64,000 nucleotides of DNA, taken from contig NZ_AAMX01000001.1 of assembly GCF_000152885.1 (NCBI RefSeq), positions 124,001-188,000 of the forward strand, given 5' to 3'. Made by a program: the position numbers and the translations under genes. Position 1 is the first letter of the stretch. Every line of letters begins with the position of its first letter. A model generated the notes under the pieces. The model was not told where the DNA came from. It worked only from the letters and a program-made list of their open reading frames with translations, and did not search any database. The stretch comes from Idiomarina baltica OS145. Lineage in GTDB: Bacteria > Pseudomonadota > Gammaproteobacteria > Enterobacterales > Alteromonadaceae. Positions 1-64,000 of this stretch are shown one piece after another.

Positions 1-630
1 CGGGAAGCCGATCATAACGAAAGTGCTGCCGTCGCTGTGCGCATTCTGCTTGCGGAAATTGGCTACGATGACTGGTTATTCGAAACCAGCCCAAGCGCTA
101 AGGCCGCGGAAATGCGCGTTAAAAACGTGTATGAGTTGCATAAGTGGGTGTCCGATATGTTAGCGGGCAACGACGAATACGAACCAATATCACTGGAGCA
201 AGCAGTCGCCAAGCTGTGTTTGCGCGACATGATGTCCCGAAATGAAGATGACGAGCAGTTTGATCAAGTACAGCTAATGACATTACACGCATCCAAGGGC
301 TTGGAATTTCCTTTTGTTTTTCTGGTCGGCATGGAAGAAGGCTTGCTTCCCCATCAAAGTAGTATTGAGGGTGATGATATTGAGGAGGAACGTCGACTTG
401 CGTATGTAGGAATTACCCGTGCTCAACATCGTTTAGTGTTTACTCTAGCAAAAGAGCGGCGTCAGTTTGGCGAGGTATTTCAACCTCAACCGAGCCGTTT
501 TTTGTTGGAACTTCCGCAAGATGATATTTCTTGGGAGCACGACAAACATAAACCGAGTGAGGAAGAGCGTGAAACAACCCGGCAGCGCGGTTTAGAAATG
601 CTTAAAAACGCACTCAACAAACCCTCTTAA
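1..630 (+). CDS. rep: ATP-dependent DNA helicase Rep, C-terminal part (gene enters from the left edge)
   Basis: Rep is a superfamily-1 3'-5' DNA helicase that restarts stalled forks and clears proteins ahead of them. Only the last 209 codons are in the window; the frame is open from base 1, so the start is outside. Visible are the helicase motif with LHASKGLEF (about residues 95-103 of the fragment) and the [12 protein letters not shown] motif VI (about 131-142). The tail ([12 protein letters not shown]) follows E. coli Rep closely, which separates it from UvrD and PcrA. The stop codon overlaps the convergent stop of the next gene by four bases, so no terminator fits between them. Confidence 0.93.
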
Positions 631-3227
631 CTTAGCGTGCCGTTAGCTTTGCTAGGTGCCTTGGATTCCAGCGACCTGAGTCGTTTTGTGACATAGTTAC
701 CTTGGCCAAACTCTACGCCTAATTCACAGAGAATGTTCGCCAAAGATTCATTTTTCACCCCGGCTGCATAAAGTTCAATTTCTAACTCATCACACAGTGT
801 GGCAACGTGACGCAACATTGCTCGAGCACGAGTACTCGTTTCAAGCCGCTGCACATAGTCTTGGTCGAGTTTAAGCTTAGAGAACGGGTAATTGTATAAA
901 AATTGTAGTGGTCCGGCGCCCCGACCAAAGTGATCAATAACCAATTTGAAACCCGCCTGAGATAACCGTCGTAAACTCGCCACCGAGCGTTTATCGTTTT
1001 GGGTTAACGCTGTTTCTGAAAACTCTAAAACCAGCTGCGCTGGGTTGACCTTGTAGCGCTCGACGATATTGAGCAACTGCCGTATGTAACCGGATTTAAG
1101 CAAGTGCCGCACAGAGAGATTTAAATGAATACGTTCAGCTTCAACCTCCGTATTCAATAAGTGCTCGCAGCAACGCTTTAACAGATATTGGTCTAACTTA
1201 ACGATCAAACCTGTTTTTTCAGCGAGAGCGAGATAATCCGAAGTCTTTACCCGATTGTTTTCGATATTCCATCGCAGAAAAGCTTCTGATGCATGTTTGT
1301 GACGACCCGAAATATCTGCAATGGCTTCAAACTCAACGAAGAAATCTTGGTCGATTCGGGCATGACGCAACGCGCGCTCGCGTTTTACCGACTCAACCAA
1401 TGTACGGTGCATGGTATTATCGAACACCACATAACGACCACGACCCTGTGATTTAGCTTCGTACATTGCCGCATCTGCATCTCTCAGCAAACGTTCAACA
1501 GAATCCTGAGAGTCATCACAAATAGCAATGCCAATACTGGCGCCCGAATAATGTTCATGTCCGTTTAATATAAATGGAGCATTCAAACTCGAGATAATAC
1601 GTTTAGCGATTTCACGCGCATCATCGACCGAAGACATCGTATCGAGTAAAATAACAAATTCGTCGCCCCCAAGTCGGGCAACTAAATCATTCTCTCGAAC
1701 ACAAGTTTGAATGCGTTTACTCACATCGAGTAAGAATTCATCACCTGCCGAGTGTCCCAGCGTATCATTGATATTTTTGAAGCGATCTAGGTCTAAAAAT
1801 AAGACCGCAAAGAAGTGTTCTGGATGACGCCTCTGGTGAGCAAGCGCTTGTTGCAAACTCTCGGTAAATAAGGCGCGATTCGGTAACCCTGTTAAATTAT
1901 CGTGGTGCGCATCATGAAACAGTCGGGCTTCGATTTTTTTACGGCGCTCGATCTCGGAAACAAGTTCTTCCGTGCGTTCCTCAACTTTTTTCTCGAGGAA
2001 TTGATTAACCCGTTGGATTTCTTCGTTCGCTCGACGACGTTCGATTGCTACCGCGACATGTTGAGAGACAAAGTTAAGTAACTCAAGATCCTCGTGCTTA
2101 TAGAAAAACTCCTCATCGTACGTTTGTACGGCAATCACGCCAAACACCTTGCCATCGAGGACTAACGGGCTTCCTAGCCACTGCTTTGCAACAATACCTG
2201 TATCTTCGGTTAAATTAATTTCGCCATTTTGGGTCAGCAGAGCACGTTGTTCTGCGTCAATGAATGCAGGCTCCGCCTTGCGCATGACGTACTCAGTCAG
2301 TCCTTTTCCGATTCGCCGCCGTTCGGCCTTATTGTCTCGTTCATCTTTATGGTAAGGAAAGCGAATATACTTTTTGTCTGTGGACACGAGCGCGACATAA
2401 AAATTGTCCGCATGAATCAGTGTCGCAATTTGCTTATGTAGCGCTTCGTAGAAAGTAACCATGTCTTCCGATGTGTTGGTCAGCTCTGAGATTGCAAATA
2501 ACACTGAGGTTTGTTGCTCGACCTTTTCTCGAACGGTTATTTCTTTCATGAGGCTTTCATTGGCATGACGCAGCTCAGCCGTTTGATGGGCTATTTCCTT
2601 TTGTAAAATTTCCTTTTGTTTAAGCCGTTCAAGCGCATTAACAACATGTTGGGATACAAATGTAAGGAGATCTTTGTCACTCTCATCATAGCGGTGGTTA
2701 TCGTGATAACTCTGTACAACCATCGCGCCAATCACGCTGTTACCGGATATCAGCGGGACGCCAAGCCAATCGATTGGGGCAGACCCCATTTCCTCAACTT
2801 CATTTTGCTGAATAAGTTCTTTAAATACTGCTGGAGGACAAAGAAGTGATTGACCCGTTCGCATTACATAGCCCGTTAAGCCGCGTGCCAAGGACTCCAT
2901 AGGCATTTGTTCGATCACTTGCTTTTCGTCGAGTTCATCTACGAAGTAGGCAAAGTTGACAACCTTTTTATCGGGTTCATAAAAACAAACGTAGAAGTTG
3001 CGAGCGTACATTAGCTCGCCAATGATGGCATGCACAGATTGGTAGAAGTTATCCATGCTGCGTGCGGACGCAGCAAGCTCAGAAATACGAAAGAGCGCCT
3101 TCTGCACGACTTCTGCTGAGCGATAACTATACGTAAGCCGCTTTAGGCGTCCAATGACCTTAGTCAGCTTTTGATTTTCTTTAGCAAGCGCCGTCTGATT
3201 ATCATTCGGGCTATTCGTTGCCGGCAT
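627..3227 (-). CDS. GAF-GAF-GGDEF-EAL c-di-GMP signalling protein with degraded EAL domain
   Basis: Cytoplasmic protein of 866 residues with no signal peptide or membrane segment. Order: short coiled coil (1-40), GAF (about 45-200), coiled coil, second GAF (about 235-400), coiled coil (400-435), GGDEF (440-600), EAL-like (620-850). The GGDEF site is intact at 520-524 and is preceded by an RxxD inhibitory site (REND), so diguanylate cyclase activity is likely. The EAL domain keeps an EAFLR segment (E648), but the DDFG metal motif reads DHFG and the AEGVE segment reads AAGVKNE. Loss of these acidic residues suggests it no longer cleaves c-di-GMP and may bind it instead. The ligands of the GAF domains cannot be read from the sequence. 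Confidence 0.88.
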
Positions 3228-3362
3228 GCTGCGGGGACTCCCTACCCATCACTTCTAATTATAGTTGTTTATTGTTTTTCTTATTGGCTTGTTATAATTA
3301 TTAACAAACGTAAAGTATAAACTATAACCAGTGGGTTGCAAGAAATTGCCGCTTATATATAC

Positions 3363-3390
3363 AAAAAAGCCACCGCGATTTGCGATGGCT
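3363..3390 (-). terminator. Rho-independent terminator after the cytochrome c5 gene
   Basis: On the minus strand a nine-position stem with one mismatch (arms 3368-3376 and 3382-3390, loop of five) is followed directly by a run of six T. It lies about 30 bases past the stop of the cytochrome gene and would end that transcript before the GAF-GGDEF-EAL gene. Confidence 0.75.
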
Positions 3391-3421
3391 CATATTCTGC
3401 CTTTGAGGCACGCTGTAATAA

Positions 3422-3847
3422 TCAGATTTCAGCTGTCATGTATTCAATAGCAGCTTTGATTTCATCTTCAGAACAATCAGCACACGTCCCTTTCGGCGGC
3501 ATCGCATTGTAACCATTAATTGCGTGTTTTAAGACAGTGTCCATACCTTGCGCTAGACGCGGCTTCCAATCATCTGCGTTATTGATTTTTGGGGCGCCCA
3601 TCACACCTGCCGTATGACACGCTGTGCAATACTGACCGAATACTGCTTCGCCTGAGCGAGGTCCACTCGCCGCGGCCTCGTTAGCTGCGCTTTCGCCTGC
3701 TACTCGGACTTTACCAATCGGCTCAATACGTTTTGCAATGGCGTCCTTAGACATGCCATCTTGAACAGCGGCAGAGGCACCAAAACTAATCATGGCGGCC
3801 AAGCCAAATGAAAGGCCTTTAAGTGCAAGTGTCGTCAATCGTTTCAC
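3422..3847 (-). CDS. Cytochrome c5-type periplasmic c-type cytochrome
   Basis: Small monohaem electron carrier of 141 residues. It has a Sec signal peptide (about 1-26, ending ASA), a haem-attachment CTACH (74-78) and a likely axial methionine in NAMPPKG (M116). A second cysteine pair (C122, C125 in GTCADCSEDE) is the hallmark of cytochrome c5 and forms a disulfide in that family. The start is a GTG at 3845-3847 with AGGAG eight bases upstream. The gene is divergent from dinB and has its own terminator. It probably passes electrons to terminal oxidases or anaerobic reductases; the partner is not visible here. Confidence 0.9.
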   Translation of the reverse strand: MKRLTTLALKGLSFGLAAMISFGASAAVQDGMSKDAIAKRIEPIGKVRVAGESAANEAAASGPRSGEAVFGQYCTACHTAGVMGAPKINNADDWKPRLAQGMDTVLKHAINGYNAMPPKGTCADCSEDEIKAAIEYMTAEI

Positions 3848-3927
3848 GAGTGTCTCCTAAGAATCTGGCTGGTACACTATACCCAGTGCTAGGAGATTAT
3901 ACCCACAAAAGCTCAAAGGATAAACAC

Positions 3928-4998
3928 TTGAAAGAAGTGACTCGTAAAATTGCGTTACTTGATCTTGACGCTTTCTTCGCGGCGGTTGAAGTGTTACGCG
4001 ACCCAAGCCTACAAAATCGTCCCTTTGCTGTCGGTGGCGGGGGCGACCGTGGCGTGGTGGCTACGGCCAATTATATCGCCCGTCGCTTTGGCGTGCACAG
4101 CGCCATGTCGGGGCATCGAGCGCGCCAACTATGTCCCCAGCTTGTTTTTGTAAAACCCAACTTTGCCGAGTATAAAGCGCTATCCTATCAAGTCCGCGAC
4201 ATACTCGCTCGCTACACGCCGCTGGTTGAACCTGCATCAATCGATGAGTTTTATCTCGACCTGACTGAAAATGATGCTTTCAAGGGCAGCGCTAGTCTTA
4301 CCGTTGAGGCGATTAGGAGAGAAATCAGTCAACTCGGAATTACCGGTTCTGCGGGCATTTCTAATCAAAAAATGGTTGCGAAAATTGCTAGTGACGACAA
4401 TAAACCCAATGGGCAAAAGGTGGTGCCCCCAGAAAACGTATTTGATTATTTAGCCGTTTTGCCGCTTAAACGTGTCCCTGGCGTGGGACCGAAAAGCCAA
4501 GCAACCCTTGCGCGATATGGATTTACACACGGGCACCACATACAGGCCGCAAGCACTGAGCAGCTACAACAAATACTAGGGGAAAAAGCAGGTTGGTTGC
4601 TCTTTCAACGTTGCCAAGGTATCGACCCACGCCCTGTGACTGTCGACCGAATTCGTAAAAGCGTCGGCGTTGAACAAACGTTACCAGCCGATATACAGCA
4701 ACTCCGTACTGTACAAGATTATATACAACAACAGTTACTGCCACAGTTAAAGAAACGACTCAAAATTGACCATTGGCGCGAACAGCCTATCAAGACTCAA
4801 ACGCTGAAATTAAAGTTTTCAGATTTCAACCAGACGACCGTTTCAAAAGGGCACGGGTTTGTGTCACCCAGTTTGTATTATCAGTTGGCTGAAGAGGCAT
4901 GGCAACGGGGCGCGGGAAAACATGTAAGGTTGATTGGAATCAGCGTAACGCTGCCTGATCCCAATCAACAAACTCAACTCGAGCTTGAGCTCGATTAG
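3928..4998 (+). CDS. dinB: DNA polymerase IV (Y-family translesion polymerase)
   Basis: Error-prone Y-family polymerase that extends distorted primer ends and bypasses lesions. It has the metal-binding aspartates in LLDLDAFFAAVE (D12, D14) and the SIDEFYLD motif (D106, E107), followed by helix-hairpin-helix and little-finger regions with GVGPKSQATLARYG. I place the start at TTG 3928, because AAAGGA lies seven bases upstream and the protein then has 356 residues, as in E. coli (351). The frame is open further upstream, but those codons overlap the divergent cytochrome gene and have no homology I recognise. A GTG at 3937 is an alternative. No LexA box with correct spacing was found upstream. 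Confidence 0.92.
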   Translation: MKEVTRKIALLDLDAFFAAVEVLRDPSLQNRPFAVGGGGDRGVVATANYIARRFGVHSAMSGHRARQLCPQLVFVKPNFAEYKALSYQVRDILARYTPLVEPASIDEFYLDLTENDAFKGSASLTVEAIRREISQLGITGSAGISNQKMVAKIASDDNKPNGQKVVPPENVFDYLAVLPLKRVPGVGPKSQATLARYGFTHGHHIQAASTEQLQQILGEKAGWLLFQRCQGIDPRPVTVDRIRKSVGVEQTLPADIQQLRTVQDYIQQQLLPQLKKRLKIDHWREQPIKTQTLKLKFSDFNQTTVSKGHGFVSPSLYYQLAEEAWQRGAGKHVRLIGISVTLPDPNQQTQLELELD

Positions 4999-5432
4999 TC
5001 AGCTTTTACAGTGATGGTGATTTTCTTCGAAACAACAGCTGGGTTGTGGGGAACGTGATTCTTATCACCAAGAATAATTTGTAAAGTATGTTCACCCGGC
5101 TCAAGCGTTAGCGTTGTCTCTGTCTGACCGCCACCAAAATGGATGATATCACCGCCCATCGGCTGATCCATTGGTGGTAACGAATCCATATCCACTAACA
5201 AATGATGGTGTCCAGTATTCTTCACATCAACGCCAGCGGGCGCGACACCCATGCCTGATAAGCCAAATTTAACCTTAAAGGAAGAATTTACAACTTCTCC
5301 ATCTTGTGGCGATATAATATAGGCATGAGCATCTTTCGGTGCTTGGCTCTGCGCCATCTCTTGAGCTTGTGCCGTCGCAACGACAGTGCTACCGAACATT
5401 GCTAGAGCACCAATTAACCATGCGCGCTTCAT
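4995..5432 (-). CDS. DUF4399 secreted protein
   Basis: Protein of 145 residues with a clear signal peptide (about 1-23, ending AQA). The mature part is one beta-rich domain that starts AYIISPQDGEVVNSSFKVKFGLSGMGVAPAG and contains NTGHHHLLVD, the pattern of DUF4399. The function of this family is unknown. A histidine cluster (GHHHLL) could bind metal, which is inference. The stop shares four bases with the dinB stop. The gene begins only about 20 bases beyond the end of the upstream chemoreceptor gene, so both may be on one transcript. Confidence 0.82.
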   Translation of the reverse strand: MKRAWLIGALAMFGSTVVATAQAQEMAQSQAPKDAHAYIISPQDGEVVNSSFKVKFGLSGMGVAPAGVDVKNTGHHHLLVDMDSLPPMDQPMGGDIIHFGGGQTETTLTLEPGEHTLQIILGDKNHVPHNPAVVSKKITITVKAD

Positions 5433-5451
5433 AATCCTTCTCCTAAATTAG

Positions 5452-7344
5452 TTACGACAATTTAAACTTACTGACCAAGGACTCTAAACGATCAAATTCA
5501 CCTTTCAATGATTGACATGCCTGATGCGTTTTCTTCAAGTTGTGCTGGCTACGCTCATTCATTTCATTGATATCAGTCACATCACGGTCCAGCGAGCGAA
5601 TCACTTGGCTTTGCTGCTGTGTCGCAGAAGCAACAGAATGATTCATATCATCAATTTGTGCAATGACTTGATCAATTTCGCTCATGTGGCGTGTAGATTC
5701 ATCGGCGCTTGCTACACAGGCCTCACTGGTTTCTTGACTATCATTAATGATATCGACCACTTTACGGGTACCCTCTCGGACTTGCGAGATCATCGTCTCA
5801 ATTTCGCCAGCCGACTGCGACGTGCGCTGAGCTAAGCTACGTACTTCATCAGCAACAACAGCAAAGCCACGCCCTGCTTCTCCCGCTCGTGCAGCCTCTA
5901 TCGCTGCATTCAGTGCAAGCAAATTGGTTTGCTCGGTTATACCCATGATAACTTCGACAATCTTACCAATATTTTGTGTGTTCTCGTCTAAGCTATGAAT
6001 GGCATCAACCGACTCTTTCATCCGGCGCGAGAGCGTCGTAATCTGCTGCATATTAAACTTCAAAGCCTCACGTGCCGAAACCGATATTTCTGTTGCTCTC
6101 GTTGCTTGCTCTGATGCACTTCCCGCGCTTGTGGATATTTCACTTGAACTGGCGCCTAATTCATTGATTGCAGTCACGACCGTATTGGTGCGCTCGGACT
6201 GTTCATCACCGAGTGATACTGAGTCTCTATTTGCTGACACCATTTGCTGAACATTAGTTTCCAGCTGATGGGACGCTTTACGAACATCCATAATCGCGTA
6301 CTGAATTTTTTCGATAAATTCATTCATGCGAGACGCAACCACACCGAATTCATCGTGACTCGTCACCGAGATACGCTGGGTTAAATCGCCCTCACCTCGT
6401 GCCAAGTCAGTTACTGCATAGTTGAGTTGACGTAACGGCTTCAGCAGAACCGATAACAACGCATTAAGAAGTAGGATGACGGCAACAATACCAATCACCA
6501 GATAGATCAGCGCTGACCATGCAAACGATTCAACGTCGGCGTACGCTTTCTCACTGTCTATTGCTACAGCAAGGTACCAATCTACGCCATCAATTCCTTC
6601 AACAGGCTGAAAAGTGAGCATGAATTCGCGATCGTTAATTTGATAATCAACGAGATCTTTAGTAATTCGCGCATCCTTGCCTAAGTATTGCGTAATCGTC
6701 TTATCGACATTTTCAGTTACTGGATGACTTAAAATTTTACCCTCTTTATTCACCAAAAAGGCAAATCCCAAGCCCATAAAATCGGTGTTATTAACAATCC
6801 CGGATACAGTATCGAGCATCATATCGCCACCCGCTACCCCCACTAAACGCCCGTTCTCTTTCATTGGAACAACGGCAGAAATAGTCAGTTCGTTGGTGGT
6901 TACATCAATATAAGGTTGTGTATAAGTCGGCTGCTGTTGCTTAACCGCTAATTGATACCAAGGTCGTTGTCGCGCGTCATAATCATCTGGTAAGTCAATT
7001 GTTGTGTCATCAAGAATAAACTGACCGTCCGTCAGACCATAGTAAACATTTTTGAAATCGCCCGATCGCTTTGCTTGTTGGACTTTACGTAACGCTGCTT
7101 GCGTATCATCAGAAGCGTCATAAGACTGCGCTGACGCTTGAATTATCCGCATGCGGTCATTCAGCCACTGAGCAATATTGTTTGATACCGAGTCGGACAT
7201 TGCATTTATCTGGGTACGCAGGTCCTCGCGTATCTGGTCTGACATCTGCCAAAAGTTTGTAGCCGTAAAAATACCGAGCACCAACACCAGTATTGCCGAT
7301 GCAGCAATAATAACTTTTTGAGTAAACTTCAATGATTTCAACAT
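5452..7344 (-). CDS. Methyl-accepting chemotaxis protein with a periplasmic Cache domain
   Basis: Transmembrane chemoreceptor of 630 residues. Order: first membrane helix (about 10-32), large periplasmic double-Cache sensor (about 35-275, with the [11 protein letters not shown] segment typical of dCache_1), second membrane helix (about 278-300), HAMP, then the signalling hairpin with [37 protein letters not shown] at its tip. The tip matches MCPs that couple to CheA/CheW. There is no C-terminal pentapeptide for CheR binding (it ends KFKLS). dCache receptors often bind amino acids or other small organics; the ligand here is unknown. Confidence 0.93.
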
Positions 7345-7373
7345 GTTTTACTATCTCTCAACACCACTTCACG

Positions 7374-8744
7374 CTAACCGACCTGAATTGTGGTTTGTGG
7401 ATAACGAATTCTTCTTTTATTTGGGGTTGTTAAAAAATAAACTAAAGTCAATGGTCCAACGCGTCCCGCAAACATCAAAAGCATAATAATGCATTGACTC
7501 AGCGGGGTTAGCTGATCAGTGACTCCTCTGGACAACCCAACGGTTGCAGAAGCCGATAAAACTTCAAACGCTATATCTATAAACGGCAGATTGTTCAGAA
7601 TCATTAGCACAAATATACCAATAAATAGCATTGCGATGGTCACCATCGTCACCGCGAGCGCTTTCATTACCGCTTCTTGAGAGATCGAACGTTCCATCAA
7701 TGTGACATGCTCTCTACGGCGAATAAAGGTGTAGGTAGCGAGCATTAAAATAATGAAGGTGCCTAATTTTATGCCGCCCGCAGTACTCATGGAGCCACCA
7801 CCAATAAACATCAGCAAAAGCATATATACAGCGCTTACATCGGTTAATGCACCAATATCCACACTATTAAAACCCGCGGTCCGTGGGGTCACGGCTTGAA
7901 ACCAAGCAGCCGTCCACTGCCCAACGTTTGATAACCCCCCCAAGGTCTGGGGGTTATTATGCTCAAGCCCATAAATCACGAACATTGATACGAGGTTAAT
8001 AACGAGCGTGGTAATCAGGATACTTTTTGTGTATACCGAAAAATTGCGCCAGCGTCTTCCTTCATACATGTTGGTAATGACCGAAAACCCGAGTCCGCCG
8101 ATAATAAACAAGCATGAGATAATGAGGTTAATAGGCACATTGCTCGCATAAGGAATCAAGCTATCGGGTGAGAGCCCAAAACCCGCATTATTAAAGGCAG
8201 AGATCGCGTAGAAGAGACCATGCCCAAAGGCTTTCAAAAGTGGCATTTCAGGCCACCATAACAACGTCAAAGCAATAGCCGCTACCAACTCACAAATCAC
8301 AGCGAGTATTAATACGGCTTTTGCCGTTTTAACGATATTCATAAGACTGGTTTGATTCATCGCTTCCTTGGCAAGCAAACGCTGCTGAATTGATATTTTT
8401 CCGCCGAGCGACGACACCGCCAGAATCGCAAAAGTCATAAAGCCAATGCCGCCTAATTGAATTAAGACTGCGATAACACTGGTACCGAAGAGCGTAAAAT
8501 CGCCCCCCGTATCTGCTACAACCAAGCCTGTTACCGTTACCGCCGACGTTGCCGTAAACACCGCTTGTAACCAAGTAATAGGGACAACCGTAGCAAAGGG
8601 TAGTTTGAGCGCAAAAGTGCCTAAGAGAATCAATACAGCAAAGCCCGAAGCAAGCACCACGGGCGGGCTTGCTTTAAGCGCTTTGCTTTGGGTTCGCGCA
8701 GAAGTTTTATATAAAAAGGCGAGTGACGGCTTCCACAACTTCAT
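7374..8744 (-). CDS. ktrB: K+ uptake channel subunit, KtrB/TrkH family
   Basis: Integral membrane potassium translocator of 456 residues, the usual KtrB length and shorter than TrkH. The four pore-loop repeats are recognisable: SAVTVTGLV, SAFNNAGFGL, TPRTAGFNSV and SASATVGLS, each with the central filter glycine. The gene starts one base after the ktrA stop, so it is translated from the same message as its regulator. KtrAB systems are typically sodium-dependent and respond to osmotic or acid stress through the RCK subunit. Confidence 0.9.
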   Translation of the reverse strand: MKLWKPSLAFLYKTSARTQSKALKASPPVVLASGFAVLILLGTFALKLPFATVVPITWLQAVFTATSAVTVTGLVVADTGGDFTLFGTSVIAVLIQLGGIGFMTFAILAVSSLGGKISIQQRLLAKEAMNQTSLMNIVKTAKAVLILAVICELVAAIALTLLWWPEMPLLKAFGHGLFYAISAFNNAGFGLSPDSLIPYASNVPINLIISCLFIIGGLGFSVITNMYEGRRWRNFSVYTKSILITTLVINLVSMFVIYGLEHNNPQTLGGLSNVGQWTAAWFQAVTPRTAGFNSVDIGALTDVSAVYMLLLMFIGGGSMSTAGGIKLGTFIILMLATYTFIRRREHVTLMERSISQEAVMKALAVTMVTIAMLFIGIFVLMILNNLPFIDIAFEVLSASATVGLSRGVTDQLTPLSQCIIMLLMFAGRVGPLTLVYFLTTPNKRRIRYPQTTIQVG

Positions 8745-8745
8745 A

Positions 8746-9399
8746 TTATTTCAACTTCGGAGCCATTGATTTGAGCGCTTTTAAGCTACCCGCAATGACC
8801 ATTGTCTCATTTCCCTGTAACTCACTCGTGAAGTCAGGACTTGCATGCACTTCATCACGACGTTTAAGTAGTAGGACATGAAAATTATCAACATCATCGG
8901 GTAGAATATCGTTGATTGTTTTACCCTCTAAGTTTTCGCTCACTGCGATCTCAACACAAAACCAGTTGTGACCCAGCGACATGTATTCGTTAACCATTGG
9001 ATAGTTTAGCGATTGCGCGACACGAATACCCATTTCCTCTTCCGGGTGGACGATTCTTGAAACACCGAGCTTAGAAAGTATTTGGTGATGTTCTTTTGAG
9101 GTCGCTTTGGCCCAAATTGTCTCAACGCCGATGCTTTTCAAATGCAGGACGGTCAGCAAACTAGCTTGCAGATCTTCACCAATAGCAACCAATACCGTGT
9201 CACAGCTTTCAAGGTTTAATTCGCGCAACGCTTGTTCATCGGTGACATCGGCGATAGCGGCATGTGTTAATTGATCAGCCAACGCATCGACACGTTTCTC
9301 ATCCGAATCAACACCGATGACTTCATGTCCTAAATTAAGTAATTCTAAAGAGGTCCGTGCACCAAAACGCCCTAAACCGACCACACCAAACTGCGCCAT
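8746..9399 (-). CDS. ktrA: KtrA-type RCK regulator of the K+ channel
   Basis: Cytoplasmic RCK protein of 217 residues. The RCK_N Rossmann fold begins at residue 3 with GVVGLGRFGARTSLELL and has the acidic end of strand two (GVDSDE) that binds ATP, ADP or NAD ribose. An RCK_C domain fills about residues 135-217. It gates KtrB, encoded next. Its ATG overlaps the TAA of the upstream GGDEF gene (TAATG) with GGAG inside that gene's end, so translation is probably coupled. Confidence 0.9.
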   Translation of the reverse strand: MAQFGVVGLGRFGARTSLELLNLGHEVIGVDSDEKRVDALADQLTHAAIADVTDEQALRELNLESCDTVLVAIGEDLQASLLTVLHLKSIGVETIWAKATSKEHHQILSKLGVSRIVHPEEEMGIRVAQSLNYPMVNEYMSLGHNWFCVEIAVSENLEGKTINDILPDDVDNFHVLLLKRRDEVHASPDFTSELQGNETMVIAGSLKALKSMAPKLK

Positions 9400-10430
9400 T
9401 ACGTTATCTCCTGCACCGTATTACGGACTTGGTTTCGTCCCATGTCTTTTGCATGATAAAGCAACTTATCAGCACGCTCTAGCCATGCCAGCCAATTCTC
9501 TTCACTCTCAAGTTCACTGACCCCAATCGATATCGTCATATTGACGGGGTCTTCTTTCAACTCAAAGTGATTTGCTGAAAATGTCGCACGCAACTTTTCC
9601 GCTGCTCGGGTGGCACCCTCGAGATCGGTATCTGGCATTAATATAACAAACTCCTCACCACCCACTCTGAATACTTTATCAGACGCCCTAAAACTTGATT
9701 TAATCAGCTGCGCTGCCTGGATTAGTAGCCTATCTCCATCAAAGTGACCGTATTTATCATTCACCTCTTTGAAGTAGTCAATATCACATAGTGCCGCTGA
9801 AATAGGTCGACCATGCCGCTTTTTTAGCGCCACGAGATGTTCAAGATCAGTTTGTAATTGCTTACGGTTATAGACTCCCGTTAAAGTATCCGTCACCGCC
9901 AACTCGGTAAAGTGACGTTGCATACGAGTCAATAATCTAACCAAGGTTAAGGTGAGGATCATCAGCACCAATAAAGAGACTAAAGCGCGCCAAGCAACAT
10001 CAGGTTCTATGGTATAAACGCTGACAGCGGTCAACAGTGTGACGAATACCACGGTCACTACAATAGCTAATTTCCACGCAAGCAAAAAAGCAATCGAAGC
10101 CATCACCGGATACGCCCACAGTAGACCGTGGATACCATTAACGAGTGTCGAGTACATCACTGCGGCGCACAATAACGTAATAAAAATAATGTGGCGCCCA
10201 CGGCGCTTACTCATTTTCTTTACGCGCAATGCAGTAAAAGCTGTGTAACACAAGAAAGCACATAGCCATGCCAGCATGAGCCACTTACCCTCAAGTGCCT
10301 GAATAACCGTCAGTGGTAAAGTGACTAAGAACGCACCCCAATATATCCGATGGGCAACCTTCCCAGTAAATTGACTAACAACGTCCTCAGCTGAATCACT
10401 CGGCGTTTCACTGACCTTGTTTAAATCCAT
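9399..10430 (-). CDS. Membrane diguanylate cyclase (GGEEF)
   Basis: Protein of 343 residues with about five or six hydrophobic helices in residues 30-170 and a C-terminal GGDEF domain (about 180-340). The active site reads RVGGEEF, and an RASD product-inhibition site lies five residues before it, so it should make c-di-GMP. The N-terminal membrane part is not one I can assign to a named MASE family. The gene lies 18 bases after the M14 peptidase stop and overlaps ktrA by one base, which places it in a likely operon with the potassium transporter. Confidence 0.88.
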   Translation of the reverse strand: MDLNKVSETPSDSAEDVVSQFTGKVAHRIYWGAFLVTLPLTVIQALEGKWLMLAWLCAFLCYTAFTALRVKKMSKRRGRHIIFITLLCAAVMYSTLVNGIHGLLWAYPVMASIAFLLAWKLAIVVTVVFVTLLTAVSVYTIEPDVAWRALVSLLVLMILTLTLVRLLTRMQRHFTELAVTDTLTGVYNRKQLQTDLEHLVALKKRHGRPISAALCDIDYFKEVNDKYGHFDGDRLLIQAAQLIKSSFRASDKVFRVGGEEFVILMPDTDLEGATRAAEKLRATFSANHFELKEDPVNMTISIGVSELESEENWLAWLERADKLLYHAKDMGRNQVRNTVQEIT

Positions 10431-10448
10431 GCTAAAACATGTCCTCTA

Positions 10449-13130
10449 TTAGTGCGTTTTTGCAGGCGCTAAAAACAAACTATTTGTCAAAATAGGTATC
10501 CAACCATCCATGTAAGCACGGTAAGTCGGTGATTGCGCATAGGCTATGAGCATTCCATCGCCCATGGGTTCAACCATTAACTGTGGCTTAAATGGAATCT
10601 GTCGCTTTATTTCCGGCCACAATAAACCGCTTGCAAGCACTTCCTCTTGTTGGGCGAACCAGGCTAAGTTGCGCCCATCGTCGATACTCAAAGGAGCGAA
10701 GACCTGATCCCCAGTGAACGTTGCCACGAGATCGCGCTGAACGCCAGCGGTTAGCCAGTGATTCTGGTCAACCTTGACTCGCACCAGCGCACCGGGAACG
10801 TAATCAGGGCGTTTATCGGACGCCTTCACTACTTCCTTCAGTTGGCTTTCTGATTCAATCAGCTGCGCTGCCTGCAGAGTCTCCTCTTCATTCATTGCTG
10901 GGGTAGCTGAGTCAGCCGCATACTCCATGTGGGTCGATAGTAAGTTCGCCTCTACCGCCCAGCCTGTGGCGCTCCCCAAGGTAATGAGAACACCTCCGTG
11001 CTCAACCCAACGACGTAATTTCTCCACACTAGCGGTTGAGAAGTAGCTTGAATAACTCGCTTGACTCTCCGGCATGACCAATACATCGATCCCGGCCAGA
11101 TCAGACTGAACCAGTTGCGTTGTACGAATCGCCATCACGGGATAGCCGATTTGTCGCTCAATGACAAAGCGCGTGTGACCCGCGCTTAATGAAGAAACAG
11201 GCTCATCCCACGCCATAGCGATAGTTGGCGCTGCCAATGATTGCACATTCTCGGAGCCAAAATTGGGTCCTTTAACGATCCAGCTGCTATCGACACCTAC
11301 GATATCGACACCTGTCTCTCGAGCTAAACGCGTTAGCACCGACGGGAGATCGCTCCGCTGATTATCAGCGCGAGTTACAATCACACTGCCGGCAGCAAAA
11401 GTGCCTGCTTTTTCATGCGTAAATGACAATTCACTTTGTTTTAGGTTCACGCCTGCGCGGAGCGCTGAGGCGATAAATCGACTACTATTCGTATCTCCTG
11501 ACCGCACCAAAAAGGCAACACGAGCCTCTAGATTATGGACAGTGCCCGGCTTAATCGGCTCAATTCTTTCCTGAGCTGTTGGCACGCGTACGACCTCATC
11601 GCAAGCGCTGATATTGACGTTAAACATCAACGGCAACGACCAACCGGTGACATCATATATTTGATCAGCCAATAAGTTCGCCTTGCGCTGCTGTTGCTGC
11701 TCGATAAAATCGCCCGCCATATTAATCTGTTCGTCTAGCAAAACCCGAATGAGGCGGTAATTCGGCTGTGCCATATCGATAAAGTAGCTTCCCTCTGGGT
11801 ATTGGTTACCACAGGCATCAATGGCGTTAGAGTTACGCGTGACCTCGATACCGTGCTCTTGCAATAACGACGCTAATCGCTGTTGTCCGGCAACGTTTTT
11901 GGAGTCTGCAATAATTAACGTACGTTGCTCACTTTCGCGCCCTTCATTCACGGCACTGACTCGATAGTCACGATATCTTCTTAACAATGCTTCACGACGC
12001 TCGCTAGCAGTTTGAATAGTAGCTAAGCTGCTTGTGAAATGGCGTTCAACACCGTCTAAATAAGTCAACGTAGTTCCGTCTTTGCGCGCGAACGTATGTC
12101 CTCGCGCTGATGCCATTTCGTAGGTCATCGCTACTGAACCGGAGTATAGCGGCCAACTCGCACCATACCCCGGATAAAAGGCATCAAAAATTTCTCGCGT
12201 GTAATAATCGTAGCCAGCGTTATCAAACCATTTCGCATTATTTCTTCCCACCCAATGTAAAATCTCGCGTTGCGACTCGGTAATGTAGGGGTTGTAAGGT
12301 CGCGCCTCGGGCGTAAAGTAGTAGCTTGAGTCACCCCCCATCTCATGCAAGTCGACAAAAAGTAGCGGTGGAAACTCTTTAAGCGCTGCAACTTGCCCTT
12401 TTATTTCTGGTTGCGTCAACGCAATCCAATCACGGTTGAGATCAAATAAGTAGTGGTTTGAGCGTCCTTGCGGCCAAGGTTCATTGTGTTCCGCGCTCCG
12501 TCGATCGGCATCATGAGTAAGCCCAACGGTGGCATAATAGCGACTCACAAAACGCGCTCTGCCGTCTGGGTTTTGTAGCGGATCGATAAATACCACAGTG
12601 TTCTCTAACCAATTTTTTGTTTCGTCTGATGTATCGGCTAAAAGATGATACAGCGTCATCATTGCGGCCTCAGGAGACGATATCTCGTTTCCATGTACGC
12701 CGTAAGATAACCAAACACTACTTGGGAGCTTATTCATTAACTGTTCTGCTTCACGAGCAGAGGTTTTGCGCGGATCACCGAACGCTGCCATTCGTTGGGA
12801 GTATTTATCTAACTGTGCAATATGGTGAGGTGCCGATACAGCAACGAAGTACAATGGACGATCTTCCCATGACCGGCCATATTCTATTAAGCGCACACGC
12901 TCGCTATAGCGCTCGCTTAGAGTTTGGAAATACTTATAAATAGCGTCAGGTGACGAAATTCTTGCGCCCATTTCGTAACCCAATGTGTCCTTGACAGTAG
13001 GCACAGACTGTTGATACTGATTGAACACTGGTTTTGCATTCAAAAACGCCGGCGTAGCGAATGAGCAGGCCCAAATTAGCGCGCATATTAAGGGTCGTTT
13101 AGGACGTGATAAGCGAATCAGTTTAAGCAT
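10449..13130 (-). CDS. Secreted M14-family zinc carboxypeptidase, large form
   Basis: Predicted exported metallopeptidase of 893 residues. It has a hydrophobic N-terminal signal (about 12-32) and an M14 catalytic domain with zinc ligands in HGNEISSPE (H146, E149) and DLHEMGG (H262), substrate-binding segments NPDGRARF and FDLNRDW, and a candidate catalytic glutamate in MTYEMAS (E338). The remaining 500 residues include a region with alpha/beta character (about 400-780, with IDVLVMPESQASYSSYF) resembling a glutamine-amidotransferase-like fold, as in other large marine M14 proteins. It probably cleaves residues from peptides in the periplasm or outside. It may be the first gene of an operon with the GGDEF gene and ktrAB. 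Confidence 0.85.
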   Translation of the reverse strand: MLKLIRLSRPKRPLICALIWACSFATPAFLNAKPVFNQYQQSVPTVKDTLGYEMGARISSPDAIYKYFQTLSERYSERVRLIEYGRSWEDRPLYFVAVSAPHHIAQLDKYSQRMAAFGDPRKTSAREAEQLMNKLPSSVWLSYGVHGNEISSPEAAMMTLYHLLADTSDETKNWLENTVVFIDPLQNPDGRARFVSRYYATVGLTHDADRRSAEHNEPWPQGRSNHYLFDLNRDWIALTQPEIKGQVAALKEFPPLLFVDLHEMGGDSSYYFTPEARPYNPYITESQREILHWVGRNNAKWFDNAGYDYYTREIFDAFYPGYGASWPLYSGSVAMTYEMASARGHTFARKDGTTLTYLDGVERHFTSSLATIQTASERREALLRRYRDYRVSAVNEGRESEQRTLIIADSKNVAGQQRLASLLQEHGIEVTRNSNAIDACGNQYPEGSYFIDMAQPNYRLIRVLLDEQINMAGDFIEQQQQRKANLLADQIYDVTGWSLPLMFNVNISACDEVVRVPTAQERIEPIKPGTVHNLEARVAFLVRSGDTNSSRFIASALRAGVNLKQSELSFTHEKAGTFAAGSVIVTRADNQRSDLPSVLTRLARETGVDIVGVDSSWIVKGPNFGSENVQSLAAPTIAMAWDEPVSSLSAGHTRFVIERQIGYPVMAIRTTQLVQSDLAGIDVLVMPESQASYSSYFSTASVEKLRRWVEHGGVLITLGSATGWAVEANLLSTHMEYAADSATPAMNEEETLQAAQLIESESQLKEVVKASDKRPDYVPGALVRVKVDQNHWLTAGVQRDLVATFTGDQVFAPLSIDDGRNLAWFAQQEEVLASGLLWPEIKRQIPFKPQLMVEPMGDGMLIAYAQSPTYRAYMDGWIPILTNSLFLAPAKTH

Positions 13131-13182
13131 TTTCCGTACCTTTTTTAAGCAATAAGCTTACCGACTTTTTTACGTATTGGAT

Positions 13183-13197
13183 AGATATTTAATATCT
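13183..13197. promoter_or_regulatory. Perfect 15-base palindrome in the divergent promoter region
   Basis: AGATATT, one central base, then AATATCT lies between the divergently transcribed M14 peptidase gene and the DUF4870 gene, 26 bases before the latter. It may be an operator, but A+T-rich palindromes of this size also occur by chance. Confidence 0.3.
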
Positions 13198-13222
13198 CGT
13201 TTTCCAATCAGATGGACAAATT

Positions 13223-13705
13223 ATGGATTATGAAAAATTAAGAGTGCTCAATCAGTTAAAAGACGAAGGTTCTATTTCAGAGGAAGAGTATCAGCGGCAA
13301 CGTGAGAAGCTGAGTCGTGAGAGCGAACTCTCTTCCAAATCTGAATTCGATGATCTGCGAAAATTAACTGAAGATGAAAAAACCTACGCATTTTTTATGC
13401 ACCTGTCTCAGTTCGCTACTTTTATTCTTCCACTAATCGGATTACTAGCCCCCATGATTATGTGGATAATGAAGCGAGAAGATCCTTATATCGATGCTCA
13501 CGGTAAGGTCATTTTCAACTGGCTGCTAAGTATTACTATATATACCAGCGTACTTTTAGTGCTTGCAGTGTTCACGTTAGGACTCACTTTTATTCCCATC
13601 GTCATTCTTGGGTTGCTTTCAATCATATTCGTCATTCTTGGCGCTAAAAATGCTAAAGAAGGCATTATCAAAGACTACCCATTGGCCATTCGTTTCATGA
13701 AGTAG
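13223..13705 (+). CDS. DUF4870 (Tic20-like) membrane protein with a short N-terminal helical domain
   Basis: Protein of 160 residues. Residues 1-32 (DYEKLRVLNQLKDEGSISEEEYQRQREKL) have the SHOCT-like pattern of a short oligomerisation motif. From about residue 52 comes the DUF4870 pattern: LSQFATFILPLIGLLAPMIMW, then DPYIDAHGKVIFNW, then two further membrane segments. Function is unknown; Tic20-like proteins are small multi-helix membrane proteins. The gene stands alone between a divergent peptidase gene and the next plus-strand gene. Confidence 0.8.
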   Translation: MDYEKLRVLNQLKDEGSISEEEYQRQREKLSRESELSSKSEFDDLRKLTEDEKTYAFFMHLSQFATFILPLIGLLAPMIMWIMKREDPYIDAHGKVIFNWLLSITIYTSVLLVLAVFTLGLTFIPIVILGLLSIIFVILGAKNAKEGIIKDYPLAIRFMK

Positions 13706-13769
13706 CGCTACTGGTGTTAGTAGCCCCTTTTGCGTAAACTCGGGCTACCGTAAAAATAGAGCGTTTACC

Positions 13770-14156
13770 ATGAAGTGGATGTACATCACAGTCTGGCGTT
13801 GTATTGCTATTTTATTTGTCTTGTTGGGCATCATCGGCCTTGCGTTGCCGGTCATGCCCACGGTGCCATTCCTTATTGTCGCTTTATGGGCCGCCAGTAA
13901 AGGCTGGCCACAACTGGAAACTTGGCTGTTAAACCATCCTAAATACGGCCCTGATCTGATTGCCTGGCGCGAACATCGACAAATACGGCGTCGCAATAAG
14001 ATTATTGCCATCCTTATGATGGCAAGTGGATATCTTATTTCTTGGTTTATACCGTTACCCATGTGGCTGCGCATTACTGTGGGAAGTATCTTACTTGTTG
14101 TTGCTGTATGGCTCGCGTGCCTTGATGAATATAAAGAGTCTAAAGAGCATGTTTGA
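13770..14156 (+). CDS. DUF454 / YbaN-family inner membrane protein
   Basis: Protein of 128 residues matching the YbaN/DUF454 pattern. It has two N-terminal membrane segments with LLGIIGLALPVMPTVPFLI, a conserved amphipathic segment (WPQLETWLLNHPKYGPDLIAWREHRQIRRRNKI), and two C-terminal membrane segments. The family has no established biochemical role. In many proteobacteria it lies near haem or iron genes, and here it precedes hemN, though an FNR-type site separates the two. Confidence 0.85.
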   Translation: MKWMYITVWRCIAILFVLLGIIGLALPVMPTVPFLIVALWAASKGWPQLETWLLNHPKYGPDLIAWREHRQIRRRNKIIAILMMASGYLISWFIPLPMWLRITVGSILLVVAVWLACLDEYKESKEHV

Positions 14157-14173
14157 ACGTTTTTAAACCACCC

Positions 14174-14187
14174 TTGATGCAAATCAA
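14174..14187. promoter_or_regulatory. FNR box upstream of hemN
   Basis: TTGAT-GCAA-ATCAA is an exact match to the FNR consensus, and the palindrome extends outward to ten-base arms. Its centre is 75 bases before the hemN ATG. Placing FNR at -41.5 gives a start site near 14222 and a 34-base leader, so the geometry fits class II activation. The FNR gene lies directly downstream of hemN. Confidence 0.85.
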
Positions 14188-14255
14188 GGGTGAGTCTAAA
14201 CCCACCACACTTAACTGCTAAACTGCCATCGTATTGATAGAACGAGAGGTGCAGT

Positions 14256-15611
14256 ATGCAACACTGGGAATGGAACTGGTTAAAAAAGTACAATATTAAC
14301 GGACCGAGATATACGTCTTATCCAACCGCGTTAAGCTTTCATGAGTCCGTTAATACGGCGACTTGTCAAAACGTCGTTGCCAAGTATCAAAAGCCGATCT
14401 CGCTCTATATCCATCTACCGTTTTGCGCTTCACTTTGTTATTACTGTGGTTGTAATAAAGTGATTACTCGACATCAATATAAAGCAGACGAATACCTTGA
14501 TGCGCTTGGCACTGAGTTAGAGTTATATCGCAGTGTGCTCGCTAAAAAGGATATCGCCAGTGTGCACTTGGGAGGCGGCACGCCAACCTTTTTGAACACG
14601 CCACAACTAAGACGTTTAATGGCGTTAATTAAAGACGTCAGTTCAAATCAAGCAATAGATGAACTGAGTATCGAAGTCGATCCACGCCAATGTGATAATG
14701 ATAAGCTCAGTGTCTTAAGGGCGCTAGGTTTTAACCGCTTAAGCTTCGGCATTCAAGATTTCGATAATGATGTTCAAGTCGCTATCCATCGTACGCAGTC
14801 TTACGAGCTTGTTGCTGACCAAGTCAATCATGCTCGCTCACTCGGATTTGAGTCGATTAGCTTTGACCTAATCTATGGACTGCCTCTGCAAACAGAAGCC
14901 CGTTTCGCACATACACTGGCTTTAGTTGAACGCCTAAGTCCCGACCGCATATCGCTATTTAACTATGCTCACTTACCCGAGCGATTCGCAGCACAGCGCA
15001 AAATAAAAGAGAGCTGGTTACCTAAGGCAGCGCAAAAGTTAGGTTTATTTAAACAGGCCATCGAACACCTGACAGGACTGGATTATCAATTCATCGGTAT
15101 GGACCATTTTGCAAAACCCAACGACAAACTGGCGATTGCGCAGCGAGAGGGAAGACTCACACGTAACTTCCAAGGGTATGTCACTAAGGATCAGAGTGCA
15201 GTACTTGGGCTCGGTGTATCTTCTATTTCTCATATTGATGGGCATTACTGGCAAAATGAAAAAGATTTAAAAAGCTACTATAATGCGCTTATCAAAAATA
15301 AGTTGCCCATCGTTAAAGGTTATCACTCGACCACTGAAGATAAAATTCGCGGTGATCTGATAAAACAATTACTGTGTGAATTTGAAGTCAATCTTCAACA
15401 ATTTTCGACTCGGTGGTCTTTAAATAGCTTTTCTCAACACTTTCACGACGAGCTTCAGCGCCTACAGCCATTTATTGATGACGAGCTAGTCAAGCTATCC
15501 GAAGAGCATTTGGTTATCACGAACCCAGGCAAATTACTTGTACGCACAATTGCTAGCTGCTTCGATGAGTATTTAAATATTCATCAAATGCGTTATTCTC
15601 GTGTAATATAA
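14256..15611 (+). CDS. hemN: Oxygen-independent coproporphyrinogen III dehydrogenase
   Basis: Radical-SAM enzyme that converts coproporphyrinogen III to protoporphyrinogen IX in haem synthesis without oxygen. It has 451 residues, full family length. The cluster motif is CASLCYYC (C57, C61, C64) with the extra C66 typical of HemN, preceded by YIHLPF. Glycine-rich LGGGTPTFL and the DLIYGLPLQT segment follow. The N-terminal PRYTSYPTA is characteristic of true HemN rather than HemW. GAGAGG lies seven bases before the ATG. An exact FNR site upstream fits its anaerobic role. Confidence 0.95.
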   Translation: MQHWEWNWLKKYNINGPRYTSYPTALSFHESVNTATCQNVVAKYQKPISLYIHLPFCASLCYYCGCNKVITRHQYKADEYLDALGTELELYRSVLAKKDIASVHLGGGTPTFLNTPQLRRLMALIKDVSSNQAIDELSIEVDPRQCDNDKLSVLRALGFNRLSFGIQDFDNDVQVAIHRTQSYELVADQVNHARSLGFESISFDLIYGLPLQTEARFAHTLALVERLSPDRISLFNYAHLPERFAAQRKIKESWLPKAAQKLGLFKQAIEHLTGLDYQFIGMDHFAKPNDKLAIAQREGRLTRNFQGYVTKDQSAVLGLGVSSISHIDGHYWQNEKDLKSYYNALIKNKLPIVKGYHSTTEDKIRGDLIKQLLCEFEVNLQQFSTRWSLNSFSQHFHDELQRLQPFIDDELVKLSEEHLVITNPGKLLVRTIASCFDEYLNIHQMRYSRVI

Positions 15612-15636
15612 GGATAGCGGATAATTTATAACCAAC

Positions 15637-15650
15637 TTGATATAGATCAA
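15637..15650. promoter_or_regulatory. FNR box 1 upstream of fnr
   Basis: TTGAT-ATAG-ATCAA is an exact consensus match within a longer palindrome. Its centre lies about 93 bases before the chosen fnr ATG. At -41.5 it would give transcription from near 15685. Confidence 0.8.
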
Positions 15651-15695
15651 GTTTTGCAAAGCAGGCTTTTGCTACGCTCTGCATCACGATTAATA

Positions 15696-15709
15696 CTGAT
15701 CTATATCAA
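15696..15709. promoter_or_regulatory. FNR box 2, between box 1 and the fnr start
   Basis: CTGAT-CTAT-ATCAA has one change from the consensus. Its centre is about 34 bases before the fnr ATG. It would lie just downstream of a start site set by box 1, a position suited to autorepression. Confidence 0.65.
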
Positions 15710-15736
15710 CACCAATAGGTGTTAAGGGGACGTCAG

Positions 15737-16462
15737 ATGTGCCGCATGAATCACCGTCGAAGCGAGTTAGGTATGAGAAACCCAATCCAATGTAACCAAT
15801 GCAGTATGCAATCTATATGCGTGCCCGCAGGTCTTGTCTCGAGCGAGATCGATAAATTGGATAAAAGCAGCCGTGAGCCTCACGTATATAGCAAGCGTGA
15901 TATGGTATACAGCCCTGACCAACCGCTTAACTCACTATTTGCGGTAAAGAGTGGTTCCGTGAAATGCTACACCATCGATAGCGAAGGTAAGCAACAAATC
16001 ACCAGTTTCCATTTAACCGGCGATATCATTGGCATGGAGTCTATTTCTAATGGTGCCGCGGTGACCTACTGCGAAGCGATGGAAACCTCGATGTTGTGCG
16101 AAATAAAGCTTAACCGGTTATTCGCACAAAACTTCACCGGTGTTGATAAAAATCTGTTGAGACTCCTCAGTCATCGCATTGGTCAACGTAACACGCATTA
16201 TCTAAACGTGGTCAATACAACAGCTGAACAGCGGGTTGCTTCATTTATAATGGGTCTTTCAGACCACCTTTATGAACATGGCTTCTCGCGTCATGAGTTT
16301 AAACTTCCCATGACACGTACTGACATTGCGAACTACCTTGGTTTAGCAGTAGAAACTGTGAGCCGCGTATTTTCCTCGCTAAAACAAAAGGATATCATCG
16401 ACACCAAACAGTCGATTCTATTTATCCAAGCGCCAGCTGAACTTAAACAAATGGCGAACTAA
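15737..16462 (+). CDS. fnr: FNR-family oxygen-sensing transcription regulator
   Basis: CRP/FNR-family global regulator whose 4Fe-4S cluster is lost in oxygen. With the start used here it has 241 residues. The four cluster ligands of E. coli FNR are all present: C19, C22, C28 (CX2CX5C) and C121 in METSMLCEI. The DNA-recognition helix carries the ETVSR triad (E206, S209, R210) that reads TTGAT half-sites, and such sites occur before this gene, hemN and the hemerythrin chemoreceptor. ATG 15737 is chosen because AGGGGA lies six bases upstream; an in-frame GTG at 15719 would put that sequence inside the gene. An additional cysteine at position 2 is unusual. Confidence 0.93.
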
Positions 16463-16479
16463 AACTTAAGAGAGGTATC

Positions 16480-17652
16480 ATGCCACAACCTGCGTTTGAT
16501 TGGTCAGATCCACTGAACTTACGCCATCAACTGACTGAAGAAGAGCTGTTAATACAGAAAACAGCTCATCAATATGCGCAGGCGAGGCTGATGCCTCGCG
16601 TTCAATCTGCATTTCGCGAAGAACGCTTTGATCGTGAGATTATGCAAGAGCTCGGTCAGTTAGGCTTGCTCGGTGCGACCATTCCAGAAGCATACGGTGG
16701 TGCCGGTGTAAATCACGTCAGTTATGGCTTAATTGCTCGGGAAATCGAACGCGTCGATAGTGGTTACCGCAGTGCGATGAGCGTTCAATCCTCGCTCGTC
16801 ATGCATCCTATTTACGCCTTCGGTAACGAACAACAACGTAAAAAATACCTCCCTAAACTAGCAACCGGCGAATGGGTCGGAAGCTTTGGTTTGACGGAGC
16901 CTGACGCGGGCTCTGATCCTGCAAGTATGCGAACTAAAGCGATAAAAACCGAGGCCGGTTACCGCATCACGGGTTCAAAGATGTGGATAACTAACTCACC
17001 TATCGCTGATGTGTTTGTTGTCTGGGCTAAATGCGACGGCGATATTGTCGGCTTCATTTTAGAACGCGGCATGAAAGGCTTATCTACACCGGAAATCGAG
17101 GGTAAGTTTTCATTACGCGCATCGATTACCGGTGAAATTGTAATGGATGAGGTTGAAGTCAGCGAAGAACAACGACTTCCTAATGTGCGCGGGCTGAAGG
17201 GACCGTTCAGCTGCCTCAATAAAGCACGATACGGTATCGCTTGGGGAGCCATGGGTGCTGCCGAATTTTGTTGGCATGCAGCGCGTCAATACACCTTGGA
17301 CCGTGAGCAGTTTGGACGTCCGTTGGCAGCAAACCAACTTATCCAAAAAAAGTTAGCCGATATGCAAACAGAAATAGGCTTGGGTCTACTTGCCGCCTTA
17401 CAAGCAGGTCGTGAACTCGATCGCAAGACACTTAACCCCGCCGCCATCTCGTTGATTAAACGTAATAACTGCGGTAAAGCTTTGGATATAGCTCGACAAG
17501 CGCGTGATATGCATGGCGGGAACGGTATTTCCGATGAGTATCATGTGATACGTCACGTTATGAATCTCGAATCGGTTAATACCTACGAGGGAACCCACGA
17601 TGTGCATGCACTGATCTTAGGTCGCAGTCAAACGGGTATCAGCGCTTTTTAA
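16480..17652 (+). CDS. gcdH: Glutaryl-CoA dehydrogenase (acyl-CoA dehydrogenase family)
   Basis: FAD enzyme that oxidises and decarboxylates glutaryl-CoA to crotonyl-CoA in lysine and tryptophan breakdown. It has 390 residues, the family length. Diagnostic segments are [14 protein letters not shown] near the [20 protein letters not shown], the GKFSLRAS segment (as in GCDH, not medium-chain dehydrogenases), and the catalytic glutamate in [16 protein letters not shown] (E370). It begins 17 bases after fnr with AGAGG as ribosome site, so it may be partly co-transcribed with fnr. The convergent MCP gene follows with a hairpin at their shared end. Confidence 0.92.
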
Positions 17653-17669
17653 CCACGTAGATAGATTGA

Positions 17670-17691
17670 CGAGAGGTTAATGAACCCCTCG
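17670..17691. terminator. Hairpin between the convergent gcdH and chemoreceptor genes
   Basis: Nine-base arms with one mismatch and an AATG loop. The hairpin includes the chemoreceptor stop codon. There is no clear T-run on either strand, so it is at best a weak or Rho-assisted bidirectional terminator. Confidence 0.35.
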
Positions 17692-19377
17692 ATCATTCAG
17701 GTGGGCTTGATAGGCTTTATCACTGTGCTGAATGTGCTGCAATAGCCAACGCTTCACAAATTCGAGCAACTCACCGACCACTTGGTCGCCCCGCTCGATA
17801 CGGTTACGAAAATCAACGACTTGCTGCACCAACTGCTGATGCTTGTGTTTATGTGCATCCAGGTCGGGGTAGTCGTGGCGCTCCATCAACAGTTCTTCGT
17901 AACTAAAATGAGTCGCAGTGTAGTTAATCAACGAGCTCAATAGCCGTTCGACCGCCTGACGGTCGCCACCTCGCTGCTGTATTCGGTACAACTCATTAGC
18001 AATGTAAATCAACCGCTGGTGCTGACGATTAATCTCCTCAATGCCTACGTCAAATTGCGACGACCATTCAATTAGCTTTTCCTGCTGCGCCAGACGTGAT
18101 TCGATTATTTGCGCGTCGACTGAATAGCGGTCGCCTAATGATTGTATCTCACCGCCGAGCGTTGTTAACTGCGCAGCGCTTTCAAGCGCATGTTGAGAGT
18201 AGCTGTCGACCTCTTTCGCTGCATCGGTTGCAGTAGTAATCGCTTCTTTGATCGTCGCCGTCGTCATTGCCTGCTGCTCAGTCGCAGAAGCAACTTGAGT
18301 ATTAAGGTCAGTAATCTGATGAGTGAAAGTGACTATCGTATCGAGTGCAGCTTCCGCCTCTTCAGCTGATAACTTAGCTCGCTCTGCTTGTTGCGCATTA
18401 TTGTTGAGACTGCTCACCGCTTGCTGAGTATTTTGCTCCAAACGCTCCACCACACTTTGGATCTCGCCAGTTGATGTTTGTACTCGATGAGCAAGCTTAC
18501 GCACTTCATCAGCGACTACCGCAAAGCCACGTCCTGTCTCCCCTGCTCGCGCTGCTTCGATAGCGGCGTTAAGAGCCAGTAAATTGGTTTGCTCGGCAAT
18601 GTCATTGATAGTGGTTAAGATCGTGCCGATGGCTTTGCTATCCTCAGAGAGACTCTTGATAACCGATTGAGAATGAAGAATATCTTCGCTTAACGTAATG
18701 TTGTGTTGCGCTAACTGTTGAACACGTTCACGTCCTCCGCTAGCAGCATTAAGGCTCTCATGTGCACTGGTTGCTGCACGTTGTGTCGACTCTGATACCT
18801 CATTAATAGCAGCCGTCATTTGTTCTGCCGCTGCCGACACCTGATACATCGTGTCTGCCTGTTGCTTCGTTTTTTCTGCCAGCGCCTTGTTTGCATCGTA
18901 ATTGGCCGTCCCGAGACGGTTTAAACCATCACTTGCAGTCCGGATCGCGTGTACGGAATAGCTTGTCTCAACAGAAATCGTGTTGAGTCGCTCGGTGAGT
19001 CGTGCTAGCTCGTCGCTCCCCTTGAGCTGGGCAGTATTATTAAGATCGCCATTTGCCAGGGCATTTGAAACTCGATTCGCTTCAGCCAGAGAGCGCTTGA
19101 TACCAGTATACATTGCTGTAAAGACAACCAACTGTACCAAGACCATCCCGGCCAGCATAACCGCGTTCCAAAGAATTACCTGCTTTGGGTCGCTGATATC
19201 CATTGCCTGTCCACTGATCGCCGCTTGTTGACGCTGATAAGAGTCCCACATCATGAGCAGGCTCAGCACGATCACGGGTAGAAATAACAATATTCCGGTA
19301 ATGATAAACTTATTTCTAAAGCGCAGACTGTTAAAAAACAATTGAATTGGTTTAGTGACTGAGACAAGTACCTGCAC
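17677..19377 (-). CDS. Chemoreceptor with C-terminal bacteriohemerythrin domain
   Basis: Methyl-accepting protein with two membrane helices near the N terminus and almost no periplasmic domain, a HAMP region, a signalling tip ([37 protein letters not shown]) and, in the last 135 residues, a bacteriohemerythrin. The di-iron ligands can be followed: QHQRL, THFSYEE, HKHKH and HIQHSDKAY. It is therefore likely a cytoplasmic oxygen sensor for aerotaxis. I take GTG 19377 as start: GGAGG lies four bases upstream and the protein then begins with a short amphipathic lead before helix one. The open frame reaches a TTG at 19443 without a ribosome site. An FNR box lies 84 to 97 bases upstream of the GTG. 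Confidence 0.85.
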
Positions 19378-19460
19378 AAGTCCTCCGCATATTGACTCAA
19401 ATAGCTGCCCGGACGGCAGTATTTCAAAAGGCACGTTATCCAATTTGCGTCGGAAATGAT

Positions 19461-19474
19461 TTGATCCCGATCAA
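19461..19474. promoter_or_regulatory. FNR box upstream of the hemerythrin chemoreceptor
   Basis: TTGAT-CCCG-ATCAA is an exact consensus match. On the minus strand a -10-like GATAAC follows at 19440-19435, which puts the box centre close to -41 from a start near 19428. That suits class II activation of the chemoreceptor if translation begins at the GTG at 19377. Confidence 0.75.
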
Positions 19475-19516
19475 AAGTTAACCAAAGATTTGATCTGAAC
19501 CCGTGGCTTGGGTTAG

Positions 19517-21055
19517 TTAAGCGATGATCAATTGGTACCCTAAAACACTCAGGTGCTTGTTTTCGCGAGCAATGTCGGCCTCTAAAATAGCACTTTTTGC
19601 CAATGGCCCTTGTAGGGTAAGAATCAGTTTTGCTCCCTTCAACGAGACCGAACGTAACGCCTCATGAGTTTGCCGGCTCGCATTAAGCAATACAGCTAAG
19701 CGTATCACCACTATCATGCGCGCTACCGTGAAATGCTCGAACTGAGCAAAATCGGTTAATTCTTCAGCGATGATTTTTTTACGATAATAACGACACAACA
19801 TCGCCAACACACGCTGTTCATCGGAGCTAAATCCAGGCATATAGGCATTCGCTAAAATATAACCTGAATGCTTTTGAATGCCGCTTGAGCTAATGTTCAT
19901 ACCTACTTCATGTAGGCTACACGCACCGGCCAATAATAATCGGATATCGGGTGTATTAAGTTGCCATGTATTGCCTACGCCTTCCAGTATTAGCTCTGCC
20001 GAGGAAAGGACCCGCTTGGCTTGTGCTTCATCGACTTGATAACGAACCGCCATGCTTTGAATCGTCTTATACCGTATATCTTTGTGAAATACAGCCTGTT
20101 CAGCAAGTTCAAATAGCACACCCTCGCGCAAGGCTGCATCAACAGAACTGAGCTCATCAATACCGATCTCTTCACAGACAGCGATAAGCACTGCTAACCC
20201 GCCGACTATCGAGGGGATACGCTGCTGTTCAACATCACTCGAGTTAATCTCCGATATATGCCTTAAAGTTAAAAGCCTATCGCGTAATTGATGCAATGCT
20301 TTGAGCGTAATCGTGAGATCACCGTCTGTGCTACCGTGAATCCACTTAGCCAGCGCTTTGATCGTTCCTGAGGTACCTAATACCTGTTCGGCTCGTGCTT
20401 TCTTAAGCTGTTTACTAAACGGCTCAAGCTCCTGTTTCACACTCAATACGGCTTTATTAAAACGCTTGGGAGTGACTTTTCCTTTTGCAAAAAAGCGTTC
20501 AGAAACCACTAAACTACCAAAACTTTTTGATAATAATATTTCTGGTTCCTCAGCGTGGCCCACGGCAAATTCAGTACTACCACCGCCAATGTCGATAATC
20601 AGTCGTACGCCACGAAACGGAACTGCTTGTGCCACACCCAAGTATATGAGTCGTGCTTCCTCTCGACCCGAAATGACCTCAATTGGAAACGGCAGTAACT
20701 GGCGGGCAGCCTGGATAAACTCCTTGCGATTGTTGGCTTCTCGCAACGTATGAGTCGCCACGACACGGACGCGTTCAGGCGCAAAATCTCGCAAATGCAT
20801 GGCAAATTGGGATAACGCATCTAAGCCTCGATCAAAGGCCTCAACACTAATCCCCTTATTGACTAACCCTTCCGCCAACGATACTCGTTGCTTAAATTTA
20901 TGTATGGGTTGAATTTGCCCCTCAATGACTCGACCAATAATCAAGTGAAAGCTATTGGAGCCTAAATCAAGCGCCGCCAAGTGTTCTCGACTGTCAGACG
21001 TTAGCCACTGAGTGTCATTTGTTTGAGTCATAGGCTCTGTTTTTAAAGTATTCAT
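19517..21055 (-). CDS. ppx: Exopolyphosphatase (Ppx/GppA family)
   Basis: Ppx removes terminal phosphate from polyphosphate. The protein has 512 residues. The N-terminal ASKHA fold begins AALDLGSNSFHLIIGR (phosphate-binding loop 1), IDIGGGSTEFAVG is the second phosphate loop, and a GTSGTIKAL segment follows. The C-terminal half is an HD-like helical region, as in Ppx rather than short GppA forms. The gene overlaps the end of ppk by 41 bases from the first ATG, or 17 from a second ATG at 21031; neither has a strong ribosome site, so the start is uncertain. The tight ppk-ppx arrangement is the usual proteobacterial one. Confidence 0.92.
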   Translation of the reverse strand: MNTLKTEPMTQTNDTQWLTSDSREHLAALDLGSNSFHLIIGRVIEGQIQPIHKFKQRVSLAEGLVNKGISVEAFDRGLDALSQFAMHLRDFAPERVRVVATHTLREANNRKEFIQAARQLLPFPIEVISGREEARLIYLGVAQAVPFRGVRLIIDIGGGSTEFAVGHAEEPEILLSKSFGSLVVSERFFAKGKVTPKRFNKAVLSVKQELEPFSKQLKKARAEQVLGTSGTIKALAKWIHGSTDGDLTITLKALHQLRDRLLTLRHISEINSSDVEQQRIPSIVGGLAVLIAVCEEIGIDELSSVDAALREGVLFELAEQAVFHKDIRYKTIQSMAVRYQVDEAQAKRVLSSAELILEGVGNTWQLNTPDIRLLLAGACSLHEVGMNISSSGIQKHSGYILANAYMPGFSSDEQRVLAMLCRYYRKKIIAEELTDFAQFEHFTVARMIVVIRLAVLLNASRQTHEALRSVSLKGAKLILTLQGPLAKSAILEADIARENKHLSVLGYQLIIA

Positions 21056-23090
21056 GTATTTTTAACTGTGACCTCAAGCGCTTGCGACGAGGGATTTGGC
21101 CGCGCTCAGACACTGGAGTGACATACTCATTCACTTGTTCGGCATCGATACGACGTGCTTTGATATTATCGTTCCACTGCATATCCATAATCGTCAGTAT
21201 ATCCTGTTGTGCAGCGTGATCGTAAATTGGGCATGCGACCTCGACACGATGATCGACGTTACGTGTCATCAAATCAGCCGATGAAATAAAGACCTTTGTA
21301 TCACCATCATTGCCAAAGATATAGACACGCGCATGTTCTAAAAACCGATCGATAATACTAATGATTTCGATATTTTCGCTGAGTTTAGGTACATTGGGTC
21401 GTAGCGTACACATTCCGCGCACAATACACCGAATTTTTACACCTGCACGGCTCGCTCGGTAAAGTTGTACGATCAGCGCGTTATCAACTAGGTTGTTCAG
21501 CTTTAGAAAAATTTCCGCGGGCTTGCCATTCTTGGCGTGGTTAATTTCCCGCTCAATAAGTTCGTTAATTCGGGTGCGCAGATTATTCGGTGCCACCAAC
21601 AACTGGTGCCAAGGGTAAAAACGATAAGGTTGCTCGAGATAATTAAACACATTCTCAATGTCTGAGCAGATCTCAGGATGACAAGTAAACAAGCTAAAGT
21701 CGGTATAGAGTTTTGCTGTTTTTTCATGAAAGTTCCCCGTTCCAATAACACCATAACGACGAATAGCATGATCCTCTTGCCGATGTATCAATAATAACTT
21801 CGAGTGCACTTTGAGCCCTTGCAGACCAAAAGTCACTTTCACACCCGATTCAGTCAGTTCCTTCGCCCATTCTATATTGGCCTCCTCGTCAAACCGCGCT
21901 TGCAGCTCGACCATCACGGTGACTTTCTTTCCATTTTGCACAGCCTCCATGAGCGAATGAATAATCCGAGAATTAGGCGCAACACGGTAAATACACATGT
22001 GAATTTTTAATACATGAGGGTCATAACAGGCCTGGCGAATTACCTCAGTAAAATGTGCAAACCGGTGATACGGGTAATAGAGTAAAATGTCATTACGCTT
22101 AATCGCATCAAATACATTGTCAGCCTGCTCAAAACGTGGGTGCCTCAGTGCGGGAATCGGTGGGTGCTCGAGCTTTTTGCCACCTAAGTTTTCAAAACTT
22201 AGAAAGTCTTTCGTATTACGATAGCGCCCGCCCGCAACCATGGCATCGTACTGATTGAGATGCAGTTTCTTACTCAACAGGTTCAACATATGAATTGGCA
22301 TTGCACGATCATAGACAAGCCTGACCGGGTCCGCTTTTTCGCGCTGTTTTAAGCCTTCTTCCATACGTTCAAGTAAACTCTGCTCAATATCATCAGAGGG
22401 GCGGTACTCTGCATCACGGGTCATTTTGAAAGAAAAGGCAATGATAGACTGAAACGGCACGATGCCTTTAAATAAACTGGCCAAATTGAGTAAAACAACA
22501 TCATCTAAAAATAGTACTTTACGCAACTTACTATCACGCTTTTTAGGCAAAATAACAAAACGCGATAACTCATGAGAGGGGATCTGTACCGCAGCGTACT
22601 TACGTTGACCGGACTGCTGCAATTGCGCCAGTAAATAAGTTTTGTCTTCGTTTATGACTTTAACTAAATCAGTCGTGTCGTTGATAAGGATGGGAACAAT
22701 TTGTGGCTTTATTTTGTTATCAAAATATTCCCGTAAGCCTGCCTTTTCGTCTTCTGTAACCTGCTCACCAGAGGCCCAAATAATATTTTCAGCCCGCAAC
22801 GCTTTTATCACTTTACGGTGAATCAGCTCGAACTGTTCCTGTAACTGCACTACCTTTTGTTGAATAAGATGCAGTAGACGTTCGCTGTCTTTACGCTGTG
22901 CATCGGTTTGAGCAAAGAAAATTCGTCGACGCACGTCGGCGACACGGACCTGAAAAAACTCGTCCATGTTAGAGGAAAATATACCAAGGAATCTTACCCG
23001 TTCGATAACGGGCACTTCCTCGTCATTGGCTTCTTGAAGCACGCGCTCGTTAAACGAAAGCCAACTCAACTCTTTAAAATAGAACTTCAT
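21015..23090 (-). CDS. ppk: Polyphosphate kinase 1
   Basis: Membrane-associated enzyme that makes long-chain polyphosphate from ATP. It has 691 residues, the size of E. coli Ppk (688). It opens with KELSWLSFNERVLQEA and the SSNMDEFFQVRV segment. The two phospholipase-D-like halves carry the autophosphorylated histidine in LKVHSKLLLI (H429) and the GTGNFHEKTAKLYTDF motif. It is the first gene of the ppk-ppx pair and lies 62 bases downstream of a Pho-box-like sequence, suggesting induction by phosphate starvation. Confidence 0.96.
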   Translation of the reverse strand: MKFYFKELSWLSFNERVLQEANDEEVPVIERVRFLGIFSSNMDEFFQVRVADVRRRIFFAQTDAQRKDSERLLHLIQQKVVQLQEQFELIHRKVIKALRAENIIWASGEQVTEDEKAGLREYFDNKIKPQIVPILINDTTDLVKVINEDKTYLLAQLQQSGQRKYAAVQIPSHELSRFVILPKKRDSKLRKVLFLDDVVLLNLASLFKGIVPFQSIIAFSFKMTRDAEYRPSDDIEQSLLERMEEGLKQREKADPVRLVYDRAMPIHMLNLLSKKLHLNQYDAMVAGGRYRNTKDFLSFENLGGKKLEHPPIPALRHPRFEQADNVFDAIKRNDILLYYPYHRFAHFTEVIRQACYDPHVLKIHMCIYRVAPNSRIIHSLMEAVQNGKKVTVMVELQARFDEEANIEWAKELTESGVKVTFGLQGLKVHSKLLLIHRQEDHAIRRYGVIGTGNFHEKTAKLYTDFSLFTCHPEICSDIENVFNYLEQPYRFYPWHQLLVAPNNLRTRINELIEREINHAKNGKPAEIFLKLNNLVDNALIVQLYRASRAGVKIRCIVRGMCTLRPNVPKLSENIEIISIIDRFLEHARVYIFGNDGDTKVFISSADLMTRNVDHRVEVACPIYDHAAQQDILTIMDMQWNDNIKARRIDAEQVNEYVTPVSERGQIPRRKRLRSQLKIHEYFKNRAYDSNK

Positions 23091-23152
23091 ACAAAAACGC
23101 CTGGCCGCTTATCTATTTAATATACAGAATAGCGCGACCAAGCGATTACAGT

Positions 23153-23170
23153 ATGACAGTAAAATGACAA
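23153..23170 (-). promoter_or_regulatory. Pho box upstream of ppk
   Basis: On the minus strand TTGTCAT-TTTA-CTGTCAT differs from the two-half PhoB consensus (CTGTCAT, four A/T, CTGTCAY) at one position. It begins at the base after the ompW stop codon. A -10-like TATTCT starts 21 bases beyond it, farther than the ten or so of phoA-type promoters, so the exact promoter is uncertain. Confidence 0.7.
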
Positions 23171-23869
23171 CTAGAAGGTATAACGTAGAGCAATCATCGC
23201 TACATAAGGGTCAATTGCTACATCCGTCTGCTCAATTGTACTACCATTTAAACGAACCGACGCTGTGGTATCAATGTCGATATGGCTCACCATTAACTGC
23301 GCGCCCCATTGTTCTGATAGCTTCCAGTTGACACCCGCCTGTATTGCGGCTCCCCAAGAGTTCGACAACGCCAAATCTACGGAGTCGTCAGCGCCCGCTA
23401 CGCCGAGTGTTTGTAACGTTTGGGTTAACTCGCTCGATGCCTGATCATCAAAAAACGTGGTGTAGTTAACACCTACGCCAACAAAGGGCTCAAGTCCTTG
23501 TACGCCAGTATCCCAATGGTATTGCACGAATAAGGTCGGCGGTAAATGTTTGGTCTTACCAATCGATAAGCCACTCAACGTACCCGAACCGTAGATGTCG
23601 TGCGCGAATGGCGTCGCTGCTACCAATTCAAGACCCCAACCATTTTCCCACTGATAGTCAAAAGTCAGACCGAGCTGGGTGTTAGTGTTTACGACGACAC
23701 CGGTTGAATTAGCAGGTAGTCCTGCCACTTGCTCTACGGTGTTTAATGAGCTGCTGCTATCATCAGGAATCACTGAAATAGCGCCCACATTAATTGAAAA
23801 GTCTTGCGCTTGAGCGAAAGATGCGGCGAAAAGTGTTGCAAGTGCAACGGCGGAAGTTAAACGCTTCAT
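23171..23869 (-). CDS. ompW: OmpW-family outer membrane protein
   Basis: Small eight-strand outer membrane beta-barrel of 232 residues. It has a signal peptide (about 1-21, ending AQA), alternating barrel strands, the OmpW segment PTLFVQYHWDTGVQGLEPFVGVGVNYTTFFDD, and a C-terminal phenylalanine (RYTF) for BAM recognition. OmpW proteins form narrow hydrophobic channels and in several species respond to oxygen or iron; no FNR site was seen immediately upstream here. AGGAGT lies upstream of the ATG. Confidence 0.88.
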   Translation of the reverse strand: MKRLTSAVALATLFAASFAQAQDFSINVGAISVIPDDSSSSLNTVEQVAGLPANSTGVVVNTNTQLGLTFDYQWENGWGLELVAATPFAHDIYGSGTLSGLSIGKTKHLPPTLFVQYHWDTGVQGLEPFVGVGVNYTTFFDDQASSELTQTLQTLGVAGADDSVDLALSNSWGAAIQAGVNWKLSEQWGAQLMVSHIDIDTTASVRLNGSTIEQTDVAIDPYVAMIALRYTF

Positions 23870-23950
23870 GGGTCACTCCTACTTTTAGATGACCCATGAA
23901 GCATAACGAGTTTGAGATCAGCGAGGCTTGACCTGTATCAACAGAGCCTT

Positions 23951-24667
23951 TTATACCTCAGCATTGTGATAGATGTTTTGCACATCATCACAATCGTTCA
24001 GCATATCCATCAAACGCTCAAACATCGGCATGTCGTCTTCCGCAATTGCGGTCGTGACATGAGGAACAAATTGAATTTCGTCCGTGTCAAAGTCGATATC
24101 GGCGAAAGCAGCGGTTAATGCCTGGCGCGTAGCTGCATATTCAGTATGTGGAGCAAATACAGTGACAACACCATCATCAAACTCCACGTCGCCCACATCC
24201 ACATCGGCTTCCATCAATGCCTCGAGCACGTCATCTTCGTTGTCATGTTTGAACGCAAAAATCGCACAATGTTCGAACGAATGCATGACACTGCCTTGCT
24301 CACCAATCTTACATTTGCTTTTCGTGAAGCAGTTGCGCACCTCACCAAACGTGCGGTTTGGATTATCCGTAAGACACTCGACGATAACCATACAGTTACT
24401 GGGTCCATAACCCTCGTAACGAGCCGGTGAAAAGTCTTCACCCGCACCGCCCTGAGCTTTATCAAGCGCTTTATCAATTACGTGAGACGGCACTTGCTCT
24501 TTTTTAGCCCGGTCAATCAAGCTCCGTAATGCCAAGTTCGCATCAGGGTCGGGCCCACTTTGTTTTGCACAGACATAAATTTCGCGACCAAAGCGACTGT
24601 ATACACGGCTTTTTGCGGTCGCTGTTTTTGCAATGGATTCTTTTCGGTTTTGATAGGCGCGGCCCAT
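23951..24667 (-). CDS. YebC/PmpR-family protein, YeeN type
   Basis: Protein of 238 residues with the three-domain YebC fold. The sequence aligns with E. coli YeeN (also 238 residues) through FGREIYVCAKQSGPDPDANLALRSLIDRAKKEQVPSHVIDKALDKA, RYEGYGP and the DDVQNIYHN ending. YebC-family members have been described as DNA-binding regulators and more recently as translation factors that help ribosomes on difficult stretches. Which of these roles the YeeN branch has is not settled. It is a single gene with no clear operon partner. Confidence 0.88.
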   Translation of the reverse strand: MGRAYQNRKESIAKTATAKSRVYSRFGREIYVCAKQSGPDPDANLALRSLIDRAKKEQVPSHVIDKALDKAQGGAGEDFSPARYEGYGPSNCMVIVECLTDNPNRTFGEVRNCFTKSKCKIGEQGSVMHSFEHCAIFAFKHDNEDDVLEALMEADVDVGDVEFDDGVVTVFAPHTEYAATRQALTAAFADIDFDTDEIQFVPHVTTAIAEDDMPMFERLMDMLNDCDDVQNIYHNAEV

Positions 24668-24827
24668 AATAGTCTCTCTTACCTTACAAATCAGTTCATA
24701 AAACGCACCAGATTTTACACAGCCAGGGCTGAACGGTCTATTTTATTCACAGATTTGTCATGCGCTATTAAACGGGCTGTCATCTTTACGGGCTACTTTT
24801 TCAGCGTTCATCATCGGGAGGCTGAAC

Positions 24828-25637
24828 ATGAGCAAACACAAGCCATCGGTTAATACGCTGTTTCTTTCTGATATTCACCTCGGTTCATCCACCAGTCATT
24901 GTGAACTGCTACTTGAGTTTTTAAAGCATATTCGCTTTAAAAAATTAGTATTGGTGGGCGATATCATTGATTTATGGGCGATCCGTAGCAAAGGCCAAGG
25001 GCTGGATGAGTCGCATATTAAAGTGATCCGCAAACTGCTCAAGCAGGCGCAAGAAGGCGTACAGGTAATTTATATTACAGGCAATCACGATGGTGGCTTA
25101 CGCCAGCTACTCGACGACTACCCCTTTGATAAGGGTATCGTCAATATCCAGTTGACCAACACCTATGATTATCACGCGTTAAATGGTCGCCGTTATATCG
25201 TAATGCACGGGGATCAATTTGATAATCAAGTAAGAGGACACCGCCTGCTCAATTGGGTTGGCGATAACATCTATGAGGGCTTGCTTAAAATTAACCGTTA
25301 CTTTAATCGTTGGCGCTCTCGCAAGGGTTACGTCTATTGGAGCCTAGCCAAAGCGGTAAAGTCGCGTTCTTCGCAAGCATTAAAATATGTTCACCGTTAC
25401 CAACATGCTGCGACCGCCTACGCAGAGCGTAAAGGTTATGATGGCGTGATATGCGGACATATTCATGTGCCTGCTGAGCGCCATTTTAATAACACGCACT
25501 ACTTAAATACCGGTGATTGGCAAGACTCCTGCAGCGCTATCATTGAGCACGAAAATGGCGATTGGGAACTATTAGATGTGCCTTCATGGCTCAACAGCCA
25601 AGCGAGCATCAAACAACTCAAACCTCGCGTAGCTTAG
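24828..25637 (+). CDS. LpxH-like UDP-2,3-diacylglucosamine diphosphatase family phosphoesterase
   Basis: Calcineurin-fold metallophosphoesterase of 269 residues. All five metal motifs are seen: SDIHLG (D15, H17), VGDIIDLW, TGNHD, VMHGDQFD and CGHIHVPA. The sequence between them (KGYVYWSLAKAVKSRSSQALKYV) is that of the LpxH2-like group, which is longer than E. coli LpxH (240). LpxH removes UMP from UDP-diacylglucosamine in lipid A synthesis; this paralogous branch may act on another lipid pyrophosphate. GGGAGG lies seven bases before the ATG. The stop overlaps the convergent PAS-GGDEF gene by four bases. Confidence 0.82.
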   Translation: MSKHKPSVNTLFLSDIHLGSSTSHCELLLEFLKHIRFKKLVLVGDIIDLWAIRSKGQGLDESHIKVIRKLLKQAQEGVQVIYITGNHDGGLRQLLDDYPFDKGIVNIQLTNTYDYHALNGRRYIVMHGDQFDNQVRGHRLLNWVGDNIYEGLLKINRYFNRWRSRKGYVYWSLAKAVKSRSSQALKYVHRYQHAATAYAERKGYDGVICGHIHVPAERHFNNTHYLNTGDWQDSCSAIIEHENGDWELLDVPSWLNSQASIKQLKPRVA

Positions 25638-27280
25638 CTCACCACACAATTACGTCCGCGACTTTTCGCGGCATACAGTGCCTTGTCAGCGTGACGCAGC
25701 ACTTCATTATGTGTCGCGCCATTGTGGTGAATAGCAACGCCAAACGACGCTGTCACTTGAATTTCATGACCCTCAGATCGAATCACTAACGCCTCTAAAG
25801 CGGCGCGGAATCGCTCAGCAGTACGGGTTGCTTGTTGCAGCGTCTGATTGGGTAACAAAAGCGAAAACTCTTCACCGCCAGTACGCGCAAAGATATCGCT
25901 TTCCCGTACCAGCCGACCGAGTGTCTGCACCAACTCAATTAATACGCGATCACCCGCTTCATGACCAAAGTTATCATTAATTCGCTTAAAATGATCGATA
26001 TCAAACGTGACGATCGCCAAGGATTCTTCGTAGCGCTCACTTCGATACACCAATGTTTCTAAAGCCTCGGTAAAGAAACGTCGATTGTAAGCGCCCGTTA
26101 ACGGGTCACGTTCAGCTTGTTCTTTCAGTTTCAACTCGAGTTCTTTTTCCTCGGTAATATCCCTGAGTGTACCCAACACCATTTCACCGTCAGCTTCCAT
26201 TTCCACGATCTGCCGCACCCATAGATAATGCCCATCGGTGTGTTGGATGCGATGCTGAATATCAACCGTGTGACCCGGCTTTAAGTCATGCTCGGCTTGC
26301 AGAATTTGTTCAAGATCATCAGGATGGGAGCGCTCTCTAAAGAAATGAAAATCACGACTTTCTGGCTTTTTTTGCCAACCCAGAATGGTATAAATCATGT
26401 CTGACCAATAGATTGTTTTTTCTTTAAGGTTGGCTTCCCAGTGGCCAAGTTTGGTTAACGCTTGCGCTTGTTTTAAATTCCGCCGACTGCGTTCGAGCTC
26501 GAGTTCCATCATTTTACGCTCAGAGATATCGACAATCATGCCGTACCAGCTAATCGAGTCGTTCGTTTTATAAACCGGTCGAGCTTGCCCGAATACCCAG
26601 CGCTCTTTACCATCCACGACCACGCGATATTCACAGATCCAATCAGTCATATTGGCACGCGATTGTGCGATAGTTTCTGTGATGTGAGGCATATCATCCG
26701 GGTGAAGGGTTTCAAAAACCGCCGATGCATCCTCAATGACGTGCTCCGGTTCGACGCCATAAATTTCTTTAATGCCTGCGCTCGCGTATGGGAATCGTGT
26801 GCGACCATCTTTAAACTGCTGAAACTCATAGACGACACCTGGAATTAACGAAGCAATCGTCGAAAAGCGATGTCGCAACTCAACCAGATGGGTAATTTCA
26901 ATATGACTTCCAATGACCCATTCAGGTTTGCCGTCGTCGGTCCACGTCTCACATCGTCCCGAATCGCGTACCCACACCCAATGTCCGTCTTTGTGACGCA
27001 TACGCGCTTCACATTCATAAAACGGTGATCGACCCGCAAAATGATCCTGTAAGCGCTGATTCGATAGCACCAAATCTTCGGGGTGTGAATGTTGCAGCCA
27101 ACTATCAATGGTCGGCGCTAGCTCATCTAGTTGATAGCCAATGATTTCAGCCCAGCGTTTGTTAAAACGACACTCGCCGGTTTGTACGTTCCATTCCCAT
27201 GTGCCTGCTTGAGTCGCCTCAATCATCGATAAAAGCTTTTTTACATACAATGATTCAGGCGGAGTTAAGGATGTAAACAT
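25634..27280 (-). CDS. Multi-PAS diguanylate cyclase
   Basis: Cytoplasmic protein of 548 residues with three PAS/PAC units (about 10-130, 135-255, 265-380) and a GGDEF domain (385-545). Each PAS unit ends with a PAC-type segment such as WVWVRDSGRCETW and GTLRDITEEKEL. The cyclase site reads ARTGGEEFSLLL with an RESD inhibitory site five residues earlier, so it should make c-di-GMP and be product-inhibited. No haem or flavin ligand is obvious. Its stop overlaps that of the LpxH-like gene. Confidence 0.9.
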   Translation of the reverse strand: MFTSLTPPESLYVKKLLSMIEATQAGTWEWNVQTGECRFNKRWAEIIGYQLDELAPTIDSWLQHSHPEDLVLSNQRLQDHFAGRSPFYECEARMRHKDGHWVWVRDSGRCETWTDDGKPEWVIGSHIEITHLVELRHRFSTIASLIPGVVYEFQQFKDGRTRFPYASAGIKEIYGVEPEHVIEDASAVFETLHPDDMPHITETIAQSRANMTDWICEYRVVVDGKERWVFGQARPVYKTNDSISWYGMIVDISERKMMELELERSRRNLKQAQALTKLGHWEANLKEKTIYWSDMIYTILGWQKKPESRDFHFFRERSHPDDLEQILQAEHDLKPGHTVDIQHRIQHTDGHYLWVRQIVEMEADGEMVLGTLRDITEEKELELKLKEQAERDPLTGAYNRRFFTEALETLVYRSERYEESLAIVTFDIDHFKRINDNFGHEAGDRVLIELVQTLGRLVRESDIFARTGGEEFSLLLPNQTLQQATRTAERFRAALEALVIRSEGHEIQVTASFGVAIHHNGATHNEVLRHADKALYAAKSRGRNCVVS

Positions 27281-27443
27281 CAGAACGCAGGTTCCTTTTG
27301 CTCAATGGTTTTTGATTCAATATTCAGCAAAACAGAATATAGCAGTGAATATAGCGTTTCAATCTAATATAGAAACATTCGTTCGTTTATAAAGTATACC
27401 GTGCGTCATATATTGAGCGTCATTAAATTTAAAGGAGGCGCTT

Positions 27444-28493
27444 ATGAATGCACCGACATTACCCGTCATCTCAATGACAGCGCTTGAATCTGAGTCAGGA
27501 TTAGCTGAACTTCGTCGCGCTGCCAGTGATGTAGGCTTCTTTTATTTAGTTGATCACGGTATCAGTCACGAGAGTCAGCAAGACTATTTGCGGCTAAGCC
27601 GTGAGTTTTTTCAACTCTCTGTACAACAAAAACAGTCAGTCGATATGATTCACTCACCACACTTTCGTGGCTATAACGCGATGGGCAGTGAGATGACTGC
27701 AGGTCGACTCGATGCGCGTGAGCAGTTTGACTGGATGAACGAAGAACAGGCAATTCCTGACTCAGCATTGTCGCAACCTTGGCAAAAGCTGATTGGGCCT
27801 AATCTATGGCCAACCAGTATGCCGGGGTTAAAACCGTCGTTAACGAAGCTACAAGATCAGTTGAGCGACATCACCGTTAATCTATTACAAAGATTATGTG
27901 CGTCGTTAGGTGTTGAAGCGCATGCCCTCGATCACACAATAGGTAAGCAACCTTATACCCACGCCAAATTGATTCGCTACCCTGGTCAACATAGGCCACA
28001 GCAAGGAGTCGGAGCGCACAAGGATCCAGGTTACTTAACGTTGGTCATGCAAGATGAGCAAAGCGGGCTTAAGGTTGAACGCAACGGTCAATGGATAGCT
28101 GTGGAGCCTATTCCCGGCGCTTTTGTTGTCAATATTGGTGAACTGCTAGAACTTGCATCAAATGGCTTTTTAAAGGCAACTAATCACAAAGTTGAAAGTC
28201 CAAAACAAGGTGTCGAGCGTTATTCAATTGCTTTTTTTATGGCCGCTCAGTTATCTGCCACGGTGCCTGTACTATCATTACCTGACGAACTGAGCGCACG
28301 CGCATCAGGGCCATCTGCGGATCCCAACAATCCGTTATTGACCGATGTCGGTAATAATGTACTTAAAGGGCGTCTACGCTCACACACACATGTGACACGT
28401 CGCTATTACTGCCAACAAACTGCGCGAACATTGCTGGCCAATAGCTTTGCACAACTACCGATCAACGATATTTGTAGTGAATGCACCATTTAA
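27444..28493 (+). CDS. 2-oxoglutarate/Fe(II)-dependent dioxygenase, isopenicillin N synthase-like
   Basis: Soluble protein of 349 residues with the DIOX_N start (LPVISMTAL, VGFFYLVDHGI) and the double-stranded beta-helix core. The iron triad is H192 and D194 (AHKDPGY) with H248 (ATNHKV), and the 2-oxoglutarate clamp is R259-x-S261 (ERYSIAFF). The substrate cannot be read; members of this group hydroxylate or desaturate small molecules. AAGGAGG stands before the ATG. The peroxiredoxin gene follows after 16 bases, suggesting co-transcription. Confidence 0.85.
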   Translation: MNAPTLPVISMTALESESGLAELRRAASDVGFFYLVDHGISHESQQDYLRLSREFFQLSVQQKQSVDMIHSPHFRGYNAMGSEMTAGRLDAREQFDWMNEEQAIPDSALSQPWQKLIGPNLWPTSMPGLKPSLTKLQDQLSDITVNLLQRLCASLGVEAHALDHTIGKQPYTHAKLIRYPGQHRPQQGVGAHKDPGYLTLVMQDEQSGLKVERNGQWIAVEPIPGAFVVNIGELLELASNGFLKATNHKVESPKQGVERYSIAFFMAAQLSATVPVLSLPDELSARASGPSADPNNPLLTDVGNNVLKGRLRSHTHVTRRYYCQQTARTLLANSFAQLPINDICSECTI

Positions 28494-28509
28494 CGTAAGG
28501 AGAAAAGAG

Positions 28510-29142
28510 ATGGGTTTACGAATTGGCGATAAAGCTCCAAATTTTGAAATTGAAACCACTCAAGGCAAAATCGACTTCCATGATTGGGCAAAAGGCTCTT
28601 GGGTCTTCTTTTTTAGCCATCCAGCCGATTATACCCCCGTGTGTACCACCGAGATGGGCCGAACCGCTCAGCTAGCGCCTGAATTTGAAAAGCGTAATGT
28701 GAAGCCACTGGGCTTATCCACGGATACAGTCGACGCACACAAAGGCTGGATTAATGACGTCAACGACACTCAAAACACATTACTTGAGTTCCCGATCGTT
28801 GCCGACCAAGAGCGCAAAGTAGCTGAACTCTACGATATGATCCACCCGGGTGAAAGCCAAACGGCAACGGTACGTTCAGTATTTATTATCGATCCCGATC
28901 AGAAAATTCGTTTAACCATGACTTACCCGATGACGGTAGGCCGTAATTTTGCGGAAATTCTGCGTGTGATCGACGCACTACAAACTACGGATTCACAAGA
29001 GGTGGCTTGTCCCGCTGATTGGGTGCCGGGCGATCGCGTGATTATCCGTCCGACGGTATCGGAAGAAGACGCACAGAAGAAGTTCCCACAAGGCTATGAA
29101 ACATTGCGTCCATATCTACGCTTAACGGATATCAACAAGTAA
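28510..29142 (+). CDS. 1-Cys (Prx6-type) peroxiredoxin
   Basis: Thiol peroxidase of 210 residues. The peroxidatic cysteine is C45 in DYTPVCTTEMG, and the long C-terminal region with VACPADWVPGD and an ending RPYLRLTDI is that of the Prx6 group rather than AhpC. The ATG at 28510 is preceded by AAGGAG. An in-frame open region reaches back into the upstream dioxygenase gene but has no ribosome site of its own. A strong terminator follows. Confidence 0.92.
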   Translation: MGLRIGDKAPNFEIETTQGKIDFHDWAKGSWVFFFSHPADYTPVCTTEMGRTAQLAPEFEKRNVKPLGLSTDTVDAHKGWINDVNDTQNTLLEFPIVADQERKVAELYDMIHPGESQTATVRSVFIIDPDQKIRLTMTYPMTVGRNFAEILRVIDALQTTDSQEVACPADWVPGDRVIIRPTVSEEDAQKKFPQGYETLRPYLRLTDINK

Positions 29143-29164
29143 TTTAAACGAATCTGTTTAATTG

Positions 29165-29189
29165 AGCCGGCACTTTCGCCGGCTTTTTT
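29165..29189 (+). terminator. Rho-independent terminator after the peroxiredoxin gene
   Basis: A perfect seven-base stem AGCCGGC/GCCGGCT with an ACTTTC loop is followed by a run of T. It closes the dioxygenase-peroxiredoxin unit and insulates the suf promoter. Confidence 0.9.
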
Positions 29190-29291
29190 GTTTCCTCTCT
29201 TGCCACAATCGATCCTTTCATGATCATCCACCGATCCCAGCAAAGACTTGTGCATTAAAAAAGCATATAATACGCGCCCGAAGGGCGGTTT

Positions 29292-29324
29292 AAAGTTGAG
29301 TGTTTTACTCGGGTATTTTATAAT
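29292..29324 (+). promoter_or_regulatory. suf operon promoter overlapped by an IscR-like palindrome
   Basis: TTGAGT (29296-29301), a 17-base spacer and a perfect TATAAT (29319-29324) form a promoter 33 bases before the sufB ATG. A 25-base interrupted palindrome at 29292-29316 covers the -35 and spacer. Compared from memory with the IscR type-1 consensus it matches at 22 of 25 positions, including the GGGTAT end. The C and G at positions 9 and 17 are exchanged for G and C together, so symmetry is kept. An IscR-type Fe-S repressor acting here is inferred. Confidence 0.6.
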
Positions 29325-29356
29325 GAAAGTATCTTAAGTTCAGCAAGGTGGTAAGC

Positions 29357-30793
29357 ATGAGCGAACAAATTGATCAGGCACTCGCACGTAAATATGATGC
29401 GGGTTTTGTCTCAGAAATCGAATCAGAAACCTTTCCCAAGGGGTTAGATGAGGATGTCATCCGCCGCCTGTCGGCCATTAAAGGTGAACCTGAGTGGATG
29501 CTTGAATGGCGATTAAAAGCCTACCGAACGTGGCTCAAGCAAACCGAGCCCGAGTGGGCGCACGTGGATTATCCAAAGATCGACTATCAAGATATTTCCT
29601 ATTACTCAGCGCCGAAGTCGATGAAAGACAAGCCGAAGTCATTGGACGAAGTAGACCCTGAGTTATTGCGCACCTACGAAAAGCTTGGGATTCCTTTGCA
29701 TGAGCAAGAAATGCTTGCGGGCGTGGCGGTTGATGCTGTGTTTGATTCTGTTTCCGTGGTCACCACCTTCCGCGAGAAACTCGAGGAAGCCGGTGTTATC
29801 TTCTGCCCAATTTCTGAAGCACTGCACAAGTACCCCGACTTGGTAAAAAAATATCTTGGCACGGTAGTGCCGCGCGGCGATAACTACTTCGCTGCACTCA
29901 ACAGCGCTGTATTTACTGATGGTTCTTTCGTGTACATCCCGAAAGGCGTTCGTTGCCCTATGGAGCTATCAACGTATTTCCGCATCAACGAGCAAAATAC
30001 AGGTCAATTTGAGCGTACATTAATCGTTGCCGAAGAAGGCAGTTATGTGAGCTACCTCGAAGGTTGCACGGCACCGCAACGTGACGAGAATCAGTTGCAC
30101 GCTGCGGTAGTAGAGCTCGTCGCCTTAGACGATGCAGAAATCAAATATTCAACGGTACAAAACTGGTATCCAGGCGATGAAAACGGTAAAGGCGGCATCT
30201 ACAACTTCGTTACCAAGCGTGGTCTGTGCGAGAAAAACGCCAAGATCTCTTGGACGCAAGTTGAAACAGGTTCTGCTGTGACGTGGAAGTATCCAAGCTG
30301 TATTCTTAAAGGTGATAACAGTGTCGGTGAATTCTATTCAGTGGCGCTCACCCGCGGTAAACAACAAGCCGATACCGGCACTAAGATGATTCACTTGGGT
30401 AAAAACACCAAATCGACCATCATCTCTAAGGGTATTTCAGCGGGCTACAGTAATAATGCCTATCGTGGTTTGGTACGGATGGGGCCAGGTGCCGAAGGCG
30501 CGCGTAACTTCACTGAGTGTGACTCGCTACTCATTGGCGATAAGTGTGGCGCGCATACATTCCCGTATATCGAAAGTAGCAATCCGAGTGCGATTGTTGA
30601 ACACGAAGCAACAACATCTAAGGTCAGCGATGACCAGCTCTTTTTATGTCAGCAACGAGGCCTTGACCCTGAGAAAGCAGTCTCAATGATTGTGAATGGC
30701 TTCTGTAAAGAAGTATTCCGCGAGCTTCCTATGGAGTTCGCCGTGGAAGCCGGTAAGTTGCTTGAAATCAGTCTTGAAGGTTCAGTGGGGTAA
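29357..30793 (+). CDS. sufB: Fe-S cluster scaffold subunit SufB
   Basis: Core scaffold of the SUF machinery. SufB2C2D complexes or SufBC2D assemble Fe-S clusters from sulfide delivered by SufS-SufE. It has 478 residues, family length. Conserved segments include [34 protein letters not shown] and the C-terminal beta-helix with [15 protein letters not shown] and [11 protein letters not shown] 29357 follows AAGGTGG; an in-frame GTG nine bases earlier overlaps that ribosome site. First gene of a seven-gene operon. Confidence 0.97.
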
Positions 30794-30796
30794 TAA

Positions 30797-31558
30797 ATGC
30801 TTACGATCAAAGATCTACATGCACGCGTCGAAGAAAAAACCATTATCAAAGGGCTTAACTTGGAAATTAAGCCCGGTGAAGTGCACGCAATCATGGGCCC
30901 CAACGGTGCTGGTAAAAGTACCTTAGGATACGTATTGTCGGGTCGTGATGGCTATGAAGTGGAACAAGGTGAAGTCAACTTCAACGGCGCTAATCTGCTC
31001 GATATGGAAGTCGAAGAACGTGCTCAAGCCGGACTGTTCTTAGCATTCCAGTATCCTGTCGAGATTCCTGGCGTGAGCAACATGGAGTTCATGAAAGAGT
31101 CTGTTAACGCAATGCGCAAAGCACGTGGCGAAGACGAGCTGAGTTCTGCTGAATTCTTGAAAATGGCGAAAGAAGCGTGCAAACAAGTGAACTTGCCGCT
31201 TGACTTCCTCAAGCGTGGTGTCAACGAAGGCTTCTCGGGCGGCGAGAAAAAGCGCAACGAAATCATGCAGTTAATTATGCTAAAACCGAAGTTGGCGATT
31301 CTTGATGAATCAGACTCGGGACTCGACGTTGACGCATTACAAGTGGTCGCTAACGGCGTTAATAGCCAACGTGACGGCGAACGTAGCTTTATCGTTGTAA
31401 CTCACTATCAGCGCCTACTTGATTTCATCGAACCCGACTACGTGCATATCTTGGCACAGGGTAAAATCGTCAAGAGTGGTGGTCCAGAGCTTGCGAAAGA
31501 AGTTGAAGCATCCGGTTACGCTTGGTTAGGTCAAGCAGACGAGGGAGAAAAAGCATGA
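30797..31558 (+). CDS. sufC: SUF system ABC-type ATPase SufC
   Basis: ATPase that drives conformational change of SufB and SufD in Fe-S assembly. It has 253 residues. Walker A is GPNGAGKST (K40), the signature is FSGGEKKRNEI, Walker B is LAILDESDSGLD and the H-loop is VVTHYQRLL. It begins three bases after the sufB stop and its TGA overlaps the sufD ATG. Confidence 0.97.
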   Translation: MLTIKDLHARVEEKTIIKGLNLEIKPGEVHAIMGPNGAGKSTLGYVLSGRDGYEVEQGEVNFNGANLLDMEVEERAQAGLFLAFQYPVEIPGVSNMEFMKESVNAMRKARGEDELSSAEFLKMAKEACKQVNLPLDFLKRGVNEGFSGGEKKRNEIMQLIMLKPKLAILDESDSGLDVDALQVVANGVNSQRDGERSFIVVTHYQRLLDFIEPDYVHILAQGKIVKSGGPELAKEVEASGYAWLGQADEGEKA

Positions 31559-32802
31559 GTCAATGGTTAGCCCACGTAATTGAGCGTGCCGCCGCCGTTG
31601 ATGATTGGTTATCACCAGTACGTGCGGAGGCACTGGCCAAGCTGAAAGAACAATCTTGGCCTGGACGTCGCACCGAAGCGTGGCGATACACGTCGCTGCA
31701 CGCGGTCGAAAATTTATCGTTGCCGACCGAGAGTAATGCGCAAGCAGAAGCGCCCGCGATTAAAGGGCTCGATGCCATCGACTTAGTATTTGTTGATGGA
31801 CGCTTAACCAGCGATTTGGCGGCACTCAACCTGCCCGAAGGCTTAACAATTCGTTCTTTGACGGATAAATCGGACATCGCTGAACAAGTCTTTACTCAGG
31901 TAAAACCAAGTCACCATTTATTTGGACTGGTTAATGACGTACTCGCGACACAGGGGATCGTTATCGAGGTAGCGGCTAACGCAACCATTGAGCGCCCTAT
32001 CCGGGTCGTGAACTTTGCGACCGACAACGTCGAGTCGCACACGCGTGTGCTGGTAAGCTTAGGCGACAATGCTAAAGCAACGGTAATCGAGCACGGTAGC
32101 GGTACGGGTCATAGCTTGAATACCGCCTTTGCTGAGTATGATATTGCTGATAATGCACGTTTAGAACATTATCGTTTTGCACTGCATCAGGGTGAAGCGA
32201 TCCATGTCGGCGGTAGTCACTTTAAGCTCGCTAATAAAAGTCGTTTAAATAGCACGTTAATCGGTTACGGTTCACAATTAACGCGTTTAGACGTGGATAT
32301 TATTCACGCAGGTGAGCACGCCCACGCGAAATTTAATAACGCGTACTTGTTAGCACCCAAAGAGCATTTTGATTTACACAGTACGATTGAGCACGCGATG
32401 CCTAATGGTACCACTGAAGAAAATGCGCGCGGTATCATCGGCGATAAAGCGAAAGCTGTATTTAACGGTCGTATCCACATTCATCGCGATGCGCAAAAAA
32501 CATTAGCAGAGCTGAATAACCGCAACCTACTGCTATCGCGCGGAGCGCAAATTAATACCAAGCCCGAGCTAGAAATCTACGCCGATGACGTGCAATGTGC
32601 TCACGGTGCAACCGTCGCAGAAATAGATGAAGAAGCACTGTACTACTTGTTAACGCGTGGTATTGATAAGCAAAAAGCGTTGGTGATGCTCAACTTTGGT
32701 TTCGTCCAAGAGATGGTTTTCGACATGCCAAATGAAGCGTTAGCCGAATGGTTACAGCCTATTCTGAAGCAGCGCTTTGAAGACATGATGGAGCGCTCAT
32801 GA
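31555..32802 (+). CDS. sufD: Fe-S assembly protein SufD
   Basis: SufB paralogue that completes the SufBC2D scaffold and is needed for iron entry. It has 415 residues. The N-terminal helical part includes WPGRRTEAWRYTSL, and the beta-helix core ends with the conserved ADDVQCAHGATVAEIDEEALYYLLTRG and NFGFVQEM. ATG 31555 overlaps the sufC stop (ATGA) behind AGGGAG, which decides against the upstream in-frame codons. Confidence 0.96.
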   Translation: MSQWLAHVIERAAAVDDWLSPVRAEALAKLKEQSWPGRRTEAWRYTSLHAVENLSLPTESNAQAEAPAIKGLDAIDLVFVDGRLTSDLAALNLPEGLTIRSLTDKSDIAEQVFTQVKPSHHLFGLVNDVLATQGIVIEVAANATIERPIRVVNFATDNVESHTRVLVSLGDNAKATVIEHGSGTGHSLNTAFAEYDIADNARLEHYRFALHQGEAIHVGGSHFKLANKSRLNSTLIGYGSQLTRLDVDIIHAGEHAHAKFNNAYLLAPKEHFDLHSTIEHAMPNGTTEENARGIIGDKAKAVFNGRIHIHRDAQKTLAELNNRNLLLSRGAQINTKPELEIYADDVQCAHGATVAEIDEEALYYLLTRGIDKQKALVMLNFGFVQEMVFDMPNEALAEWLQPILKQRFEDMMERS

Positions 32803-34016
32803 GCCTGAATGTGGAGCAAATTCGTGCCCAGTTTCCGGTGCTGCAAGAACAAGCTAACGGTCAGCCGTTAGTTTATCTTGATAACGCAGCAACCACACAA
32901 AAGCCGCAAGCGGTTATCGATGCATTAGTCGAATACTATTCGACTTATAATTCGAATGTTCACCGTGGCGCGCATTTTTTATCGGATAAAGCAACACGAC
33001 GTTATGAAGAGGCGCGTCAAGTCGTTGCACACTATCTTAACGCTTCACGCACCGAAGAAGTGATTTGGACTTCAGGCACCACCGAAAGTATTAATTTGAT
33101 TGCTAACGGTGTTGCACAGCGCTTAGAAGCCGGCGATGAAGTTGTGGTGACCGAAATGGAACACCATGCCAACCTGGTCACCTGGCAGCAAGCTTGTAAA
33201 AAGGCAGGAGCCACACTTAAGGTTGCACCAATTAATGATGCAGGCGAGCTTGATATCACGGCATTTGAGGGCCTCGTCACTGAGCGCACAGCATTCGTGG
33301 CATTCCCTCATATCTCTAATGCGTTGGGCACCATTAATCCTGTTCAAGAGCTGACCCAAATCGCCAAGGCGGTAGACGCATTGGTTTTAGTTGATGGGGC
33401 TCAAGGGGTTGCTCATGGCGCCGTTGACGTGCAGGCAATAGGCTGCGACTTTTACGTATTCTCAGGTCATAAAGTATTTGGTCCAACCGGTGTTGGCGCG
33501 CTGTGGGGCCGTTACGAATTACTACAAGACTGGCCTGTGTGGTTGGTCGGTGGCGAGATGATTGCCACAGTCACCTATCAAGATGCAACCTGGGGTGAAT
33601 TACCCAACCGGTTGGAAGCTGGCACACCTAATATCGCTGGTGTTATCGGTCTTGCTGCTGCTTTGCGTTGGTTACAGCAGTTCGATGCTGATGCAATTTT
33701 GGCGCATGAGCAAGATTTGCTGACCTATGCCACCGAGTGTGCGAGTACCATTGAGGGTATGCGCTTAATCGGTACCGCGAAAAATAAAATTGGCGTGATG
33801 AGTTTTGTGCTCGAAGGCACTCATCCAGCGGATGTTGGTTTTATCCTCGATAAACAAGGCGTGGCGATCCGTACCGGTGATCACTGTGCACAGCCTTTGA
33901 TGAAACGGCTAGGCGTGCCAGGCACCGCGCGGGCATCGTTCTCAATATATAATACGCGAGCTGACATCGATCGCTTGTTTAGTGCAATCAAAAAAGCACA
34001 AATGATGTTAGCGTAA
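32799..34016 (+). CDS. sufS: SUF cysteine desulfurase
   Basis: PLP enzyme that takes sulfur from cysteine and hands it to SufE. It has 405 residues, group II (SufS/CsdA) form. The PLP lysine is K225 in FSGHKVFGPTG and the persulfide cysteine is C363 in TGDHCAQPLM, on the short group II loop. It starts four bases inside the end of sufD. It is distinct from the NifS/IscS-type desulfurase sspA at 55580. Confidence 0.97.
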   Translation: MSLNVEQIRAQFPVLQEQANGQPLVYLDNAATTQKPQAVIDALVEYYSTYNSNVHRGAHFLSDKATRRYEEARQVVAHYLNASRTEEVIWTSGTTESINLIANGVAQRLEAGDEVVVTEMEHHANLVTWQQACKKAGATLKVAPINDAGELDITAFEGLVTERTAFVAFPHISNALGTINPVQELTQIAKAVDALVLVDGAQGVAHGAVDVQAIGCDFYVFSGHKVFGPTGVGALWGRYELLQDWPVWLVGGEMIATVTYQDATWGELPNRLEAGTPNIAGVIGLAAALRWLQQFDADAILAHEQDLLTYATECASTIEGMRLIGTAKNKIGVMSFVLEGTHPADVGFILDKQGVAIRTGDHCAQPLMKRLGVPGTARASFSIYNTRADIDRLFSAIKKAQMMLA

Positions 34017-34032
34017 CGACAGGAGGTAAATT

Positions 34033-34392
34033 ATGTCTGTCGAATCTTTTGTACCTAATCAACAACTCATTAGCATGACCCCAACCGCTATTAAGCATTT
34101 TGAGGGCAAACTAGCTGATCAACCTGGCGCGATACTGCGCCTATCGACCAAAATGAGCGGTTGTACTGGTTATGCATACGTGTTGAATGCGGTTCCTGAA
34201 GCTGAGGCTGATGATGAGCTGGTGCAAGTTAATGACACACTCACCGTGGCGATTGCTAAAGATGCCGTTGATGTCCTGCGTAATACCGAAATTGATTACG
34301 TCAAAGAAGGCATCAATGGTGTGGTAAAATTTAATAACCCTAACGTGGTTAATGAGTGTGGCTGTGGTGAAAGCTTCAGCGTGCAGGAATAG
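34033..34392 (+). CDS. sufA: A-type Fe-S carrier protein SufA
   Basis: Carrier that accepts clusters from SufBCD and delivers them to apo-proteins. It has 119 residues with the three ligand cysteines of the family: C44 in MSGCTGYAY and C109/C111 in NECGCGESF. AGGAGG is present before the ATG. Here it comes after sufS, whereas in E. coli sufA is first. Confidence 0.93.
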   Translation: MSVESFVPNQQLISMTPTAIKHFEGKLADQPGAILRLSTKMSGCTGYAYVLNAVPEAEADDELVQVNDTLTVAIAKDAVDVLRNTEIDYVKEGINGVVKFNNPNVVNECGCGESFSVQE

Positions 34393-34402
34393 GTACTGAT
34401 TC

Positions 34403-34936
34403 ATGCAACAAAAAATGGTCACCACCCAACGCGAAGTTAAGTGTCGTAAAGTACCCTCGGGCGAAGTTAAGGTTATCCCTAAAGGCGAATTCGTCAACAT
34501 AACCCAAGACTTAGGTGGCAACTACACCGTGACTTGGATGGGCAATATGTTGCGCATTGATGGCACAGACGCCGATGCGATTGGTCGTAAGCCGCAGACG
34601 CTTGACTTCGAGCCGCCTGTTGATGGCCAGATTAGTGAGTCCCAAGTATGGGAAGCACTCGAGACTATTTTCGATCCAGAGATCCCTATCAACTTAGTCT
34701 CTTTAGGACTGATTTATGCCGTCAACATCGATCAAGATGCGCAACGCATTGATATTGATATGACGCTAACGGCTCCCGGTTGCGGTATGGGCCCCGTACT
34801 CGTAGGTGATGTCGAGTATCGCTTGAGCTTAGTGCCCCATGTGAAGGACGTCCAAGTCAATTTGGTATTCGATCCACCGTGGTCGCGCGACATGATGTCC
34901 GAAGAAGCTCAGCTTGAAGCAGGCGTATTCTTTTAA
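34403..34936 (+). CDS. sufT: SufT, MIP18/DUF59-family Fe-S maturation factor
   Basis: Protein of 177 residues. The N-terminal 80 residues are a small beta-rich extension (VTTQREVKCRKVPSGEVKVIPKG), followed by the MIP18/DUF59 domain with ETIFDPEIPINLVSLGLIYAV, the LTAPGCGMGP cysteine motif and a VNLVFDPPWSRDMMSEEAQLE ending. SufT proteins act in maturation of Fe-S proteins under high demand. It is part of the suf operon. Confidence 0.92.
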   Translation: MQQKMVTTQREVKCRKVPSGEVKVIPKGEFVNITQDLGGNYTVTWMGNMLRIDGTDADAIGRKPQTLDFEPPVDGQISESQVWEALETIFDPEIPINLVSLGLIYAVNIDQDAQRIDIDMTLTAPGCGMGPVLVGDVEYRLSLVPHVKDVQVNLVFDPPWSRDMMSEEAQLEAGVFF

Positions 34937-34961
34937 TTGTTAGCAGTCAATAAAGGTCGAC

Positions 34962-35375
34962 GTGAAGATGAATCTACCCAGCACTGATGAAATCATTGAA
35001 GATCTCGAGTTTTTAGATGATTGGGAGCAACGCTACCAGTATATTATCGACCTCGGTAAGGGCTTGCCGGGCCTCCCTGAGGCGCTTCGTAAAGACGAAT
35101 TTATCGTGCGGGGTTGTCAAAGTAATGTGTGGCTCATTGCTGAGCAAAAAGACGGCCGTTTATTGTTTCAAGTGGACAGTGACGCAGTCATCGTACAAGG
35201 CTTACTGACACTCGTATTAGCGGCATTTCACAATAAGACACCTGAGCAAATTTTAGCGTTTGATATTGATGGTTACTTCAAAGAACTGGATTTAGAAAAT
35301 CACATTACGCCGACCCGTGGTAATGGGCTTAAAGCGATTGTCGCTAAAATTCAGTCAATAGCACAGAACGCTTAG
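34962..35375 (+). CDS. sufE: Sulfur acceptor SufE
   Basis: Protein of 137 residues that takes persulfide from SufS and stimulates it. The acceptor cysteine is C52 in FIVRGCQSNVWL. The start could be GTG 34962 (AAAGG five bases upstream) or ATG 34968. It is last in the suf operon. The stop overlaps the convergent cytochrome b561 gene by four bases, leaving no room for a separate terminator. Confidence 0.95.
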   Translation: MKMNLPSTDEIIEDLEFLDDWEQRYQYIIDLGKGLPGLPEALRKDEFIVRGCQSNVWLIAEQKDGRLLFQVDSDAVIVQGLLTLVLAAFHNKTPEQILAFDIDGYFKELDLENHITPTRGNGLKAIVAKIQSIAQNA

Positions 35376-35878
35376 TCGCGCCGACCTGTGATCATTGGGC
35401 GTATTAATTGAATGCGCCCCCACCATTGCACAAAGATAATGGCAACAACGTGCAGGCAGACTAAAGCAAACAAAGTGTGCGCACCGAGTTCATGTAAATC
35501 CTCTAGCATGCTGCTACCATAAAAGGCATCCACTTCCTCAAGCATGAATCCAGTCGTTGCTTGATACGCCAATAGCACCATCATCAGTAAGATAACGACT
35601 CCACCTAACGGATTGTGCCCGGCATCTCGAGGTAACTGACGTTGTTTTAACTGCGTGATGTGAGTCTTAATGCGCGAAGGCGTTGGAAAAAAGTCACTGA
35701 ATCTCGCCCGTTGAGGTCCTAAAAAGCCCCAGACAACGCGGAAAATAAGCCAAGCAAAGGCATAATAACCAGCAATTTGATGCGCTGTCTCACCCGGCTC
35801 GAGTAAGAAATAATTCAGTACAAAAGCGAGCGCTATGCTCCAATGAAACAAACGAATGCCGATGTCCCAAATTTGCAT
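35372..35878 (-). CDS. Cytochrome b561-type membrane dihaem protein
   Basis: Inner membrane b-type cytochrome of 168 residues with four helices. Histidines in helix-facing positions are visible in RLFHWSIAL, ETAHQIAGYYAFAW, LHELGAHTLFAL and LVCLHVVAIIF. The RIVWGFLGPQRARF-like loop (RVVWGFLGPQRARF) is typical of the group that pairs with PepSY-like or small c-type proteins. It probably transfers electrons between quinol and a periplasmic partner; the partner is unknown. It follows the PepSY-like lipoprotein gene by 15 bases. Confidence 0.88.
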   Translation of the reverse strand: MQIWDIGIRLFHWSIALAFVLNYFLLEPGETAHQIAGYYAFAWLIFRVVWGFLGPQRARFSDFFPTPSRIKTHITQLKQRQLPRDAGHNPLGGVVILLMMVLLAYQATTGFMLEEVDAFYGSSMLEDLHELGAHTLFALVCLHVVAIIFVQWWGRIQLIRPMITGRRD

Positions 35879-35893
35879 AGCGCTCTCTTTACC

Positions 35894-36181
35894 TTATTCC
35901 ATTTCTTGTTTAACGATACTGCCATCAACCGGATTAAAGTAAATTTCTACTTTTTGGTCGTCAGCATTAAAGCCATAGATCTCATAACACTGACCTTCGG
36001 TGACTTTAAACTCGTTAATTTTATAGCCTTGCTCTTCCAGGCCTTGCTGAAACTCAGCTTGGTCTATCCATTCGCTCTGTGGCGCAGAAGTACACTGAGT
36101 ATGTGACTCTTCTGCACTACAGGCACTTAATAGTAAAGTGCCCGATGCGACAGCGATTGAAGCTAACAATATTGCTCTCAT
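35894..36181 (-). CDS. PepSY-like small lipoprotein
   Basis: Protein of 95 residues with a lipoprotein signal peptide and lipobox LSAC (cysteine about position 21). The mature part follows the PepSY_2-type pattern: EFQQGLEEQGYKINEFKVTEGQCYEIYGFNADDQKVEIYFNPVDGSIV. Paired with cytochrome b561 on the same strand, a common neighbourhood. Its role is likely in periplasmic binding or protection of the cytochrome partner; this is inference. Confidence 0.8.
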   Translation of the reverse strand: MRAILLASIAVASGTLLLSACSAEESHTQCTSAPQSEWIDQAEFQQGLEEQGYKINEFKVTEGQCYEIYGFNADDQKVEIYFNPVDGSIVKQEME

Positions 36182-36189
36182 TACGCCCC

Positions 36190-38367
36190 CTATTCGTTTG
36201 GTAGCGACTGATAACCCATGTGATATAGGGTAAAGCCGAAAATATCCGAATACTGCTCAATGGTCTTCGATACAGGCGTGCCTGCACCATGTCCCGCATT
36301 TGTTTCGATACGGATCAGCTGCGGTGCATCACCACCTGCTTTATCCTGCAACTCTGCGGCAAACTTAAATGAGTGCGCAGGCACCACACGGTCATCGTGA
36401 TCACCGGTAGTAATCAATGTTGCTGGATACTCCACACCTTGTTCTACGTTATGAACGGGCGAGTAGTTCAGCAGGTATTGGAACATCTCTTTGCTGTCCT
36501 CTGCTGTACCGTAGTCGTAGGCCCAGCCTGCGCCAGCAGTGAAGGTATGGTAACGCAACATATCCAAAACGCCGACGGCAGGTAAGGCAACCGCAAACAA
36601 GTCAGGACGTTGTGTCATCGTTGCCCCGACCAACAGACCGCCATTGGAACCGCCACGGATAGCAAGTTTTTCTTTTGACGTGTAATCTTCATCAATCAAG
36701 TACTCTGCAGCGGCAATAAAGTCGTCAAAGACGTTCTGCTTTTGCATCTTCGTACCGGCATCGTGCCACGCCTTACCATACTCACCACCACCACGTAGGT
36801 TAGCAACGGCATAAACACCGCCCATTTCCAACCACGCCGCATTTGCGATGCTGAACGAAGGCGTTAAGCTGATATTAAAGCCACCATAGCCATATAGAAT
36901 CGTTGGATTACTACCGTCGAGCTCCGTACCTTTTTTATAGGTAATGATCATGGGCACCTGAGTACCGTCTTTAGACGTGTAGAACACCTGCTTCGACTCA
37001 TAGTTACTGGAATCGAAATCCGCGCCGGACTCTTCGTAAACGGTTGATTCGCCAGTATCCGGATTCAAAGCATAAATAGTTTGTGGCGTGCTGTAATTAG
37101 TAAATGAGTAGTACAACGTTTCAGCGTCGTCTTTACCGCCGAAACCACCTGCACTCCCGACACCCGGTAAGTCAATTTGACGAATTTCTTTACCTTGGTA
37201 GTCAAACTGCTTCACTTGCGAGACCGCATCGACCATATATTCCGCGAAAATGTAGCCTGCCCCGGTGGTTGGGTTGAGTACGTGCTCAGTCTCAGGGATC
37301 AAGTCACTCCAGTTCGCTTCTTGTGGCGCTCCAGCATCAACGACTACGACACGGCCGTTAGGCGCTTCACGGTTGGTCTCGATATAGAGTTTACCGTCTT
37401 CACTATCTAACACCGATACATCTGAGTCATAGTCGTCAACCACAGTGACCAGAGGCGCATCCTCTTTGCTCAAGTCTTTGATAAAGAGTTTATTACCTGA
37501 TGTTGAATTAGCGGCAGAGATCACCAAAAACTGATTGTCGTCTGTCACGTAGCCGCCCACATAGCGGTGCTTCTGCGCGTCCGTGCCACCGAATACCAGC
37601 TCGTCATCGCTCTGTGGCGTACCTAACTCATGGTAATACAGCTTATGTTGATCAGTTTTTGCCGAGAGCTCACTACCTTCCGGCTTATCATAGCTTGAAT
37701 AGTAGAACCCTTCGTTACCTTTCCAAGAGATACCACTGAACTTCACATCAACCAGTGGGTCCTCAAGACGCTCTTTCGTTTCAGCATCAATGACAATAAT
37801 TTTACGCCAGTCACTCCCGCCCTCAGAAATCGAATAAGCTGCTAGTTTTCCATCTTCACTAAAGGTCAGTTGCGCTAATGACGTTGTTCCATCTTCGCTG
37901 AAGGTATTCGGATCCAAGAACACTTCTTCTTCGTCACTATCGTTCTTCTTACGATAGACCACGTATTGGTTCTGCAAACCATCGTTCTTATAGTAGTAGG
38001 TGTAGTCACCCTCTTTGAATGGTGCACTGACTTTTTCGTAATTCCACAACTCCGTCAGGCGCTTTTCAATTTTGTCACGGAACGGGATTTTTTCTAAATG
38101 ATTGAAGGTGACCTCATTTTGCGCTTCTACCCACGCTTCGGTTTCGGCACTCCGATCATCTTCTAACCAACGATACGGGTCTTTCACTTTTGTATCGAAA
38201 TAAGTATCGACGGTATCCCCTTTGCGTGTTTCTGGGTACTTCACTTGCATCGACCCCGCTTGTTGCTTTTCCACTTGCTGAGTTTCGGCTGTTTGCGACG
38301 AATCGTTTTGTGCTGGAGAGCACGCGACAAGTACGCTAACAGCGACAGCACTGAGTACGTATTTCAT
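36190..38367 (-). CDS. Prolyl oligopeptidase (S9A), probable lipoprotein
   Basis: Serine peptidase that cuts short peptides after proline, 725 residues. A lipoprotein-like signal peptide ends in LVACSP (about residue 16), so it is exported. A seven-bladed propeller (about 80-450) is followed by the alpha/beta-hydrolase domain with the catalytic triad S574 (GGSNGG), D659 (HDDRV) and H693 (NAGHGAG). It lies only eight bases before the PepSY gene and on the same strand, so a common transcript is possible though no functional tie is evident. Confidence 0.93.
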
Positions 38368-38482
38368 AGATAGTTCCTTTGTTGTTATTTTGTAACTATT
38401 AAGTTAACAGACTGTCCTGAATTGCGAAACTTTGATAGAACAGTATTTCGACCGAACATGCCTAACTTGAGACAAAGCCAAA

Positions 38483-40381
38483 ATGAAGAATGAATCGACT
38501 TTAAAAGACTTACCGCAACTGCTCTGCGGTCCTTTAGTTCGGCATATTGAGTCTGATCATTTTTACTTGTGGCTGGTCACGAAAAGCGACCATGTTCCTC
38601 AGGTGGAATGTAGTATCGATGAGACGCCGGTCGATATCAAACAAACAGACCGAGTCATTGCTATTGGCAAGCATGCTTATGTGATGTTGATAAGGGTCGA
38701 GCCTGCTCAACCGCTTGCCCACAACCAACGAATCGGTTACGACCTGGTTTGGCCTACCGAAAACGAGCGTTTATCAGAACAACACGACTTCTTGCTTTAT
38801 TCAGGACAAACATGTCCGCAGTTTGTTTATAAAGAGACGATTGACCAACTGCTTCATGGTTCATGTCGCCGCCCTCATCATCCCGCTGATGATGGGTTAT
38901 CACGTGCTGATAAAGAGATTCAGGCACACCTCGATCGCCCCTCGAAACGAGCGGGTATTCTTCTGCACACAGGGGATCAAGTCTACGTCGATGATGTCGC
39001 TGGCCCGATGTTGGCATCCATACACGCATTAATTGAAGTACTAAAGCTATCTGATGAGACTTTGCCCGATGATCAACTGAATCAACTGGATGACCTAATT
39101 CAACACCCAAATGGCTATTACAGCCGCCAATCCTTGCTACCGGATACTAAAGCGAATGAAGCGCTGACTGAGAAATTTTTTGGTGGCGTGAAAAAACCGA
39201 TTTTTACCTCAGCACACGCGGGTAACCACCTGATTACTGCCGCTGAAGTCTTCGCCATGTATCTGCTCTGTTGGTCACCCACGCCTTGGCGTTTAATCAA
39301 GGTGCAACAACCGTCGCAGTTAAATCAAGAACAACAAAAGCGCTTTACCGATGAACAGGCAACCGTTGATAAATTCGTTAAAACATTGCCTCAAGCAGCG
39401 CGTGCCATGGCACACAGCATCAGCTATATGATGTTTGACGATCACGATGTGACCGATGACTGGAACTTATCAGCCGCTTGGGAGCTCACGGCCTACCACC
39501 ATCCTTTTTCAAAACGTATTGTCGGCAACGCGCTGTGGGGCTATTTAATTTTTCAAGGTTGGGGCAACCAGCCCGAAGTGGTAACCCCCCTTATGGATGC
39601 CACTGCACAATTACTTGAAAAGCCATTAACTGAGCAACCGGAAGAGCACGATCAACTTATTGAGCAACTGCTGGATTGGGAGCAATGGCAGTTCACCCTA
39701 GACACGCACCCCAAAATTCTTGTGCTCGATACCCGCACCCGTCGCTGGCGAAGTGAGCGTAGTATCCGCAAACCATCGGGATTAATGGATTGGGAATCTT
39801 TAATGGAGATGCAGCACCAAATTATGGATGAAGAGGCTGTGATTTTAGTGTCCCCTGCACCGATATTTGGCGTGAAACTAATAGAAGCGATCCAAACGGT
39901 GTTTACCGCGTTGGGTAAACCGCTGGTTGTTGATGCTGAAAACTGGATGGCGCACAACGGTGCTGCCAATACCCTACTCAATATCTTTTCTCACAAACGC
40001 ACACCGCAAAAGTTCACGATTCTCTCGGGTGACGTGCACTATTCATTTGTATACGACGTGCAGTTGCGTCGTGAAAAAGCCGAGTCATCAATCTGGCAAA
40101 TCACCAGTAGTGGCGTTAAAAACGAGTTTCCGAACACTTTATTAGAGTGGCTCGACCGTATGAACCGGTGGCTTTACTCCCCGCGTTCACCTCTCAACTG
40201 GCTTACTAAACGACGCCGTTTCGCCGTGTCTCCACGGCTGCCGACGGGCCGTGATGCCGGCGAACGACTCTGGAACCACTCTGGTATCGGCTGGGTCAGT
40301 TTTGATCAGGACGGCGCTCCGTCGCGTATCCGACAATTAAATGCAGACGGTAACGAAACCGAGTTTCTAAAAGAAGAGTAG
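38483..40381 (+). CDS. PhoD-like metallophosphoesterase family protein
   Basis: Protein of 632 residues with no signal peptide. The first 130 residues are a beta-rich domain seen in cytoplasmic PhoD-like proteins. The phosphoesterase part then carries HTGDQVYVDDVAGPM, SYMMFDDHDVTDDWNLS and, late, FTILSGDVHYSFVYDV, the metal motifs of the PhoD/DUF7800 group. The substrate is unknown; the lack of a Tat signal sets it apart from secreted PhoD alkaline phosphatases. It stands divergent from the prolyl oligopeptidase gene and convergent with the glycosyltransferase gene. Confidence 0.82.
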   Translation: MKNESTLKDLPQLLCGPLVRHIESDHFYLWLVTKSDHVPQVECSIDETPVDIKQTDRVIAIGKHAYVMLIRVEPAQPLAHNQRIGYDLVWPTENERLSEQHDFLLYSGQTCPQFVYKETIDQLLHGSCRRPHHPADDGLSRADKEIQAHLDRPSKRAGILLHTGDQVYVDDVAGPMLASIHALIEVLKLSDETLPDDQLNQLDDLIQHPNGYYSRQSLLPDTKANEALTEKFFGGVKKPIFTSAHAGNHLITAAEVFAMYLLCWSPTPWRLIKVQQPSQLNQEQQKRFTDEQATVDKFVKTLPQAARAMAHSISYMMFDDHDVTDDWNLSAAWELTAYHHPFSKRIVGNALWGYLIFQGWGNQPEVVTPLMDATAQLLEKPLTEQPEEHDQLIEQLLDWEQWQFTLDTHPKILVLDTRTRRWRSERSIRKPSGLMDWESLMEMQHQIMDEEAVILVSPAPIFGVKLIEAIQTVFTALGKPLVVDAENWMAHNGAANTLLNIFSHKRTPQKFTILSGDVHYSFVYDVQLRREKAESSIWQITSSGVKNEFPNTLLEWLDRMNRWLYSPRSPLNWLTKRRRFAVSPRLPTGRDAGERLWNHSGIGWVSFDQDGAPSRIRQLNADGNETEFLKEE

Positions 40382-40392
40382 AAACTCGTTTG

Positions 40393-42621
40393 TTAGTCGC
40401 GCTTATCCTTATTATTGAATCGCGCTAAAGTTTCGCCGTAAACACACTCAACATGGCGAGTAAACGCCTCTACAGAGTAATCCGCAGCAAACTTAAGCGC
40501 CTGTTTACCGAGTCGCTCACGCAGCTCATCGTCATTGATGAGCTTAACCACTTGTTCACTCCAACGGTCTTGTTTTGCAGGCGTTTTGTAGCCGTTAATA
40601 TCATCTTCGACGACATCTTCTATACCGCTCGAGCGCACAGCAACAACCGGCATACCCGCAGCCATCGCCTCAAGAATAACCATGCCTTGGGTTTCAGACT
40701 GCGAGGCAAACACAAATAAGTCACCCAACGCATACCATTCCGGCATATCCTTAGGTGGAACGGCACCCACTAATTGAACACAATCAGTCAGTCCATTGTC
40801 ATCAATCCGCTGTTGCAGATAGTCGCGCTGATGTCCTTCACCGATTTGCAGCAAGCGCACAGGCTTATTAGCACGCTTACGGATATCAACCATCGCGTCT
40901 ATCATGAAGTCGATATTTTTCTCATCAGAGAGACGTGCCACACTCACCAAAATACATTCGTCGTCACTCATGGACTGTGATGTTTTGATTGAATCAATCT
41001 TATCGCGGCTGACTTTTTGGAAGCGCTGATACTCAATGCCTGTTGGTTGCACATAGATAGGTCGCGTTACACCAATCATGCGTAAATACTCTTCAACCGA
41101 CTGGGTCGGCACAATGACGCTATCGCATTTGTTGGCAAAGCGGCGCACCATAATATGCGCGATGATATTCCGAAATAAGTTACCCGGCAGCATGACATAA
41201 TGAGCATAGTGTTCTAGCCGTGTGTGGTAGGTATAAACCACGGGCACTTTCAAACGCTTGGCCATGTAAACACCGAGCGAGCCTATCCAAAACGGATGAT
41301 GCACATGAATAATATCAGGCTTGAGTGCTTTTACCTTTTGTCTGACTACACGTGAAAATAAATGCGCGAACTGGAATTCACTGTTTTCACCAAATGAGAA
41401 CCAATTAGGCATACGAATAACATGCGCTTCATCGGTACGGGCATTCGCGTATTTGGGTGCCACGATCGAGATTTTATGTCCGAGATGCTTCAGGCCCACC
41501 CTTAAGCGCTCGATAGAAATAGGTACACCGCCGATAAACGGTAAATAGTTGTTGGTGAACATCACGATGTTCAGTGGCTTACTTAACCATGGTTTTGGAT
41601 CGATATCATAATCAGGATAATAAGACTTACCCACGAACACCATTTGATACAGCTTTACGCTCACAAGTAGCAGTGCGCTTACGATAAGAATAAAGTTGAT
41701 GTAGCCTGCGTAGAGCAACGAGTAAATAAAGAACCAGAGGCTTTCGAGTATTTTGAGCACCGGATGTTGACCGACTTCAAGCTCATTCACATTCACCTCG
41801 ATGCCGGCATCTGTTACATGCACCATCAAATAGTGATAGAAGCTATTATCGTGATTGAGCACTAAGCCACCTGCGCCACCTGTAATATAAAATGGCGTGC
41901 CTTTGTACATCACCTTATCGTAAATCGATAAATGGCTGGAAAATACCGCGTCAACCGAGTGCTGCTCAACCAGTTGCAATAGCCCAGAACGAAAACCCAA
42001 TGGTTGTAAAAAGTCATCCTCCGTCGCAAACAAGGTCTCGTTTTTCGGCTGCACCGGGGGGTGAGATACAAAAATAAAGCGGTGCTTAGACTCATCAGCG
42101 CGCAAAATATCCGTCAACCAACGCAACTGCCACTGCCATGGCGTTTTACCCGTACTATCCAAAAAGATAAAACGCGTGCTGTCTGCTACAAAGCTAAAAA
42201 AGTGAGGGCCAAAATGTTCGTAGTAGCGAAAACTACCAAACTCGTCGTATTCATTGTCACCAAAGGTGAGCAAATAAGGTTTATTCAAGTGTGAAAGACT
42301 GCCATAGAGCGCGCGATATTTATCCTCTCCACCACCGCTGACCGCATTACCAGCAGATACGACAAAGTCGATATCAGCTTGATTTAATTCAGGAATGATC
42401 CGCTGCTCAAAGATACCAATCGAATTGTTAATATTGCCGAGTACCGCAAACTGATAATCTGAATCTCCTTGTAAGCGACTACTGATGCTGGCGACCTGTT
42501 CACTGTGTACTACCTCAAATTCTGGTTGGCTAAAATTCAAATAAATCTTATAGCCGATAACCAGCCCCACAATGACGACATTGACGTAAAACAGTATCTT
42601 CAGCCATTGATTTTTATTCAT
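40393..42621 (-). CDS. Fusion of a membrane-anchored, degraded metallophosphoesterase with a GT4 glycosyltransferase
   Basis: Protein of 742 residues. An N-terminal membrane helix (8-28) precedes a calcineurin-like domain (about 50-260) whose metal motifs are mostly lost: the first reads LGNINN instead of DxH, the second SAGN instead of GD, GNHD reads GDNE, and only SHPP resembles the usual histidine. A second membrane helix (about 295-320) leads to a complete GT4 glycosyltransferase (about 345-735) with FIGGVPISIERL, HVHHPFWIG, VARLSDEKNIDFMI and the EX7E segment in SQSETQGMVILEAMAAG. GT4 enzymes of this look glucosylate or mannosylate lipids. The next gene, overlapping by four bases, is a flippase-like membrane protein. 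Confidence 0.85.
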   Translation of the reverse strand: MNKNQWLKILFYVNVVIVGLVIGYKIYLNFSQPEFEVVHSEQVASISSRLQGDSDYQFAVLGNINNSIGIFEQRIIPELNQADIDFVVSAGNAVSGGGEDKYRALYGSLSHLNKPYLLTFGDNEYDEFGSFRYYEHFGPHFFSFVADSTRFIFLDSTGKTPWQWQLRWLTDILRADESKHRFIFVSHPPVQPKNETLFATEDDFLQPLGFRSGLLQLVEQHSVDAVFSSHLSIYDKVMYKGTPFYITGGAGGLVLNHDNSFYHYLMVHVTDAGIEVNVNELEVGQHPVLKILESLWFFIYSLLYAGYINFILIVSALLLVSVKLYQMVFVGKSYYPDYDIDPKPWLSKPLNIVMFTNNYLPFIGGVPISIERLRVGLKHLGHKISIVAPKYANARTDEAHVIRMPNWFSFGENSEFQFAHLFSRVVRQKVKALKPDIIHVHHPFWIGSLGVYMAKRLKVPVVYTYHTRLEHYAHYVMLPGNLFRNIIAHIMVRRFANKCDSVIVPTQSVEEYLRMIGVTRPIYVQPTGIEYQRFQKVSRDKIDSIKTSQSMSDDECILVSVARLSDEKNIDFMIDAMVDIRKRANKPVRLLQIGEGHQRDYLQQRIDDNGLTDCVQLVGAVPPKDMPEWYALGDLFVFASQSETQGMVILEAMAAGMPVVAVRSSGIEDVVEDDINGYKTPAKQDRWSEQVVKLINDDELRERLGKQALKFAADYSVEAFTRHVECVYGETLARFNNKDKRD

Positions 42622-43667
42622 GCGCCCTTCCTGCGACTTGCCAACATCTCATACTGCAACGTCACCATGCCAATCAGCATGCCCAAATAAATAGTGATAA
42701 AGCGCCAGCTAAAGATAATTAATAATAAATGATGACTTTGCACAAACTGTGCGAAAAACGAACCGAAAACTCCCTCAGAAACGCCTGATGCTCCGGGGGT
42801 TGGTGCAAAATACATGACAAAGGTAGTCACCACCAAAAGACCAACGGACTGCCAATAAGGCACCGTATAGTCGAGTCCCCATAATAGAATAGCGGGAAAG
42901 CTGAAGAGGCTTAATAAAAAGACAACCGTGAAAAACACAGAGCCCCACACATAGAGCGGTTTGCCCTTACAATAATCTCGAAAACTGCCAGCAAAACGGA
43001 GCATTTCACGTTTGCTCCAAAAGCCAAGTACACGGCATTTATGTGCACTCATTAAATTGACTGTCGCAAGTACTCTAAGCACGCCATTGATTGGCGCAAT
43101 CAGCCAGTGGGTTTTAAACAGCACCATCGCAAAGAATGCTAAGTAAGCCGTGACCAATATAGCAAGCGAGCCGCCAATGCCTTTAGACAAAGTTGAGTCA
43201 GAAAGTGCAGGCAGTATCAGCAATAAAACCGGCGTAAATGTGAAGATAAAAATCACCGCTAACACAGTCCGAATCGTTGTGGCTGCAGTCGCTCGTCCCA
43301 CCGGCACGCCCTGCTTCGCCAAATACCATACTTGCGCAAAGCCTCCACCGGTCGCCATCGGTGTAACATTGGAAAAAAACATATTAATAAAAATCAGCCG
43401 AGTCATTGGCGCTGCCGGCACACGATACCCCAGTGCCCGTAAAGTAAAATAGAGGCGCAATCCGTCACTGGCGAAATAAACAATAAGTAGCGCCAGTAAA
43501 CTGAGCAACACCGCAGGTTGCAATAACTGGCTATCAAATTGTAGCTCAGCACCTTGGAAAAACTGCTGAATGCTGTAAAAACCAAGCGCCGTTAATACAA
43601 CAAAGAGGCCACTGAAAATCAGCAGCCTCTTCCACGCGATAGGTTGTTTCTCTGTGTTGATAGGCAT
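42618..43667 (-). CDS. UPF0104 / lysylphosphatidylglycerol synthase TM-region family membrane protein
   Basis: Polytopic membrane protein of 349 residues with about eight helices. It has the conserved NMFFSNVTPMATGGGFAQVWYLAKQG and FAPTPGASGVSEGVFGSFF segments of the LPG_synthase_TM / YbhN group. Members move or flip lipids or serve as the membrane half of lipid aminoacyl transferases; this one lacks the soluble transferase half. Its frame overlaps the upstream SDR gene by one base and the downstream glycosyltransferase by four, so the three act as one translational unit, probably in glycolipid synthesis and export. Confidence 0.85.
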   Translation of the reverse strand: MPINTEKQPIAWKRLLIFSGLFVVLTALGFYSIQQFFQGAELQFDSQLLQPAVLLSLLALLIVYFASDGLRLYFTLRALGYRVPAAPMTRLIFINMFFSNVTPMATGGGFAQVWYLAKQGVPVGRATAATTIRTVLAVIFIFTFTPVLLLILPALSDSTLSKGIGGSLAILVTAYLAFFAMVLFKTHWLIAPINGVLRVLATVNLMSAHKCRVLGFWSKREMLRFAGSFRDYCKGKPLYVWGSVFFTVVFLLSLFSFPAILLWGLDYTVPYWQSVGLLVVTTFVMYFAPTPGASGVSEGVFGSFFAQFVQSHHLLLIIFSWRFITIYLGMLIGMVTLQYEMLASRRKGA

Positions 43668-44341
43668 TAGTAGCCAGGCATTAAGAACACTTCGCGAACA
43701 CAGTTCCGCGGATGCGCATTAAGCGCGTGTAAGACCGCGTCGGCGACATCTTGAGGGTCCAATTTATCCGGTTTGGGCTCATCAAAGAACGGCGTATTGA
43801 CCATACCCGGTGCAATCACCGTGCAGCGTCCGCTCCATTCGCGCATCTCTTCCGCTAAGTTTTGGGCAAAACCATGCACAAACCACTTGCTTGCCCCGTA
43901 GACAGAGCCCTTAATCGCTGTGCGCCCTGCTGCCGAACCGGTCATAATAAAGTGACCCGTGGATTTCTTTAAGTGTGGCAAAGTAAGCTTGGCGGTATAA
44001 AGTAATGCATTGATATTAAGATCAATCATTTCGCGCCACTCGTTAGGGTCGCCATTTTCAGTGCCTGCAGCGTTTAATCCTTTGCCCGCATTAGCGAACA
44101 CGGCATCCAGTTGACCAAACTGATCAACGGTTTGCTGCACCACGCGCTCCAGTTGCTGATAGTCCGTTACATCGGCCGCAATAGGTAATACGTGCTCAGC
44201 GCCCAAATCATTTGCCAATGCTTGCAGCTTATCTTCACTGCGAGCGGTTGCCACAACCTTGTAACCTTGCTTTACTGCTTCTTTCGCGGTGGCTTCGCCA
44301 ATCCCCGAAGAGGCGCCTGTAATCAACAATACTTTGGCCAT
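43667..44341 (-). CDS. Short-chain dehydrogenase/reductase
   Basis: Classical SDR of 224 residues. The cofactor loop is TGASSGIG (8-15), and the arginine in ATARSEDKL favours NADP(H). The catalytic set is S136, Y148 and K152 (SVYGASK). The sequence resembles YdfG-type 3-hydroxy acid dehydrogenases. The substrate is unknown. Position upstream of the flippase-like and glycosyltransferase genes hints at a shared lipid pathway, but SDRs are so common that this is weak. Confidence 0.85.
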   Translation of the reverse strand: MAKVLLITGASSGIGEATAKEAVKQGYKVVATARSEDKLQALANDLGAEHVLPIAADVTDYQQLERVVQQTVDQFGQLDAVFANAGKGLNAAGTENGDPNEWREMIDLNINALLYTAKLTLPHLKKSTGHFIMTGSAAGRTAIKGSVYGASKWFVHGFAQNLAEEMREWSGRCTVIAPGMVNTPFFDEPKPDKLDPQDVADAVLHALNAHPRNCVREVFLMPGY

Positions 44342-44399
44342 GGAAACTACTCCTTTCGGTTTGTTAAAGTCGTTCTTACGATAAATTCGATTAAACGGT

Positions 44400-44768
44400 T
44401 TAGCTCGGCGCTAAAAACAAGATACTCACCCATGTGATTAACATCAGCAGAATCGAAATGAAAACCGCTGCCGAGGCAATATCCTTTGCTTTACCACTCA
44501 GCTCATGAAAGTCAGGGCCAATACGATCAACGACCGCTTCAATAGCAGAGTTCAATAATTCAGTGATCAGCACAATTCCGTAAGTGATGATCAATAGCAG
44601 TTTGGCAATCAAACCTGTCTGAACAAATAGCAGTGTGGGGACAATAATAATAAGCAACGCACATTCTTGTCTAAATGCAGCTTCACTTCGGAGTGCGGCG
44701 ACTAAACCACGGAAAGAATAACGGTTCGCATTAATGATTCTGCGTAAACCTTTTTGACTTGGCTTCAC
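44400..44768 (-). CDS. dgkA: Diacylglycerol kinase
   Basis: Small trimeric membrane kinase of 122 residues that rephosphorylates diacylglycerol to phosphatidic acid. It has three helices and the conserved ITELLNSAIEAVVDR motif (E70, N73, E77) followed by SGKAKDIASAAV. It lies among lipid-related genes on the same strand. Confidence 0.94.
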   Translation of the reverse strand: MKPSQKGLRRIINANRYSFRGLVAALRSEAAFRQECALLIIIVPTLLFVQTGLIAKLLLIITYGIVLITELLNSAIEAVVDRIGPDFHELSGKAKDIASAAVFISILLMLITWVSILFLAPS

Positions 44769-44784
44769 TTAACGTTTCCTTGTT

Positions 44785-45489
44785 TTAACCGAGTAGTTGA
44801 TTACCTAATAAACCAATAATAAATCCAAATACAGCGCCTAGCGGCGGCGTCCAATAACGTGGCATGGTCGATTGCGGCGCAATATCTTGAAAAATAAGAT
44901 AGAGAATACCACCTGAAGCAGTCGCCATGATAACAGCTGTCGCCTCGGTATAATCAGCAAGAACCCAGTGCCCAGTGAGTGCCGCCAGAGGGCCGATAAA
45001 CGCCACCAGAAAAAAGCCCACTAAACGCTTTTTCTCAGACAACTTAGAACCTTGGAGTTCCCTAAAGGCATTAAAACCTTCAGGTAGATTTTGCAAACCG
45101 ATAAATAGCGCCAGTAACATGCCAAACTCGGGCTTGATTGCAAACATCGCACCCAAACTCAAAGCTTCTGGAATAAAGTCCAACAACATTGCCAGTAGTT
45201 GGGAGGCTTGGCTTGCCTGCTTTGCTAGCCATTGGTCAACTAAACAGAACAGGACACCGCCAGCCATAAATGCCAACGCGACAGCCCAGACGGGCAAGTT
45301 ATTGTTGGCCTCCGGTAACAATGCAAACATAACCGCGGAAAGAAGTATCCCCCCACCGATGGCGACAACGCCATGCACTAATTTCTGTTTATTCGCAGAT
45401 TCGGCCGACCCCTCCCACTTGGCTAACAAAGCGCCTAAGAACGCCGTAAAACCGGCTAGCCAAGTTAAGGCAATCATGTTCAAAATCAT
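44785..45489 (-). CDS. ZIP-family divalent metal transporter
   Basis: Membrane protein of 234 residues with about eight helices. The ZIP metal-path segments are visible: LLDFIPEALSLGAMFA and LFIGLQNLPEGFNAFRE, in which the usual histidines are partly replaced by asparagine and glutamate, so the metal preference may differ from zinc. I choose ATG 45489 because GGGAGC lies five bases upstream; an in-frame ATG 27 bases earlier has no ribosome site. Confidence 0.83.
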   Translation of the reverse strand: MILNMIALTWLAGFTAFLGALLAKWEGSAESANKQKLVHGVVAIGGGILLSAVMFALLPEANNNLPVWAVALAFMAGGVLFCLVDQWLAKQASQASQLLAMLLDFIPEALSLGAMFAIKPEFGMLLALFIGLQNLPEGFNAFRELQGSKLSEKKRLVGFFLVAFIGPLAALTGHWVLADYTEATAVIMATASGGILYLIFQDIAPQSTMPRYWTPPLGAVFGFIIGLLGNQLLG

Positions 45490-45572
45490 ACAGTGCTCCC
45501 TTGCACAATGATTCAAGCCATCTTAAAACAAGCGGCCTATGTTAAAAAGCTCGATGCGTGATTAAAAACACA

Positions 45573-45791
45573 TTAGGAAGTCGCACTCTCGTCAAACCAG
45601 AATACATCTTCAAGGCGTTGCCCAAAAACGCGCGCTATCAGAAATGCAGTTTCAAGTGAGGGTGAATAACGTCGTTGTTCAATTGCCGCAATGGTCTGAC
45701 GCGTTAAATTAACCTTGTCGCCGAGTTCGGCCTGGGTCATTCCACCGTGTTGTTCGCGCAAAGCACGCACACAGTTATCAATGGGCAACAT
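45573..45791 (-). CDS. XRE-family transcriptional regulator (short)
   Basis: Protein of 72 residues made almost only of a helix-turn-helix: MTQAELGDKVNLTRQTIAAIEQRRYSPSLETAFLIARVFG. The C-terminal VFGQRLEDVFWFD is typical of small XRE regulators paired with membrane proteins. It begins one base after the membrane-protein gene upstream and probably represses their common promoter through the twin operators at 46226-46289. Confidence 0.88.
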   Translation of the reverse strand: MLPIDNCVRALREQHGGMTQAELGDKVNLTRQTIAAIEQRRYSPSLETAFLIARVFGQRLEDVFWFDESATS

Positions 45792-45792
45792 A

Positions 45793-46212
45793 TTAATAAC
45801 CCCGTCGATAGCCGATAATTTCTACAACGTACTCCGCAGCTTGCGCCACCACTAAACTCAACAATGCCATCAAAAACAGAAGATCCCCGTGTTGATGCAC
45901 CAAATACGTCATTAAGCTAGCAACAATGAGTACGCCTAATAAGATACCAGAATAGGCATCCGCACGTTGTTGAATCGTTTTTTCGCGTTCATCTGCGGGG
46001 CGATTCGCCGACTTACGATCAACAAGCGCTAACGCGATCTGACCGACAATACTCAGCACAATGAGCCCCACCGTTAAACGTGTAAAGACCGAAACCGCTG
46101 GCGGCCACTGGCTTGTTGAATTAAAGCCCTGCACAACCTCGAAAGTAAGACCGCCACCGACCAATAAAGTAATGATTAACATCAGCCATGCTGATTTTTC
46201 ACGAAATGCCAT
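45793..46212 (-). CDS. Four-helix membrane protein of the XRE pair (DUF2178-like)
   Basis: Protein of 139 residues with four hydrophobic helices and a central charged loop (DRKSANRPADEREKTIQQRADAYSG). The DERE...I segment before the third helix resembles the DUF2178 pattern. No enzymatic motif is seen. It is the first gene of a two-gene operon with the XRE regulator; such pairs are widespread, and their signal is unknown. Confidence 0.75.
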   Translation of the reverse strand: MAFREKSAWLMLIITLLVGGGLTFEVVQGFNSTSQWPPAVSVFTRLTVGLIVLSIVGQIALALVDRKSANRPADEREKTIQQRADAYSGILLGVLIVASLMTYLVHQHGDLLFLMALLSLVVAQAAEYVVEIIGYRRGY

Positions 46213-46225
46213 AACCCACCCACCA

Positions 46226-46243
46226 TGTTAAAAATAGTTAACA
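46226..46243. promoter_or_regulatory. Operator O1 of the XRE/membrane-protein operon
   Basis: TGTTAA, six bases, TTAACA: a perfect six-base inverted repeat just downstream of the -10 of the minus-strand operon, covering the expected start site. The same pattern recurs at 46272-46289. Confidence 0.6.
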
Positions 46244-46248
46244 CTTGA

Positions 46249-46277
46249 AAATTAGGTTCATCGCATTATTATGTCAA
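46249..46277 (-). promoter_or_regulatory. Promoter of the membrane-protein/XRE operon
   Basis: On the minus strand a perfect -35 TTGACA (46277-46272), a 17-base spacer and TAATTT (46254-46249). The -35 lies inside the upstream operator, and the other operator covers the start region. Confidence 0.65.
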
Positions 46278-46289
46278 ATATTTTTAACA
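46272..46289. promoter_or_regulatory. Operator O2 of the XRE/membrane-protein operon
   Basis: TGTCAA, six bases, TTAACA, one change from O1. It contains the -35 hexamer. O1 and O2 centres are 46 bases apart, and a perfect 12-base inverted repeat (46225-46236 with 46279-46290) links them. This is an arrangement suited to cooperative autorepression. Confidence 0.6.
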
Positions 46290-46387
46290 TCGCAGAAAAA
46301 ATAATATAATTAGCAATCAAAGTGAGCCACATATTATGCTTTTTGCGTAATTGTACTTAGTCCCGTTAGTCAGTCGGCAGAGTCATT

Positions 46388-47035
46388 GTGTTAAATTTAG
46401 ATTTTCAGCAACGTGTTGTCATTAATACTTCAGAACAAGATTGGATCGATAGCCCCTCAGCAGGCGTTAAGCGTAAACTACTCGAACGAGAAGAGGCTGA
46501 GCGTGGTCGCGCAACCAGTATCGTTGAATATAAACCCGGCGCATCGTTTAATACCCACTCACACCCACTGGGTGAAGAAATACTGGTGCTGTCAGGTGTA
46601 TTTTCTGACGAATATGGTGACTACCCGGCTGGTACCTATCTCAGAAACCCGCCCGGTAGTAGCCATGCCCCTTTTAGTAAAGAGGGTTGCGTATTATTGG
46701 TAAAACTCCACCAGTTCCAACAGGATGATACCGCCACAGTCAGAGTTAATACTCAGCAGACGGACTGGCTAGCCGGTCAAGGCCGACTCAAGGTGATGCC
46801 GTTGCATAGTCACGGTACCGAACACGTCGCACTCGTAAAATGGCCACAAAATGAGAGATTCAAGCCTCATAGGCACCTCGGTGGCGAAGAAATATTTGTG
46901 TTGTCCGGCGAGTTTTGTGATGAACACGGTCGCTATCCGAAAGGAACCTGGCTCCGTAACCCACATATGAGCGTTCACCACCCGTTCGTGGATGAAGAAA
47001 CCGTTATCTGGGTCAAAACAGGACATTTAGGATAA
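46388..47035 (+). CDS. Double-cupin ChrR-like protein
   Basis: Protein of 215 residues with two tandem ChrR-type cupins. The first has H57, H59, E63 and H93 ([14 protein letters not shown]), the second H161, H163, E167 and H197 ([14 protein letters not shown]), so each can bind a metal. Zinc-binding cupins of this type form the C-terminal half of the anti-sigma factor ChrR. The N-terminal sigma-binding zinc domain of ChrR is absent and no sigma factor gene adjoins it, so an enzyme or small-molecule sensor is as likely. Confidence 0.8.
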
Positions 47036-47108
47036 ATGCAATCTTCCTTTGTCATTTGCCGCCAAAACGCGTAGATTACGCGCCTATTTTTTATTCAGGT
47101 GCGTAAAC

Positions 47109-48701
47109 GTGATTTCTGCTTCAAACATCACCATGCAATTTGGTGCAAAACCTCTATTCGAAAACATATCAGTGAAATTTGGCGAAGGTAACCGCTACGG
47201 TCTGATCGGCGCCAACGGCTGCGGTAAATCGACGTTTATGCGCATCCTCAGCGGCGACCAAGAGCCCTCGTCTGGCAATGTATCCACCGATCCAAACATG
47301 CGCGTCGGTAAATTGAGGCAGGATCAGTTCGCTTATGAGCAATTCAGTGTCGTTGATACCGTTATCATGGGTCACGAGGAACTGTGGCAAGTAAAATCAG
47401 AACGCGATCGTATTTACAGCTTACCTGAAATGAGCGAAGAAGACGGCATGCGTGTTGCTGACCTTGAAGTCGCATTTGCCGAAATGGACGGTTACACAGC
47501 AGAGTCACGCGCAGGCGAACTATTACTCGGTGTTGGTATTCCGCTCGAAGCGCACTTTGGCTTGATGAGCGAACTTGCACCGGGTCTTAAATTGCGGGTT
47601 TTGCTCGCACAGGTGTTGTTTTCAGAACCTGATATTATGTTACTGGACGAACCGACCAACAACTTGGATATCAATACGATTCGTTGGCTAGAAACGGTAC
47701 TCAATGAACGCCAAGCGACGATGATCATTATTTCGCACGATCGGCACTTCCTAAACAGCGTGTGCACCCACATGGCTGACATCGATTACGGCGAGTTACG
47801 CGTGTATCCAGGTAACTACGACCAGTACATGTTCGCCGCAACACAGGCACGCGAACAACTGCTGAATGAGAATGCGCGTAAAAAGGATAAAATCGCCGAA
47901 CTGCAACAGTTTGTCAGCCGATTCTCTGCTAACGCATCAAAAGCCAAACAAGCGACCTCGCGGGCAAAACAGATTGAGAAGATTCAATTAGCCGAAGTCA
48001 AAGCGTCGAGCCGAGTGAGCCCATACATTCGTTTCGAGCAAGAAAAGAAACTTTATCGCTTAGCACTCGAGATCGAGGGACTCAATAAGTCCTTTGGTGA
48101 CTTACACGTATTAAAAGATTTGAACGCCATGGTCGAAGTCGGCGAAAAGGTCGCCATACTCGGCGCTAACGGTATCGGCAAAACCACGCTGCTGAAGTGT
48201 TTGGTCGATCAATACGCAGCTGACGATGGCATCATTAAGTGGTCTGAAAACGTTAATATAGGTTACTATGCACAAGACCATGCCGACTGGTTCAAACAGG
48301 AAATGACCGTATTTGATTGGATGAGCCAGTGGAAGCAACCACACCATGATGAGCAGGCAATTCGCGGCGTATTGGGTCGCATGTTGTTCTCTCAGGACGA
48401 TATCAAAAAGCCAGTGTCGATTTTATCGGGTGGTGAAAAAGGACGTATGATCTTCGGCAAGCTCATTATGCAGCGTCCCAACGTATTAGTGATGGATGAG
48501 CCGACCAACCACTTGGATATGGAATCAATTGAAGCACTCAACCTAGCTCTCGAAAACTACGATGGAACAGTACTCTTCGTCAGTCATGACCGCGAGTTTG
48601 TATCGTCACTGGCATCTCGTATTATTGAATTAACCGACAAAGGCATGCGTGACTTCTCGGGAAGTTACGACGACTATTTGAAACAACTTCAATCCGCTTA
48701 A
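47109..48701 (+). CDS. ybiT: ABC-F ATPase YbiT
   Basis: Cytoplasmic twin-ABC protein of 530 residues from the ABC-F family, which act on ribosomes rather than in transport. It tracks E. coli YbiT nearly throughout: [39 protein letters not shown], two Walker A loops ([16 protein letters not shown]), signatures [13 protein letters not shown] and [12 protein letters not shown], and the linker helices with [28 protein letters not shown] 47109 is chosen because it matches the YbiT N terminus; the frame is open for 60 bases more without a ribosome site. Confidence 0.93.
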
Positions 48702-48719
48702 GTTAATTAATTAAAAAAT

Positions 48720-48748
48720 GGTACGTCGCGCAAAATGCGCGACCTACC
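48720..48748. repeat. Long imperfect palindrome after ybiT, possible dispersed element
   Basis: An eight-base perfect stem (48725-48732 with 48736-48743) and a three-base loop extend to 12 pairs through one C/C mismatch. There is no T-run on the plus strand. It looks like a REP-type palindrome or a Rho-assisted terminator; only one copy was noticed in this window. Confidence 0.4.
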
Positions 48749-48839
48749 GAGTAATGAGCTGAACCTCCGTACCCGACCTCATATTTTTGCTACCATCAAC
48801 AAAATTTTAATAATTCTAACTAAAATAGGTAGTTAAACT

Positions 48840-51800
48840 ATGAAACGACTGGTAACCAGCCTGCTTGTTTCTGCGGCCTTTGGCGCCTCTGCGTCAAACG
48901 GAGCTCCAGAACGACCGCTAATCATGCAACCCGAAATCAGCCCCGATGGCACCCAAATCGCCTTCAGTTATCAAGGTGATATCTGGACCATGTCAACGTC
49001 GGGTACTCATCCCAACCGTTTAACCATCCACGAGGGCTATGAGAGCTCACCAAAGTGGTCAAAAGACGGTAAAACCATCGCATTTAGTAGTGACCGATTT
49101 GGTAATGACGATGTGTTTGTGATGCCTAGTCAAGGCGGTCGTCCCGATCGTTTGACCTATCATAGTGCGCCTGATCGTGTGCTTGGGTTTGGTCACGACA
49201 ACCAAGTGCTATTTAATACGCGTCGCTTATACGCTGAAGTTGAGCGTGAGTGGGAAGTTTACGGCGTTGCGCCCAGTGGCGATGCGACCGAAGCCCGCTT
49301 TATGGATGCGCTCGGTTTTGACGCGGTGGTATCGCCTGACGGCAAAAAAATTGCTTTTGTTCGAGGCACATGCCGCATTTCACGCGAAGATTATCGCGGC
49401 CCGGCAAACCGCAATATCTGGATTTACGATACCGAAACGGGTGAATACGAACAATTGACCGACTTTGATGGCAACGACTTTATGCCACAATGGTCTAGTA
49501 ACAACGAGCTGTATTTTATTTCATCGCGCGCGGGCAAATACAACGTGTTTAGGCAGAAGCTGGGTTCAAACCGCGCCGAGCAAATTACTGATGAGCGCGA
49601 GTTTGGCGTCGAGCACTTCAGCATCGATAAGCAGGCCAATCACCTCGTTTATCAAGCCGCTGATAAAGTACAGTTAATAGCCGGTAGCAAGCGCCAATCA
49701 CTCGACCTATCGATTCCTACAGACTTTCGTTTTGACCCGGTCACCAACAAGTCAACCACCAACGCTTTGGATGAGTACAGTGTCTCACCCAACGGTAAGT
49801 TGATTTCTTATGTTGTGCGCGGCGACGTATTTGTTAAGCGCAACGATAAAGAAGATAAGCGCTCGGTCAGACTTACCTCGGGTGCCGCACGCGATAGAGA
49901 TGTTGCTTGGCTAGACGACAACACCGTGTTGTTTATTTCTGACCGCGACGGTCAAAATGATATTTTTGCTGTGACATCAGCGGATTCTGAAGAGCCAAAC
50001 CTATTTAGGTCGTTAAAGCATTCCGTTAAACCGGTAACGCGCACAGATGCCGAAGAACATGAGCCTTTGGTCTCGCCAGATGGTAAAAAAGTGGCTTACC
50101 GTGAAGGCCGTGGAAAACTCATTGTCACGGATGTAGCCGATGATCAGTCACTGACCAACCCCGTGGTGCTATTAGACGGCTGGGCAACACCGAGCGGTGT
50201 CAGCTGGTCGCCAGACAGCCAGTGGTTAGCCTACGCTAAATCTGACTTATCATTTAACAGCGAAATCTTTATTCATGCGGCGGATAACTCTCAAGAACCC
50301 GTTAACGTCAGCATGCATCCAAAAGGCGATTACAGCCCAGCCTGGTCTCCGGATGGCAGCAAGTTAGGCTTTAGTTCCATGCGGAACAATGGCGATTACG
50401 ACATTTGGTTTGCATGGCTAAAAGAAAGCGATTGGCAACGCTCGCAAGAGGAGTGGAAACGCGACGAGTTTGTTGAGGAAACTGCGGATGCCAAAGAATC
50501 TGAAGACGATTCGGACGCTGCGGAAGACGCCGTTGAGCCTATGCAGATTGATTTGGACGGCATCTATAAACGGCTTGTTCAAGTAACACGTTTTGCAGGT
50601 AACGAATCCGGTTTAGCGTTCGACAAAGAAGGCGAGCACGTTTATTACACCATCGGTGGTGCCGGTCGCCAGAACTTCGAGATGGACCAAGACCTGTTCA
50701 AAATTAAGTGGAATGGCGAAGACAAAGAGCACATTATTAAAGGTGACCAAAGCCCTCGCAGCTTATCGCTAAGTACCGATGGCAAAAGCCTTTTTGCACT
50801 TGTCGAACGCGGCACTTTAGTCAAGGTAGATACCAAAAAGGACGAACCAGAAACCTTATCGACGGTATCTCAACAAACCATCGAGCATATGGCCGAACGG
50901 GCGCAGATCTTTGATGAGGCGTGGCAAGCGCTGAATGCAGGTTTCTATGACCCTGAATTTCACGGTAACGACTGGCAAGCGCTGAAAGAAAAATATCGTC
51001 CACTGGCGTTAAAAGCATCAACGAAAGAAGACTTTCAGTACATCTTTAACTTGATGCTTGGCCAAGTGAACGCAAGTCACATGGGCTTATATCGTGGTGA
51101 AAATCCGAAAGACACCCAAGAAACCCGCACCGGTTTGCTCGGTGTTGAAGTCGTGCCCACTGCCGATGGCTTAAAAGTAACGTCTGTCTTGGATAAGAGC
51201 CCTGCCGCCCGTGATGAGAGCCGCCTACAAGTCGGCGATGTCATCACACAGGTCAACCAACAGTCGGTTAAAAGCGCGAACTTTTATCAGTTGCTGAACG
51301 GCTATGCCAACCAACGCGTGTTGCTCGATATTACGCGAGCCGACCAGCCAACCGAAGTGGTACTTTGGCCAACCACAAGTTTAAGTGACGAGAAGTACGA
51401 CAACTGGGTCGAAACACGTCGTAAGCTAACCGAAGAGTATTCCAACGGTCGCCTGGGCTATTTGCATATTCGCGGTATGAACTGGACCAGCTTCGAACGT
51501 TTTGAGCGTGAACTAATGGCCGCCGGCTACGGCAAAGACGGTATCGTCATTGACGTACGCTACAACGGTGGTGGCTGGACAACCGACTACCTCATGGCCG
51601 TATTGAACGTAGAGCAACACGCTTACACGATCCCGCGCGGTGCGACTGACAATTTGGACAAAGACCAGAAGAAATTCAGAGATAAATACCCCTACTCTGA
51701 ACGTTTACCGTTGTCAGCATGGACCAAACCATCGATTGCCATGAGCAACGAAAACAGCTACTCAAACGCTGAAATTTTCGCTCATGCGTATAAGTCATTA

Positions 51801-52046
51801 GATATTGGTAAACTCGTTGGCCGCCCGACCTTTGGCGCAGTTATCAGTACCGGCGCTGAGCGCTTGGTCGATGGCTCAATTATCAGAATGCCGTTTAGAG
51901 GCTGGTGGGTAAAAGAGTCCGACGCCAACATGGACTTTACCCCAGCACAACCCGATATTGAGGTCTTTAATCCACCGGCGTATAAAGCTAAGAACGTGGA
52001 TCCGCAATTAGAACGTGCCGTTGAAGAGTTGTTGAAGACGCTTTAA
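48840..52046 (+). CDS. Tricorn-type protease (S41), exported
   Basis: Large peptidase of 1068 residues with a signal peptide (about 1-18). Order: beta-propeller repeats with paired motifs such as EISPDGTQIAFSYQGDIW and YSPAWSPDGSKLGFSSMRN (about 25-550), an acidic linker (about 540-575), a further propeller part, a C1-like helical domain (about 690-770), a PDZ domain (about 775-845) and the S41 catalytic domain. That domain has GIVIDVRYNGGGWTTDYLM and a catalytic serine in NENSYSNAEIF (S975 or S973). Tricorn proteins degrade peptides released by other proteases. The terminator directly downstream marks the end of the ordinary chromosomal segment. Confidence 0.92.
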   Translation: MKRLVTSLLVSAAFGASASNGAPERPLIMQPEISPDGTQIAFSYQGDIWTMSTSGTHPNRLTIHEGYESSPKWSKDGKTIAFSSDRFGNDDVFVMPSQGGRPDRLTYHSAPDRVLGFGHDNQVLFNTRRLYAEVEREWEVYGVAPSGDATEARFMDALGFDAVVSPDGKKIAFVRGTCRISREDYRGPANRNIWIYDTETGEYEQLTDFDGNDFMPQWSSNNELYFISSRAGKYNVFRQKLGSNRAEQITDEREFGVEHFSIDKQANHLVYQAADKVQLIAGSKRQSLDLSIPTDFRFDPVTNKSTTNALDEYSVSPNGKLISYVVRGDVFVKRNDKEDKRSVRLTSGAARDRDVAWLDDNTVLFISDRDGQNDIFAVTSADSEEPNLFRSLKHSVKPVTRTDAEEHEPLVSPDGKKVAYREGRGKLIVTDVADDQSLTNPVVLLDGWATPSGVSWSPDSQWLAYAKSDLSFNSEIFIHAADNSQEPVNVSMHPKGDYSPAWSPDGSKLGFSSMRNNGDYDIWFAWLKESDWQRSQEEWKRDEFVEETADAKESEDDSDAAEDAVEPMQIDLDGIYKRLVQVTRFAGNESGLAFDKEGEHVYYTIGGAGRQNFEMDQDLFKIKWNGEDKEHIIKGDQSPRSLSLSTDGKSLFALVERGTLVKVDTKKDEPETLSTVSQQTIEHMAERAQIFDEAWQALNAGFYDPEFHGNDWQALKEKYRPLALKASTKEDFQYIFNLMLGQVNASHMGLYRGENPKDTQETRTGLLGVEVVPTADGLKVTSVLDKSPAARDESRLQVGDVITQVNQQSVKSANFYQLLNGYANQRVLLDITRADQPTEVVLWPTTSLSDEKYDNWVETRRKLTEEYSNGRLGYLHIRGMNWTSFERFERELMAAGYGKDGIVIDVRYNGGGWTTDYLMAVLNVEQHAYTIPRGATDNLDKDQKKFRDKYPYSERLPLSAWTKPSIAMSNENSYSNAEIFAHAYKSLDIGKLVGRPTFGAVISTGAERLVDGSIIRMPFRGWWVKESDANMDFTPAQPDIEVFNPPAYKAKNVDPQLERAVEELLKTL

Positions 52047-52073
52047 GCCGTTTTAAGGGTGGTTTAATAAAAG

Positions 52074-52102
52074 GCGGGCTCTGTTAAGGGCTCGCTTTTT
52101 TT
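52074..52102 (+). terminator. Rho-independent terminator after the tricorn gene
   Basis: Seven-pair stem with two G-T pairs (52074-52080 with 52089-52095) followed by seven T. It lies at the left boundary of the defence island. Confidence 0.8.
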
Positions 52103-52110
52103 GTGGAGTC

Positions 52111-52341
52111 TCAAAAACTTCTAAAGAACTGTAATGCCTGCGGACATTCAACAATATCCGGCGGTTGCAATTCAGGCTCCGGTGGCGTTTGATAGAACAA
52201 CTTCTGCTGTGCCATCAGCCAGTCAGTTACATCCCAACGCAATGTAAAATAAAGCCAGCGTCGAAACAGACTCACATCGTTTAAAGATCCAATCGTCGGC
52301 CCGCTTTTATACAGATATATGTATAAACTTGCTTTATTCAC
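52111..52341 (-). CDS. Small hypothetical protein or gene fragment at the island boundary
   Basis: Open frame of 76 codons that I do not recognise. Its middle is aromatic (FRRWLYFTLRWDVTDWLMAQQKLFY) and its end proline-rich (TPPEPELQPPDIVECPQ). No convincing ribosome site precedes the first ATG and the 5' part is A+T rich, so it may be the remaining 3' end of a longer gene cut at the island junction, or non-coding. Confidence 0.25.
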   Translation of the reverse strand: MNKASLYIYLYKSGPTIGSLNDVSLFRRWLYFTLRWDVTDWLMAQQKLFYQTPPEPELQPPDIVECPQALQFFRSF

Positions 52342-52362
52342 AATTCTGCATAAAAAACTGAC

Positions 52363-52469
52363 ATGAAAAAGTCTCTGTCGATATGCTTATCAAACTGTGT
52401 GCGGTACTCGAATTGGAGTTTAAGATCGTCAACCTGCCCAAGAATGAAGTGTCCACGCCGACTAATTGA
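52363..52469 (+). pseudogene. hipB antitoxin remnant (3' end)
   Basis: About 35 codons ending in TGA read EKVSVDMLIKLCAVLELEFKIV, which is the pattern of the last helix-strand of HipB-like XRE antitoxins. An in-frame stop lies immediately upstream, so the helix-turn-helix part is missing. The hipA remnant begins 26 bases later, the normal hipB-hipA order. Confidence 0.55.
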
Positions 52470-52495
52470 CTTGCGAAAAAATCATTGAGATTCTA

Positions 52496-52728
52496 ATGGG
52501 ACGAAAATCGCATACCCGAACGCTTTATTGCTCTATGAACGGGTTTCCGGTAGGTGAGTTGTACTTAAAAAAAGGCCGTATGGGCTTTAAGTACGCCACA
52601 GAGTGGTTAGAAGTAGATGGCGGTCGTGCTATATCCCTAAGCCTACCGATGCAAAAAGCGGAGATAACGGACGACTCTGTGGCGGTAATAATTTTTTGAG
52701 CGTTGCCGCTTTGCGCTCTTCAGAATAA
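52496..52728 (+). pseudogene. hipA toxin remnant, truncated and frameshifted
   Basis: The first 68 codons match the HipA N-terminal domain: LYCSMNGFPVGELYLKKGRMGFKYATEWLE, then GRAISLSLPM. The frame stops at 52699. Shifting by one base at a run of six T (52692-52697) continues as NNFLSVAAL, close to the next conserved HipA segment, until a stop at 52726-52728. HipA is normally about 430 residues and its kinase domain is absent, so the locus is dead. Confidence 0.7.
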
Positions 52729-53207
52729 CGTGGCATACATGAACCTATGCCGCCCACTGCTTATTAACTAATGGCGAAATTGCCAACTGGACAACTAGGC
52801 TGACATAGTGGGTGTACGACGACATTACGTTAGGAGGAGTTGGCACGATACTCTTAAATACTCCTTTTCCTAGTTCGCAACTTGGACCATCGATTCCAGC
52901 TTGTTTTTTAGAGCATACCTCAAGTGAACTCGAGGCTTTACTAACCAGTCTTAGTTATTCATTTTTCTATCAAATTGTTTTAGTGTTAGGTTCCATAACA
53001 TAGTCGCTTGGGCTAAGGTTGGTGGTTGGTACGCAGACAAGTAATGGACTAAATAGACTATTTAAACCGAATGTGTTTGATAGAAGGTTAGTATCAAGAT
53101 ATTTTCAGGTAGTAGTAGACTGTGAGAATTCGAAGCCCAAATTTACTCTGTCAAAACAACACAACAACTTAGCGAGTTAAAAATTCGTAAGCCAGGGAAA
53201 ATTAACG
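52729..53207. other. Intergenic stretch between the hipA remnant and sspE
   Basis: No gene that I can support. A GGCATA/TATGCC inverted repeat (52732-52737 and 52746-52751) follows the hipA remnant directly. A 63-codon open frame at 52812-53003 has no ribosome site and no recognisable sequence. The sspE promoter must lie in the right half, but no clear -35/-10 pair stands out. No attachment site, tRNA end or transposon end was found. Confidence 0.5.
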
Positions 53208-55526
53208 ATGGACATAAGCGAACTGTATAAGGCTGAAGCAACCACTCCTTTTAACAATTCAATATCGTACTCTACCAGAGCAGGCTTTAGAATCCCCGAG
53301 TATCAACGACAATACGATTGGTCAGAGGAAAACATCGAACGACTTTACACTGATACGTTGAATGGTCTGAATCGAGTGAAATCCTCACATGATTCTTCGA
53401 TTTATACTTTTCTTGGTTCAATAATAATGGTCGAAGAAAAATCAGTAGATCCTGATTTTGAGGGGGTTTCCCTGTCTATCGTAGATGGGCAACAACGCTT
53501 AACAACTTTGTCGCTATTTGCATGTGCTATTTACGAAAAGCTCAAAGCAGAGAAGAGTAAAGAATATAACAGAGGCCTTAGGCCTGAAGTCTCTTCATGG
53601 CTAGAAAAAGAGCTAGAATATCTACTAGGCTGTCTATATTACTGCGTTCTTGGTGTTCAACAAATTCCCCCATCATACTCTTACCCATACCCTAGAATAG
53701 TAAGAAGCGAAGATATAAGGGGAAAAAATTTACAGACCTCTGACTATAAGTCTCCAATTGCGTGCCTTTTCTTTAAATTTAGTAATTATGTAGAAAGCAG
53801 TGATACCGAATATAGTGTATCTAAAATCAAGAAATTGAAGGGTGGAAAAAAGGTTTTCGATAAATATCAGTATATACGCAAACTTTTAAACAATTTAAAT
53901 AATCCGGAGTGGTACGATGATACCGATTCGGAACTGTTTGACGTACATAATATTGAGCGGAAACAGGTACGAAGCCTTTTCTCCAAACTTGAAAGCTGCA
54001 TTCCTAACCAAAGCGACCAAAATAAAGCCCTTAGTGAGTTGACGAACTCTGCTGATCATCATGATTTTATAAGGTCCCTACTTTTTGCTCGATACTTTTG
54101 TGATTACATAGTTTTTACGAAGGTAGTAACTCAAGATGAAGGTGCAGCGTTTGATATCTTTGACGCTTTAAATACAACAGGTGAGCCACTAACCGCATTG
54201 GAGACGCTCAAGCCAAGAGTATTACAGTTTGAAAACCGTCACGGTAAATTTGCAGGATCCGAGTCTGAGCAAGCTTGGATTAAACTTGACGAACTAATAG
54301 AACAAAGATTTCTGGATACAAAAATAAAGCAGGCAGAAACCAAGGAGCTAGTAGTTTTATTCGCGCTTTATCAAGAAGGAGAGAAATTAAGTAAAGAACT
54401 TGCTGGACAACGTAATTTTTTACGAAATAGCTTTGATGCTGCATCAGATAAAGATCTCGCGTCAGCTCGAGCTTACATGGCATCCTTCGCAAAGCTTGCT
54501 GAGTTTAAACGGTATTACTTCGAAAACGACGGTATTGAAGAGCTAAGCCGCTTCCACAGGGGAGACAATTTAGACTTAGCTCAACTTCTTGCCTCTTTTC
54601 TCAAAAACATGAAGACGACTATGGCGCTTCCATTGCTTTGTAGGTATTGGAGCAGTGAATTAAAGACTGACGGAGATAAAGAGTTTTTAGACGTTTTTAA
54701 AGCCACTGTTGCTTTTCTAGTTTTAAGAAGAGCCTTTACCGGCACAACAGATGGTGTAGATGGTGTTTTTCGAGATTTAATGGCCATTAAATCAGGAAAC
54801 AATAAATCCCAAAAATTTGGCTTCTGCATTAGTAACACTTCAACCCGATCACTACCTTCGGTCAATGAACTCAAAACAATTTATACTAATCTCCTGACGA
54901 AAAAAATAAAGCACCTAAATAAAGAAAACTGGGTAAGCCATGTTTCAGAAAACCCATTATATAAACAGTCTAAACAACTCGTAAGATTCCTTACTTTTGC
55001 AGCAGCCGACTTCTCATCACCTTCGAGTGAAGCTGGTTTATTGAGTCGAGAGGGCCTGAAAAAAGACTACAGAAGTTCTTTTTTTAACTATAAGCTTTGG
55101 TCTTCAGACCTATATGCTACAGTTGAACATGTAGCGCCAGAATCAGAAAAGGAAGGTGACTGGGATGGGGCAATATACAGAAACCAAATAACGCGCCATA
55201 CTTTAGGAAACCTGACGCTTTTACCGAGTAAAGAAAACTCGAGCATTGGAAACGCGTCGTGGGAAAAGAAACGATTATTTTACTCATGCTTAACATCAGA
55301 AACTCATGAGGAACATCTAAAAAGGCTTGATCTAGCTAGGAAACAAGGAGTAAATCTATCTAAAAGTCTATTAAGACTTTTAGAATCTGGAGAGCTTTCA
55401 CCATTACTTATCCCAGTACAAGGCGTAGATAAGTGGAATAAGGAACTAATTGAAAAAAGAAGCAGAAATGTAGCTGAACTAGCGTGGGATAAGTTGTGGC
55501 CTTGGGTAAACCCCGACGACAGTTGA
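53208..55526 (+). CDS. sspE: SspE-like PT-dependent restriction protein (DUF262 + DUF1524)
   Basis: Protein of 772 residues. The N-terminal DUF262 domain has YQRQYDW (32-38) and the nucleotide-binding DGQQR motif (93-97). The C-terminal DUF1524 domain has a His-Me/HNH nuclease pattern: VEHVAPE (E640, H641), HTLGNLTLLPSKEN (664-677) and GNASWEKK. This is the domain order of SspE, which senses PT-modified host DNA, hydrolyses nucleotide and nicks phage DNA, and also of the GmrSD type IV enzymes. Location 53 bases upstream of sspA, with sspBCD beside it, favours SspE. Base use is more A+T rich than in the tricorn gene. Confidence 0.85.
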   Translation: MDISELYKAEATTPFNNSISYSTRAGFRIPEYQRQYDWSEENIERLYTDTLNGLNRVKSSHDSSIYTFLGSIIMVEEKSVDPDFEGVSLSIVDGQQRLTTLSLFACAIYEKLKAEKSKEYNRGLRPEVSSWLEKELEYLLGCLYYCVLGVQQIPPSYSYPYPRIVRSEDIRGKNLQTSDYKSPIACLFFKFSNYVESSDTEYSVSKIKKLKGGKKVFDKYQYIRKLLNNLNNPEWYDDTDSELFDVHNIERKQVRSLFSKLESCIPNQSDQNKALSELTNSADHHDFIRSLLFARYFCDYIVFTKVVTQDEGAAFDIFDALNTTGEPLTALETLKPRVLQFENRHGKFAGSESEQAWIKLDELIEQRFLDTKIKQAETKELVVLFALYQEGEKLSKELAGQRNFLRNSFDAASDKDLASARAYMASFAKLAEFKRYYFENDGIEELSRFHRGDNLDLAQLLASFLKNMKTTMALPLLCRYWSSELKTDGDKEFLDVFKATVAFLVLRRAFTGTTDGVDGVFRDLMAIKSGNNKSQKFGFCISNTSTRSLPSVNELKTIYTNLLTKKIKHLNKENWVSHVSENPLYKQSKQLVRFLTFAAADFSSPSSEAGLLSREGLKKDYRSSFFNYKLWSSDLYATVEHVAPESEKEGDWDGAIYRNQITRHTLGNLTLLPSKENSSIGNASWEKKRLFYSCLTSETHEEHLKRLDLARKQGVNLSKSLLRLLESGELSPLLIPVQGVDKWNKELIEKRSRNVAELAWDKLWPWVNPDDS

Positions 55527-55579
55527 AACTGTTTGGATAAATAGACATCATTTTCGCGAAAAATGCAGGAGCATTAGAA

Positions 55580-56704
55580 TTGATTTACCTTGATAGCGTG
55601 GCCTCTTATCCATCACTGCCTGAGGTTGATGAAATTTTATACTCGACCGCAAAAAATAACTTTGCTAACCCCTCATCGTCCCATTCACTCGGCGAGCAAG
55701 GAAAGGAACTAGTAGAAGGAGCACGCGAGGCTGCGGCGGATTCGATAGGGGCGCTTTCTAGTGAAGTCGTTTTCACTAGTGGCGCAACTGAAAGTAATAA
55801 TTTGATTATAAAAGGCGTCATTTTACCTTTACTGCTAAAGGGTCAAAAGCCTCATTTAATTACGTCGATTCTCGAACATAAATGTGTACTATCAATAAGT
55901 CGGTACCTAGAGTCTTTAGGTTGTGAAGTGACCTATCTTCACCCAAATTCGGATGGGGAAATTCAGCCATCTATCGTTAAAAATGCATTCAGGGAAAACA
56001 CAGCCTTAGTCTCAATTATGCATGTGAATAATGAGTTAGGAACCATAAACCCTATCGCGGAAATTGGTGAAGTTTGCATGTCTGAGAAGATCCCCCTACA
56101 TACTGATGCCGCGCAAAGCTACCTGAAGCTTGAAACAGATGTTGATGAGCTAAACGTTGACTTTATGTCGTTATCATCCCATAAGGTGGGTGGCCCGAAG
56201 GGAGTTGGCATAGCCTACATAAGAGATTTAAAAGACCTTGATATTAGCCCAGTTGTTCATGGTGCTGGACAAGAATTCGGTTTAAGAGGCGGTACATTGC
56301 CAACCCCTTTGATCGCCGCATTCGGTGTAGCTATTCAATCATTTTCAAAATACTATACTTTAGAAAAAACTAACAAGTTAAAAAGACAGCTCCTCGAGGG
56401 GCTTGAAAAAGCGAACATAAAATACAGAATTAATGGCGGACGCAATGTTATACCGTCTTGTATCAGTCTTACGCTAAGTAGCTCTAATATCCAAGCACTC
56501 CTTAGATGCAATCACGCCTCATTAGCCTTATCTCAAGGCTCCGCATGCTCTGCTAGGTCGATCGAACCCTCTCATGTTTTAACAGCTCTTAACTTCGATC
56601 GAGAACAGGCATCTAAAACACTAAGAATTAGCTTTAGCCATAAAAATACAGGAGAAGATATAAAAATCTTATTAGACGAAATAATAAAGTTTACAGGTAA
56701 CTGA
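55580..56704 (+). CDS. sspA: Cysteine desulfurase of the PT system (SspA/DndA-like)
   Basis: Group I (NifS/IscS-like) PLP desulfurase of 374 residues. It has IYLDSVASYPSLPEV at the N terminus, FTSGATESNN for PLP phosphate, K202 in LSSHKVGGPKG and the persulfide C323 in QGSACSAR on the flexible loop. In PT systems this enzyme supplies sulfur for the DNA backbone. The start is a TTG at 55580 with GGAG eight bases upstream; the usual IYLD start leaves no other choice. It follows sspE on the same strand and meets sspD tail to tail. Confidence 0.88.
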   Translation: MIYLDSVASYPSLPEVDEILYSTAKNNFANPSSSHSLGEQGKELVEGAREAAADSIGALSSEVVFTSGATESNNLIIKGVILPLLLKGQKPHLITSILEHKCVLSISRYLESLGCEVTYLHPNSDGEIQPSIVKNAFRENTALVSIMHVNNELGTINPIAEIGEVCMSEKIPLHTDAAQSYLKLETDVDELNVDFMSLSSHKVGGPKGVGIAYIRDLKDLDISPVVHGAGQEFGLRGGTLPTPLIAAFGVAIQSFSKYYTLEKTNKLKRQLLEGLEKANIKYRINGGRNVIPSCISLTLSSSNIQALLRCNHASLALSQGSACSARSIEPSHVLTALNFDREQASKTLRISFSHKNTGEDIKILLDEIIKFTGN

Positions 56705-56829
56705 TTAACCCAATATATTAGCCTAATTGACTCGACTGGTAGGATCACTATTTTATAAACGCTTGACCACATGCGTTAAGCTACACTGCGTTGAGCTAAT
56801 AGAGTAACCAGTTACCTATACGAGATTAG

Positions 56830-57723
56830 TTATTTATAGCATGTGATACAAGCTCCGCCGCCCTCAACATCGTCATAAATTTCATCGATATCGCTAGACT
56901 CATAAACCCCTTCGATATCACCTAAAAGCGCGTTCCGCCTTTTCTTTTTCTTAAATCGTTCAACTTTTTTCTCATGATTCTCAATAATCTGAGCACGTCT
57001 CTCTGGATCTTCCAGAGTCTCTAACGGCTCACCTTTTCCCATCCAGTAAAACCTTTCTCCAGTGACGTTATTACCCTCGCCTTTCTCGAATTCTTTTGCT
57101 TGTTCAAATAGATCGGGATGGTTCTCTTTCAAACGAATCCACTCTATCTTTTTTTGGTAGAAACAAAACGAGCAACCTGAACGGGAGCGCCAACTATAGT
57201 AATCGGGTAAGTCTAATCCATTTCGTTGGAGAATATTTTCAATATCCGACTTTACTATACCGTCCTCTCTAAACGGCATAACGGTAGTAATCGGTTTATC
57301 AATAGTTAAGAGCCCTGTTCTGCTTGGTTCATCAGCTCGAATACCAACATAATTTACAATCCGATACCCTTCTTTGATGAAGTTGTCAGCCCACTGCTCA
57401 AAAGGTTTTAATTTAAGCTGAACAGTACACCAGCGATCTCGCTGAGACGGAAGAAAATTCTGATGCTTCTTAAGCAATGATTTAAAGTCTAGCTCCCCTC
57501 GTCCATCTATGTCATTTAGTGAACGAGCATTCAGCCTGTGAATAAATCCTAAACGCTCCTCGAGCTTGTCAATGAAATCATTAGTTTCGGGAAGTTCATA
57601 CCCGGTGTCAGTAAAGAAATAGTCGATGTCTAAGTCAGGGCGAGTTTCTTTCATGTAAAGAGCCAGAGCACTGCTATCTTTTCCCCCTGAGAGCCCAAGA
57701 ACATGTTTTATTTTTTCACTCAT
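56830..57723 (-). CDS. sspD: PAPS-reductase-like ATP pyrophosphatase (SspD/DndC-like)
   Basis: Protein of 297 residues from the adenine-nucleotide alpha-hydrolase superfamily. The PP-loop is LSGGKDSS (12-17 SGGKDS). Cysteines in RWCTVQLK and SGCSFC fit the Fe-S cluster seen in DndC. A further CxxC (GGACITCYK) is the extreme C terminus. In the Ssp system this protein activates the DNA phosphate for sulfur insertion. I choose the ATG at 57723 because GGAGGG lies five bases before it and it overlaps the sspC stop by eight bases; an earlier in-frame ATG lies inside sspC without a ribosome site. Confidence 0.9.
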   Translation of the reverse strand: MSEKIKHVLGLSGGKDSSALALYMKETRPDLDIDYFFTDTGYELPETNDFIDKLEERLGFIHRLNARSLNDIDGRGELDFKSLLKKHQNFLPSQRDRWCTVQLKLKPFEQWADNFIKEGYRIVNYVGIRADEPSRTGLLTIDKPITTVMPFREDGIVKSDIENILQRNGLDLPDYYSWRSRSGCSFCFYQKKIEWIRLKENHPDLFEQAKEFEKGEGNNVTGERFYWMGKGEPLETLEDPERRAQIIENHEKKVERFKKKKRRNALLGDIEGVYESSDIDEIYDDVEGGGACITCYK

Positions 57724-60700
57724 TAGTTCCCTCCAAAGCTTCGACAGGATGCATAAGCTCACTAAGTAACTTAACTAAAACCTCTCTTTTTAGATCGTTA
57801 GAAAGTGGTGTAAGTTCCTTGCTCAAAGATTTCAGAAGCCCCTCTATTTCAGGAGCGTTTTCTGTAGTCTTAGATATGTGACCCTCAAGCTCAACCAAAG
57901 CACCAGTTTCATCAGTTGTAATTAGTCCAACAGGTTTCGCTGAGGTTTTCGACGTCAGTTTTGTGAAGGTCTCCTCTCGCCTAAACTGACGACACAAGTT
58001 ATAAATTTCATGCAACCCGTTATTGATATGCTTATCCGTCCAACTCCGCTCAGCCGCTCCGAGTGCTGTTGATACAACCCACTCAAATGAGTTTTTGTTG
58101 TTTATATATCCAGTCAAACGACTTGCGAATTCCTTTATAGACGGCCTATGGGCGGCCTTTGCGACCCGCTCACTTCTTTTTGCGAGCGCCTGGTCAAAGC
58201 TCCCACTTAGCTCTTGCCTGATAATCTGTTTAAATGCATCAACCAGAAGTGTGTGCTGTGATGTTAATTCGTCTATTGCTGACTTTAAGCGTACAGACAA
58301 TTCATCAATAGATTCTTCAGATCCCTGGCCCTTATTGGGAATGTTGAAAATTTCAGGAATATCTTCAAGCACAAGCTTGTATGGGTCATTTGCTCTCAGC
58401 ACACTATTTCGGAGGGCCTTAGCCTCTTTAGATAGTTCGACGCTCTTGTCTTCACAGTCAAAAAGATGGCCTGAGGTTTTCTTCACCCAAGGTGGCAAAG
58501 TATGGATTAGCTTCACAATATGCTTTGCTAGTTCTAGAAGGTTCGAGTCTTCCTTTGATTGCAACTCCGCAGCTGTTGCAATGCTGCGAACCACGTTGGT
58601 TTGGATCGAATCAATCTCAAAATACCTTACTGCAACCTCGTGAGAATGCTTATGTAACTTCTCAACAATAACTTCATCGAGCTGAGGTATGAATATAAAG
58701 CTTTGAGTTGAATCCTTGTCGTAAAAAGCTACCTTTCCCTCTAGAGATTTTAGTAGAGCTAAGGCATAAATACGGCAAAGGCCAGCTGTCAAACCGAAAG
58801 GCGGACGCATCCACATTTCATAAAGCTCTGACAAAGTAACCATTTTGTCTGCCGATTTAATAAAGTTAAAGCCACTCTCCCATAGTCTATAAGCATCTTC
58901 GAATTCTGCTTTTAATTCAGGACTCCAGTCAGATACAAACGCATACCCACACGGAGTCTTCTGGTGCCAACCTTTGCTTTTCAATACGGATAGATAAATA
59001 CCTTTTTCCGGCGGGAAAGTGTTCTCATCAAAACCAAGATCAGACTCATGCTCGCTATTCAGCATTGCGAGCATCAACTTGTTCGTAGCTGAATTGGCGT
59101 TACCGGATGGCTTTGAACGATTTACCAGTTCGTTAATAACTGTAGGAGAGCGGTTGTACATTGAGTCAGCAGCTAGAGAGGCCAACTGTGACAACGCAGC
59201 AATGCCTTTTGACTCGCCCTTATAGAACCATTTCGCACTGGAAAACAACGCTTCAAGCTCGTTGGAAAGACGATGACGAGCATCAGATAAGCGATTGTTT
59301 AATTCCTTTTTTGCTACGTGATCGTGCGCTAACCTATCTTCTCGTTTAAATACGTTATTAATAGCAATTGACTCAATCGCTGATGCTTTTAGCTTACTTG
59401 TACTCTTCGGAGAACCTAATAGTAAACGAGGGTATTCCTTAGATAACTTTTTCAATTCATTGTGGTTTAGTGACTCGCCGATTAGAACAAAGGTACTAAA
59501 CGGCTCTCCTGCCTTCGGTTGCTCTTTCGAATCAACCTGGGAAATCGCTTCTGCGTACTCCACAAAGGTAGTCTCTGTCCACCTCATGGCACCAGTTCTG
59601 TGGTAGTGTGAGGATGCTAGTATGTGAGTTGCAGAGTTGCATTCATTCGCCCAATTTACCCCGTCCTTAATCGACTCAACTTCGCTAGCAATAAGCTCAT
59701 TTACATCAACGTCACTTCCTTGGAAAACAAATAGAGCATTATGTTTTTTTCTAAAAATAAGAACCGACGATTTTTCTAGTTCATCTATTACGCCTTCAAC
59801 CTCTGGCCTTTCAAAGCCGTAACCTTCGTAATATTTAACTAACAGCTCGCGAGTTGCATATAAGTGGAAAGATTGACCAAAAACTGTTAGTAAGGCAACC
59901 AGAGAAGTGAGTTTACGGTACAGCTCTCCATCTTTAGCTCCCGCTCTATAAATTGCGTCGTTTGCTTCGAGCCAAGCCTTTCCATCTGGTGAGCTATTAA
60001 TGAGATGTCCTAAATTAGTCTCTAAATAGTCCCACAGAAGATCCGGCCCATAGAGGTGTAATGAATCCGGCGACCATTCATTTTCCAGAAACCAGCGGAA
60101 GCCATACCTTTCACTTGAAGCTAAAAAACCAAAAATACTTCGCTCATTTTGTGAAAATCGCCGCCTAGAAATTGGCCCCAATAGTAGGCTGACTAGTGGG
60201 TCGATGGGTAAGGCGTTGAGCAACGGAGTAGTTGCAGATATTGCGGGCGGTAACTCAGTCGAAATCGAGTCAACTAACCCTGTGTATTTATTCAGTAGCC
60301 GTTTTTCTACCTCAGGCTCGACCCTGATAGAGTCTGCTATCAGAATAAGAGACTCATCCACGGTTGGGTTATAGCTCAAATCGCGATAGCGACCTTGAAC
60401 TTTTGCCCATTCTTGCTGAGTAAGTGCAGCTTTGCCTTTTGCATACTGATTAAATGCTTGGTGTAGAAAACCAATGATGATGACTGGCTTTTCGGACTTT
60501 TGTGCCAAGTCAGCGAGTTCTTGAAAGAAATACAAATCTCCATCATGACTCGACTGATAATCCAATGCCTTTCCGAGTTCATCGAGTAGAATGACCACTC
60601 CATCTAAGTTCTTCAAGGCTTCTTGAATCGAATTATTAATCGCCTTTAAACAATCGGTATCAGACATAGGAGCGTTGAGACGACTAATCTCACAGTCCAA

Positions 60701-61102
60701 CTGATTGCAAACTGATTCTGCTATAGAGTGTGCAGGGTTATTTAAACCGCACACATGTTTTATGACGCCCCAGCCATTTTTGTAAGGAAACGCTCTTTCA
60801 ATAGTTTCATCTAATGAGTCTGCATTTTTAAATTTATTTAGAGTAGATTGTCGGTGGCTGCTATTACGCCCTAACGCACCCGATATCAGAGCCGCAAGAG
60901 TTGACTTACCCGAACCGTAAGGCCCCGTAACAGTGAATGCTCTTTGTGAACTTCCGTGAATCTCGCGCGCTACAGTAGATATTGTTGATTTCAACGTCCC
61001 ATGAATGATAACTGCGTTTAAAAACTCATCGAAATTATCAGCAACCGCATCGATTCGAACCGAACTCTTGTACTTATCATTAATATAGACACTAGTAGAC
61101 AT
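57716..61102 (-). CDS. sspC: Large P-loop ATPase of the PT system (SspC-like)
   Basis: Protein of 1128 residues. Walker A is GPYGSGKST (60-68) and Walker B is VVILLDELGKAL (D174, E175), in an N-terminal AAA-type ATPase domain that also resembles BREX BrxC-type proteins. The remaining 900 residues are mostly helical with no named domain that I recognise. In known Ssp loci SspC is the ATPase partner of SspB and SspD. The ATG at 61102 overlaps the end of sspB by 11 bases; an in-frame ATG 21 bases earlier has no ribosome site. The overlaps indicate translational coupling of sspB, sspC and sspD. Confidence 0.87.
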   Translation of the reverse strand: MSTSVYINDKYKSSVRIDAVADNFDEFLNAVIIHGTLKSTISTVAREIHGSSQRAFTVTGPYGSGKSTLAALISGALGRNSSHRQSTLNKFKNADSLDETIERAFPYKNGWGVIKHVCGLNNPAHSIAESVCNQLDCEISRLNAPMSDTDCLKAINNSIQEALKNLDGVVILLDELGKALDYQSSHDGDLYFFQELADLAQKSEKPVIIIGFLHQAFNQYAKGKAALTQQEWAKVQGRYRDLSYNPTVDESLILIADSIRVEPEVEKRLLNKYTGLVDSISTELPPAISATTPLLNALPIDPLVSLLLGPISRRRFSQNERSIFGFLASSERYGFRWFLENEWSPDSLHLYGPDLLWDYLETNLGHLINSSPDGKAWLEANDAIYRAGAKDGELYRKLTSLVALLTVFGQSFHLYATRELLVKYYEGYGFERPEVEGVIDELEKSSVLIFRKKHNALFVFQGSDVDVNELIASEVESIKDGVNWANECNSATHILASSHYHRTGAMRWTETTFVEYAEAISQVDSKEQPKAGEPFSTFVLIGESLNHNELKKLSKEYPRLLLGSPKSTSKLKASAIESIAINNVFKREDRLAHDHVAKKELNNRLSDARHRLSNELEALFSSAKWFYKGESKGIAALSQLASLAADSMYNRSPTVINELVNRSKPSGNANSATNKLMLAMLNSEHESDLGFDENTFPPEKGIYLSVLKSKGWHQKTPCGYAFVSDWSPELKAEFEDAYRLWESGFNFIKSADKMVTLSELYEMWMRPPFGLTAGLCRIYALALLKSLEGKVAFYDKDSTQSFIFIPQLDEVIVEKLHKHSHEVAVRYFEIDSIQTNVVRSIATAAELQSKEDSNLLELAKHIVKLIHTLPPWVKKTSGHLFDCEDKSVELSKEAKALRNSVLRANDPYKLVLEDIPEIFNIPNKGQGSEESIDELSVRLKSAIDELTSQHTLLVDAFKQIIRQELSGSFDQALAKRSERVAKAAHRPSIKEFASRLTGYINNKNSFEWVVSTALGAAERSWTDKHINNGLHEIYNLCRQFRREETFTKLTSKTSAKPVGLITTDETGALVELEGHISKTTENAPEIEGLLKSLSKELTPLSNDLKREVLVKLLSELMHPVEALEGTNE

Positions 61103-62036
61103 AGCCGTCACCGTAAAAATCATCTAAAAATTGGGCAGGGTACTTCTTCAGAAACGGGTCAACCATAATTTGTCTCAGCCCAAGAGAATCGGTCCAAGAT
61201 ACTTTTCCGTTTGAAATGGAAGCTAGATCATCTAGCTTATTCGATAACCCTTGCTCAGATAGGCGAAAAATTCTACCAGGGGAACACGGTTTAGAGAGCA
61301 AGGAGTCAAAATCAATGGTGTTAACACCTGACTCAGCCGTCTCATTACCAACAAAACGACAAAGAGCATAGGCGAAAATCTCTGTAGGCAAAGATGGTCG
61401 CTCTGTGAACTCGCTAACGCAAAACCCGCCAGAAACCTCCGTAATGAGCCCCAGCTCAGAAAGTGGTGATGCAAAATGGTCTTCATCAACGGCTTTTGAT
61501 TGCCGTGTTTTTTTACTATAGGTATGCAAAAAGCAATCTACGTCTTTCTTCACAGTAGATTTCTTTCCTGCTTCCATATTTGTCAAACTAATAGTGCTCG
61601 ACATAATTTCGTCGACCAACTTAGGTTTTTCAAAGCTTTGAAAATTACAATAGTTGAAAAAGTAGCGATATGAAGTTAGTAGATCCGTAGAAGAATTCAA
61701 GCGGTAGTGAAGCAACCAAATAGAACCGGTTTTTTCGAGATAAGGATCAGCATTACCATAACTAGCATCTTCCTTAAAAAGAAAGCTACCTAAATCCGTC
61801 ACTGCTAACTGACTTCGTGAATTAACCAAAGAGGACGAAATGACATCAGTCATCTCAGCCCAATAGCGAATTGCGTTCACCATATTTTTACCGACGCCTA
61901 ATGAAACAATGGCATCGCGCACAAAATCATCCGATGACTTTGCATTTTTACTATTATTTATCAGTAGGTTAACAGCTTTATATAGCCACCCATACCGTAG
62001 AGGAAACGTATCATGACCTGAAAATTTCGGTTTCAT
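61092..62036 (-). CDS. sspB: DUF4007 protein, SspB-like DNA nickase
   Basis: Protein of 314 residues that opens with KFSGHDTFPLRYGWLYKAV, the DUF4007 signature. It continues with a helical region including LGVGKNMVNAIRYWAEMTDVI, a winged-helix-like part where the LAVTDLGSFLF segment sits. SspB from described Ssp loci is the nickase that lets sulfur enter one strand. ATG 62036 is chosen because DUF4007 proteins begin at this point; 21 upstream codons in frame overlap the promoter and the inverted repeat. First gene of sspBCD. Confidence 0.9.
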   Translation of the reverse strand: MKPKFSGHDTFPLRYGWLYKAVNLLINNSKNAKSSDDFVRDAIVSLGVGKNMVNAIRYWAEMTDVISSSLVNSRSQLAVTDLGSFLFKEDASYGNADPYLEKTGSIWLLHYRLNSSTDLLTSYRYFFNYCNFQSFEKPKLVDEIMSSTISLTNMEAGKKSTVKKDVDCFLHTYSKKTRQSKAVDEDHFASPLSELGLITEVSGGFCVSEFTERPSLPTEIFAYALCRFVGNETAESGVNTIDFDSLLSKPCSPGRIFRLSEQGLSNKLDDLASISNGKVSWTDSLGLRQIMVDPFLKKYPAQFLDDFYGDGYVY

Positions 62037-62047
62037 TCTCAATACCT

Positions 62048-62068
62048 TTTTGGAGAGTTTCTCCAAAA
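62048..62068. promoter_or_regulatory. Perfect inverted repeat at the sspB transcription start
   Basis: TTTTGGAGA, three bases, TCTCCAAAA. Nine-base arms end 12 bases before the sspB ATG. It lies directly after the -10 of the promoter at 62070-62099, so it can act as an operator over the start site or as a hairpin at the 5' end of the message. Confidence 0.6.
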
Positions 62069-62069
62069 T

Positions 62070-62099
62070 AGCATAGGTAGAGAAAGAGTTTAATAGCAA
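62070..62099 (-). promoter_or_regulatory. Candidate sspBCD promoter
   Basis: On the minus strand TTGCTA (62099-62094), an 18-base spacer and TATGCT (62075-62070). A transcript would start near 62063, inside the inverted repeat, giving a leader of about 27 bases. Confidence 0.5.
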
Positions 62100-62141
62100 G
62101 GACGCCTAATTAAGCTAAAAAAATGATGTCTATATCGAAGA

Positions 62142-62151
62142 GGGTTAACCC
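62142..62151. repeat. Ten-base palindrome between the small island gene and sspB
   Basis: GGGTTAACCC, perfect. It lies some 45 bases upstream of the sspB -35. An 8-base inverted repeat GCCTAATT/AATTAGGC (62104-62111 and 62230-62237) brackets it. These could be regulatory or could end the upstream transcript; there is no T-run. Confidence 0.3.
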
Positions 62152-62240
62152 GCTCGACATATAACCTAAAGTTGTAGACAAGAACTGAATATGCTATTTA
62201 AACACTTAATTTTCAAGCGGTTATCTATGAATTAGGCCTC

Positions 62241-62678
62241 TTAGGCTCTTACCGAATTATCTATAACATCTAAAAAGTTCCAAAGAGGCTTTTGGTCTGT
62301 GTCACTTAATATTTGTATTAACCGAGGCACTCCTGCATGAGCTCTTTGACATGCGAAATCCCAAACTTTTCGCGGGTTCGCCAGTCCATCGAGAGACTCG
62401 CTTTCAGCCAAATAGACGGCCTGTATATACGTAATTCTTTCTGAATTTGACGAGAGAATATGGGCTTGTGTCGCGTTGTAGGTTTTTGAAGGTTTCACCA
62501 AGTCTAGACCTTCAACTGTTGCAAGAACAAACGCAAAAAACCAAAAGTCGACTTGACGTTCAAACGGAGCTATTTCGCTCGAGACGTTTTTGCCCCCCGT
62601 ACTGCAATAGCTTCTAATTCTCTCGGCATAAGCCTCTGGTAGTTCGACATTGTAACTTGCAAACGGATTACTACTCAT
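62241..62678 (-). CDS. Small helical protein, possibly Dnd-system-associated
   Basis: Protein of 145 residues. I do not recognise it securely. Its layout (an ERIRSYC segment, APFERQVDFWFFAFVLATVEGLDLV, then ITYIQAVYLAESESLDGLANPRKVWDFACQRAHAGVPRLIQIL) resembles the small proteins annotated as dnd system-associated protein 4, in which a hydrophobic helix after a polar linker is followed by a helix ending in a gly/leu-rich segment. ATG 62678 has GGAG seven bases upstream and lies one base after the stop of the SMC-like ATPase gene, so the two are co-translated. It is likely a partner of that ATPase. Confidence 0.7.
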   Translation of the reverse strand: MSSNPFASYNVELPEAYAERIRSYCSTGGKNVSSEIAPFERQVDFWFFAFVLATVEGLDLVKPSKTYNATQAHILSSNSERITYIQAVYLAESESLDGLANPRKVWDFACQRAHAGVPRLIQILSDTDQKPLWNFLDVIDNSVRA

Positions 62679-62679
62679 T

Positions 62680-64000
62680 TTAAATCTCCAATAATTTTCG
62701 TTCACATATATCACAGAACTCTCGGTGGTTGCATTCGCACCTCATTACGCTAATGGAGTCTTCATGCGGCTCATTTGCCAACATAGTTGGGTAGTGCGCG
62801 GGGTTTGTTAATGTAAAAACTTTGCCTGCATATCGATCTATTAACTCCTCAACCCCTTTTATTTCATCATGTGTAAGAAATAAAATAGGCTGAGAACCTT
62901 CAATAACAATATTAGACAATACAGATTGCTTTACATATCCGGACATCATTCCTAAAGGGGTGTCAATTATATTAGGCGCCTCAACCTGGCTTACTTTTGT
63001 CAGAGCTAAAATAAACGATAACGTAATAGCTCTTCTAGAGGCTCCGTTCAAGTCTTGGTCTGGATTGAGAAGATGGTCATTCTTTCCATAAACAACGATA
63101 TCAAACTCTTCAGTAAGCTCAGCACGATTGATGAGGGCTCGTTCCTCTGAAACAGCACTTCCGATCATGCCAAGAAATATGCGGTTCATTTCAGAGCTTA
63201 CTTTCTTCAGTTCATCTTTTTTCAAACGCTCAACTATTAATTGAAATACCTCACGAACCTCTTTACTTAAATCCCAGTTAAGAGCTGAATTATTTGTCTT
63301 TCCAAGCTTACTTCGCAACTTATTTAGGGAGTGCTCGGCATCTGCTCGTCGTTGTTGGACATCCTCTATTTTAGTTGCTCTGCTTGAGGCATTTGACAAA
63401 GCAATTCGCAATTCGCTCTCAATCTTTTCTTTGTGCCGTGTTAAGGCTTCTATCTGAGAATCTTCAAGCGTTTGTATCTCAGCCTCAACATCTCTTAGTT
63501 CTGACTCGGTATCCGAAATAGTAATTGAGCAACGGTTAAGTTCATCGAAAAGGTTTGAGTAATTCTCAAGCAACTGTTCGCCGGAATTCTCCGTTTCTAT
63601 ACTTCTAACGGAATAGTAAAGTGACGTAGCAGCCTCTTGAATAGCATCAGATTCTCGACTTTCATCGATTGAACGCTTAATTTCATCCCGTCTCGAAATA
63701 CCCTTTGACGTAACACCATCTAAATCACTTCCACAAAAACAAGTCGTCCGTTCTAAAAGCTCTTCAAGTATCGGTATATTAACCTTTGGGAGCTGCTTCG
63801 ACTTGTTTAATCTATTTAACTTATCTTGTGCCTTTTCTATCTGCCCTTTTAGAAGAGAGCGAGCAGCTAATTCGCCATACCCTAATTGCGATAAGCGCTT
63901 TAATGCCTGCTTCTCTGCCTTTTTCTGTTCTTCTATCCTACGCTCTGCTTTACTTTTCCTTTCAATCAGTACTGATTTATTTCCCAAGCGTATCAAGTCT
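62680..64000 (-). CDS. DndD/SMC-like ATPase, C-terminal part (runs off the right edge)
   Basis: At least 439 residues; the frame is open at the window edge and the Walker A end is missing. A long coiled coil (about 1-210 of the visible part) is broken by TCFCGSDLDG, a hook-like cysteine pair. The ATPase head follows: DLNGASRRAITLSFILAL (signature region), APNIIDTPLGMMSG (Walker B of the DndD type, where IDTPLG is typical) and ILFLTHDE (H-loop). It ends with a zinc-ribbon-like RCECNHREFCDICERK. DndD works in PT modification of double-stranded DNA. Finding such a protein beside an Ssp system, which already has its own ATPase, suggests a second module. Confidence 0.75.
   Translation of the reverse strand, partial: DLIRLGNKSVLIERKSKAERRIEEQKKAEKQALKRLSQLGYGELAARSLLKGQIEKAQDKLNRLNKSKQLPKVNIPILEELLERTTCFCGSDLDGVTSKGISRRDEIKRSIDESRESDAIQEAATSLYYSVRSIETENSGEQLLENYSNLFDELNRCSITISDTESELRDVEAEIQTLEDSQIEALTRHKEKIESELRIALSNASSRATKIEDVQQRRADAEHSLNKLRSKLGKTNNSALNWDLSKEVREVFQLIVERLKKDELKKVSSEMNRIFLGMIGSAVSEERALINRAELTEEFDIVVYGKNDHLLNPDQDLNGASRRAITLSFILALTKVSQVEAPNIIDTPLGMMSGYVKQSVLSNIVIEGSQPILFLTHDEIKGVEELIDRYAGKVFTLTNPAHYPTMLANEPHEDSISVMRCECNHREFCDICERKLLEI

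Follow-up and report, generated by a model that had tools for sequence, protein, structure and literature searches.

The window analyzed here, a 64,000-nucleotide stretch of Idiomarina baltica OS145 that lies on a 281-kb contig of a 2.77-Mb genome, ends at its right edge with a DndD-like ATPase gene and a small companion gene next to genes for an Ssp phosphorothioate (PT) system. A first-pass annotation read this pair as a possible undescribed PT-linked module. We asked what the pair is and whether it belongs with the Ssp genes beside it.

The pbeABCD cassette and the Ssp core

The open reading frame list gives a 439-aa minus-strand frame that leaves the right edge, with its stop end at 62680, and a minus-strand frame at 62241-62714 that encodes exactly 145 residues when read from the ATG at 62678. 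Using a same-contig stretch that reaches past the right edge (L002; window coordinate = L002 coordinate + 50999), we found that the pair closes a complete pbeABCD cassette: it makes up the second half of the four genes, which follow the canonical order and lie upstream of sspBCD. On the minus strand, going downstream, the genes run pbeA-pbeB-pbeC-pbeD, a 204-bp gap and sspB-sspC-sspD; sspE and sspA lie on the plus strand:

pbeA, L002:14019-16160, minus strand: 713 aa, PLD nuclease/SF2 helicase, beyond the window's right edge
pbeB, L002:13804-14022, minus strand: 72 aa, overlaps pbeA at its own start and pbeC at its own end
pbeC, 62680-64806 (L002:11681-13807), minus strand: 708 aa; the window part, 62680..64000, is C-terminal
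pbeD, 62241..62678, minus strand: 145 aa, predicted DndE cognate
sspB (DUF4007), 61092..62036, minus strand: 204 bp downstream of pbeD, start taken at ATG
sspC ATPase, 57716..61123, minus strand: 1135 aa
sspD PAPS-reductase-like, 56830..57762, minus strand: 310 aa
sspA cysteine desulfurase, 55580..56704, plus strand: 374 aa
sspE (GmrSD_N + GmrSD_C), 53208..55526, plus strand: 772 aa, second effector on the same modification core

The edge pair is PbeC plus PbeD of the described PbeABCD system (PMC6459918, as far as available to us), so its reading as an undescribed module is not borne out. An unknown two-gene module was rejected as a candidate because pbeA and pbeB are present on the contig past the edge, the former being the helicase or nuclease gene that the first-pass annotation had suggested seeking upstream in the same row. 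The length it gave for the small protein, 145 aa, was correct; co-translation with pbeC, which it had also claimed, is plausible only, with a single base between the pbeC stop and the pbeD ATG. Given the 204-bp separation, a transcript shared by pbeD and sspB is a candidate only.

Upstream of pbeA lie 1.8 kb without a clear gene, ahead of a plus-strand gene row (L002:17932-19844 and L003 up to 3025) in which two genes have weak tyrosine-recombinase matches; this row is possibly the mobility end of an island. A tRNA search of L002 found none.

In a PADLOC scan, the 708-aa ATPase matches PbeC (171.7 bits, E 7e-51) better than DndD (136.2 bits), which upholds its first reading as a DndD/SMC-type ATPase at superfamily level. 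The protein carries a Walker A motif (AANETGKTT, beyond the edge), the IDTPLG and LTHDE motifs, a C-terminal cysteine cluster (CECNHREFCDIC) and a CFCG hook at residues 356-359, mid coiled coil. Such a CxC hook sets this ATPase clade apart from DndD and SMC, according to the available text of PMC10853773. Canonical DndD (TIGR03185) was rejected for pbeC, at 124.5 bits against a curated cut-off of 245.85 and with no DndC partner. The CxCx5CxxCER tail formed by the cysteines occurs in 3 of 77 PbeCs (window, L120 and L134) and additionally in L142; within the set examined it is private to the window's PbeC lineage, and every locus that has it also has sspBCD. Three Bacteroidales-type Ssp-linked ATPases (L034:12450-15202, L037:7752-10504 and L143:12440-15187) have no CxC hook and may form a separate DndD-like branch.

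PbeA scores 620.8 bits in PADLOC and contains the Pfam domains PLDc_2, ResIII/DEAD and Helicase_C. Its H139, K141, N159, Walker A and D404/E405/H407 are invariant across 20 aligned PbeAs (window + 19). The 72-aa protein, scanned against PADLOC alone, matched no model there and is a putative PbeB by position and size only. All four pbe frames are intact, and HxK/N, Walker A, DExH, CxC and DTPLG are retained.

The window's PbeD has no convincing match among PADLOC, Pfam and NCBIfam models. However, when it is combined with two lineage-mates, the resulting profile matches one built from 22 further PbeDs (probability 95.9%), all of which match NCBIfam dnd_assoc_4. The AlphaFold2 model (mean pLDDT 79.9 with 22 relatives, 53.9 for PbeD alone) consists of two strand-helix-helix (RHH-like) units. 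DndE tops its comparison with solved structures, at Z 9.5 (7x4e), 8.9 and 8.5, the next entry having 2.7. Foldseek ranked DndE first with E-values >1, and the PbeD profile A5 found no match among the sequences of solved structures. By its model, PbeD is a predicted DndE cognate with two RHH units.

PADLOC and Pfam place SspA, B, C, D and E all in the window (PADLOC bits: SspB 305, SspC 1686, SspD 376, SspA 413, SspE 1291), so the Ssp system noted alongside the pair is real and complete. The PAPS-reductase gene is SspD at 376 bits, against 28 for DndC, and the PT modification genes beside Pbe are SspA-D, not Dnd. SspFGH was rejected as an identity for the cassette: pbeA, pbeC, pbeD and the five ssp genes contain no FtsK-type Pfam domain, and the best PADLOC matches are Pbe. 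DndF, DndG and DndH are absent among the PADLOC matches listed (best 25 per protein, from a library whose DndFGH models are unconfirmed), and on sequence grounds a DndFGH cassette seems unlikely. These results agree with the first-pass annotation, which could assign the pair to neither system.

Recurrence and exchange of Pbe and Ssp modules

The pair recurs next to sspBCD elsewhere, a point that the first-pass annotation had proposed checking. We count 14 distinct loci with pbe and sspBCD (the window, seven from the genome scan, two from random genomes, two plasmid and two IMG/VR loci), with both Pseudomonadota and Bacteroidota represented. In the scan of genome contigs with a PbeA alignment, from which the best 80 of 86 confirmed loci were used, iterated profiles detected SspB, SspC and SspD in the examined flanks of 7 of 80 PbeA loci (L023, L033, L034, L037, L052, L061 and L079). 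A PbeA ORF of 600 aa or more is present in 71 of the genome-scan loci; 7 of these have Ssp, 26 have Dnd, one has SspE only and 37 have neither, so Pbe has no general tie to Ssp. At least five of the 37 (L018, L036, L042, L057 and L084) contain a second DndD-like ATPase near the flank end, so a Dnd partner may sit just outside the flank. The label 'other' (43 of 84 rows) covers contigs whose short length could hide any partner, and the Pbe association counts are therefore lower bounds; some genomes, such as L057 and L110, are present in two collections. As to the refuting condition named by the first-pass annotation, a pair that occurs mostly without PT genes, 37/71 loci are without DndC and SspB/SspE in the flanks examined, at least five of them with a possible Dnd partner beyond. 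Within the window's own lineage, the neighbourhood could be read in four loci (window, L120, L134 and L142), and each has sspBCD.

SspB was found in 10/393 (order) and 10/397 (phylum) random non-window genomes, one genome being common to both. Of 18 SspB loci from these random genomes, two (L108 and L120) have a PbeA-PbeC pair beside sspBCD, the sspD of L108 being truncated at the end of the retrieved sequence; G590, with a split SspB at contig ends, was left out of this set. The PbeA search of 398 genomes matched 51, mostly by the helicase part alone, and only matches reaching both halves were counted as PbeA (G835, G974, G903, G1054, G797 and G978, plus the window). A near-identity DNA search of plasmids gave no match. 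All eight genes of sspABCD-pbeABCD share a strand on plasmid CP099618 (L134), where the annotated sspD and pbeA overlap, and on Rhizobium indigoferae plasmid CP140639 pbeA is convergent with sspD and the order is pbeC-pbeD-pbeA. From the viral scans, 1/1 and 2/19 loci were examined further, the other 17 matching only from residue 269 on; IMG/VR contigs L142 and L143 carry pbe and sspBCD, and L144 is a 100% copy. In 11 of 12 loci, some sspBCD gene lies no more than about 410 bp from a pbe gene, and in L134 and L037 the two overlap. SspE directly adjoins PbeA in L108:9263-13771 (9 bp apart) and L030:461-5053 (24 bp), so the combination of SspE and Pbe is not unique to the window.

The PbeA tree includes 72 of 84 rows, 11 near relatives having been thinned and L087 left out to make the 12 others; it was built by a 'quick' method without bootstrap, has one long end branch and drew many composition warnings. 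Ssp linkage changes five times on this tree (L030, SspE only, not counted) against a shuffled mean of 11.3, and 0 of 500 shuffles were as low. One 18-row branch (support 86) contains all 12 Ssp-linked PbeAs together with three Dnd-linked, one SspE-linked and two unlabelled ones. Ssp-linked PbeA is clustered on the tree. The window's PbeA falls in one group (support 99) with L120, L134 and L122, the last cut short by its contig; no other row of the tree exceeds 37% identity to it.

The window and Idiomarina tyrosinivorans have 5,246 bp in common at 97.7% DNA identity, from the sspD stop to 39 bp before the sspB ATG. Between them, SspB/C/D are 98/98/100% identical, and PbeA/C 27/19%; the I. tyrosinivorans Pbe cassette is in divergent orientation, and no SspE was found in its 22-kb locus. 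For L033 and L079, PbeA/C are 85/87% identical, and SspB/C/D 29/24/45%. Judging from these identities, pbe cassettes and ssp cores are exchanged between loci in both directions. PurK, named by eye, is 70% identical at the amino acid level between the window and I. tyrosinivorans, and two of 19 genomes in the genus, one being the window's own, have the window's sspBCD, which together argue that the sspBCD core moved recently. PurK is the single core-gene yardstick here since the other comparisons gave no usable match: neither the 13.6-kb neighbouring region at the DNA level nor a 2.1-kb gene (ppk, by eye) as DNA or protein had a match in G1101, the genome read as I. tyrosinivorans from agreeing contig coordinates, and an ABC-F-like protein reached at most 33%. 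Across 12 loci, a Mantel test of Ssp against Pbe distances gave rho 0.48-0.57, with 1.1-1.7% of 1000 permutations as high; this moderately positive correlation indicates that exchange falls short of complete shuffling.

We also met other gene sets beside Ssp genes. An SF2 helicase (~550 aa), a GHKL ATPase (~590-630 aa) and a PLD nuclease (~305 aa) lie beside sspBCD in 3 of the 18 random SspB loci, or 4 including an altered form:

L114:10774-15114 and L133:15316-19668: helicase-GHKL-PLD trio, profile-supported
L129:15175-19623: helicase-GHKL-PLD trio, GHKL and PLD named by eye
L130:15880-19865: reordered trio, GHKL and PLD by eye, a GmrSD_N protein replacing the helicase

This trio is not Pbe and is possibly another undescribed Ssp partner. 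Two gut contigs filed as 'Bacteriophage sp.' (L138:1551-13732 and L139:1584-13819) carry a pbeABCD-type cassette, preceded by genes for a PAPS reductase (BrxP in L138), a DUF4007/SspB protein, an SspC/BrxC-type ATPase and, by eye, a cysteine desulfurase; of the two, the PADLOC scan covered L138. By gene content, a BREX type 4-like modification set thus seems to be a further partner of Pbe. In L112:14435-17829, three genes follow sspD, encoding proteins of 198, 626 and 297 aa; the 626-aa one belongs to the DndB family (PF14072), which we had not expected beside Ssp.

Proposed working and rival readings

The complete pbeABCD cassette reads towards sspBCD, and we consider it likely that one Ssp core serves two effectors, PbeABCD and SspE, and that PT licenses PbeABCD. 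In the available text on the archaeal system, virus carrying PT evades Pbe, and Pbe in cells lacking PT neither harms nor protects them (PMC6459918); SspE needs host PT (PMC8092258, available text). By analogy with both, the Ssp phosphorothioate would be expected to license PbeABCD. SspA and SspD would mobilise sulphur, and SspB and SspC would place a single-strand phosphorothioate (5'-CpsCA-3' is reported for other SspBCD). Family and fold suggest that a PbeC2-PbeD2 complex, a CxC-hook ABC ATPase with a double-RHH DNA reader, scans DNA; host PT may license this complex while PT-bearing DNA would be spared, as homology with archaeal Dnd-linked Pbe suggests. On unmodified phage DNA the complex would engage PbeA, the HKD nuclease-SF2 helicase fusion, and replication would stop. 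PbeB (72 aa) might be a regulator or trigger, and PbeABCD would act in parallel with SspE.

We further think it probable that SspABCD-PbeABCD represents a type of Ssp-based defence in its own right that has yet to be described, in which Pbe lineages have adapted to single-strand PT, cassettes are swapped between sspBCD cores both ways, the core can be shared with SspE, and the zinc-type C-terminal cluster of PbeC in the window lineage is an extra docking or sensing element.

Alternatively, two independent defence systems may sit side by side in an island, PbeABCD working without Ssp, perhaps alongside some other modification or with none at all, and their adjacency reflecting island clustering. 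Defence islands cluster by themselves, which counts against reading Pbe-Ssp adjacency as partnership. This reading would account for the 37/71 PbeA loci without DndC and SspB/SspE in the examined flanks, for the weak tyrosine-recombinase matches upstream of pbeA and for the 320 of 553 cases of PbeAC without dndCD in the available text of PMC6459918. It does not explain why ssp and pbe lie within about 410 bp in 11/12 loci (the twelfth, L108, has sspE 9 bp from pbeA), why Ssp-linked PbeAs group on the tree or why the pairing is kept through exchange in both directions; SspB is also rare at random, in only 10/393 and 10/397 non-window genomes, and we regard independence as unlikely.

PbeC and PbeD might instead form a second DNA-targeting head that recruits SspA/SspD to new sites, with PbeA as an auxiliary. 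The available text of PMC10853773 argues that modification is centred on an ABC ATPase-DndE pair that does the scanning, and PbeD has a predicted DndE fold. Nevertheless, the locus has intact SspB and SspC, and L142, which was found by a PbeC query, carries the nuclease-helicase PbeA too; the other loci with pbe and ssp were found through PbeA, or SspB and then PbeA, so their PbeA is no evidence. Moreover, all four archaeal pbe genes contribute to protection, pbeA being partially required, and PT is attributed there to dndCDEA (PMC6459918, available text), leaving a second head very improbable. A decayed or inactive passenger is hardly credible as a reading of the cassette. Its island-borne look and a PbeA with no more than 37% identity to any other tree row point that way, but the four frames are intact, catalytic and hook motifs are kept and pbeA/B/C overlap.

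Our preferred reading, one Ssp core with PbeABCD and SspE as effectors, opens the question of what Pbe reads: any phosphorothioate, or just the single-strand mark made by Ssp. The swaps found in nature (one sspBCD with two very different Pbe cassettes, one Pbe with two very different sspBCD cores) are ready constructs for asking whether cassettes are interchangeable or mark-matched.

Comparison with known systems

For the comparisons below we draw on the available text of each cited paper. The archaeal pbe cassette encodes a PLD-helicase, a 66-aa protein, an AAA ATPase and a 152-aa protein (PMC6459918). Compared with Haloterrigena jeotgali A29 (DndCDEA-PbeABCD), the window has the same four proteins in the same order, small proteins of 72/145 aa against 66/152 aa, and the PbeA domains (PLD-like, ResIII and Helicase_C) in common. 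The partner differs, being Ssp (single-strand PT) in the window and Dnd (double-strand PT) in H. jeotgali A29 (PMC6459918). The window is also bacterial, has sspE as well and an extra PbeC C-terminal cysteine cluster, and its PbeD is too divergent for the models tried.

PbeABCD has been reinterpreted as a CxC ABC-ATPase/DndE system in PMC10853773, a paper that disagrees with PMC6459918 over whether PbeA cuts or acts solely by blocking replication. Like the window, the CxC systems combine a CxC hook, a DndE fold, an HKD-SF2 helicase and a small protein; their described partners are DndD-centred PT genes or cytosine methylases (PMC10853773, whose consulted passages on Ssp make no link to CxC systems), whereas the window's is Ssp.

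SspABCD-SspFGH resembles the window as an extra, SspE-compatible effector cassette on sspBCD (PMC8092258). SspF, SspG and SspH have no significant homology to annotated genes apart from a Walker A and an FtsK-like SspH end (PMC8092258), while the window encodes a PLD-helicase, a CxC ATPase and a DndE-like protein. The lineage-mate on Sphingomonadaceae OTU29MARTA1 plasmid CP099618 (L134) has PbeA/PbeC 35/34% identical to the window's and the same CxCx5CxxCER tail; unlike in the window, the order is reversed (ssp first, then pbe), and no sspE was found in 26 kb.

Among 2,678 sspBCD loci, sspFGH was counted in 7.3% and sspE in 7.4% (BLAST with one query set each; PMC8092258). By these counts most sspBCD loci looked orphan; for some of them, Pbe provides the partner. 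Strains with dnd or ssp genes were lumped together in counts of pbeA-D (PMC7464106), which may thus include unnamed Ssp-Pbe strains. In the literature searched (including PMC6459918, PMC8092258, PMC10853773, PMC7464106, PMC12839542 and PMC11931770, main text as available), we found no description of Pbe on an Ssp locus, and PbeABCD appears there alongside Dnd modification genes or methylases (PMC6459918, PMC10853773). The first-pass idea of an accessory module sharing sspABCD therefore survives: within this literature, the Pbe and Ssp parts are already known, and their pairing is what we did not find described.
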